Of a stretch of DNA of 36,619 bases, positions 1 through 36,619 are shown piece by piece. This DNA comes from Pseudonocardiales bacterium (GTDB lineage Bacteria > Actinomycetota > Actinomycetes > Mycobacteriales > Jatrophihabitantaceae). The stretch lies in contig JAVEET010000181.1 in assembly GCA_030840295.1 (NCBI GenBank), positions 1 through 36,619 on the forward strand, written 5' to 3'. How positions within the stretch are numbered: position 1 is the stretch's first letter; each line of letters opens with the position of its first letter. The notes under the pieces were generated by a model that saw only the letters and a program-made list of their open reading frames with translations, was not told where the DNA came from and made no database searches. Both the position numbers and the translations under genes were made by a program.

Positions 1-1
1 C

Positions 2-136
2 GACTACGAGCTGCATCTCGGGCAAGACACCTCGATCGGCTACCTCTCCCACGACACCGACACGATCGAGCTCTACCTCGAAGAATCACTGACCTTCCGC
101 GTCAACACTCCCGAGGCAGCCGTCAATTTAGTCTGA
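2..136 (+). CDS. Encapsulin shell protein, C-terminal end (partial)
   Basis: This is the last 44 codons of a gene whose start lies outside the window. The residues LGQDTSIGYLSHDTD, then LYLEESLTFRV and PEAAVNLV, match the C-terminal strand of family 1 encapsulins (HK97-fold nanocompartment shell proteins, formerly called linocin or bacteriocin family), which end in a GQDxSIGY...FTES.TFRV..PEA pattern. Encapsulins self-assemble into a protein shell around a cargo enzyme, in actinobacteria often a DyP-type peroxidase or a ferritin-like protein encoded just upstream. Such a cargo gene, if present, would lie to the left of this window. The gene ends in TGA and is not co-directional with the next real gene. 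Identification rests on the short tail only, but the motif is distinctive. Confidence 0.8.
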   Translation, partial: DYELHLGQDTSIGYLSHDTDTIELYLEESLTFRVNTPEAAVNLV

Positions 137-744
137 CCCAAGGCCGCAGAAAGGCTGCGCACCTTGTCGGTGGCCAACGGCCAAGCGTGCTCGGGGCGAT
201 CCTTCTCCGGCTCGTGGTGGTCGACCCGATAGCCGACCTGGAACGTGACGTGGTTCAGTGATCGCAAGCGGTGTGCCTGCCGCTGCTCGATTGCGGAGGC
301 CCGCCGGCCGAACCGTAACGTGGCAATCGTCGTGGAACAGCTGGTGGTCCGATCGCACGCCGACCAGCACCCTGGATCGATCTTCGTGTACGCCCCGGGG
401 GGCATGCCCGATCAAGCGGTGGCGGACCGATTCCGATGGCCATCGACAGGCACTCACGCCGGCATAGCCAACCGTGTGCTTAGCGTGCAAGTCCCCCTCG
501 GACACTTAACACGAGCCAGTAGTGAGATAGCGCTTTTAGGTAGCTCGACCTGTGTCGCGGTCCGCTCGCTGCCTGAGCGTCAGCAGGCGGCCCGTCGAGC
601 AGGGTCGGGGCGAGCCCCACGCGGCATTGAGGAACCACGGTTACCTCGACGCAGATCATGCCCCTACGCTAGCCAGAGGGCGAAGGATGCAAACCACAAC
701 CAGACCTTGAGAATGCTCATGGCAAACCACGGACTGTTCCAGGC
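137..744. other. Region without a supportable gene
   Basis: About 600 bp between the encapsulin stop and the end of the lactonase gene. Open frames on both strands overlap one another, have arginine/proline/serine-rich compositions typical of shadow frames, and show no family motif or convincing ribosome-binding site. The minus-strand frames around 130-500 have a faint protein-like look, broken into different frames, so an old decayed gene cannot be excluded. No tRNA, insertion sequence end or repeat array was seen. Confidence 0.5.
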
Positions 745-759
745 AAAAACTCGCGCGAG
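745..759 (-). terminator. Possible weak intrinsic terminator of unit B
   Basis: Read on the minus strand, the 10-bp palindrome CTCGCGCGAG is followed directly by five T residues, about ten bases after the stop codon of the lactonase gene. The stem can form only a few base pairs, so this is a tentative call. Its position at the end of a long minus-strand operon supports it. Confidence 0.25.
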
Positions 760-768
760 CCAATGCCT

Positions 769-1884
769 TCATTGCCCTTGATTTCCGAGCGGCGTGCTCG
801 TCACCGACGGCTCCCACGACTCCTCCGGCCGCCGGCGACCGGGGGCTAGCCACGTAGGGGTCCGGATAGGCGTGTCCACATACTCTTGGGTAACTATGTG
901 TTGCTCCTGCGCGTCCGTTCGGACCCGATAGGATCTCACGCTGTCGGACTGCTGATTGCCGATCCACAACCTGTCGTCGATGAAGGCGAACTGGCGTGGC
1001 GATGTCCCCCCGCACGGGATCTCCTCGATGAGCACAGCGGGCTCGCACGACAGATCCAGAACGGCAATCGTCCCCGGCCCTCGGTTCGAGACATAGGCCC
1101 GCCGGCCGCTCGGCGACAGGAACAGATGCGATGCCCCGTCAGCCATCGGTGATCCCGTAACGCGGGTGCTCGAGCGGACCCGCAGACTGCCGTCCGATCG
1201 GACCACCAGCCGAAATAGCTCGGACGTCAATTCGCCGAGGAGATAGGCGCTGTCACCGCCGGGGCTGAAAGCCAACTGCCGCGGCCCGCAGCCAGCGGGC
1301 ATGGGGTCGATGCTGGTCAGCTGCAGTTGCCCGCGGGCACCGGACACATAACGGCGCACTTCGTCGGTACCGAGATCAACGACGTAGATATGCCCGTCGG
1401 GCCTGCAGACGACCATGTGCGGATGCGCCGAGCCTTGCCGACCGATGACCGGACCGCTTCCCTCGTGCACCACGACATCGGTCATTGCTTCGAGGCGCCC
1501 GCTCGTGTCGAGGGAAAACGCGCTTACCGTACCGCCCTGGTAGTCGGCAGAGAATAGGTAGGCCGCATCGACCGAAAGCGCCACGTGACACGGACCGGCG
1601 CCGCCTGTCCGTAATCCCTCCGCGCCGGCCAGCGCTCCGGCCGGCGACACATCAATGGCTTGAATCCGTCCAGGGTCGAACTCGCAGGCGGCGTACGCCC
1701 TGGCACCGTTGGGATGCCACACGATACAGGTCGGTGAGATGACATCCAGTTCCGACACGGCCTCGAGGCGTCCGTCTGCGTGGGCCCACGCAGATGTGAT
1801 ACCCCGGCCGTTCCCGCCGGCCTCCGGGGTATAACTACCGACCAGCACCAACCGACCGGAGACGGAGAACAGGTCAGGCGTCAC
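769..1884 (-). CDS. Lactonase family beta-propeller protein (6-phosphogluconolactonase-like)
   Basis: A 371-residue protein of the YbhE/Pgl-type seven-bladed beta-propeller lactonase family (PF10282). The evidence is the LVLVGSYTPE opening blade, repeated HPNG, SPGG and SPSG turns, and GPCHVALS and SAHPHMVVCRPDG segments that carry family-conserved histidines. Members hydrolyse 6-phosphogluconolactone or other aldono- or uronolactones in the cytoplasm. The GTG start at 1884 overlaps the end of the upstream aldose-epimerase gene by 11 bases, so translation is probably coupled. As the last gene of unit B, it would open a lactone made by one of the dehydrogenases encoded with it, giving the aldonate or aldarate needed by the ManD-type dehydratase. 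The exact lactone cannot be read from the sequence, and a pure pentose-phosphate role is less likely given the company. Confidence 0.8.
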   Translation of the reverse strand: MTPDLFSVSGRLVLVGSYTPEAGGNGRGITSAWAHADGRLEAVSELDVISPTCIVWHPNGARAYAACEFDPGRIQAIDVSPAGALAGAEGLRTGGAGPCHVALSVDAAYLFSADYQGGTVSAFSLDTSGRLEAMTDVVVHEGSGPVIGRQGSAHPHMVVCRPDGHIYVVDLGTDEVRRYVSGARGQLQLTSIDPMPAGCGPRQLAFSPGGDSAYLLGELTSELFRLVVRSDGSLRVRSSTRVTGSPMADGASHLFLSPSGRRAYVSNRGPGTIAVLDLSCEPAVLIEEIPCGGTSPRQFAFIDDRLWIGNQQSDSVRSYRVRTDAQEQHIVTQEYVDTPIRTPTWLAPGRRRPEESWEPSVTSTPLGNQGQ

Positions 1885-2737
1885 CTGGCACCGCCGAGAC
1901 CTCGATGGCCACCCACCATGACCAGCTTTGGCCAGGCATCAGCTCGGTACTGTCCCGTCGCTGCATTGCCGCGGCCAGGCCAGCGTCGGACGGTACGCTC
2001 GCCGGCTCGAGTCCGAGCGCCCGCGCTTGCCCGTACCACGGCTGGGTGGTCAGGGTCTGAACCTCTTGCCAGAACCACATGTTGCCCAAGGATGTTTCAT
2101 CCCAGCGGATCTGCACCAACGTTGGCTGCTTCGAACAGCACTGAGCGAACGACGCGGATCCCTGAGCGCCGGTAACCGCACCGAACCGTGCGACCTTCTC
2201 CCGCGCGGTAAAGGGAGCACTCATCGGAACGGTTCCGGGCGCCTCGATCTCTGCATCTGCATCCAGCAAGGTCGATCCCAGGATCAGGTGCTCGACCGCT
2301 ATGCAATGACGGGTACGCAGGTCGTGATTCGTCGCTGTGGTGTGCACAACCAGGCCCAGTTGGGTGAGCCGGTAGGTCCGGGCAAGGTGGAAGCCGGCAT
2401 TCTCGCGGTACTCGCAGCTGAGCTCGGTTGTGGTGCTCGAGACAACTCGCCACGATGTCTGCGCCACCGAGCCGTGAAATCCGTGCCGTCGCCCGTCGGC
2501 GAAACACCGCTTGCCGGCGTTGGGGAACAACAATTGCCAGCCCCCCGACCAAGCCGCGGTCCAGGCAGCTTGGTCCGGCAGTGGTTGCGGGTCGGCGCCC
2601 TGCCACGGCATGCGCGCCAGCAGTTCCCGGTCGTTCCATTTCAGGGAGCTGACTTCAGCGCCGTAGGCGGGATTGACCACCGCCTCCAGGCAACCTTGTT
2701 TCCCTTCACGACTGAGGTAAACGCTCGATGCGCTCAT
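1874..2737 (-). CDS. Aldose 1-epimerase (galactose mutarotase-like) family protein
   Basis: A protein of about 287 residues resembling galactose mutarotase-fold aldose 1-epimerases. It has an early NPAYGAEVSSLKW strand, the WSGGWQLLFPNAG segment, and GRRHGFHGSVAQTSWRV, where the conserved active-site histidine of the family normally falls. The family interconverts alpha and beta anomers of aldoses; some members act on other hexose derivatives. The ATG at 2737 is used here; an in-frame GTG at 2758 would add seven residues and overlap the KDPG aldolase stop by 14 bases. Neither start has a strong Shine-Dalgarno sequence, so the start is uncertain. In unit B a mutarotase would supply the correct anomer to the sugar dehydrogenase, with the lactonase acting next. 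Substrate is not predictable. Confidence 0.72.
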   Translation of the reverse strand: MSASSVYLSREGKQGCLEAVVNPAYGAEVSSLKWNDRELLARMPWQGADPQPLPDQAAWTAAWSGGWQLLFPNAGKRCFADGRRHGFHGSVAQTSWRVVSSTTTELSCEYRENAGFHLARTYRLTQLGLVVHTTATNHDLRTRHCIAVEHLILGSTLLDADAEIEAPGTVPMSAPFTAREKVARFGAVTGAQGSASFAQCCSKQPTLVQIRWDETSLGNMWFWQEVQTLTTQPWYGQARALGLEPASVPSDAGLAAAMQRRDSTELMPGQSWSWWVAIEVSAVPGDA

Positions 2738-2744
2738 TGTTCGG

Positions 2745-3437
2745 CTAACTGCCCGCACGAGCTGTCGTCGCCAACCTCATGGCGCCGCTTGCGAGTTGAG
2801 CGAGTCCCGACCAGTCCTCGTCGGCGACGAGGGAGGGGTCGACCATCCAGCTCCCACCCACCGCCAGAACCTCCGGTCTGGAGAGATACCCGGGCAGCAG
2901 CGCCGGGGTTATCCCACCGGTGGGAATGAACCGGATCGTGGGAAAGGGTGCATTCAAGGCACGGATGGTTGCCATACCACCCAGCTGCTCGGCGGGAAAG
3001 AACTTCAAGATCTCCAGCTGTTCATCGATGGCGGCCATCACGTCGGTCGCAGTAGCGATGCCGGGAAAGATGGGAATCGCCAATTCCCGGCAGCGCTCGA
3101 CGAGGCGGCGATCGAATCCAGGCGTCACCACGAAGCGTGCGCCCGCAGCGACGGCGTCATCGATCTGCGCGACCGACACCACGGTTCCGGCACCGACCAC
3201 GAGCCCGGTGCCCTCAGCGATGTTCTCGATCGCGGCGAGGGCTGAAGGCGTTCTGAGGGTGATCTCGATAGCCGTCAGACCGCTTGCGGCCAGCGTATTC
3301 GCTAGCGGCCTGGCGTGCCTGGCATCGTGCACGACGGTCACCGGAAGCACCGGACACGCTGTCAGAGCCTCGATGATCTGCTGCGCGGCACGTTCGGCCG
3401 CGGGCATCGTTGGCTGCCCCGAGTCCGCGGCACTCAA
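2745..3437 (-). CDS. eda: 2-dehydro-3-deoxyphosphogluconate (KDPG/KHG) aldolase
   Basis: A class I aldolase of the KDPG/KHG family with a (beta/alpha)8 barrel, cleaving 2-keto-3-deoxy-6-phosphogluconate to pyruvate and glyceraldehyde 3-phosphate. The family signatures are all visible: VLPVTVVHD near the N-terminus, EITLRT with the general acid/base Glu, VGAGTV, the ILKFFPAE strand with the Schiff-base Lys, PTGGI and AVGGSWM for phosphate binding. The TTG start at 3437 overlaps the ManD stop as TTGA (230 residues). An ATG at 3407 would give 220 residues, closer to the usual family length of about 210, and is a good alternative. It completes the route from the dehydratases of the locus together with the KDG kinase at 30849-31838, which lies in another transcription unit. 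Confidence 0.93.
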
Positions 3438-4639
3438 TAGTTGCCCACGCTTCCGTCCTCGCGTCGGGAAATGGGCAGGTAGGCGCGCTCGTACTCGAAG
3501 CGTGCGGCGGCCTTCTCATCGATGTCCACACCGATTCCCGGCCGGTCGCCAGGCACCAGAAAGCCATCCTTGAGACCCCAGTCCCAGTCGAAGACGTCCG
3601 ACGCCTCCTCCGGGTGGACGTTGTACTCCTGTACAGCCGCGTTGTACGTCGCGACGCCGAAGTGCACTGCGGCGCCCATCGTGACCGGAGAAAGGTCAGC
3701 TGCTCCGTGACATCCGGTGCGAACTCCGTACGGTTCGGCGAAGGCGGCGATCTTGCGCAAGTGTGAGATTCCGCCGGCGTGCACGATCGAAGCCCTGATG
3801 TAGTCGATCAACTGCTCTCGGATCAGCTGCTCGCAGTCGAAGAGGGTGTTGAAAACCTCGCCCACCGCCAGTGGTGTGGTGGTGTGTTGCCGGATCACCC
3901 GGTAGGACGCCTGGAGTTCGGCCGGCACTGTGTCCTCCAGCCACAGCAACTGGTGATCCTCCAGCCTCTTGCCGAGCCAGCCCGCCTGGCTCGGCGTGAG
4001 TCGGTGGTGCGCGTCGTGCAGCAGGGCCACATCGAAGCCGACCGCCGCACGGACCCGGTCGAACATCTTCGGCGCGAATCGAAGGTACTTCTCTGTCGAC
4101 CAACCCTGCTCGACGTAGGGCAGTCCGATGCCCGTTCGACCCGCACCGGCCCGTGGTATCCCGTACATTTCTTCCAGGCCTGGGACCAGGCACTGCACCC
4201 GGACCGCTTTGTAGCCCTCGGCGGTGTAGCGCTGCACCTGCTCGATCACGTCTTCCAGTGATCGCGAACTGGCGTGGGCGTAGCACATGATCCCGTCGCG
4301 GGACCGCCCACCGAGCAGGTTCCACACCGGAGTGTCCAGTGCCTTGCCCTTGATATCCCATAGGGCCACGTCCACCGCGGCAATCGCGGCCATCGTGACC
4401 GGCCCGCGGCGCCAATAGGCCCCACGGTAGAAAAGTTGCCAGGTGTCCTCGATGTCCCGGGCGTCCCGGCCGATCAGCATCGGGCACAGGTGGTCCTGCA
4501 AATAGGACGCGACCGCGAGTTCCCGGCCGTTCAGAGTGCCGTCGCCGATCCCGTAGATACCCTCGTCCGTCTCGATCTTCAGGGTGACGTAGTTGCGGCC
4601 CGGGCTGGTGACAATGACTCGGGCGCCGGTGATCTTCAT
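3434..4639 (-). CDS. manD: ManD/RspA-type sugar-acid dehydratase (D-mannonate dehydratase, enolase superfamily)
   Basis: A 401-residue enolase-superfamily protein that matches the ManD/RspA subgroup from [20 protein letters not shown] to the C-terminal EDGSVGNY. Metal-ligand positions are visible as DAHH (Asp, with the catalytic His two residues on), WLEDTVPAE (Glu) and AVGEVFNT (Glu); the [22 protein letters not shown] stretch and the RAYLPIS end are also typical. ManD enzymes dehydrate D-mannonate (some D-gluconate) to 2-keto-3-deoxygluconate, with a wide range of efficiencies. The ATG at 4639 follows a GGAAGGAAC ribosome-binding site; the longer upstream open frame is an artefact. It lies between the uronate-dehydrogenase-like gene and the KDPG aldolase, consistent with uronate or aldonate catabolism. 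Confidence 0.9.
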
Positions 4640-4691
4640 ACGTGCGGTTCCTTCCCATTCTGAGGTGGTGCGGAGCAGCTGGCGGAGGAGC

Positions 4692-5549
4692 TCACGGCGC
4701 AGAGCCGAAACCGTCGGCCGGCTCAGCTGAATTCCATCCGTACGGCCAGCCGAGTACGGATACCGCCCGACTGCAATCGAACAGGCCGCGGGTCTCCCGA
4801 AGTTCCGTCCGGACTGGGGTGTCCGGATACCACTGCCGGCACAGCTGTGCCGTCGGAATGTCCGACGCGACGCTCGGGGCGACGATGAACAGGACGTGAT
4901 GTCCGGAGAAATCCGCCGTACAACCCAGCACACAGGCGTCAGCAATCATGCCGGCGGTGGTGTATCCCCACAGGCCGCGCGCAGCCCACGCCTCGCCGAG
5001 CCGAGCCCCGTTGGCCCGGGCCGCTTCCTGGTCCGGGACGAAGGCGTGAAAGCGTAGGCTCGCGACCGACAGCCCCGGATACCGCCGAACAATTGAGTCG
5101 GCCTGCTGCTCGGCGATCCACTTGGACAGGCTGTAGCCGTCCTCGTTGTAAGTGGGGTGGTTCTCATCTACGGGCAGGTAGTCGAAATGAGGCTGACGAC
5201 TCCAGCTCGCTCCGATCGCGTTGATGCTCGAAGCCTGTACGACCCGGGTGATGCCCAATCGCGCCGCCGCGCTCAGGGCGTGGTAGCTGGCAACGACGTT
5301 GTTAGCGTGCACTGAGGTCTCAGCGGCTTCGTTCGGTCCGGCGATACCGGCCAGATGCACCAGCCGGTCGCAACCGTCCAGCGCCGCCAGCACAGCGTCG
5401 AAGTCCGCCAGGTCCACGTCGTGAAAGTTCACCGGCCTCGCGGCCGGTTCGCGCCGGTCGATGGCTACGACGTCATGGCCCTTCAGCTGCAGCGCGTGCG
5501 TGACCGCCGTGCCCACTCGACCGCTCGCTCCGGTGACGGCAACACGCAC
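4692..5549 (-). CDS. NAD(P)-dependent epimerase/dehydratase family protein, uronate-dehydrogenase-like
   Basis: A 285-residue extended short-chain dehydrogenase. The nucleotide-binding motif GASGRVG begins at residue 7, the active-site YSLSK motif is present, and ASSINAIG precedes it with the catalytic Ser. The closest functional types are uronate dehydrogenase and other NAD-dependent sugar epimerases or dehydrogenases, which oxidise an aldose or uronate at C1 or act on nucleotide sugars. The GTG start at 5549 has an AAGGAG ribosome-binding site. It lies between a zinc dehydrogenase and ManD. A clear paralogue is encoded at 21252-22073, sharing [21 protein letters not shown] and LWGYT blocks, so the locus carries two versions in two operons. 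Substrate is inferred only from context. Confidence 0.75.
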
Positions 5550-5620
5550 GGTCCTGCTCCTTGCTCAGCTTCTGGTTGCGGGAGGCGATGAAAGTACCGA
5601 GGTACCGGTATCGAGGCCGA

Positions 5621-6667
5621 TCAGGACACCACCACGAGCTTGCCGATCGAGCCGCCGTCAAATGCCTGGTAGGCCTCAGCGGCACCCTCGAGGGTGTACT
5701 GGCCGGTGACCATTGCGTCCGGGTGCAGGTCGCGGGCCCGGAGAACCTCCACGACGTCCTCCATCTGTGCCAGGCTCGACACCCAGGACCCATACAGGGA
5801 CAGCTGCTTGAGGATCAGCACCTCGGCGGCGTTGATCGTCAGCGCGGTGCCTCCGAACCCCACGAAAACCACGCGCCCCCACCCCGACGCCGCCCGCAGG
5901 CAGAGCGACCGTCCGGAGTCGGTACCCGAACATTCGATCGAGACGCTGGTGCCGCGGCCGTCGGTCAGTTCGGCCAGTCGCTCCAACGCGGCCCCGGCAT
6001 CGGACTCGGTGATCGCCTGGTGGACGCCGTAACGCTTGGCGAACTCGGCACGTTCGGTGTTCGGGTCTACCCCGATCACTTCGGCTCCGAGGTCCGAACA
6101 GAACAGCGCCACCGCCAAACCGACCGGTCCCAGCCCGGTGATGAGCACCCGGTCGCCCGGTACGACCGCTGCCCGACGGCTGGCCGCGTACGCCGTCGAC
6201 GTGCCGCAGGCCACGGTCGCGCCGTCGATGAAGGACACCTGCGGGGGTAAGGCAATCAGCGATCGCTCCTCCGCGGTCATGAATTCCGCGTGTCCACCGT
6301 TGCGCTGTCCGCCATAGGCCTTCTTCGACGGCGACGTGCAACTGACCGGGTATCCGAGCCGGCAGTTGTGACAACCGCCGCAGCCGAGGATGTGGTAGGC
6401 CAGCACGCGGTCACCCGGGACGAAGGACGTCACCAGAGCGCCGACACGCTCGACTACACCGGCAGGTTCATGCCCGGCCACGATGAACTCTCCGGACCCC
6501 GGCTCGCGTAAACCGCCGGGCGAACGGTAGGAGTGTAGGTCGCTGCCGCACAGGCCCGACGCCCTGATCCTGATCAGCACCTCGGTCGGACCGGGCTCGG
6601 GAAGGGCGAATTCACGAAGCTCCGCCTGGGAATTCCCGACGAAGACCAGTCCGGGCATTGTTGGCAT
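5621..6667 (-). CDS. Zinc-dependent medium-chain alcohol/polyol dehydrogenase
   Basis: A 348-residue MDR-superfamily dehydrogenase. Catalytic zinc ligands are in CGSDLHSY and GHEPAG; the structural zinc loop is CGGCHNCRLGYPVSC with four cysteines; the coenzyme-binding motif is ITGLGPVGLAVA. Family members include threonine, sorbitol, galactitol and L-gulonate 5-dehydrogenases. It heads unit B, and its ATG at 6667 follows an AAAGGA site; an ATG at 6658 is an alternative. In Escherichia coli the dehydratase RspA is paired with the zinc dehydrogenase RspB, an L-gulonate 5-dehydrogenase, so a similar role beside the ManD gene here is plausible but inferred. The operator-like palindrome at 6765-6781 lies about 98 bases before the start. 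Confidence 0.83.
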   Translation of the reverse strand: MPTMPGLVFVGNSQAELREFALPEPGPTEVLIRIRASGLCGSDLHSYRSPGGLREPGSGEFIVAGHEPAGVVERVGALVTSFVPGDRVLAYHILGCGGCHNCRLGYPVSCTSPSKKAYGGQRNGGHAEFMTAEERSLIALPPQVSFIDGATVACGTSTAYAASRRAAVVPGDRVLITGLGPVGLAVALFCSDLGAEVIGVDPNTERAEFAKRYGVHQAITESDAGAALERLAELTDGRGTSVSIECSGTDSGRSLCLRAASGWGRVVFVGFGGTALTINAAEVLILKQLSLYGSWVSSLAQMEDVVEVLRARDLHPDAMVTGQYTLEGAAEAYQAFDGGSIGKLVVVS

Positions 6668-6764
6668 CTTCGGTCCTTTCTGATGAATTAGGGAGCATCG
6701 GCCGCGAACATTCAGCCGGGTGCGGACGGTGCGGAGCGTGTGCCGCCCGGGGGACGGTCAGGCA

Positions 6765-6781
6765 ATTCCGCTCACCGGAAC
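6765..6781 (-). promoter_or_regulatory. Palindromic operator site 1, before unit B
   Basis: ATTCCGCTCACCGGAAC contains the core TTCCGNNNNNCGGAA. It lies in the 162-bp non-coding gap between the phosphotriesterase-family gene and the dehydrogenase that starts unit B. Read toward unit B, the sequence preceding it continues with TGAGACGACG. 21 of the 26 bases of this block agree with the site at 30543-30568. The same core recurs at 11335-11351. It is interpreted as the operator of a locus-wide regulator, probably overlapping the promoter; the regulator is not established. Confidence 0.6.
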
Positions 6782-6829
6782 GTCGTCTCATCCACCTGAA
6801 TGGACCCTAGGCCAGTTCCGGACCGGGCG

Positions 6830-7900
6830 TCAAGCCTTCGACGGACGCATCCCGAGGAGACGGGCCGGATTGTCGCGCAGCAGCACCGAACTCAGCTCGG
6901 GACCGATCCGGTCGATGAGCCTAGGCAAGAATCGCTCGGGTAGATAAGCCAATCCGGGAATACCTCCATAGCCTATGTATCGGCTTCGGCGAGCCACGTC
7001 GCCACCCAACACCACACGGTCGGCCCGCCCGCCGGCTACGACCAGCCCGATACAGTCCAGTAAGGCTGAGTCCGGGGCTGACCGATGCCGGGCCATACCG
7101 TCGTAACCGAGATAGCAGCCTTGTGACGCCAGCTCGAGATGTAGGCCCGGATCGGGGTTGCGGTCGACGTGGGCCAGCACGATCCGATCGGCTGACAGGC
7201 CGTGTTCGGTCAGCCGTTGCAGCACCTCGAAGGCCGCCGAGCAGAATTCCAGGTGCACCATGACCGCCGCGCCGGTCAACGCCGCCGTCACCGCAACCGC
7301 GGTAAGAACCCGGCCCTCGAACGGGCTGATCCGCCAGTAGCCTATGCCGGCCTTGAGGGCCCCGGCGCGGATCGGATTGCCATCCGGATCACGAGCATGG
7401 GCGGGCTCTCCGAGGGCATACGGACGTTGCCGCGCTGCCTGAGCTTCCGGCACTGGCGCCGACCGCGACGTGGACACCACCGTCCGGTCCGTAGCCCGGT
7501 CCGTGTCCCGTACGGTCATTCCGTCCTGCACCTCGGCGCGGAACCGCGCAACCAAGGCCTGCTCGCTCTCGCCAAGGATCCAATGCCCGTCGGCATAGTG
7601 CTCCTGCCGGTGCGCGCCGGTCACGTGCACCACCTGCAGGCCGGTGGCGGCACTGATCCTTGCCACGGCCTCGGGATTGCGGCCAAGTCCGATCGGGGTC
7701 GCCTCCACCAGAGCCCGGATGCCGGCCGAGCGCAGCAGGGCGGCTTCGACCCCGCTGGCCTCCGGGTCATCGAGCTCATCGCCAGCCAGCAGCGGCGACG
7801 CCTGGAAGAGGTGTTCGTGGTAGTCGCACGCGCCGAGATCGTCGGCCGGGATGTCGCCCAGCACCGTCCGGACCGCGCCTGGCGCCGCGGGCCCGGTCAT
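6830..7900 (-). CDS. Phosphotriesterase-family metal-dependent hydrolase (putative sugar lactonase)
   Basis: A 356-residue amidohydrolase-superfamily protein of the phosphotriesterase/PLL branch. The HxH metal pair sits at residues 28 and 30 (DYHEHLF); later come a KAGIGYW lysine in the position of the bridging carboxylated Lys, VMVHLEF (His), LAHVDRNPD (His and Asp) and GGDVARRSRY (catalytic Asp). Family members hydrolyse lactones, phosphorylated sugar lactones or phosphotriesters. Between the conserved N-terminal half and the lysine there is an unusually long polar Arg/Ala/Asp-rich segment. The ATG at 7900 overlaps the kinase stop as ATGA; the longer upstream frame is a shadow of the kinase gene. 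It is the last gene of unit A, where a sugar- or sugar-phosphate-lactone is the most likely substrate. Confidence 0.75.
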   Translation of the reverse strand: MTGPAAPGAVRTVLGDIPADDLGACDYHEHLFQASPLLAGDELDDPEASGVEAALLRSAGIRALVEATPIGLGRNPEAVARISAATGLQVVHVTGAHRQEHYADGHWILGESEQALVARFRAEVQDGMTVRDTDRATDRTVVSTSRSAPVPEAQAARQRPYALGEPAHARDPDGNPIRAGALKAGIGYWRISPFEGRVLTAVAVTAALTGAAVMVHLEFCSAAFEVLQRLTEHGLSADRIVLAHVDRNPDPGLHLELASQGCYLGYDGMARHRSAPDSALLDCIGLVVAGGRADRVVLGGDVARRSRYIGYGGIPGLAYLPERFLPRLIDRIGPELSSVLLRDNPARLLGMRPSKA

Positions 7901-9384
7901 GAACTCGCGAACCATGACTCGAGCCGGCGGTAGGCATCGACAAACCGCTGGTACCCGCCGGTGTAATCCGAGTGCAACCGCATATCGGGTCTGACATCCT
8001 GCTGTCGGCGGGACAGGCTTCGAGCGACCGTGAGATCGCCGAACATCCCGACTCCGACTCCACCGACCACGGCTGCACCGAGCGCGTTGGCCTCGGCCGC
8101 GAGGTCCCGACTGGCCACCGGGACCCCCCAGACATCGGCGAGGATCTGCAGCACGGCACCGGAGGCCGCCGCCCCGCCGATCGCGTCCACACGTGTGATT
8201 GCCGTGCCGTTGCTGGCGAAGGCCAGCAGTCCGGTACGCAAGTTGAAGGCCACGCCCTCCACCACGGCGCGGGTGAGGTGGGCCTGGGTGTGGTGCCGGC
8301 ACAGCCCGATGAAGGCGGCCCGCGCTTGGGGATTCCAGTATGGCGACCGCTCCCCCAGCAGGTACGGCAGAAAGAACAATCCGTCGGTCGCGGCCTGGAC
8401 CCCGGCCATTGCCGACAGCAGTTGGCCGAAGGAGGTCAGCTCGCCCGGATCCAGCACCTCGCGCAGCCACTCCAGGGCCCCGCCTCCGGTTTGCATAGTG
8501 GCGGTCGGCACGAACGCACCGGGCACCACGTGGTTGAAGGTCATGGTCTGCATCGCGGGATCGTGCAGCGGTCGGCTTGTCGCGATCGACACCCATGACG
8601 AGGTACCGAGATAGGCGTAACCACCATCACCCGGGTCGAGGACACCGGCACCCAGCGCGGCCATCGGACCGTCGCCACCACCGATGACCACCGGCGTTCC
8701 CTCGGCCAGCCCGGTATATGCCGCCGCGGCACCGGTCACCGTGCCCACCACCTGGGTGGACGGCACGATCTCGGGGAACAGTGCGAGGTTTAGCTCTGCT
8801 GCGGCAATCAGATCGGTCGACCAGATGCTTGCGGTCTGGTCGAATGCGTTGGTGCTCGAGGCATCGGAGGGATCGGTCAGCATTCGGCCGGTCAACCGGT
8901 GCACGATGAAGTCTTTGGCCTGGAGCACCCGCCGGGCGCGGGAGAAGGCCTGCGGTTCCTCGTCCCGGACCCACATCACCTTGCTGAGCGTGTAGGTCGG
9001 ATTGAGTCGATGTCCGGTGATCGCATAAGCCTGCTCGAGGCCGAAGCGGGCGATGAGCTGCTCGCTTTGCCGCCCGGAGCGGGTATCGGCCCAGATGATG
9101 GCCGGACGAACCGGGTCGCCGGCCTCGTCGACCAGCACCGCGCCCATCATCTGTCCTGAGAAGCTGATGGCCTCGATCCGATGCGCGGGAATGCCGGTCT
9201 CGGCCAACAGGCCACGGGTCGCCGCACTGACCGACTGCCACCAGTCTTGCGGATCTTGCTCAGCCGTGCCGCCTGGCCCGAACGTGGTTGCATACGACCT
9301 GGACAGCGAAGCCCGCACCCGCCCCTCGCTGTCGACCAGCGACGCCTTGTCCCCCGTGGTGCCCAGATCATGCGCGATGATCAC
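7897..9384 (-). CDS. FGGY-family carbohydrate kinase (xylulokinase-like)
   Basis: A 495-residue sugar kinase of the FGGY family with two actin-like ATPase domains. The N-terminal phosphate loop HDLGTTGDKASLVD, the substrate segment SGQMMGAVLVDEAG with ADTRSG, the central GGGDGPMAALGAG motif and the C-terminal IGGAAASGAVLQILADVWG motif are all in place. The family includes xylulokinase, ribulokinase, erythritol, glycerol and gluconate kinases; the pattern looks nearest to xylulokinases. The GTG start at 9384 has a GGGAG ribosome-binding site. It sits between an SDR and the phosphotriesterase-like gene. A polyol or ketose made by the two dehydrogenases of unit A would be its substrate, which cannot be fixed from sequence. 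Confidence 0.87.
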   Translation of the reverse strand: MIIAHDLGTTGDKASLVDSEGRVRASLSRSYATTFGPGGTAEQDPQDWWQSVSAATRGLLAETGIPAHRIEAISFSGQMMGAVLVDEAGDPVRPAIIWADTRSGRQSEQLIARFGLEQAYAITGHRLNPTYTLSKVMWVRDEEPQAFSRARRVLQAKDFIVHRLTGRMLTDPSDASSTNAFDQTASIWSTDLIAAAELNLALFPEIVPSTQVVGTVTGAAAAYTGLAEGTPVVIGGGDGPMAALGAGVLDPGDGGYAYLGTSSWVSIATSRPLHDPAMQTMTFNHVVPGAFVPTATMQTGGGALEWLREVLDPGELTSFGQLLSAMAGVQAATDGLFFLPYLLGERSPYWNPQARAAFIGLCRHHTQAHLTRAVVEGVAFNLRTGLLAFASNGTAITRVDAIGGAAASGAVLQILADVWGVPVASRDLAAEANALGAAVVGGVGVGMFGDLTVARSLSRRQQDVRPDMRLHSDYTGGYQRFVDAYRRLESWFASS

Positions 9385-9463
9385 TGCTGTTGCTCCCTCG
9401 TTTCCGGGTCGAGCGGGGACGCCGGCGGCACCGGCGGCCTTTCCGATGGTGGCGCGTACCTCG

Positions 9464-10192
9464 TTAGCGGAGCGAGAAACCGCCGTCGATCAACAACTCG
9501 GTGCCGCAGCAGAACGATGCCTCGTCGCTCAACAGGTAGCGAACCGCGCCGAAGACCTCTGCGGGTTGGGCGAATCGGCCGAGCACCGTGTCGGCCAGCC
9601 ACCGCTCGTGCTTGTCCGGCTTCAGGCTGTTGAGCGGGGTGTCGACATATCCGGGAGCCACCGCATTCACTCGTACCCCACTAGCTCCCCACTCGGCCGC
9701 CAGGGATCGGGTGAGGGCGCTCACGCCGGCCTTGGAGGTGTTGTAGGCGCACTGCCGTTGTGGGTGGTTCACCACGTGATTGCCTGACATCGAGGAGATA
9801 TTGACGATACTGCCGCCGCCGCGGGCGAGCAGCTGTCGGCCGAACTCCCGGCAGCACAGGAACACCCCGCGGAGGTTCACCGACAGCACGGCGTCGAACT
9901 GGGCGGTCGACATATCCTCGGCCGCGATGTCGTTCTCGACGATGCCGGCACAGTTCACGAGGTCCACCGCAGTCGTATCGGAGTCGTAAAGCTTGTGCAC
10001 GAGGTCTGTCACGGCCTGCTCCGAGGTCACGTCGAGGACGCCCGTCCGTACGCTTGCGGGCAGGCCGACCGGCTGGTGCAGGTCTAGCGCGATCACCTGC
10101 GCTCCCAGCCTGGCAAGTCCGGCGGAGATCTCCGCGCCGATACCGCCGCCGGCTCCGGTTACCGCGATCCGGCGGTGCGACCAGTCGGTCAC
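9464..10192 (-). CDS. SDR family oxidoreductase
   Basis: A 242-residue classical short-chain dehydrogenase. The cofactor motif TGAGGGIGAEI is near the N-terminus, followed by NCAG, the catalytic Ser in NISSMSG, the YNTSK active-site Tyr and Lys, and the VNAVAPGYVDTPL and CGTELLIDGGFSLR ends. It is expected to be a soluble NAD(P)-dependent sugar or polyol dehydrogenase. The GTG at 10192 overlaps the stop of the upstream zinc dehydrogenase as GTGA, indicating coupled translation. With the dehydrogenase, the FGGY kinase and the phosphotriesterase-like hydrolase it forms unit A. Similar SDRs act on polyols, 5-keto acids and fucose-like sugars; nothing here decides between them. Confidence 0.85.
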   Translation of the reverse strand: MTDWSHRRIAVTGAGGGIGAEISAGLARLGAQVIALDLHQPVGLPASVRTGVLDVTSEQAVTDLVHKLYDSDTTAVDLVNCAGIVENDIAAEDMSTAQFDAVLSVNLRGVFLCCREFGRQLLARGGGSIVNISSMSGNHVVNHPQRQCAYNTSKAGVSALTRSLAAEWGASGVRVNAVAPGYVDTPLNSLKPDKHERWLADTVLGRFAQPAEVFGAVRYLLSDEASFCCGTELLIDGGFSLR

Positions 10193-11220
10193 CGTGAGAC
10201 TCCGGCCAGTTCGACCACGGTCTTGACCCGGGAGGAATCCTTCAGATTGTCCAGCGCGGTCGCGAAGCCGTCGATACTGACGAGGTCGGAGACGATCCCC
10301 TCGGTGCGCACCCGGCCAGAGCGCAAGGCCAGTACCGCGCGATCGAAACAGTGTGCCTGCGCGAAGGAGCCCTTGATGGAAAGCTCCCGACTGAACACGT
10401 CGTACGGCCGGATCGCGGCGATGGCGGCCTCCTCAGCCAGCCCGTACACCAGCAGGGTGCCGCCCATGGTCAACAAGGGCAGAGCCGAATTCAGCACAGC
10501 CACCGAGCCGGTGGCCTCGACGATGGCATCGAAGCCGTGCGACGCGATCTCATGCAGCTTCCCGGCCGCAAGCTCCGGATCCCGGCGGTCCATCAGCACC
10601 GTCTCGGCCACCCCGAAGGAGCGGGCCAGCTCGAGCTTTGCGGCCGTCGGGGCGGCGACCGTGACTCTGGCGGCGCCGCCGACCATCAGCAGCTGGGACA
10701 TCAACAGGCCCGTTGGTCCGGCACCGAAGATCAGCACGTCCGAAGCCGGTGACAGGCCAAGGACGTCTACGCCGTGCATGGCACACGCAGTGGGCTCGGT
10801 CAGCACCGCGGTCAGCGCAGGCAGGTCGTCGACCGGGTAGCACGCGTGCGCGGAGACCACCACGTATTCGGCAAACCCGCCGGGCGCGTTGCACCCGAGT
10901 GATACGAACTGCTCGCAGTACAACGGGTTTCCGCGCCGACAGGGCCGGCACCGGCCGCAGAAGCGGGTGTTGTCCACGACCACTCGCGTGCCGACCGCGG
11001 GGCCAAGCACGCCGTCACCGAGGGTTTCCACCTCCCCCAGCATCTCGTGCCCCGGAATCAGCGGGAAGCTAGCGATGAACCCGCCGTCGAGCAGGTGCTG
11101 GTCGGTGCCGCACACCCCCGTCGCCAGCAGCTTCAGCCGGAGCTGACCCGGTCCCGGCTCGGGATCGGGCACCGCCTGAACGTCCCAGCGGGACCCTCCT
11201 TCGAACACGATGGCCTGCAC
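10189..11220 (-). CDS. Zinc-dependent medium-chain dehydrogenase (polyol/sugar dehydrogenase)
   Basis: A 343-residue MDR-superfamily enzyme. Catalytic zinc ligands are in CGTDQHLLDGG and PGHEMLGEVE, the structural zinc loop is CGRCRPCRRGNPLYC, and the coenzyme motif is IFGAGPTGLLMSQL. Its pattern suits the sorbitol/arabinitol dehydrogenase group, and no residue is obviously missing. It is the first gene of unit A; the GTG at 11220 has a GAGGAG ribosome-binding site. It is divergent from the cupin isomerase gene of unit C, with a 151-bp shared intergenic region containing the operator-like palindrome at 11335. It differs clearly from the zinc dehydrogenase at 5621-6667, so the two probably serve different substrates or steps. 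Confidence 0.84.
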   Translation of the reverse strand: MQAIVFEGGSRWDVQAVPDPEPGPGQLRLKLLATGVCGTDQHLLDGGFIASFPLIPGHEMLGEVETLGDGVLGPAVGTRVVVDNTRFCGRCRPCRRGNPLYCEQFVSLGCNAPGGFAEYVVVSAHACYPVDDLPALTAVLTEPTACAMHGVDVLGLSPASDVLIFGAGPTGLLMSQLLMVGGAARVTVAAPTAAKLELARSFGVAETVLMDRRDPELAAGKLHEIASHGFDAIVEATGSVAVLNSALPLLTMGGTLLVYGLAEEAAIAAIRPYDVFSRELSIKGSFAQAHCFDRAVLALRSGRVRTEGIVSDLVSIDGFATALDNLKDSSRVKTVVELAGVSR

Positions 11221-11334
11221 GACGGCTCCTCAGCTTCCCGAATTTGTGTAATAGGACTACCGCTCCGGTCAAACTTATGCAAGCATTTGCCTCAAATTCA
11301 CGGCACGATTCCGCAAATTACGAGAACGACGGCC

Positions 11335-11351
11335 ATTCCATGTAGTGGAAT
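11335..11351 (+). promoter_or_regulatory. Palindromic operator site 2, between units A and C
   Basis: ATTCCATGTAGTGGAAT has perfect 6-base arms (ATTCCA and TGGAAT) around a 5-base centre and carries the same core, TTCCRNNNNNYGGAA, as the sites at 6765 and 30543. It ends 20 bases before the ATG of the cupin isomerase gene and lies 115 bases before the divergent dehydrogenase gene of unit A. GAGAACGACG, just upstream, resembles the GAGACRACR element next to the other two sites, though with different spacing. A position this close to the start codon would suit repression of unit C. Confidence 0.6.
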
Positions 11352-11371
11352 TACAGGAGCGTGATCCCCCG

Positions 11372-11989
11372 ATGAAGGGTTTGCTCGCCCGCCCGACGGC
11401 ATTGCGCGTCGAGGCGACCGGTGCCCTTGTCGGGCACAGCAGTGTCTACGTCAAGACCTGGGAGCAGGTATCTGCGATCTACTCCCATGCTGATGCAGCC
11501 CGTTCGCACGCGGTCGGCCCTGCTGGCGGCAAACAGCTGTCCTACCGCGTCGAGGAGCATCAGTACGTCCCGTCCTCGGCCGGCGCGCTGGTCTTCGGCA
11601 CCAGCACGCTGCTACCGGGCCGGGTCGGGCCGGAGTTCGCAATGACCCGTGGCCATCTGCACGCCCGCCCGGACCGTGCCGAGACCTATCACTGTCTCAG
11701 CGGTGTTGGTGTCTTGGTGATGGAGACCGTCCGCGGCGAACGGGAAGCGATCGAGCTGACGGCCGGCACTGTGGTCCACGTCCCCGGCGACTGGATCCAC
11801 CGCAGTGTCAACGTCGGCGGCGAGCCGTTCGTCACTGCATTCTGCTACTCCGCCGACGCCGGCCAGGACTACGGGATCATCGAACAAGCTGGCGGCATGG
11901 CCACGCTGATCCAGGACGACGGTCACGGTGGTTGGGTGGCAGTCGACAATCCCGATCACCGTGGTTACCGCGGAGTCGGCCACCGGTGA
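11372..11989 (+). CDS. Cupin-type glucose-6-phosphate isomerase family protein
   Basis: A protein of about 205 residues that matches the cupin phosphoglucose isomerases (PF06560) first known from archaea. The metal-binding core MTRGHLHARPDRAETYHCLSG is present at about residues 90-110, followed by VHVPGDWIHRSVNVG with the further His, and an early HQYVPSSAGALVFG stretch. Such enzymes interconvert glucose 6-phosphate and fructose 6-phosphate; related cupins may isomerise other sugar phosphates. The ATG at 11372 is chosen because homologous sequence begins there; GTG at 11345 would add nine residues and overlap the palindrome. It is the first gene of unit C and its stop overlaps the next start as GTGA. 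A canonical glycolytic role is unlikely in this setting. Confidence 0.82.
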   Translation: MKGLLARPTALRVEATGALVGHSSVYVKTWEQVSAIYSHADAARSHAVGPAGGKQLSYRVEEHQYVPSSAGALVFGTSTLLPGRVGPEFAMTRGHLHARPDRAETYHCLSGVGVLVMETVRGEREAIELTAGTVVHVPGDWIHRSVNVGGEPFVTAFCYSADAGQDYGIIEQAGGMATLIQDDGHGGWVAVDNPDHRGYRGVGHR

Positions 11990-12012
11990 ACGCGGTGAAC
12001 GCGGTGAACGCG
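11986..12012 (+). repeat. Three tandem copies of GTGAACGCG across a gene junction
   Basis: The 9-base unit occurs three times without interruption. The first copy contains the TGA stop of the cupin isomerase (11987-11989). Each copy carries an in-frame GTG that could start the next gene, encoding Val-Asn-Ala repeats. A fourth related GTGAACGCA lies at 12040. The unit length is a multiple of three, so slippage would change the leader peptide without breaking the frame. Confidence 0.8.
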
Positions 12013-13032
12013 GTACCAGGCTTGAGCTCTTGGGGTGCTGTGAACGCAACGACGTCGGTGACCCTCGACGGAACAGCAGGAGCTCGTTCGTTCGTGCCCG
12101 CCCGGGTTCGGACCATGTACTTCATCGGTGTGAGCACTGGACGATCCTCGGTTCGGTCCGTCTTCCCCCGCTGGGCGGCGGCGCTAGGCCTGGCCGATGC
12201 CACCCTGGTCGGGATCGATCTGCCGGTGCATGCCGATCCGTCGCATTACCGGCAGGTGACCGACTTCATCGCTGACGATCCGCTGAGCCTCGGTGCGCTC
12301 ATCACGACCCACAAGATCGACTTGTATGCCGCGGCGTCCGACCGGTTCGACGTTGTCGACCCGCTGGCCGAGTTGATGGGCGAGGTGAGCTGCCTATCCA
12401 AACGCGATGGGGCGCTGATCGCGCATGCCAAGGACCCGATCTCGTCCGGGCATGCCCTGGACGCCTTCCTGCCGCCCGGTTACTGGCGGGATCGGCCTGC
12501 CGCAGCCGCGTGCCTGATCGGTGCGGGTGGCTCAGCCATCGCTATCAGTTGGTACCTGAGCCGTCCGGAGCGTGGGACCGATCGACCTGGACAACTCGTC
12601 ATCACTAATCGGAGCCGCGCTCGACTGGAGCACGTGCAGTCCGTGCACGAGCGGCTGGCCACCGAGGTACCCATCCGCTACGAGCTCGCTCCGAGCCGAG
12701 CGGACAACGATGCGATCGTGCGCGATCTGGCAGCGGGATCGCTGGTGGTCAACGCGACCGGATTGGGCAAGGACGCGCCGGGTTCACCGATCAGCCCGGG
12801 TGCCCGCTTTCCGGAGAGGGGAATCGCCTGGGACCTCAACTACCGCGGCGAGCTGGTGTTTCTCGATCAGGCGCGCAGCGCGGTGGCCGCCCAACGGCTC
12901 CAGGTCGAGGACGGCTGGATCTATTTCGTGCACGGCTGGATTCAGGCCATTGCCGAGGTATTCGACATCGAGATCGCGACTGCCGGCGCCGCATTCGAGG
13001 ACTTGGCCACGATTGCGGCTGGTTGCCGATGA
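11986..13032 (+). CDS. Shikimate dehydrogenase (AroE/YdiB) family protein
   Basis: A protein of about 348 residues from the GTG at 11986, or 305 from the ATG at 12115, where the typical MYFIGVSTG opening begins. It has the AroE-like substrate domain with ALITTHK, where Lys is the expected catalytic residue, and AHAKDPISSG, where Asp is its partner. The Rossmann part follows with CLIGAGGSAIAI, ITNRSRARLEH as the cofactor-specificity loop, and SLVVNATGLGKDAPGSP. AroE enzymes reduce 3-dehydroshikimate; this divergent branch is common in catabolic clusters and often acts on other polyol-like acids. GTG 11986 overlaps the preceding stop as GTGA, and its stop overlaps the next ATG as ATGA. The real start is uncertain because of the GTG repeats. 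A biosynthetic role is unlikely. Confidence 0.78.
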   Translation: MNAVNAVNAVPGLSSWGAVNATTSVTLDGTAGARSFVPARVRTMYFIGVSTGRSSVRSVFPRWAAALGLADATLVGIDLPVHADPSHYRQVTDFIADDPLSLGALITTHKIDLYAAASDRFDVVDPLAELMGEVSCLSKRDGALIAHAKDPISSGHALDAFLPPGYWRDRPAAAACLIGAGGSAIAISWYLSRPERGTDRPGQLVITNRSRARLEHVQSVHERLATEVPIRYELAPSRADNDAIVRDLAAGSLVVNATGLGKDAPGSPISPGARFPERGIAWDLNYRGELVFLDQARSAVAAQRLQVEDGWIYFVHGWIQAIAEVFDIEIATAGAAFEDLATIAAGCR

Positions 13033-13982
13033 CCTCGCCGGACCGGATCCTGGTTACGCCCCGGGCCCTGACCGCGCGTGGCCTGGAGCACGTCGCCGAG
13101 CTGTTACCGTTGCGCCAGGCGGGGTACCACCTGGTCTCTCCCCCGCCCGGGCGGCAGCCCTCCGAGCGGGAGCTGGTCGGCCTGCTGGATCGCTGCGTCG
13201 GCTGGATCGCCGGCATCGAGCCGATCACCGAACCGGTCCTGGCAGCGGCCGCAAGCCTGCGCGTGATCAGTCGTAACGGGACCGGGGTAGACAACATCGA
13301 CCTCGCCGCGGCGACGGAACGGTGCATCGTCGTGCAGCGTGCGCTGGGAGCCAACGCCCAGGGGGTGGCCGAACTCAGCATCGGCCTTGCGCTCTGCGCT
13401 CTGCGAAATATTCCGTTCTCGGATGCGGCGATCGGGCGCGGTGAATGGCGGCGGTGGCCGGGCCGTGAACTGGCCCAATCCACGGTGGGTATCGTCGGTC
13501 TTGGCGCGGTTGGCCGGCACACCGCGACGCTGGCCGGCGGGTTCGGTGCCTCGGTGCTCGGCTACGATCCGTACCTGGACCCGGCGTTGTGCCCAGCAGG
13601 GGTTGAGCTGACCGAGCTGAATGAACTTGTAGCGCGGTCAGACGTGATCAGCCTGCACTGTGCGCCGAATGCCGACGGCTCGCCGTTGGTGACCGCGCAG
13701 CTGTTGGCAACGTTCAGGCCGGGAGCCGTCCTGATCAACACCGCACGGTCCGGCCTGGTGGATGAGGCCGCCGCACTGTCCGCGTTGGAAGAGGAGCACG
13801 TGAGCTGTTACGCCTTTGATGTGTTCGACGTCGAACCGCCGCCGGTCTCGAAACTCATCGCGCATCCACGGACCATCACCACACCGCATATCGGCGGCTA
13901 CACCGAGCCCAGCATCGCTCGGGCCACCAGCCAGGCTGTGCGCAACCTGCTCGAGGCGCTGTGCGCAATCCAGGCGTCATGA
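13029..13982 (+). CDS. D-isomer-specific 2-hydroxyacid dehydrogenase (phosphoglycerate dehydrogenase-like)
   Basis: A 317-residue NAD-dependent dehydrogenase. The catalytic triad is visible in order: Arg in INTARSGLVDE, Glu in DVFDVEPPP, and His in TPHIGGYTE. The Rossmann motif is VGIVGLGAVGRHTA, followed by GYDPYLDP, where the acidic residue favours NAD. The substrate domain has ISRNGTGVDNIDL. The family interconverts D-2-hydroxyacids and 2-oxoacids. The ATG at 13029 overlaps the previous stop as ATGA, and its own TGA overlaps the RpiR start in the same way. It has no C-terminal ACT domain, so it is unlikely to be the biosynthetic SerA. In unit C it could oxidise or reduce a sugar-derived hydroxyacid; substrate unknown. 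Confidence 0.87.
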   Translation: MTSPDRILVTPRALTARGLEHVAELLPLRQAGYHLVSPPPGRQPSERELVGLLDRCVGWIAGIEPITEPVLAAAASLRVISRNGTGVDNIDLAAATERCIVVQRALGANAQGVAELSIGLALCALRNIPFSDAAIGRGEWRRWPGRELAQSTVGIVGLGAVGRHTATLAGGFGASVLGYDPYLDPALCPAGVELTELNELVARSDVISLHCAPNADGSPLVTAQLLATFRPGAVLINTARSGLVDEAAALSALEEEHVSCYAFDVFDVEPPPVSKLIAHPRTITTPHIGGYTEPSIARATSQAVRNLLEALCAIQAS

Positions 13983-14920
13983 GCGCCAGCCGAGATTCCT
14001 CCGGCTACTCCCAGCTGCTGCAGGCCATCAGCAACGCGCTACCGGACCTGCGCAATTCCGAGCGCAAGGTGGCCGAGACCGTTCTTGCCGACCCGTCATT
14101 CGCATTGGAGGCCAACGTCGCGGGACTGGCCCGCGCGTCGAACGTCAGCGAACCGACCGTAATCCGGTTCTGCAGCGCGCTCGGCTTCGACGGCTTCAGC
14201 TCCTTCAAGTTGCGGCTGGCGCAGGCCGTGGCCCTTGGCCTGCCGATCAGCCAGTCGGCTATCGGCATCGACGACACCATCGACGAGCTGACCGCCAAGA
14301 TTTTCGATCACTCGATCAACGCGCTCGATCAGGCGCGCAAAGCGATGGACACCGCGGCCGTTGGTGCGGCCGTGCAGGCGATCCTCGCCAGCCGGGAGAT
14401 CCTGTTCGTCGGCTTCGGCGCGTCGGGCATCATCGCCCAGGACGCTCAGCAGAAGTTCGCCTTGTTCGGTCGGCCTTGTGCCGCACCGATCGACCTGCAC
14501 CAGCAGTACATCGCAGCCTCGACGAGCTCGCCGGATACCGTTGTCGTGGCGATCTCGAACACCGGCACCACCGCGGCGGTCATCGATGTGGCCCGGCGCG
14601 CACGGGAACGCGGTGCCACCGTCATCGGCGTGACTGGGACGAGCGCTCCATTGCTGGCCGAGTGCGATATCAGCCTGATCGTGCGAACCGACGAGGACAC
14701 CGACCTGCACACGCCGACGGTGAGCCGGCTGGCCGGACTCGTCCTGATCGACGTGCTGGCCACCTCAGTTGCCATGGCACTCGGAGTCGACCACCTTCAT
14801 AACCTGTCGACCATGAAGGAAGCCCTCGCCCAGTTCCGTTCGAACGAGTCCGAGACCAAGACAGATCCCGACATCGACCGGCCCGCGGCTTCCGTGGGGC
14901 GGATTCAGGAGGAGCAATGA
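13979..14920 (+). CDS. MurR/RpiR family transcriptional regulator (HTH plus SIS domain)
   Basis: A 313-residue regulator. The N-terminal RpiR-type helix-turn-helix spans about residues 10-85, with LRNSERKVAETVLADP, the VAGLARASNVSEPTVIRFCSALGF recognition region and FSSFKLRLAQ. A sugar-isomerase (SIS) domain occupies about residues 130-260, with EILFVGFGASGIIAQDAQQKF and AISNTGTTAAVIDVARRARERG. The SIS domain binds a phosphorylated sugar as effector. The ATG at 13979 overlaps the dehydrogenase stop as ATGA. It is encoded inside unit C and is one of two candidates, with the IclR protein at 25445-26227, for binding the shared palindrome. The tail after the SIS domain is polar and probably disordered. 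Confidence 0.9.
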   Translation: MSASRDSSGYSQLLQAISNALPDLRNSERKVAETVLADPSFALEANVAGLARASNVSEPTVIRFCSALGFDGFSSFKLRLAQAVALGLPISQSAIGIDDTIDELTAKIFDHSINALDQARKAMDTAAVGAAVQAILASREILFVGFGASGIIAQDAQQKFALFGRPCAAPIDLHQQYIAASTSSPDTVVVAISNTGTTAAVIDVARRARERGATVIGVTGTSAPLLAECDISLIVRTDEDTDLHTPTVSRLAGLVLIDVLATSVAMALGVDHLHNLSTMKEALAQFRSNESETKTDPDIDRPAASVGRIQEEQ

Positions 14921-15957
14921 GCACGATTGACGGCGACGTCCCAGCCCTGCGTTGGGGCGTCATCGGAACCGGCGGTATCGCCGGGCAGTTCGTGGCGGAC
15001 CTGGAGCTGCTTCCCACCGCCTCGGTGACCGCGGTCGGCTCCCGTGCGCAGGACACCGCCGATCGTTTCGGGGACCGTTTCGGTATCGGGCGCCGGTACC
15101 CGGACTGGCAGCAACTGGTGACTGATGACGGCGTTGATGCCGTCTATGTCGCCACCCCGCACCCGATGCACCACGAGGCGGCGTTGCTGGCGATCGAGGC
15201 CGGCAAAGCCGTACTCGTGGAGAAGGCGTTCACGGTCAATGCGGTCCAGGCCCAGGAGCTGGTCGATCGGGCTCGAGCCCGCGGGGTCTTCCTGATGGAG
15301 GCGATGTGGACCCGGCACCTGCCGCACATCGCTGCGATCCGCTCGATGCTGGCCGACGGGCGGCTCGGTGAGCTGTGCACCCTCACGGCCGATCACGGCC
15401 AGTGGTTTGCCGACGATCCGAACCACCGGCTGTTCAATCCGATGCTCGGCGGAGGCGCGCTACTCGACCTCGGCGTGTACCCGATCTCGTTTGCATCGAT
15501 GGTGATGGGCACGCCGGAGCGGGTGATGTCGATGAGCGATCCCGCGTTCACCGGCGTCGACGGGCAGGTATCGATCCTGCTCGGGTACTCCGGCGGACGT
15601 CAGGCGGTGCTGAACACCAGCCTGCGCGGTCGAAGCCCGATCAGGGCCGACATCGTCGGCACCGAAGCACGGATCGAGATCGATTCGGTCTGGTACGCCC
15701 CGAGCCACTTCACCGTGATCGACCGCGATGGCGGCCGGGAGCGTTTCGAGTTCCCGCACACCGGACATGGCTTACGACACCAGGCCGCCGAGGTCGCCCG
15801 CTGCGTCTCTGACGGCCGGCTGGAAAGCGAGCTGATGCCGCTGGACGAGACCGTTTCGATCATGCAACTGATGGACGAGATCCGCAGCCAAGGCGGCTAC
15901 CGGCTTCCTGGCGACAGCGACTCAGCGTCGATGTCAGCCTCGGGACCAGCAAGCTGA
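14917..15957 (+). CDS. Gfo/Idh/MocA family oxidoreductase
   Basis: A 346-residue NAD(P)-dependent sugar oxidoreductase. The N-terminal Rossmann motif is WGVIGTGGIAGQFVADL; the EKAFTV segment corresponds to the family EKP motif; AMWTRHLPH and GGGALLDLGVYPI lie in the substrate domain with the conserved Asp and Tyr positions. The overall pattern is close to the dihydrodiol-dehydrogenase and glucose-fructose-oxidoreductase-like subgroup. The ATG at 14917 has an AGGAGG site and overlaps the RpiR stop as ATGA. Members act on inositols, free or bound glucose (including 3-keto formation) and other hexoses. It is followed two bases later by the AGE-type isomerase gene. Its EKA in place of EKP is a common variation. 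Confidence 0.87.
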   Translation: MSTIDGDVPALRWGVIGTGGIAGQFVADLELLPTASVTAVGSRAQDTADRFGDRFGIGRRYPDWQQLVTDDGVDAVYVATPHPMHHEAALLAIEAGKAVLVEKAFTVNAVQAQELVDRARARGVFLMEAMWTRHLPHIAAIRSMLADGRLGELCTLTADHGQWFADDPNHRLFNPMLGGGALLDLGVYPISFASMVMGTPERVMSMSDPAFTGVDGQVSILLGYSGGRQAVLNTSLRGRSPIRADIVGTEARIEIDSVWYAPSHFTVIDRDGGRERFEFPHTGHGLRHQAAEVARCVSDGRLESELMPLDETVSIMQLMDEIRSQGGYRLPGDSDSASMSASGPAS

Positions 15958-15959
15958 TC

Positions 15960-17219
15960 ATGACTGCCTACCTCGCCGGACGTGCTCCGGATACCGGCGG
16001 CCGGCCCTGGTATGAGCTCAGCACGCACCATCGTTGGCTCGCGGTCGAGGCCGAACGCCTCCTCGACTTCGGCAAGAACTCCGCCGTCCCAGGCGGCTTC
16101 GGGTGGCTGGACGACGGCGGCATGGTGATGGCGGATCGGGGTGTTCAGTCCTGGATCACGACCCGGATGACCTATGCCTTTTCGTTGGCGGCGCTTTGGG
16201 GACGGCCCGGTGCGGCCGACCTTGCCCGGCACGGCCTCGAAGCGTTGCAAACCACGTTGCACGACGATGTACACGGTGGCTGGTTCTCGATCGTGTCCGC
16301 GGGCGAGGTGCTCGACGACCGCAAGAAGGCCTACGAACACGCCTTCGTGGTGCTGGCCGCTTCTGCCGCCACCATCGCCGGGCTCTCCGGAGCGCGAGAG
16401 GTGCTGACCGAGGCGCTCGAGGTCATCGACAGGCATTTCTGGTCGCGCACGGACGGCCTGGCCGCCGACCTCTACGACCGAAGCTTCACCGTGCTCGACT
16501 CCTACCGAGGCGCGAACGCCAACATGCACCTGACGGAGGCGTACCTTGCTGCCGCCGACGCCACCGGTGACGAGGTGTACACCGAGCGCGCCCTGTCGAT
16601 CGCAGAACAGCTCATCAACGGACATGCCCAGGAGCACGACTGGCGGCTGCCCGAGCACTACACCGACTCGTGGCAACCGGTGCTGGAGCACCACCGGGAC
16701 CAGCCTCGCCACCCGTACCAGCCGTTCGGGGTGACGCCAGGACATCTGCTGGAATGGTCTCGGCTGTTGATCTGCCTGCACACCTCTCTGACGGTGGCGC
16801 CTGCCTGGTTGCTGAACCACGCGGTACAGCTGTTCGAACGCGGCGTCGGCGATGGGTGGGACGGCAACCTCGGCGGCCTGCGCTACACCGTCGACTTCGC
16901 TGGGAAGACTTCCGTCGCAGACCGTCTGCACTGGGTGGCGGCCGAGGGCATCGGAGCGGCCGGGACGCTGTCCAGCCTGTTCGGTGACCCCGGCTACGAG
17001 CGGTGGTACCGGCAGCTCTGGGACTGGTCCGAGACCCATCTAATCGATCGAGATCGCGGCAGCTGGTTGCACGAGCTGGACGAGGCCGGCCGGCCCAGCC
17101 AGCTCACCTGGCCGGGAAAGCCGGATGTCTACCACGCGCTGCAGGCGACCCTGGTGGCCCGGCTACCCGCGGTGTCCAGCTTCGCCCGCGGTATCGCCGA
17201 CGGGCAGCTGCGGGCATGA
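15960..17219 (+). CDS. AGE family sugar isomerase, YihS/mannose-isomerase type
   Basis: A 419-residue (alpha/alpha)6-barrel protein of the N-acylglucosamine 2-epimerase superfamily. Compared from memory with Escherichia coli YihS, it aligns through almost its full length: LSTHHRWLAVEAERLLDFGK, the GGFGWLDDGG turn, WITTRMTYAFSLAA (Arg), RGANANMHLTEAYL (Asn and His), FGVTPGHLLEWSRLL (His and Glu) and KPDVYHALQA (His). These are the positions of substrate-binding and catalytic residues in YihS and D-mannose isomerases. YihS isomerises sulfoquinovose and also mannose; D-mannose and D-lyxose isomerases are relatives. No sulfosugar-specific neighbour is seen, so mannose- or glucose-type aldose/ketose isomerisation is the safer reading. 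The ATG lies two bases after the previous stop. Confidence 0.85.
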   Translation: MTAYLAGRAPDTGGRPWYELSTHHRWLAVEAERLLDFGKNSAVPGGFGWLDDGGMVMADRGVQSWITTRMTYAFSLAALWGRPGAADLARHGLEALQTTLHDDVHGGWFSIVSAGEVLDDRKKAYEHAFVVLAASAATIAGLSGAREVLTEALEVIDRHFWSRTDGLAADLYDRSFTVLDSYRGANANMHLTEAYLAAADATGDEVYTERALSIAEQLINGHAQEHDWRLPEHYTDSWQPVLEHHRDQPRHPYQPFGVTPGHLLEWSRLLICLHTSLTVAPAWLLNHAVQLFERGVGDGWDGNLGGLRYTVDFAGKTSVADRLHWVAAEGIGAAGTLSSLFGDPGYERWYRQLWDWSETHLIDRDRGSWLHELDEAGRPSQLTWPGKPDVYHALQATLVARLPAVSSFARGIADGQLRA

Positions 17220-17244
17220 CGAAGCCGCAGCGGGTGACGCAGCG

Positions 17245-19398
17245 TTGCTGACCGGGCCGCAGCGGTTGACGCTCATTGCGATCTTGAACCGGCTGATCCC
17301 GGCAGATCGGTTTCCCGCTGTGTCCGAACTCGGTGCGGTGGCGTTCGTGGAGGCGCGGCTGGCGAGTAGCCATACCGCGGCCGCACCGGGGGTGCTCGCG
17401 TTCCTGACCGAGCTTGAGCAGCCAACGCCGGACGGGGCCACGGACATTGCATTCACGACCGCGACCGCGTCCGAGCAGGATGCCTGGCTCGCACGGGCAT
17501 TTGCCGATCGGGCACCCGCCGCCGAGTCGGCCGCCGGCGGTGCGCTCGCGGGTGCTTCGGTGACAGCGCCGTTGTCGATACTGATGGAGCTGGCGGCGCA
17601 GTGTTGGCTGGGCCAACCGCACTCAGGAGCCGGCGACCGATCGCCCTGGTCGATGATCGGGTTCCGGCCGGAGCCCGACGGCATGGTCTGGCCGGATACG
17701 CCGGTGTCGATGCCCGCCATCGGCTGGAGTGAGGTGGCCGACGCCTACGATGCCGTGGTCATCGGCAGCGGCCCAGGTGGTGCGACTGCGGCTCAGGTGC
17801 TCTGCACCGCAGGGTGGCGGGTGCTGGTGGTCGAACGTGGCGAGTGGCTCGGCGCCGGTGATCTACCTGCGGACCATCTACGCAACGACCGCAGTGCTAC
17901 CGGTTTGCTGCCGCCCACCTCGCCGGAATCCAGCGGCGATCCGCGGGTGCTGTCGGCGGGATCGACCAAGCGCGTCGTGTATCCCGAAGAAGCCGTGCTC
18001 TGGCACCGCAACCCGATGACAGTCGGCGGCGGCAGCCGGGTGTACGGGGCACAAGCGTGGCGGTTCAGTCCTTCGGACTTCCGGATGGCCAGCCGGTACG
18101 GTGTGCCCGCGGGGAGTGCGCTCGCGGACTGGCCCATCGACTACGACGAGCTCGAGCCGTACTACAGCAGCGCCGAGAGTCTTCTCGGCGTGGCCGGCGG
18201 CGAGGGCACCGGCGGTGGCCCCGGTGCCGAGGGTCGACGGGGCTGCCCCTTTCCGATGCCACCAACGCCGGATTCTCCGCTCGCACCGCTGTTGCGTGGT
18301 GGCGCCGAGGTACTGGGCTTCGGTACCGGGCCGGTGCCGCTGGCGGTGAACACGGTGCCATACGCAGGCCGACCAGCATGCCTTCGTTGTGGCTCGTGCG
18401 TCGGTTTCGGATGTCCCGGAGACATGAAGAACGGCAGCCACAACACAACCCTCACGTTGGCGCTGCGGACCGGACGCTGCGACCTGCTGCTGGCAACCCA
18501 GGTCGGTCGCATCACGGTGAACTCCGCCAGCCGCGCGGACGGCGTGTTGCTGCTCCACCAAGGAGCCGGCGGCGTCGAGCGACGGACGATCCGCGCGCGC
18601 TTCATCCTGGTCGGTGCCGGTGCTGTCGAATCGGCACGGTTGCTGCTCAACAGCGCCCACGACGCCGAGCCGCACGGCCTGGGCAATGACGAGGACATGG
18701 TCGGGCGGCACCTGCAGGGCCACGTTTACTCCGGCGGCCTGGGGCTGTTCGACGAGGATGTGCAGGACTCTCGAGGCCCGGGATCGTGCCTGGCGACCAG
18801 CTGGTTCCGGCACGGCAACCCGGGCGTCGTCGGCGGCGGCGTGTTGGCCAACGATTTCGTGCCCACGCCACTCAATGCCTGGAATCTGCTTCGCAACCAC
18901 GCGATGATCGATAAGTGGGGTCTCGGCACGAAGACCGGGCTGGCCCGAAACTACCGGCGAATGGCGTTGGTCCTCGGCGCGACGCAGGAGGTCACCTCGG
19001 CCTCGTCCCGGGTGTCGGTGGCCAACGAGGTGACCGACCGGCTCGGCCTGCCGGTAGCCCGGCTCAGCGGCGGCCTGCATCCGGCAGATCTCCACACGGC
19101 GGCCTTTCTGTCCGAGCAGGCGGTGCGTTGGTTGCAGGCCAGCGGGGCGAGGTCGACCACGTCGATGTACCTCTACCCGTCTGTCGGGCCGAGCGGGTTC
19201 CAGCACCAGGCGGGCACCTGCCGAATGGGTGAGGACCCACGCCGCTCGGTCACGGACCGGTGGGGACGACTCTGGTCGCAGCCCAATGTCGTGATCGTCG
19301 ACGGGTCGACCCACGTGACCAATGGCAGCGTCAACCCGATGCTGACGATCTTCGCCAACTCGCTGCGGATCGCCGATCACCTGCTGGCAGCGGGCTGA
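17245..19398 (+). CDS. Fusion of gluconate 2-dehydrogenase subunit 3 domain with GMC oxidoreductase
   Basis: A protein of about 717 residues combining what are normally two subunits. Residues 1-130 look like gluconate 2-dehydrogenase subunit 3 (PF13618): TGPQRLTLIAILNRLIPAD at the start and CWLGQPHSG...SPWSMIGFRP at the end. A GMC flavoprotein follows, with the FAD motif VVIGSGPGGATAAQVL near 170, VGGGSRVYGAQAWRF, a CLRCGSCVGFGC cysteine cluster near 378, and the catalytic pair HQAGTCRMG (His near 652) and GSVNPMLTIFA (Asn near 695). Such enzymes oxidise sugars, passing electrons to a cytochrome or another acceptor. The start is unclear: TTG 17245 is chosen, 25 bases after the AGE stop. ATG 17125 is in frame but deep inside the preceding gene, and ATG 17216 is out of frame. 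No signal peptide or cytochrome subunit is seen. Confidence 0.82.
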   Translation: MLTGPQRLTLIAILNRLIPADRFPAVSELGAVAFVEARLASSHTAAAPGVLAFLTELEQPTPDGATDIAFTTATASEQDAWLARAFADRAPAAESAAGGALAGASVTAPLSILMELAAQCWLGQPHSGAGDRSPWSMIGFRPEPDGMVWPDTPVSMPAIGWSEVADAYDAVVIGSGPGGATAAQVLCTAGWRVLVVERGEWLGAGDLPADHLRNDRSATGLLPPTSPESSGDPRVLSAGSTKRVVYPEEAVLWHRNPMTVGGGSRVYGAQAWRFSPSDFRMASRYGVPAGSALADWPIDYDELEPYYSSAESLLGVAGGEGTGGGPGAEGRRGCPFPMPPTPDSPLAPLLRGGAEVLGFGTGPVPLAVNTVPYAGRPACLRCGSCVGFGCPGDMKNGSHNTTLTLALRTGRCDLLLATQVGRITVNSASRADGVLLLHQGAGGVERRTIRARFILVGAGAVESARLLLNSAHDAEPHGLGNDEDMVGRHLQGHVYSGGLGLFDEDVQDSRGPGSCLATSWFRHGNPGVVGGGVLANDFVPTPLNAWNLLRNHAMIDKWGLGTKTGLARNYRRMALVLGATQEVTSASSRVSVANEVTDRLGLPVARLSGGLHPADLHTAAFLSEQAVRWLQASGARSTTSMYLYPSVGPSGFQHQAGTCRMGEDPRRSVTDRWGRLWSQPNVVIVDGSTHVTNGSVNPMLTIFANSLRIADHLLAAG

Positions 19399-19469
19399 CC
19401 GGCGGCTGCGGCCGTGCGGGCCAGGTGAGCGCCGGCTCAAGCCCGCAACGGCCGGCCCAGTCGATGGGC

Positions 19470-19936
19470 TGGCGCCTGGCGAACTCATGCCGGCGCGACC
19501 GGCCACGGTAGGCAGGCGTCGGAAGTTCTCGACGTAGTACGCCCTCGTGGCCAGGTGCTCGCAAAGCAGACAGCGTCCGGAGCAGCTCAAAAGAAGCTCG
19601 ATGAGGTCCGCGCTGCGGTAGAACCAATCGAAGGTCACCATATTTGCCAGATCGAAATGTACTTCGACCCGCGGATCGTCGACCGGGTCCAGGAAGTCGG
19701 CCACCGCTTCGCGGGCCGTAGAAGAAGCTGTTGCGCCACGGTTCGATCAGGTAGCGGCACCGGCCGTCGAAGCTGTCCACGATCGGCAGCACTACCTAGC
19801 GGAACTCGCAGTCGGTCATGTCCGGCGTCATCGGCGGGGCCGGAATGGCCTAGAGCCCGTGATCGTCCAGCACTGGGCACAGCCTGATCAGCTCCTCCAC
19901 CGTGCCGACCGTCATACCGTAGCCACCCCGATGCAC
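19470..19936 (-). pseudogene. Decayed sugar phosphate isomerase/epimerase (AP-endonuclease-2-like TIM barrel)
   Basis: Joining frames on the minus strand recovers pieces of a xylose-isomerase-like TIM-barrel protein: GYGMTVGTVEELI at the start, then LIEPWRNSFFYGP, then EAVADFLDP and VEVHFDLANMVTFDW, which recall the metal-site strands of the family (Glu, and Asp in HxDxxN). Two in-frame TAG codons interrupt it (19850-19852 and 19796-19798), and the frame changes near 19708-19716. The C-terminal half with the last metal ligands is missing. It directly follows the cupin gene in unit D, so it was probably once the last gene of that operon. No intact copy exists in the window. Confidence 0.7.
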
Positions 19937-19945
19937 GGCAGCGAC

Positions 19946-20455
19946 TCAGCAGACGAACTGGTCGACGAATCCGCCGCCCAGGCCGACCGATTCGTAGTGC
20001 TCCCGGCACATGTCGATCTTGGTGTAAACATCCTCGTAACCGATCTGCTGTCCCCCGTCGTCGAGGTAGATCATCGCGCCGGTGATGTTGAAGAACGTGA
20101 TCATCTCCGCGCAGCCCTCGGGGACTGCGAGGGTGTGAATCTCACCAGGCGGTTCGTAGACGAAATGACCGGTCTCGGCCATCCATGGGTGTTCGTAGTA
20201 ATGCCATCGTCCCGAGATGACATAACCGAACACGGCACCGGGATGGCGATGCCGCGAGATCACCCCGGTCCGTCGCACTCGCAGCAGGTTGAGCCACTGC
20301 CCGACCACGGTGTTGAACAGCAACGGACGGAACTCCACGCCGGGAGCCTGTGGCACCCACACCCGCTCGTCCTCGGGGACCGCGGCCAGGGCGACTTCGG
20401 CTCGGAGCATGACGGTGGGAGTGATCGGCGGCGCTGCGCGTTGGGACCTGGTCAT
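19946..20455 (-). CDS. Cupin protein of the 2,4'-dihydroxyacetophenone dioxygenase-like family
   Basis: A 169-residue single-domain cupin. The pattern WVPQAPGVEFRPLLFNTVVGQWLNLLRV, HRHPGAVFGYVISGRWHYYEH, and FVYEPPGEIHTLAVPE closely follows the 2,4'-dihydroxyacetophenone dioxygenase / acetylacetone-cleaving family. Likely Fe(II) ligands are the two His in HRHPG, the Glu in EPPGE and the following His. Family members cleave carbon-carbon bonds beside keto groups using oxygen. The end, YTKIDMCREHYESVGLGGGFVDQFV, is also conserved in the family. The ATG at 20455 has a GGAAAGGAAG site. In unit D no aromatic substrate is expected, so it may act on a diketo or hydroxy-keto sugar-derived intermediate, or be regulatory; this is not known. 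Confidence 0.78.
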   Translation of the reverse strand: MTRSQRAAPPITPTVMLRAEVALAAVPEDERVWVPQAPGVEFRPLLFNTVVGQWLNLLRVRRTGVISRHRHPGAVFGYVISGRWHYYEHPWMAETGHFVYEPPGEIHTLAVPEGCAEMITFFNITGAMIYLDDGGQQIGYEDVYTKIDMCREHYESVGLGGGFVDQFVC

Positions 20456-20480
20456 TGCACACTTCCTTTCCTCGGGTCGG

Positions 20481-20506
20481 GCTTCCTCAGGCGGCTTCCT
20501 CAGGCG
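20481..20506. repeat. 13-bp perfect tandem duplication at the SDR/cupin junction
   Basis: GCTTCCTCAGGCG occurs twice in a row. On the minus strand the repeat carries the TGA stop of the SDR gene, so the stop codon region is duplicated, leaving a spare in-frame copy just downstream. It lies immediately before the ribosome-binding site of the cupin gene. Confidence 0.85.
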
Positions 20507-21255
20507 GCTAGGTACCCACCGTCGACCGGAAGTACCGCTCCGGTCACGAAACCGGCGGCCGGCGAGGCCAAAAACGTCACCACCCGGGCCACGTCGTCCG
20601 GCGTACCCCAGCGGTTCATCGGGGTCCGGCCGAGCAACTCTGCCGAACGAGCGGTCGAGGCCGTGAGTTCATCGGTCAGCTTCGTCCGGATCCAGCCAGG
20701 CGCCACTGCGTTGACCCGGATTCCCTCACCGGCGAAAGCGATTGCGAGCGACTTGGTCAACTGGCCCACGCCGCCCTTGCTGGCCGCATACGCCGGTACC
20801 CGGCCGCCGCCGAAGAAGCTCAGCATCGATGCGGTGTTCACGATGCAGCCACCGGATCGGGCCAGTCCCGGTCGGGCCAGTACGCAGGTACGCATCGTTG
20901 CGGTCAGGTTTGTGTCGAGCACCCGGCTGAACGTTTCAAGCTCGAATTCTTGATCTCGGACGACGATGCCGGCGCAGTTCACCAGGATGTCGACCGTTGG
21001 CACGGAGCTGAAGAGGCTCTCCACCTGATCAGCATCCGTCGCGTCCAGCTCCACCATGTGCACGCAGCCGGTCGGCGTTGCAGCCCGGTCGGCGTCCAGG
21101 CCCGCGGCAACCACCGAGGCACCGAGCCGTGCCAGGTGGCCGGCGACGGCAAGGCCGATGCCCGACGTCGCACCAACCACCACTGCGGTCCGACCAGCGA
21201 ACAGCCCACTGGCGAAGGTCCTTTCCGGCGGATCGCTCGGGTCACGGCCGGTCAT
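20500..21255 (-). CDS. SDR family oxidoreductase (2-deoxy-gluconate/3-oxoacyl reductase-like)
   Basis: A 251-residue classical SDR. The cofactor motif is VVGATSGIGLAVA, followed by LVNCAGI, the catalytic Ser in NTASMLSFFG, the YAASK motif, VNAVAPGWIRTKLTD and GAVLPVDGGYLAA. It is expected to be NAD(P)-dependent and cytoplasmic. The ATG at 21255 overlaps the stop of the uronate-dehydrogenase-like gene as ATGA. In hexuronate loci SDRs of this kind serve as fructuronate/mannonate oxidoreductases or KduD-type 2-keto-3-deoxygluconate oxidoreductases. Placement two genes after UxuA makes such a role reasonable, though the substrate is not shown by the sequence. Confidence 0.85.
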   Translation of the reverse strand: MTGRDPSDPPERTFASGLFAGRTAVVVGATSGIGLAVAGHLARLGASVVAAGLDADRAATPTGCVHMVELDATDADQVESLFSSVPTVDILVNCAGIVVRDQEFELETFSRVLDTNLTATMRTCVLARPGLARSGGCIVNTASMLSFFGGGRVPAYAASKGGVGQLTKSLAIAFAGEGIRVNAVAPGWIRTKLTDELTASTARSAELLGRTPMNRWGTPDDVARVVTFLASPAAGFVTGAVLPVDGGYLAA

Positions 21256-22073
21256 GGCGCCGACCAGTTCAGGAGCTTCTCGGCCTTGCTGGTGTCGAAG
21301 AACGAACCGTGTCCGTCGAGTTCACGCTTGACTGGCACGTCCGGATAGAACCGGTTCCGCAGCTGCATCGACGTGATCTCGCTCGTCGTGTCAGAGGCGA
21401 CAACGTAGAATGTCTCGAACCCGTTGAAATCAGCGGTCACCGCGGCAAGGCAGGCCTGCGCGGCGGAATCGACTGGGGTATAGCCCCACAGGTCCTTGTG
21501 GCCGGCCTCGGGGCGGCCGACGACCAAGGCAGCCATGTAGGCCCGATCACGCAGTGCGTGCAGCCGCAGGCTGGCGATACTCATCCGCTCGTACCTTCGT
21601 CCGAAGGCCGCTGCCTGCTGCTCGGCGATCCACTTTGACAGGCTGTAGGGGTCCTCGGCGTAGCAGCGATGGTGCTCGTCCAGGGGAAAGTAGTCGTAGC
21701 GAGGTTCGCGGCTGTAATACCCGCCGATGGCGTTGACGCTGGACGCCAGGCAGACCCGGTCGATACCGTGTGCCGCCGCCACACTGAGGGCGTTATAGCT
21801 GGCGACCACGTTGTTGTTGTGAACGACATGGTCTGCACCGGCCTCCGGTGTGATGTAGGCGGCCAGATGGACCAAAGCATCAGCGTCTGCGACCGCCGCG
21901 TTGAACTGCCCGAAGTCGGTGAGGTCGGCCCGCCGTTCCTCCAGCCCGGGACGGTCTGGCGGCTCAGTCGTCGCCGCACGGTCGATGGCCAGCACCGTGT
22001 GTCCGGACGACAGCGCCAAGTCGGAAACCGCGCGCCCCAGTACACCGCAGGCACCAGTGACCGCGATCCTCAT
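21252..22073 (-). CDS. NAD(P)-dependent epimerase/dehydratase family protein, uronate-dehydrogenase-like (second copy)
   Basis: A 273-residue extended SDR. The cofactor motif GACGVLG begins at residue 7, SSVNAIGGYYS holds the catalytic Ser, and YSLSK the Tyr and Lys. It is a paralogue of the protein at 4692-5549, with shared [20 protein letters not shown] and TADF(S/N)G blocks but many differences elsewhere, so the duplication is not recent. The ATG at 22073 overlaps the UxuA stop as ATGA; the longer upstream open frame is a shadow. Uronate dehydrogenase would make an aldaro- or uronolactone from a hexuronate. Being next to UxuA rather than ManD, it may use a different stereoisomer than its paralogue. 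Confidence 0.77.
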   Translation of the reverse strand: MRIAVTGACGVLGRAVSDLALSSGHTVLAIDRAATTEPPDRPGLEERRADLTDFGQFNAAVADADALVHLAAYITPEAGADHVVHNNNVVASYNALSVAAAHGIDRVCLASSVNAIGGYYSREPRYDYFPLDEHHRCYAEDPYSLSKWIAEQQAAAFGRRYERMSIASLRLHALRDRAYMAALVVGRPEAGHKDLWGYTPVDSAAQACLAAVTADFNGFETFYVVASDTTSEITSMQLRNRFYPDVPVKRELDGHGSFFDTSKAEKLLNWSAP

Positions 22074-23095
22074 CGGTCGACCACCGTACCGGTTCGGCCA
22101 GCCGCCACGATCTCGTCGTGGTGGACGGCCTCCTGCAGCCCACGGATGTAGCCGACCGCGAAAAGCCTGCCCAGGATGGCGTACCCCGGACGCTCGTTGG
22201 CCTCCCCCGCGAGCGTGGGCACGTGGTCGGGCCGTAGCACGCCGTGGAAGTCCACCTCGCGGTACGCGTTCAGGCACTCCCACAGATCGGTCGGGCCATC
22301 ATCGTGCCAGGTCTCCTGAAAGTTCTGCACCGTTCCCCGAACATCGCGAAAGTGCACGAAGAAGACCTTCTGCTGCTCACCGAAGTGCCGGATGGTCTTG
22401 GGCAGGTCGTCGGTCATCAGCCGGAAATTGCCTTGGCACAAGGTTATTCCGTTCATCGGGCTAGGCACGAGGTCGATGAGGCGCTGATAGTTCTCGACGC
22501 TGCTCATGATCCGCGCGACACCGCGGATCGGGGACAACGGCGGGTCGTCGGGGTGCATCGCGAGCTGCACGCCGACCCGTTCTGCCACCGGCACGATCCG
22601 CTGCAGGAAGTACTCCAGCGACGCCCACAGGGTGTCCCCGGACACCGCTCCGAACTCCGTCGGCGGTGCATCCGCCAACAGTGACTCGTCGAATCCGCTC
22701 ACCAGTGACCCGCCCCGGTCGCGGATACCGGTACTGGTGCGGACCCAGTTGAAATCGGCCATCCATTCGTAGCACCAGGTCTTGATGCCCAACCGGCCCA
22801 TGTTCTCCAGCAGTTCGACCACGGTGTCGATCTCGGCATCCCGTCCCGGCAGACCCCGCTTGGTCAGGTTCAGCGGTGGCCGGGCCTCGATCACAGCGAG
22901 AGAGAAGCCACTGCGCTCGTACTGTTGCTTGAGCCTCAGCATCGGCATGAACTCCCATGGATACTTCTCCCCGGCCACCAGCGAGTGCGGTGGGTAGAAG
23001 CTACCGACGGCGTACCTGACGCCGGCCTGCTCCATCAACCGCCACAGCTCGGTGGCCGCCATATCGGGCGGCAGCACCTCGGCAATCTTGATCAC
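22070..23095 (-). CDS. uxuA: Mannonate dehydratase, UxuA family
   Basis: A 341-residue TIM-barrel dehydratase of the UxuA family, unrelated to the ManD enzyme encoded in unit B. The metal-binding segment MHPDDPPLSPIRGVARI, the NGITLCQGNFRLM strand, VHFRDVRGTVQNFQETWHDDG, and VLRPDHVP are all typical. UxuA converts D-mannonate to 2-keto-3-deoxygluconate using Fe(II) or Mn(II). Length is slightly below that of the Escherichia coli enzyme (394). The GTG at 23095 has an AGGAGG ribosome-binding site. The product would be phosphorylated by the KDG kinase of this locus and split by the KDPG aldolase. Confidence 0.9.
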   Translation of the reverse strand: MIKIAEVLPPDMAATELWRLMEQAGVRYAVGSFYPPHSLVAGEKYPWEFMPMLRLKQQYERSGFSLAVIEARPPLNLTKRGLPGRDAEIDTVVELLENMGRLGIKTWCYEWMADFNWVRTSTGIRDRGGSLVSGFDESLLADAPPTEFGAVSGDTLWASLEYFLQRIVPVAERVGVQLAMHPDDPPLSPIRGVARIMSSVENYQRLIDLVPSPMNGITLCQGNFRLMTDDLPKTIRHFGEQQKVFFVHFRDVRGTVQNFQETWHDDGPTDLWECLNAYREVDFHGVLRPDHVPTLAGEANERPGYAILGRLFAVGYIRGLQEAVHHDEIVAAGRTGTVVDR

Positions 23096-23125
23096 GCGTT
23101 CCTCCTGTCGCCGGTCCGGGCGCGT

Positions 23126-24397
23126 TCAGCTCCAGAGCCGGTCATGGCTGATCTCGAGATCCCAGGTGGTGGTCGGCGCATCGAAGAACACCGGGTCGTT
23201 CGGGTCGAGGTGTGCACGCATCGCGTCGGGGTCGATGTCGCCGAAGCCGAGGCCGGGTCCGTTCGGAACTGCTATGTAACCGTCCTGGATCAGCGGCGTG
23301 GCGAGCCCGGTGACCAGCCCGCTCCAGAACTCCAGGTCTGCGGCGTGGTGCTCCAGAGCGAGGAAGTTCTCGGTGGCTGCAGCGATGTGCACGCTGGCCA
23401 TCGTGGCGATCGGGGTCGCAGCCAGGTGGAGGGCCATTCCGATGCCGTGCTCCTGAGCGTAGTCACCGATCCGCTTCGTCTCGGCGATGCCTCCTGCGGT
23501 GGCCGGGTCGGGATGGATGATGCGGACCGCGCCTGCCTCCACCAGCGGCTCGAAGTTCTGCTTCAGGTAGATGTCCTCACCTGTACAAGTGGGCGTAGTG
23601 ATGGCCTCGGTCAGCTGGCGCCACTGATCAGTGAGCTGCCACGGGATCATGTCCTCCAGCCACGCCAATGTGAAAGGCTCCAGCGCCCGGCCGATCCGGA
23701 TACACGAATCGATGGCGATGTGGCCGAAATGATCCACTGCGATCGGGATGTCGTAGCCGACGATGGAGCGCACCGTGGCCACGTAGTCGACGAGCTGCTC
23801 GATGCCCTTCTGAGTCACCTGGATGCCCGCGAACGGATGCATCACGGTGTCGATGTTCCGGGCGCCCGGCGCTGCGATCACGGTTCCTGGCGTATCCCAC
23901 AGCAGATCCACGCCGACGTCCATCTTCAGGAACTTGAATCCGCGGTTCTTGCGCTCCAGCAGTACCTTGCCCATCTCCTCGGCGTCCGGTTGGGAAGGCG
24001 TGTCGGCGTAGCACAGGACGTTGTCGCGGAACTTGCCGCCGATCAAGGCGTAGGCGGGAACCCCGTAGGCCTTACCGGCAAGGTCCATCAACGCCATCTC
24101 GATCCCGCTGACGCCGCCGGCCTGCCGGGCGTGATGTCCGAACTGACGCACCTTGCGGAAGATCTTGTCTATATTGCAGGGGTTCTCACCGATCAGCCGG
24201 CTCTTAAGCAGTAGCGCGTAGGTCTTGCTGGCCTGATCGCGCACCTCGCCGTAACCGCTGATCCCTTGGTTCGTGTCGATTCGCACTATGGATGAGCGGA
24301 ATGGCACCCCGACCAGGTTGGCGATCCGCAGGTCGGTTATGCGCAGGTCGGATGGGATGGACGAGCGAGACACGTTGGCCTCTAACGTGGGCTGCAC
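23126..24397 (-). CDS. Mandelate racemase/muconate lactonizing enzyme family sugar-acid dehydratase
   Basis: A 423-residue enolase-superfamily protein of the mandelate racemase group. Metal ligands are seen as AVDHFGH (Asp), AWLEDMIPW (Glu) and CTGEDIY (Glu); FKFLKMDVGVD carries the lysine at the end of the second barrel strand, and LALHLAATP a C-terminal His region. The N-terminal capping domain has ISGYGEVRDQASKTYALLLK. Such proteins dehydrate acid sugars (galactonate, gluconate, fuconate, rhamnonate, aldarates) or epimerise them. The GTG at 24397 is preferred because it has an AAAGG site; 13 more residues are open upstream. It is the third unrelated or distantly related acid-sugar dehydratase of the locus. 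The exact substrate is not predictable. Confidence 0.84.
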   Translation of the reverse strand: MQPTLEANVSRSSIPSDLRITDLRIANLVGVPFRSSIVRIDTNQGISGYGEVRDQASKTYALLLKSRLIGENPCNIDKIFRKVRQFGHHARQAGGVSGIEMALMDLAGKAYGVPAYALIGGKFRDNVLCYADTPSQPDAEEMGKVLLERKNRGFKFLKMDVGVDLLWDTPGTVIAAPGARNIDTVMHPFAGIQVTQKGIEQLVDYVATVRSIVGYDIPIAVDHFGHIAIDSCIRIGRALEPFTLAWLEDMIPWQLTDQWRQLTEAITTPTCTGEDIYLKQNFEPLVEAGAVRIIHPDPATAGGIAETKRIGDYAQEHGIGMALHLAATPIATMASVHIAAATENFLALEHHAADLEFWSGLVTGLATPLIQDGYIAVPNGPGLGFGDIDPDAMRAHLDPNDPVFFDAPTTTWDLEISHDRLWS

Positions 24398-24452
24398 TGG
24401 ACTGCCTTTCCGTTGTGGGGCCGGGTGACGGGTCACGCGGCGATGGTTGAAA

Positions 24453-25280
24453 TCAGCGGCCGGCGTCGTAGCCGAGCCGCCACTGCTGGAAGTCCTGCTC
24501 GATCGGCTCCGCCCAAACCGGGACGTCGATGTCAGCGCTGCCGTAGACCCGCTCGGTTAGCCGCAGTTTGCCGAAGACGTCGCGGATGGCCACGTCCGCC
24601 GAGGCCTCGGCGACCTTCGCGGCGAGGTGGGCGGGGATGAAGATGACTCCGCTGGGCGTGCCGAGCACGACGTCGCCAGGCAGCACGGTCGCCTCGCCGA
24701 TTCTGACCGGGAGGTTGATCCCAGCCAGGCTGACGTCGAGGATTGCAGTCGGATGGGTGCCCCGGCAGAAGACGTTCACCCCCGACAGCGCGGCGATTCC
24801 ATCAAGATCACGGATGCCGCCGTCGATCACAGCTCCGGCTTTGGTGCGTTCGGCCAGCGCCGTCGCGAGGTTATCGCCGATGACCGTGCCGTCCTTGACC
24901 TTGCCGAAGATGTCGGTGACCATCACATCCCCGTCGACGAGACTGTCGATGATCCAGGTGTTCTGGCGGTCACCAGTGAGCTTTCCCTCGCGTGCCCCCG
25001 CCTTGACGACAGTCGCATCGAGGTCGGGCCGATGCGGCAGGAACATCGAGGTGACGGCTCGGCCGACCAGCACCGTCCCAGGCTGGGTCTCGAACCAGCC
25101 GCCGGCGTACTGCCGGTGGTAACCCTCCTCACGCAAAACGCCCCAGGCCTGCTCGATGGTGGCGTTGGACAACGTCTTCAGAACGTCGTCTGGAACCCGG
25201 GGGCGTCCGGAGTCGAACCGCTCGCCGGTCCATTCCGCCGTCAGCTCGACGAGATCGGCGGGCTTAGGAGTGATCTGCAT
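24453..25280 (-). CDS. RraA-like family protein (HMG/CHA-type aldolase or decarboxylase fold)
   Basis: A 275-residue protein of the RraA/dimethylmenaquinone methyltransferase-like family. GDNLATALAERTKAGAVIDGGIRD contains the signature Asn and the Arg-Asp pair, and VLPGDVVLGTPSGVIFIPAHLA the C-terminal conserved turn. True RraA proteins inhibit RNase E, but catabolic members are divalent-metal class II aldolases (4-hydroxy-4-methyl-2-oxoglutarate/4-carboxy-4-hydroxy-2-oxoadipate aldolase) or oxaloacetate decarboxylases. It is longer than regulatory RraA (about 160 residues) by an N-terminal extension of roughly 75 residues. The ATG at 25280 has a GGAG site. Next to the MR/MLE dehydratase gene, a role in splitting a 2-keto-3-deoxy acid is a fair inference. 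Confidence 0.8.
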   Translation of the reverse strand: MQITPKPADLVELTAEWTGERFDSGRPRVPDDVLKTLSNATIEQAWGVLREEGYHRQYAGGWFETQPGTVLVGRAVTSMFLPHRPDLDATVVKAGAREGKLTGDRQNTWIIDSLVDGDVMVTDIFGKVKDGTVIGDNLATALAERTKAGAVIDGGIRDLDGIAALSGVNVFCRGTHPTAILDVSLAGINLPVRIGEATVLPGDVVLGTPSGVIFIPAHLAAKVAEASADVAIRDVFGKLRLTERVYGSADIDVPVWAEPIEQDFQQWRLGYDAGR

Positions 25281-25355
25281 GCTGTGCTCCGTAGTTGGGA
25301 CGAAGTGGCGGCCGAAACCTGGCACGGCCGGCGAACAGGGCGAACGGGGCGGACA

Positions 25356-25389
25356 GAACGGACCGATCGGCCGGTCGGTCAGTCCGTTC
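25356..25389. repeat. Inverted repeat between the IclR and RraA-like genes
   Basis: Arms GAACGGAC (25356-25363) and GTCCGTTC (25382-25389) flank an 18-base GC-rich loop that itself contains complementary CCGATCGG-like sequence. It lies in the 164-bp gap between the end of the IclR gene and the start of the RraA-like gene, both on the minus strand. It could act as a terminator-like hairpin without a T-run, an operator, or an mRNA processing element. Which of these is undecided. Confidence 0.5.
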
Positions 25390-25444
25390 GGACGGCATTG
25401 CAAACGGCCCCGGGGCAAGTGAGCGTCGTCGGTCACTCAGCCGG

Positions 25445-26227
25445 TCAGCGCAACACCTGGGCGATGCTGTTCGCGGCGGCCAGCAACGGTGGCGCGAAGG
25501 TGGCCAACTCCTTGCGCGGGGTCATGAAGGTCACCGTCGAGATGCTGACGCCGCCTAGCAATCGGCGGCTGCCGTCGGCAACCGGAACCCCGATGCACCG
25601 GATCGTCGGCTCGTTCTCCTCGTTGTCGATGGCGTACCCACGGGACCGGATGGCTTCCAGTTCCCGGTGCAGGTCACCGCGGTCGGTGATGGTCGTCGCG
25701 GTGCGCTGAGGCAGTCCGGCACGGGCGATGATCTCGTCGACCTCATCGGCCGGCAGCTGGGACAGGATGGATTTGCCGATTGCGGTGCAGTGCAGCGGCA
25801 GGTGCATACCGACCCGGGAGGCCATCTGGTAGGGCTTGTCGCCGTCCACCTTGTGGATGTACACGGCATGGTCGCCGCTGCGTAGCGCCAGGTGAACGGT
25901 ATGCCCGCCGGCCAGTTGCTGCAGGTCACGCAGCAGGTCGTGCACCCCGTCGTTGGCATCGCCCATCACCTGAGCGGCAAAGGCGCGCAACTGGGGACCG
26001 ACACCGTACTGTCCGCCGCCCACGGCCACGAGATAGCCCTCGGCGGTGAGCAGCACGGCCAACCGGTGCGCGGTCGACTTGGGAATGCCCGCCCGCAGCG
26101 TGATGTCGGCGAGCCGGTGGGGACCGTTGGGAGCGGCAACTGCCTCGAGCACGCGCAGGATCTTTTCTGCCGCCGCCCCGGCATTGCGGCCGGGCGGGCC
26201 GTCCCCCGGTTGCTGCGACATACTCAT
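25445..26227 (-). CDS. IclR family transcriptional regulator
   Basis: A 260-residue regulator. The winged helix-turn-helix lies at about residues 20-80 (KILRVLEAVAAPNGPHRLADITLRAG, IPKSTAHRLAVLLTAEGYL), and the IclR effector-binding domain from about 90 to the end (MHLPLHCTAIGKSILSQLP, GYAIDNEENEPTIRCIGVPV, GGVSISTVT). IclR proteins bind small acids such as 2-keto-3-deoxygluconate (KdgR), glyoxylate or aromatic acids. The ATG at 26227 has a GGAG site at normal spacing. It lies within unit D, between the SDR and RraA-like genes. It is the better candidate for recognising the TTCCRNNNNNYGGAA palindrome of this locus, because IclR operators are often short palindromes of this size; that link is inference. 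Confidence 0.92.
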   Translation of the reverse strand: MSMSQQPGDGPPGRNAGAAAEKILRVLEAVAAPNGPHRLADITLRAGIPKSTAHRLAVLLTAEGYLVAVGGGQYGVGPQLRAFAAQVMGDANDGVHDLLRDLQQLAGGHTVHLALRSGDHAVYIHKVDGDKPYQMASRVGMHLPLHCTAIGKSILSQLPADEVDEIIARAGLPQRTATTITDRGDLHRELEAIRSRGYAIDNEENEPTIRCIGVPVADGSRRLLGGVSISTVTFMTPRKELATFAPPLLAAANSIAQVLR

Positions 26228-26298
26228 CAGGGCTCCAGTTGCGCGATTGCCGCCAATACAAACACATGCTCTCCCTCACTCCGCGCCGGGACCGGCAA

Positions 26299-27057
26299 TC
26301 AGATCAGCAGCTGTCCACCGGAGACGTTCACTTCGACGCCGACGGCGTGCTGGGCCCGGTCAGAGGCCAGGAACGCGAACCAGCCGCTGATGTCTTCGGG
26401 CTGGCCAACACGTCCGATCGGGGTGTTTTGACGCAGGCCGTCGAGGGCACCGGGCTGCTCCAGCCAGCCGTCCCTCGTCATCGCAGTGTCGATGTTGCCC
26501 GGCGACACGCAGTTGACGTTGATGTTGTGCGGGGCCGCGAACCGGGCCAGATCCTTCGTGTAGGCCAGGATGCCGCCGAACGCCGCCCCATAACCGGGGA
26601 TGCTGGCTGAGACACCGTGTGCGGTGAAGGAGCACATATTGATGATCTTGCCGTAGCGCCGCTCGATCATTCCGGGCAACACGGATTGGCAGCCGATGAA
26701 CACGCCATTGAGGTGACCGCTGACCTGCCGTTGCCACTCGTCGTCATCAGTGTCCAAGTGCCCTGTCTTGGCGCCCGGACCGGCTACATTGCACACGATG
26801 TCGACCGCGCCGATCCCGGCGGCGACCTCGGCCAGCAGCGCAGTCCAGGACTGCCGGCTGGTCACGTCCAGCTCGACCGCCACGCATGAGAATCCCTTGT
26901 CGGTGAGGGCAGCTGCCACGAGTTGGGCCCCTTCGAGGTTGAGGTCGGCGGCAACCACCATGGCCCCCTCGGAGGCCAGCTCGACGGCAACCGCTCGGCC
27001 CATTCCCGAGGCGGCGCCCGTGACCACTGCTACTCGTCCGTTCAACTGAAGGTCCAC
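26299..27057 (-). CDS. SDR family protein lacking the usual catalytic lysine
   Basis: A 252-residue classical SDR by fold: VDLQLNGRVAVVTGAASGMG at the start, NVAGPGAKTG, a Ser in INMCSFTAHG and GVEVNVSGGQLLI at the end. The expected YxxxK motif reads YGAAFGG: the Tyr is at the correct distance of 13 from the Ser, but the Lys position is Phe. The next Lys (AYTK) lies ten residues further on. The NAG motif is also altered, to NVAG. The GTG at 27057 is chosen since SDR homology begins there. It sits between the permease and IclR genes. It could use a modified mechanism, be a non-catalytic ligand-binding subunit, or act on a substrate that supplies its own proton relay. Confidence 0.8.
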   Translation of the reverse strand: MDLQLNGRVAVVTGAASGMGRAVAVELASEGAMVVAADLNLEGAQLVAAALTDKGFSCVAVELDVTSRQSWTALLAEVAAGIGAVDIVCNVAGPGAKTGHLDTDDDEWQRQVSGHLNGVFIGCQSVLPGMIERRYGKIINMCSFTAHGVSASIPGYGAAFGGILAYTKDLARFAAPHNINVNCVSPGNIDTAMTRDGWLEQPGALDGLRQNTPIGRVGQPEDISGWFAFLASDRAQHAVGVEVNVSGGQLLI

Positions 27058-27090
27058 GTAAGCCTGCTTTCTCGAAGGTTTGCTCGGGGT

Positions 27091-27130
27091 TGCTGGGCGG
27101 GTGCTGGGACGTTGCTGGGACGTTGCTGGG
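27091..27130. repeat. Imperfect tandem repeats of TGCTGGGACGT
   Basis: Two exact 11-bp copies (27102-27112 and 27113-27123) are flanked by partial copies of TGCTGGG at 27091 and 27124. They fill most of the 79-bp gap between the end of the second permease gene and the SDR gene start. The stretch has no hairpin with a T-run, so it is not a clear terminator. It may be a slippage product. Confidence 0.75.
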
Positions 27131-27136
27131 AAGGGG

Positions 27137-28054
27137 TCAGCCCTTGACGGCACCAGCCGTGAGGCCGCGCACCAGGAAACGTTGCAGGACGGCGAAGAGG
27201 ATCGCCAACGGAACGGTGCTGATGACCACGCCGGCGTCGAGCAGACCCCAGTCCACGACGTCGCGGCCGAACATCCCCGCAATACCGACAGTCAGCGTGA
27301 ATTTGCTGCCGCTGCTGATGAACGTGATCGCGAAGAGAAACTCCTGCCAGGCGAGGATGAAGCAGAAGATCGCGGTGGCCATCAGGCCGGTCGCACTGAT
27401 CGGCAACACGATCCGGAAGAAGATGGTGAACTCCCCCGCACCGTCCACCCGGGCCGCCTCCTCGAGTTCGAGGGGCAACTCGGAGAAGAAGCCCCGCAAC
27501 ATCCAGGTGCTGAACGGGATCGCGAAGGCGTTGTAGGCGATGAACAGCGAGGAGTAGGTATCGATCAGGTTGAAGCTCTTGAACCAGATGAACAGCGGGA
27601 TCAGAACCGCGATAAGCGGCAGCATCTGGGTGACCAGGATGAGGAATCCGGCAAAGCCGCGCCCGGGAAACCGGAATCGGGCCAGGGCATACCCGGCGAA
27701 GGCGGAGATGGAGGTGGCGATCAGTGCCGTAACGACCGCGACCAGCGCGCTGTTGGCGAAGTACCGGGCGTAGTCGTATTGCTTGAACAGATGGACGTAG
27801 TTCTGCACCGTAAAGTGACTGCTCAGCAGCGCCTTGCCCTGGTCACCGAGTAACTCGTTGGTCGGTTTGAACGATCCGATCAGCATCCAGAGAAAGGGGA
27901 CCAGGACGAAGCAGCCAACCAGGATCAACCCGAGGTAGGTGATCCGATGACGTTCGCGGGGTCGGTGGCCAGACGTGTCGGTCACCGGCTTGGCGGTATG
28001 GACCGAGCCTGGGACCTCGTCGTCGGGCACACTCTTCGACAGTGCCTTGGTCAT
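27137..28054 (-). CDS. Carbohydrate ABC transporter permease (MalG type)
   Basis: A 305-residue inner-membrane protein with a cytoplasmic N-terminus and about six transmembrane helices, beginning with ITYLGLILVGCFVLVPFLWML. The binding-protein-dependent transport signature is the EAA loop LEEAARVDGAGEFTIFFRIVLP near residue 200, which contacts the ATPase. The C-terminus, AVLQRFLVRGLTAGAVKG, is typical of MalG-like proteins. The ATG at 28054 follows a GAGGAGG site, 11 bases after the first permease stop. With its partner permease and the binding lipoprotein it forms a CUT1 family sugar importer. No ATP-binding protein is encoded in the window. Confidence 0.93.
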   Translation of the reverse strand: MTKALSKSVPDDEVPGSVHTAKPVTDTSGHRPRERHRITYLGLILVGCFVLVPFLWMLIGSFKPTNELLGDQGKALLSSHFTVQNYVHLFKQYDYARYFANSALVAVVTALIATSISAFAGYALARFRFPGRGFAGFLILVTQMLPLIAVLIPLFIWFKSFNLIDTYSSLFIAYNAFAIPFSTWMLRGFFSELPLELEEAARVDGAGEFTIFFRIVLPISATGLMATAIFCFILAWQEFLFAITFISSGSKFTLTVGIAGMFGRDVVDWGLLDAGVVISTVPLAILFAVLQRFLVRGLTAGAVKG

Positions 28055-28065
28055 CGTCGGCCTCC

Positions 28066-29025
28066 TCAGATCGATCTCACGAGCCGTCGGTACGCGTACA
28101 GATAGGCCGCGGTGACGAGGCCCATCAGCACCAGGATCACCATGGCGATCGCGGTTGCGTAGCCGACCTGCCCGACACCGAATGCCTGCTGGTAGGCCAG
28201 CATCACGAGCGTCGTGGTGGAGTAGTACGGACCTCCGTAGGTCATCACGTAGATGAGGTCGATCGAGTTGAACGTCCAGATCAGGCCGAGTAGCGACGCG
28301 ATCAGCATCGTCGCCCGGATGCCTGGCACGGTGACGTGCCAGAAGGAACGGGCCTTCGAAGCCCCGTCCACCCGGGCTGCTTCGTACAGATCAGATGGCA
28401 CGGCCTGCATCGCGGCCAGGAACATCACCGCGAAGAAAGGGAAACCCTTCCAGGCGCTGGTGAAGATGAGCACCGGCATCGCCGTCGAACCGTGCGACAG
28501 CCACGGGTAGTTCTCCGGGATGATGCCGCCGGTCAGGCCAAGGTGGTACAGAACGGTGTTGACCAGGCCGTTACTGGTGAACAGCAGGGCGAACATCATC
28601 CCGGCGAGCGCCCCGGGTACCACCCACGGGATCAGCACGAGTCCGCGGAAAAATGCCCGGAACCGAACGGACTGGTTGAGCAGGACCGCAGCCAACAGGC
28701 CAAGCAGGAACTGGCAGGCAACTGAAGCCAGTGTGTAGTACGCCGTTTGACCGAGAGCCCGCCAGAACAGCGAATCGTGCAGCAAATCCCGGTAATTCTG
28801 CAGACCGACGAAGGGCTTCGAACGCGGCCGGAACAAGCTGAAGCTGTGCAGGCTGGTCCACATCCCACGGGCCATCGGGACGAAGTCCACGAAGATCAGG
28901 ATGATCATCGCCGGCGCGAGGAAGACATACCCCAACTGATAACGCTTGAGTTCCCTGCGGAATTGGCGCCAGTGGGTGGAACGTCGCTTCGTCTGTGAGC
29001 GTGGCACGCTGGACAGCGCGGTCAT
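28066..29025 (-). CDS. Carbohydrate ABC transporter permease (MalF type)
   Basis: A 319-residue membrane protein with about six transmembrane helices, starting with LGYVFLAPAMIILIFVDFVPMA. The EAA loop DLYEAARVDGASKARSFWHVTVPGIR is present near residue 225, and the family-typical YNRALGQT-like and IPWVVPGALAGMMFALLF segments can be seen. It pairs with the MalG-type permease to form the translocation channel of a CUT1 sugar importer. The ATG at 29025 follows an AGGAGGAG site, 49 bases after the binding-protein stop. The arrangement of binding protein, MalF-like, MalG-like is the standard order. Confidence 0.93.
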   Translation of the reverse strand: MTALSSVPRSQTKRRSTHWRQFRRELKRYQLGYVFLAPAMIILIFVDFVPMARGMWTSLHSFSLFRPRSKPFVGLQNYRDLLHDSLFWRALGQTAYYTLASVACQFLLGLLAAVLLNQSVRFRAFFRGLVLIPWVVPGALAGMMFALLFTSNGLVNTVLYHLGLTGGIIPENYPWLSHGSTAMPVLIFTSAWKGFPFFAVMFLAAMQAVPSDLYEAARVDGASKARSFWHVTVPGIRATMLIASLLGLIWTFNSIDLIYVMTYGGPYYSTTTLVMLAYQQAFGVGQVGYATAIAMVILVLMGLVTAAYLYAYRRLVRSI

Positions 29026-29074
29026 CTAGCTCCTCCTGAACGTGGTGTCTTGGCTGTTGGCTGCCCCACGGCGG

Positions 29075-30484
29075 TCAGCTGTTGGCAGTCTTCACGCCGT
29101 TCTTCTGCAACCCCTTGACGACCTGCTCCTGGATCTTCTTGGCCATGTCCTGCTCGGAAACCTGACCGTTGAACGCACCCTGCAACAGCGGTGGCACGAT
29201 CGTGTCCAGCAGGGACTCCAGACCCGTGGCCCACACCGGGAACATCAACGGCGTGGACTCCATTGCCTTCAGGTAGCCCTGATAGAGCGGGTTGGCCGAC
29301 CAGTAGGCATCCGAGCGGGCGGCCTTCGAGGCAGGGATCATGCCGTTGGCCTTGCAATACAGCTTCTCGCCCTCGTCACTACCTAGGAAGTCGATCCAGG
29401 TGAACGCCTGGTCGACGACACCCTGCTTCTGCGAGGACTTGAAGATGCCCGCCGCTCCGCCGCCGTACACGCTGGTGTTGCCTGCCGGTCCGGTGGGCAG
29501 TGGCATCGACACCAGGTCGAAGCCGTTCTTCTTGAAGGTGGCCTGAGTTGCGGTGATATTCCAGGGGCCCTGCCAGGCTATCGCCGCCTTGCCCGCGATG
29601 AAGTTGGCGTCCCGCTGTTGGTAGGTGTCCGACGGCGCACTCGGAACGGCTACCCCGGACTTGTACAGGTTGAGGTACCACTTGATTCCCTCGACGGTTT
29701 CAGGACTGTCGAAGACCAGGGGTTCTGGAGTGGTGCTCTTGGTGTCGCCGGCGACCCACTTACCCCCGTAGGCGTAAACGGCCATCAGGAAGATCTGCAC
29801 CGGGTCGCCGATGCCGTTGCCATCGAGCGTGACGCCCCATTGCTTGCCGGTCTGGGTCACCGCCTTACAGATGTCCTGGAACTCGGCGGTGGTCCAGGTC
29901 GCGCCCAGCTTCACCCCGGCCTTGTCCAGCATTGTCTTGTTGACCATCACGGCGGTGGCGCCGGCGAACCATGGCAGGCCGAACAGGTGGACTTTGCCGT
30001 CATCGCCCTGCGTCGAGTACTGGTCGATGGCCATCTGGTCGTAGCGGGCAAGCACTTCTGGCTTCACCCGGTCATCGAGCGGTAGCACCATGCCGGCAGC
30101 GGCGTAGTCGGCCGGCCACGCCATCCGTCCCACGTTCGGCAGGCTGTTGCCCTGACCGAGGGTGAGCATCTTGGAGCGGGCCTGCTCCCACGGGATCTCG
30201 GTGAACTTCAATTCGATGTCGGGGTTTTTGGCCCGGAACGCCTGGTAGACCGCCGCGTACGCAGCCCGATCCAGCGGGCGGGTGTCGTGTTCGACGTTGG
30301 TCAGCGTCGCCTTGCCCGTCTTCGGCTTCGCCGCGGATGACGAGGACCCAGATCCGCACGCGCTGAGAGCCATTGCTGCTGCTGCCGCGCCACCGAAGCC
30401 GGCCGCCGCCTTGAGGATCGTGCGTCGGGTAGGTCCGCTCGGGGGGTTCCAGTTGTGCTGCGTGCTGTTCATCTTTTCGAACAC
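29075..30484 (-). CDS. ABC transporter sugar-binding lipoprotein (extracellular solute-binding family 1)
   Basis: A 469-residue exported binding protein. The N-terminus has a twin-arginine motif (TRRTILK, Arg 20-21) and then a lipobox LSAC with the acylated Cys at 43, so it is predicted to be a Tat-exported lipoprotein held on the outer face of the membrane. The mature part has family 1 features: VPFE-like EIPWEQARSKMLTLGQGNSLPNV, GLPWFAGATAVMVNKTMLDKAGV and GKAAIAWQGPWNI. It would capture the sugar or oligosaccharide used by this locus. The GTG at 30484 has an AGGAAGGG site; ATG at 30472 is an alternative. It heads unit D, with the palindrome at 30543 about 59 bases upstream. Confidence 0.92.
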   Translation of the reverse strand: MFEKMNSTQHNWNPPSGPTRRTILKAAAGFGGAAAAAMALSACGSGSSSSAAKPKTGKATLTNVEHDTRPLDRAAYAAVYQAFRAKNPDIELKFTEIPWEQARSKMLTLGQGNSLPNVGRMAWPADYAAAGMVLPLDDRVKPEVLARYDQMAIDQYSTQGDDGKVHLFGLPWFAGATAVMVNKTMLDKAGVKLGATWTTAEFQDICKAVTQTGKQWGVTLDGNGIGDPVQIFLMAVYAYGGKWVAGDTKSTTPEPLVFDSPETVEGIKWYLNLYKSGVAVPSAPSDTYQQRDANFIAGKAAIAWQGPWNITATQATFKKNGFDLVSMPLPTGPAGNTSVYGGGAAGIFKSSQKQGVVDQAFTWIDFLGSDEGEKLYCKANGMIPASKAARSDAYWSANPLYQGYLKAMESTPLMFPVWATGLESLLDTIVPPLLQGAFNGQVSEQDMAKKIQEQVVKGLQKNGVKTANS

Positions 30485-30542
30485 TCACCCTTCCTGGCGA
30501 TCACATGGATGAAATCGAATTGCTCTGCCGGTCGTGCGAGAG

Positions 30543-30559
30543 ATTCCACTGAGCGGAAT
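30543..30559 (-). promoter_or_regulatory. Palindromic operator site 3, before unit D
   Basis: ATTCCACTGAGCGGAAT contains the core TTCCANNNNNCGGAA. Read toward unit D, it is directly preceded by TGAGACAAC, the element also found next to site 1; the 26-base block shared with 6765-6790 has five differences. It lies 59 bases upstream of the binding-protein gene, a usual position for a promoter. TGAGAC could serve as a -35 element with the palindrome lying between it and the -10 region, but no good -10 hexamer is visible. Confidence 0.6.
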
Positions 30560-30599
30560 GTTGTCTCACCTGGCTGGATATGTGGCACACTAGGGCGAT

Positions 30600-30648
30600 G
30601 AATTCGAGGTGTCAATGGTTGCGACGCCATGTCGGAGGTCTCGAATTC
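30600..30648. repeat. Inverted repeat GAATTCGAG / CTCGAATTC
   Basis: Perfect 9-base arms at 30600-30608 and 30640-30648 are separated by 31 bases. Each arm contains the TCGAATT box or its complement, which also occurs once more at 30515. The spacing is about three helical turns between arm starts plus part of another, so a dimer of dimers or a looped repressor could bind. It may serve the second regulator of the locus. Confidence 0.5.
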
Positions 30649-30848
30649 GCATCGCTACAACCACATCACGCGACTTGTTCGCAAGGTTTCGTCGGACCCT
30701 CGGGCGTCGCGCGTTCTCGCAAGGCGCCCGCATTCTCGACAGAGCAGGAGCATGAAATGGCGAGCCATCACGATCCGTTGGCGCTTGCGCAACCCGGCAG
30801 CCACGGTGACCAATGTTGCTGCGGGCGTCCGCCCATCGCGGGGTTGCG

Positions 30849-31838
30849 GTGAGGTATCAGGAGGCCGACAACGCCCTTCCGGCCCGGCTCGATCTGGTGT
30901 CACTCGGTGAGACGATGGCCCTGCTTTCTCCTTCGCGTACAGGTCTGTTGCGGCACGCCGACGCGCTGCACCTGTCGGTCGGCGGTTCGGAATCCAATGT
31001 GTTGATCGCGGCTGAGCGTCTCGGTGTCCGGTGTGCATGGATGGGACGCGTCGGCGACGACGAGCTGGGGCAGCGAGTGTTGCGAGAAATTCGAGGCGAA
31101 GGCGTCGATGTTCGCGCCATTGTCGATCCAACTGCAAGCACGGGCTTGATGATCAAGGAACGCCGGACGGAAGGGCAGACTCGGCTCTGGTACTACCGTG
31201 CTGACAGCGCAGGATCACGGCTGCAACCGGCGGACCTCGATCTCGAACTGATCAGGCGTGCGTCGATTCTGCACGTCACCGGCATCACCGCAGGACTGTC
31301 GGCTTCGGCGCGGGCGAGCGTCGAAGCCGCGATCGTGGCGTCGCGGGCGGCCAAGCGGCTGGTGTCGATCGACCTGAACTACCGAAGGGCATTGTGGAAG
31401 CCGGCTGACTTCGGCACCGTCCTACGTGAGTTGGTCCGGGAGGCGGACATCGTGTTCGCATCTCCCCAGGAGGCCGCACACGTAGTAGGCGTACCTGCCG
31501 ACGATACCGAGGGCCTGGCGCACGCGCTGGCCGCGCTGGGGCCGAGCCAGGTCATTGTGAAACTTGGCGGCCGGGGCGCCTTCGCCCTGGTCGACGGGGT
31601 TGACTGTGCAAGTCCGGCAGTAACAGTCAGGGTTGTGGATACCGTCGGTGCCGGCGATGCGTTCGTCGCAGGCTGGCTGGTCGAGCAGATAGCTGGTGCC
31701 GATGTGGAGACAAAGCTGCGCACGGCCACGGCATGCGGCGCGTACGCATGTTCAGTCCCCGGAGACTGGGAAGGCGCACCGACCCGCCGAGACCTGGAGA
31801 GCATGCTTCACGATCAGGTCGATGACGTAGAGCGCTGA
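30849..31838 (+). CDS. kdgK: 2-keto-3-deoxygluconate kinase (PfkB family sugar kinase)
   Basis: A protein of about 329 residues of the ribokinase/PfkB family. The first signature is visible as LSVGGSESNVLIAAERLG with GRVGDDELGQRV, and the second, with the catalytic Asp and anion hole, as VDTVGAGDAFVAGWL. WYYRADSAGSRLQPADL and IDLNYRRALWKP are typical of KDG kinases and related 2-keto-3-deoxy-acid kinases. It would phosphorylate the common product of the dehydratases for the KDPG aldolase at 2745-3437. The GTG at 30849 is chosen with modest confidence; TTG 30813 and GTG 30897 are alternatives, and an AGGAGG at 30860 has no suitable start after it. Divergent from unit D and not adjacent to the aldolase. 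Confidence 0.84.
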   Translation: MRYQEADNALPARLDLVSLGETMALLSPSRTGLLRHADALHLSVGGSESNVLIAAERLGVRCAWMGRVGDDELGQRVLREIRGEGVDVRAIVDPTASTGLMIKERRTEGQTRLWYYRADSAGSRLQPADLDLELIRRASILHVTGITAGLSASARASVEAAIVASRAAKRLVSIDLNYRRALWKPADFGTVLRELVREADIVFASPQEAAHVVGVPADDTEGLAHALAALGPSQVIVKLGGRGAFALVDGVDCASPAVTVRVVDTVGAGDAFVAGWLVEQIAGADVETKLRTATACGAYACSVPGDWEGAPTRRDLESMLHDQVDDVER

Positions 31839-32221
31839 GGTGAGCATGCGACGGCTCAACCCGAATAGTGCCGGTCGTGATGCTGTGACGGTGTCGGCGA
31901 TACTCGCCGCGACCGCCGCGGCGACCGTGGTGCAGCCCGGCACATACATCACCCCGCTCGGCGTCGGCACCGATACGCCCTAGGACGTCGACCCGGTGAA
32001 TGTGACGATGACCGTCACGCCGCCCAAGGGTTGGGGTCGGGTCGCAGCACCCGGACCGGGACGAGCGCGTCGGGTTCCTGTGCAGTTTGGATGACCAGTC
32101 GGTCGATAGTCGGGCTCTGCCCGCGCGAGTCGCCGCCCGCACCGGCGGGATAGGTGCTCGCGGCGGGACTGTCAGGCCGTGGAACACCGGTCTGACGGGC
32201 TGAGCGTTGTACCATCGCCGC
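31839..32221. other. Region without an intact gene, holding a 45-codon ORF
   Basis: Between the KDG kinase and the glycosyltransferase. A short plus-strand frame at 31846-31983 starts with ATG behind a GAGGTGA site, reads MRRLNPNSAGRDAVTVSAIL and stops at TAG; after the TAG the same frame continues with DVDPVNVTMTVTPP, which looks protein-like, so this may be the remnant of a longer secreted or membrane protein. Nothing in it is recognisable. The rest of the region shows only overlapping shadow frames. Confidence 0.4.
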
Positions 32222-33442
32222 GTGGCCGACCGGGTATTTGGCGCGAACGGCCGAGTTGCTATTCGGCGTGGCGTGGTCGTGGTGCTCGCTAGTTCAGTGA
32301 TAGCCGCGGCGGGCAAACTCGTCATCGCTGGCACGACGCTGGGCAGCGATGACGTGCGGTGGTTTACGTTATTCGCGCGAGCCGTGCAACACGTAGGCCC
32401 GATCAACGTCTACGCACAGCACTTCGGGTTGCCGTATAACCACCCGCCGCTGGTCGGCTGGTGGCTGATGCTGAACAACTGGCTGACTGACCACACGCCG
32501 CTCAGCTTGCCGTTCCTGATTCGCCTTCCGGCCACCCTCGCCGATGTGGTCACGGCCTGGCTCATATTCACGATCCTCAGCCGCCGGCGGCCGCTGTCGG
32601 AGGCGACCGCGGCCGGTGTGCTGGTCGGCTGCAGTCCAGTGCTGGTCATCATCTCCGGCTTTCACGGCAACACCGATCCGGTGTTCGTGATGTTCTGCAT
32701 GCTCAGCGCCTGGCTGCTAGCAGACCGGGGACGTCCGGGGTGGTCGGGTGTCTGCTTCGCCGCGGCGCTCAGTGTCAAGATCGTTCCCATCGTGATCCTG
32801 CCCGCGCTTCTGATCACTGCCGTCCGCCGCCGGGCTTTCGGCAGCTTTGTCCTGGGCGCGGCCGCGGTGATCGTTCCGCTGTGGCTGCCGGTCTTGATTC
32901 GGCAATGGCATCCCTTCCTCCATAACGTGATCGGCTATTCAGGTGCCCACAAGGTGAAAGGCCCTTGGGGTCTGGCCAACCTGGCGTGGAGTTCCGGCCA
33001 TCTCAGCCTGGCCCGGTCGCTGGCCTTGCACGGCAGTTGGCTTCCGGTGCTCATCAGCGCCGCGTTGGCCGCGCTGGTAGTCGCTCGTGCCGACAAGAAC
33101 CTGCCAGCGGCGGTTGGCATGGCCTTCGCCGCGTTCGTGGCCTTCTCCCCCGTGTTCGCCACCCAGTACCTCGCCTGGCCGCTCGCCGGGCTGTACCTGG
33201 TCGACTTCTTTTCAGCCACCGCGTTCAACCTCAGCTGCGGGCTGTTCCTGTTCTTGATCTACAACCGGTGGAGCCACGGACTTCCGTGGTACCGCGCGGT
33301 GAGCGCCGGCGTCATCGCCCCGCAGCGCCATGTGGGCATCGTCGTCTGGATTTGCTTGCTCCTCACTGTCACTATCGGATGCGTTCGAATGATCACGAAA
33401 ATACCCATGAGGGCGAAAGCCACCATGCCCGCGACTCGCTAA
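32222..33442 (+). CDS. Polytopic membrane glycosyltransferase, GT-C (GT87/mannosyltransferase-like)
   Basis: A 406-residue protein with about ten hydrophobic helices. The features are those of polyprenol-phosphate-sugar-dependent GT-C enzymes: an early SDDVRWFTLFA loop with two acidic residues after the first helix, YNHPPLVGWW, a GFHGNTDPVFVMFCML loop and an AALSVKIVPIVILPALL helix, which recall the ALG6/ALG8 and GT87 families. Such enzymes add a sugar to a lipid, glycan or protein on the outer side of the membrane. The GTG at 32222 is used; a TTG at 32207 is upstream. It is a single gene on the plus strand and does not look like part of the catabolic locus. Confidence 0.75.
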   Translation: MADRVFGANGRVAIRRGVVVVLASSVIAAAGKLVIAGTTLGSDDVRWFTLFARAVQHVGPINVYAQHFGLPYNHPPLVGWWLMLNNWLTDHTPLSLPFLIRLPATLADVVTAWLIFTILSRRRPLSEATAAGVLVGCSPVLVIISGFHGNTDPVFVMFCMLSAWLLADRGRPGWSGVCFAAALSVKIVPIVILPALLITAVRRRAFGSFVLGAAAVIVPLWLPVLIRQWHPFLHNVIGYSGAHKVKGPWGLANLAWSSGHLSLARSLALHGSWLPVLISAALAALVVARADKNLPAAVGMAFAAFVAFSPVFATQYLAWPLAGLYLVDFFSATAFNLSCGLFLFLIYNRWSHGLPWYRAVSAGVIAPQRHVGIVVWICLLLTVTIGCVRMITKIPMRAKATMPATR

Positions 33443-33541
33443 AACCGGGCGTGAGAACGCCAATATGCTCGTCATATGCTTCCGGGGTTTGCCGCGATGA
33501 GGGTCGCTCGGGCGATCTGACGAGGGCCGTCACCCGCACTC

Positions 33542-33706
33542 CTAGGCAGGGACGCTGTCAGGATCATCTGGGCCCGGCATCGGTTCGACCGGCGCCGGAG
33601 GCAGCGTCTCTGGCGTGTCTGGCGAGAGGGTCCCTGGATCGTCGGGCACCGCCTCATCAGGGTCGATCGGTGGATAGTTGTCGGGGTCCGGTCCTGGTTG
33701 CACCAT
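33542..33706 (-). CDS. Small acidic proline-rich protein of unknown function
   Basis: A 54-residue ORF beginning MVQPGPDPDNYPPIDPDEAV and ending PDDPDSVPA. About a third of the residues are Pro and more than a quarter Asp or Glu, with no Lys or Arg, giving a strongly acidic and presumably disordered chain. The ATG at 33706 has a good AGGAAAG ribosome-binding site at proper spacing, which is the main support for its being real. It stands alone, convergent with the glycosyltransferase gene. No family is recognised. Confidence 0.5.
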   Translation of the reverse strand: MVQPGPDPDNYPPIDPDEAVPDDPGTLSPDTPETLPPAPVEPMPGPDDPDSVPA

Positions 33707-33815
33707 GCTTCTTTCCTACACCGGACGCACAAATCTGCGGCTAACGTGCTGGTTCTGATCGATCCGGAGCCGATGAGCGCATGCGCCCTACCGATCGCGG
33801 TGGGCGGTTGAAGGG

Positions 33816-34118
33816 TCAGGCGGATCGTTGGGTGCGGACCGGTAGAGCTGGTCGCAGAAGGCGTCTCGCGCGGATTGCTGTGGCCGCTGTCAATGCTGTT
33901 CCGATGATTGTTCGCGTTGCCACCGTCGCAGCGCCAATTGGCCAGAGTCCGTCTCCGCCGGGCTCTGAACCAGCATCGAGAGCGAAGCTCAGGGCCATGG
34001 TGAGCGTGATGACGACCGACGCCTGCAGCGTTCGATCCCGCCAACCGGCGATGGCAGAGAGGACGGTCAGCGTTGCGGCCAGCCCAGCGATGTGGGACGG
34101 GGTACTCGCCGTGCAGGT
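33816..34118 (-). pseudogene. Truncated small membrane-protein ORF without a start codon
   Basis: The minus-strand frame ending at 33816 reads as about 100 residues with three hydrophobic segments: HIAGLAATLTVLSAIAGW, LQASVVITLTMALSFALDA, and WPIGAATVATRTIIGTALTA. Composition is much more membrane-protein-like than that of the shadow frames. No start codon with a ribosome-binding site exists at its beginning; the frame runs straight in from transposase remnants. It is probably the 3' part of a gene broken by the insertion element. No family is recognised. Confidence 0.45.
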
Positions 34119-34128
34119 CTCGCCAGTC

Positions 34129-34371
34129 GGGGCCGTTCGTCGCAACGCTGCACCGCCGGATAGGCCCCGCAACTGCGTGAGGCGGTCCAGTTCGTTGATC
34201 AGGCCGTCGCCGGTGATTTGAGCAGGCGACCTGGCCGCCGAGGCATTCGAGGGTGTGCTCGTCGATGATCGAGGCGATCTTGGCCGGCCGTCCATCGGTG
34301 CGGAACGCGCGCCGGAGTCGCAGCCCGATCGCCGATCGGCGCGCCGCCCATCCATCGACCAGGGACTTCAC
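34129..34371 (-). mobile_element. Remnant of an IS3-type transposase (rve integrase domain)
   Basis: Pieces of an integrase-core transposase can be read in three frames in order on the minus strand: DGRPAKIASIIDEHTLECLGG, where the Asp is expected in the DDE catalytic set, then QITGDGLINELDRLTQLRG, then YPAVQRCDERP, matching the usual YPAVLRCDNGPE. At least two frame changes separate them, and both the N-terminal orfA part and the C-terminal end are absent. No terminal inverted repeats were found. This is a dead fragment of an insertion sequence. Confidence 0.65.
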
Positions 34372-34476
34372 GCTGTCCGCGATGACCGCGGCCGTGCTGC
34401 CCGTGCACGCCCGGGGCGGACACGGCTCGCGCAGGGATTGACTTGGCCGAGCGAGCTGATCATGGGCTGCCGCTGG

Positions 34477-34917
34477 TTACGCCCGGGCCGTGTGCCCGGC
34501 GGCAGCGTTGGAGTCATAGTCCTGCCGAAAGGCCAGCACCGAATCCATGCTCGCCTCGACCTGCGTGATGAGCTCGAGCAGCTTCGCCGCTACGTCTTGG
34601 CCTGGGGGTGTCAGCGTGTACTCGACCCGGAGCGGGAAAACACTGAGCTGATGCCGGTTGACGAACCCGTCGCGCTCCAGCGCGTGCAATGTCTGCGCCA
34701 GGACTTTCTGGCTGACTCCGTCGACGCGGCGGCGAAGATCGTTGAAGCGGACCGGTCCGTTCTGCAGCGCGGCCAGCACCAGGCTTCCCCAGCGTCCGGT
34801 CACGTGCTCGAGCACCGGGCGCGACGGGCAGGTGCGCGAAAAGACATCGAACGGCGTGTCGTCCGCCTTGTATACCGGGTCGCTCTTGTCAGCCACCCTA
34901 CCAATGCTACCTGACAT
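34477..34917 (-). CDS. HxlR family winged-helix transcriptional regulator
   Basis: A 146-residue regulator with the HxlR pattern: CPSRPVLEHVTGRWGSLVLAALQNGPVRFNDLRRRVDGVSQKVLAQTLHALERDGFVNR, then YTLTPPGQDVAAKLLELI. The Cys in RTCPSRPV is in the position used for thiol sensing in several HxlR proteins of the YodB/HypR type. The ATG at 34917 is used; a GTG at 34896 is an alternative. Transcribed divergently from the SnoaL-like gene with an 84-bp gap, it probably controls that gene and the oxidoreductase after it. Reactive aldehydes or quinones are typical signals for this family. Confidence 0.9.
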   Translation of the reverse strand: MSGSIGRVADKSDPVYKADDTPFDVFSRTCPSRPVLEHVTGRWGSLVLAALQNGPVRFNDLRRRVDGVSQKVLAQTLHALERDGFVNRHQLSVFPLRVEYTLTPPGQDVAAKLLELITQVEASMDSVLAFRQDYDSNAAAGHTARA

Positions 34918-35001
34918 ATACCGGTTACCTGGGTAGTGCGGTTTCCAAAAGAAACTATAGCTTGGGTCTACCGCAACACCGACACCCCTAGGGAGCTCGC
35001 T

Positions 35002-35628
35002 ATGATCGACCGCCGTTCAATGTTGAAGTACAGCGGCGCCGCCGCCCTCGGCACGCTTGCCCTGAGCGCCGTGGCCTCCGGCACGGACCTCGCCTTCGCG
35101 ACCGGCTCCCCAGAGCCGCCCACCTCCTCCCCTGCCCTGCTGCCCGACCCGGCCACCACCGTCGTGCCGAGCCCGCCCTTCCCGAAGGGGCTCACCCACG
35201 AAGAGCGCACGCACCTGACGAAGTTCGACACACTGGACTTCGACGTCTTCACCCACGCCGAGTGGACCCGGCTAGGCGAAAGCCACGCCCAAAACATCCG
35301 AGCCCACTGGCCCGACGGTCACTACACCGACGGCCTCGACAAGCACATCGCCGACCTTGCCGCGCTCTTCGCCTGGGCCCCGGACACCCGCATTCAAGAG
35401 CACCCACTCCGGGTCGCCAAGGACAACCTCACCGCGGTGACCGGCGTGATGCGCGGAACCTTCACCCGCCCGATGCCCGACGGCAAGGGCGGCACCATCG
35501 CCCCCACCGGCAAGGCCTACGCGATCAACATGGCCACCGTCGGCATCTGGAACCGCTCCGGAGTCATGGACGAAGAATTCCTGTTCTGGGACAACCTCAC
35601 CTTCTACCAGCAGATCGGCCTGGCCTGA
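35002..35628 (+). CDS. Tat-exported SnoaL-like ester cyclase family protein
   Basis: A 208-residue protein. The N-terminus MIDRRSMLKYSGAAALGTLALS is a twin-arginine signal (RRSMLK) with a hydrophobic core and a likely cleavage near AFA at about 34. A proline-rich linker follows, then a domain of about 140 residues with EWTRLGESHAQNIRAHWPDG, LAALFAWAPDTRI and EEFLFWDNLTFYQQIGL, matching the SnoaL-like/ester cyclase family of the NTF2 fold. The ATG at 35002 has an AGGGAG site. Most relatives are cytoplasmic, so an exported form is unusual. It is divergent from the HxlR gene and upstream of a quinone-oxidoreductase-type gene; function beyond the fold is unknown. Confidence 0.8.
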   Translation: MIDRRSMLKYSGAAALGTLALSAVASGTDLAFATGSPEPPTSSPALLPDPATTVVPSPPFPKGLTHEERTHLTKFDTLDFDVFTHAEWTRLGESHAQNIRAHWPDGHYTDGLDKHIADLAALFAWAPDTRIQEHPLRVAKDNLTAVTGVMRGTFTRPMPDGKGGTIAPTGKAYAINMATVGIWNRSGVMDEEFLFWDNLTFYQQIGLA

Positions 35629-35771
35629 CCGCCCAACCAACGCAGCCGCGCAAAACGATCAGCGCCTACCGCAGGATCCTCGGGAAGCAGAAGGAGACAC
35701 TGCCGGACCGTGAAATCCAACGGGCCCGTCCCGAGCGTGGCTCGACCAAATCGTACAGAGGAGTTTTGTCC

Positions 35772-36619
35772 ATGGCAGTGCGCTGGATAGCAACAGACTT
35801 TGGCGGACTTGAGGTCTTCGACCTCGCGGAGCTCGACGTTCCGGCGCCGGGCGAAGCCGAGGTCACGATCGAGGTGCGCGCGGTGGGGATGAATCCCGCT
35901 GACTACAAGTACGTCGCATTGGGTTCTGACCGTTCGATGCTGCCGATGCCGATCGGTTTCGAGGTGGCCGGGGTGATCACGGCGGTCGGTCCGAACACCC
36001 GGATCGCCTCCGGGGAGGCAACAATCGGCGACGAGGTGCTCGCGTACCGGGTCTCCGGCGGGTACGCGTCGTCGCTGACCGTGCCAGCCCGGGACGTATT
36101 CGCCAAGCCGGCCAACCTGAGCTTCGCGGCGGCCGCCAATCTGCTGCTAGCCGGGGCTACCGCAGCAGAGATGGTGCACGTCACCGGGGTTGGGGCTGGA
36201 GACGCGGTACTCGTGCATGGTGCATCCGGCGCGGTCGGTGTCAGTGTCATCCAGCAGGCGAAGCTTCTCGGCGCCCGAGTGATCGGCACGGCAAGGGAGA
36301 AGAATTTCTCGGTCATCGAGCGTTTCGGCGCCGAGCCTGTCGCCTATGGTGACGGTCTTCTGCAGCGGGTCCGGCAACTGGCGCCAGGCGGTGTCGACGC
36401 CGCTCTCGACACTGTTGGCACCGATGAGGCGGTTCGGGTCTCCCTCGCCCTCGTCGGCGATCTCGGCCGCATCGTCACGATCGCCGCCGCGCAGCATGCC
36501 GCCGAGCGCGGGTTCCGGATGATTGGCGCCTCCATGCCGGCGAGTGCCGCGTATCGGAATTCGATTCGATCGGACCTGATTCAGTTGACCGCTGACGGCG
36601 CTCTCGTCGTGCCGGTGGC
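35772..36619 (+). CDS. NADP-dependent MDR oxidoreductase, quinone-oxidoreductase type (partial)
   Basis: The first 282 codons of a medium-chain reductase cut by the right edge. It has GLEVFDLAELDVPAPGEAEVTIEVRAVGMNPADYK near the N-terminus, PIGFEVAGVITAVG, and the NADP-binding VLVHGASGAVGVSVIQQAKLLGARVIGTA. There is no structural-zinc cysteine loop, so it belongs to the zinc-free NADPH:quinone reductase branch. Such enzymes reduce quinones or alpha,beta-unsaturated carbonyls. The ATG at 35772 has an AGGAG site. It lies 143 bases after the SnoaL-like gene in the same direction, and probably belongs to the HxlR-controlled module. Confidence 0.88.
   Translation, partial: MAVRWIATDFGGLEVFDLAELDVPAPGEAEVTIEVRAVGMNPADYKYVALGSDRSMLPMPIGFEVAGVITAVGPNTRIASGEATIGDEVLAYRVSGGYASSLTVPARDVFAKPANLSFAAAANLLLAGATAAEMVHVTGVGAGDAVLVHGASGAVGVSVIQQAKLLGARVIGTAREKNFSVIERFGAEPVAYGDGLLQRVRQLAPGGVDAALDTVGTDEAVRVSLALVGDLGRIVTIAAAQHAAERGFRMIGASMPASAAYRNSIRSDLIQLTADGALVVPV

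Follow-up and report, generated by a model that had tools for sequence, protein, structure and literature searches.

We found that a short minus-strand sequence at the end of a catabolic gene cluster of a Pseudonocardiales bacterium has the signature of a coding region that is broken by two stop codons and a frame change. It is probably a pseudogene that retains the middle portion of a xylose-isomerase-like TIM-barrel gene (AP_endonuc_2 superfamily; database name "sugar phosphate isomerase/epimerase") that would once have stood after the SDR and cupin genes of a sugar-catabolism cluster. The analysed stretch of 36,619 nucleotides (the window) makes up the entire contig C336; the draft genome has 4.65 Mb in 375 contigs. 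The remnant can be read as protein on its minus strand from ~19930 to 19490, between the stop codons of the cupin gene and of a convergent GMC gene (Table 1). We regard it as a case of real, ordinary gene decay that is weakly classified.

Table 1. The remnant, its parts and the two genes on either side of it (window coordinates)
Feature	Position	Strand	Description
5' part of the remnant, frame a	19712-19930	-	In-frame TAG at 19852-19850 and 19798-19796
3' part of the remnant, frame b	19490-19711	-	One-base shift near 19711; coding signal fading at 19540-19490
Central block across the frame change	19624-19744	-	Sole part with detectable AP_endonuc_2 similarity (Pfam profile positions 120-165)
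Cupin, open upstream neighbour	19946-20455	-	Cupin_7; 2,4'-dihydroxyacetophenone dioxygenase family; same strand and frame as the remnant
Fused Gluconate_2-dh3 and GMC oxidoreductase, open convergent neighbour	17206-19398	+	Pfam

Frame a of the remnant is the cupin gene's own frame, in which a candidate ATG start (19915-19913) is found shortly past the cupin stop. Both stop codons and the one-base shift that the original prediction had described are present in the sequence. To score codon usage, a table was trained on 27 of the 28 listed gene stretches of the window, with the cupin gene held out and 3437-4658 left out (out of frame with the coordinates used), and the controls were 500 dinucleotide shuffles, each taken at the best of three frames. 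Frame a scored 30.3 against a shuffle maximum of 8.4, and frame b scored 24.5 for 19488-19712 (shuffle maximum 10.9) and 17.7 for 19540-19713 (shuffle maximum 11.6). The held-out cupin gene reached 61.4 and the tail at 19400-19487 gave no signal in the same test. G+C at the three codon positions was 0.61/0.44/0.90 and 0.68/0.41/0.76 in the two parts of the remnant versus 0.66/0.44/0.80 for the cupin next to it. Both measures, the codon scores and the codon-position G+C, change frame once, near 19711, and together they make a coding past of the stretch, with a frame change at that point, well supported. The extent first proposed, 19470-19936, was about right, with the signal fading between about 19540 and 19490. 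The gene had also been called recently decayed: the codon data bear out the decay; as for the recency, the codon bias is still sharp but about half of the gene is missing.

The assignment to a family is weaker. Compared with Pfam at E ≤0.1, the read-through matched AP_endonuc_2 and nothing else (E 0.011, in the centre only), and the core piece alone matched this family at E 0.0069. Each of these matches extends across the frame change, and with the 3' half by itself E was 0.24. At 15.9 and 16.5 bits the matches of the read-through and the core stay under the curated cut-off of the family (PF01261, 31.1 bits). No Pfam match was obtained for the first piece, and the last piece had only a match at chance level, with the unrelated family Herpes_env (E 0.17). 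When the whole stretch was read in a single frame, in two ways of which one contains the true 3' half, Pfam gave nothing up to E 10; NCBIfam gave nothing for the read-through (E ≤0.1). The remnant may be placed, weakly and by its central block, in AP_endonuc_2. The likeness proposed at the outset pointed in the right direction (E 0.007-0.011 for the core), but it is below the cut-off and confined to that block.

The remnant was also compared with a profile built from ten real isomerase-like proteins from plasmids (275-304 residues). These relatives had been found with a typed query designed with the remnant's motif in mind, so the comparison was not blind and lends support without being an independent test. 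The Pfam match does not depend on this choice. The profile scored 11.1 bits against the remnant, whereas the best of 2000 shuffles reached 4.0. Taken in blocks, with strand numbers that are our reading of the alignment and not a computed structure, the strand 5-6 block scored 15.0 bits against the core piece (shuffle maximum 3.6, n=1000). The ends behaved differently: the score of the first piece against the N-terminal block was reached by 169 of 1000 shuffles, and that of the last piece against the C-terminal block by 344 of 1000. A reading of the last piece as C-terminal strand 8 with strand 7 deleted found no support in this block comparison and was dropped. Unexpectedly, the first piece scored 7.2 bits against the core block, a value reached by none of 1000 shuffles, and a simple collinear remnant does not explain this. 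A complete eight-stranded barrel is not present in these ~147 residues, whose end pieces did not rise above shuffles against the N-terminal, strand-7 and C-terminal blocks.

In single comparisons with 22 superfamily proteins, 20 did not exceed all 200 shuffles and two did, both from Rhizobium, with scores of 46 and 47 against shuffle maxima of 38 and 37. These nearest of the tested proteins, annotated as sugar phosphate isomerase/epimerase, are WP_094087864.1 of R. leguminosarum, in which the core block aligns over 19 residues only, and WP_207603372.1 of R. bangladeshense, in which some 40 residues align. They share with the remnant core the motif D-x-P-x4-H-x-D-x-A-N-M-V. Unlike the remnant, both are intact (290 and 292 residues), and their gene neighbourhood differs from that described here.

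No search returned an intact orthologue, with sensitivity limited for a decayed query of about 147 residues. The read-through found only itself in 101 genomes (its own and 100 relatives, at the reduced sensitivity of such a query) and in 397 genomes of the order, its own included. On plasmids it had no relative; a search with just the core, run to E 10, hit three places (E 2-6). Pattern matches for the remnant numbered two in viral contigs and 57 in a collection of 84,980 species; none was confirmed. A search without positive control in 39 genomes of the family that holds the nearest in-phylum cupin gave no relative. An intact orthologue at the same position had been proposed as a check, and none was seen: eight other genomes of the genus (63-99% complete) have no counterpart of 19400-22000 apart from pieces no longer than 170 bases in six of them. 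The two blocks named as strongly conserved are both present, at 19744-19712 and 19659-19624 on the minus strand, but patterns made from them found no other isomerase. A degenerate pattern from parts of both hit only this site among 296 genomes (its own included), a similar one matched seven times across the 84,980 species, never at a place that reads as an isomerase, a looser one had 14 places in 61 genomes, none an isomerase, and a further scan for block parts had zero matches.

Given a Pfam score under the cut-off, no NCBIfam match, no close relative in any search and ends that do not fit the AP_endonuc_2 end blocks, the stretch could be a real pseudogene of another family whose core resembles AP_endonuc_2 by chance. 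We consider this unlikely, as the core scores above every shuffle against real relatives and the Pfam match runs across the frame change. We keep to the isomerase-like pseudogene. A somewhat speculative reading, improbable to a similar degree, takes the remnant as the sole trace yet seen of an unsampled AP_endonuc_2 subfamily. Its members would have acted on a sugar or sugar acid together with an SDR and a ChrR-like cupin, and the strain would have acquired the operon.

Such a gene, intact and downstream of the SDR and cupin genes, would have decayed through nonsense and indel changes together with deletions. With ~147 residues against 275-304 in the ten intact relatives, the remnant has near half their length, so point errors alone would be inadequate to account for it. 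The remnant could presumably not yield a functional barrel, since past the core there is no strand-7 or strand-8 match and the part preceding the core has too few residues for strands 1 to 4. The same shortfall makes it quite improbable that an assembly or sequencing error has disrupted an intact gene, as the missing length would also have to be an error and the 29 other window genes that were examined each lie in a single open frame; a draft genome in 375 contigs, and the clustering of both stops and the shift within ~145 bases, would be compatible with such an error. Pfam matches were found for 27 of these 29 genes (all nine at E ≤0.1 and 18 of 20 at E ≤1e-8), the genes at 1877-2758 and 12073-13029 having none at E ≤1e-8. 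In the phosphotriesterase-family gene at 6833-7897, the best Pfam stretch covers residues 172-348 of 355 (profile positions 118-297), and the first half is outside it. TAG terminates one of the 29 listed genes and is thus used as a stop here, if rarely. Recoding, with TAG read as an amino acid and a programmed shift, was rejected by judgement, since three separate events would be needed in one short stretch. It is highly improbable that the stretch is no gene but intergenic DNA, read by chance, between the two convergent genes: in the frames claimed, the codon-usage score of each part lies above all 500 shuffles. The weak similarity and the long non-gene ORFs overlapping the site on both strands might speak for such a chance reading.

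The cupin next to the pseudogene is 58-69% identical to alpha- and betaproteobacterial proteins in the best 20 of 137 plasmid records, and most annotated rows among these 20 carry the name 2,4'-dihydroxyacetophenone dioxygenase family. In two annotated plasmid regions examined, an SDR gene directly adjoins the cupin, as it does here. Among 396 genomes of the phylum there was no cupin match (E up to 1e-15) in the same order or class except in this genome. Horizontal transfer of the cupin gene is likely.

The gene on the other side encodes, in one frame, a fusion of a Gluconate 2-dehydrogenase subunit 3 domain with a GMC oxidoreductase domain. Plasmids of Deinococcus aetherius and of two Paenibacillus species carry homologues that align over 97% of its length at 44-47% identity. 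A general pairing of such a GMC gene with such an isomerase was not upheld: annotated isomerases stand beside only one of five homologue loci. At that locus, in D. aetherius, two annotated isomerase genes are adjacent and neither resembles the remnant. A second locus (L053) has no isomerase annotated within 9 kb, and at the other three (L054-L056) none of the 20 ORFs scanned, out of 70 of at least 230 residues, matched AP_endonuc_2. Since the ten-member profile detects just one of this Deinococcus pair, its failure to match elsewhere carries little weight.

By Pfam, the cluster contains UxuA, enolase-superfamily proteins, a KDPG/KHG aldolase, a lactonase, two epimerase-family proteins and a PfkB kinase. 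Two paralogues of the NAD-dependent epimerase/dehydratase family on the same contig (4692-5549 and 21252-22073) are 74% identical over 203 bases, and the AGE-type epimerase at 15960-17219 scores 437 bits against the NCBIfam D-mannose isomerase model, under its cut-off of 600. The UxuA mannonate dehydratase (22070-23095) belongs to the remnant's superfamily by Pfam, but its open frame of 341 residues has no detectable similarity to the remnant (score 32 against a shuffle maximum of 46). Besides the remnant, the genome has 11 AP_endonuc_2 matches, ten of them over the cut-off and two in one reading frame, which makes ten loci; this UxuA is one of them. The suggestion that the strain has lost part of the original pathway is not borne out with ten other loci in the genome, one of them in this cluster.

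The decayed gene had further been linked to chemistry carried out with Gfo/Idh/MocA or GMC proteins. CarC, a keto-glycoside enzyme of this kind, presumably has the AP_endonuc_2 fold. No sequence link to the remnant was seen for it or for the other keto-glycoside eliminases and hydratases AtOGE, AtHYD and PsCGD_C1/C2: a PDB sequence search with this short, decayed query returned two unrelated chains (E 0.27 and 1) and, up to E 10, no isomerase and no C-glycoside deglycosidase alpha subunit of the CarC/DgpC type. Likewise, no CarB-type beta subunit was named in Pfam scans of the 29 window genes and the remnant (small ORFs left out; 20 genes at E ≤1e-8 only). The general chemistry is in print, while nothing ties the remnant to those enzymes. 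One Agrobacterium operon encodes the putative sugar phosphate isomerases/epimerases AtOGE (O-glycoside eliminase) and AtHYD (likely a hydratase) with a Gfo oxidoreductase (PMC10628242), and the CarC homologues PsCGD_C1/C2 are encoded downstream of a GMC glycoside 3-oxidase, with CarB- and CarC-like genes there (PMC10646112).

Because the cluster is rich in genes of the uronate and sugar-acid type, an aldonate or uronate route would be as likely as a glycoside route. Dead genes can occur in catabolic clusters, so gene order by itself is not a sound basis for inferring a pathway. An intact relative, if found beside the same cupin and SDR genes, would be a candidate enzyme for the pathway.
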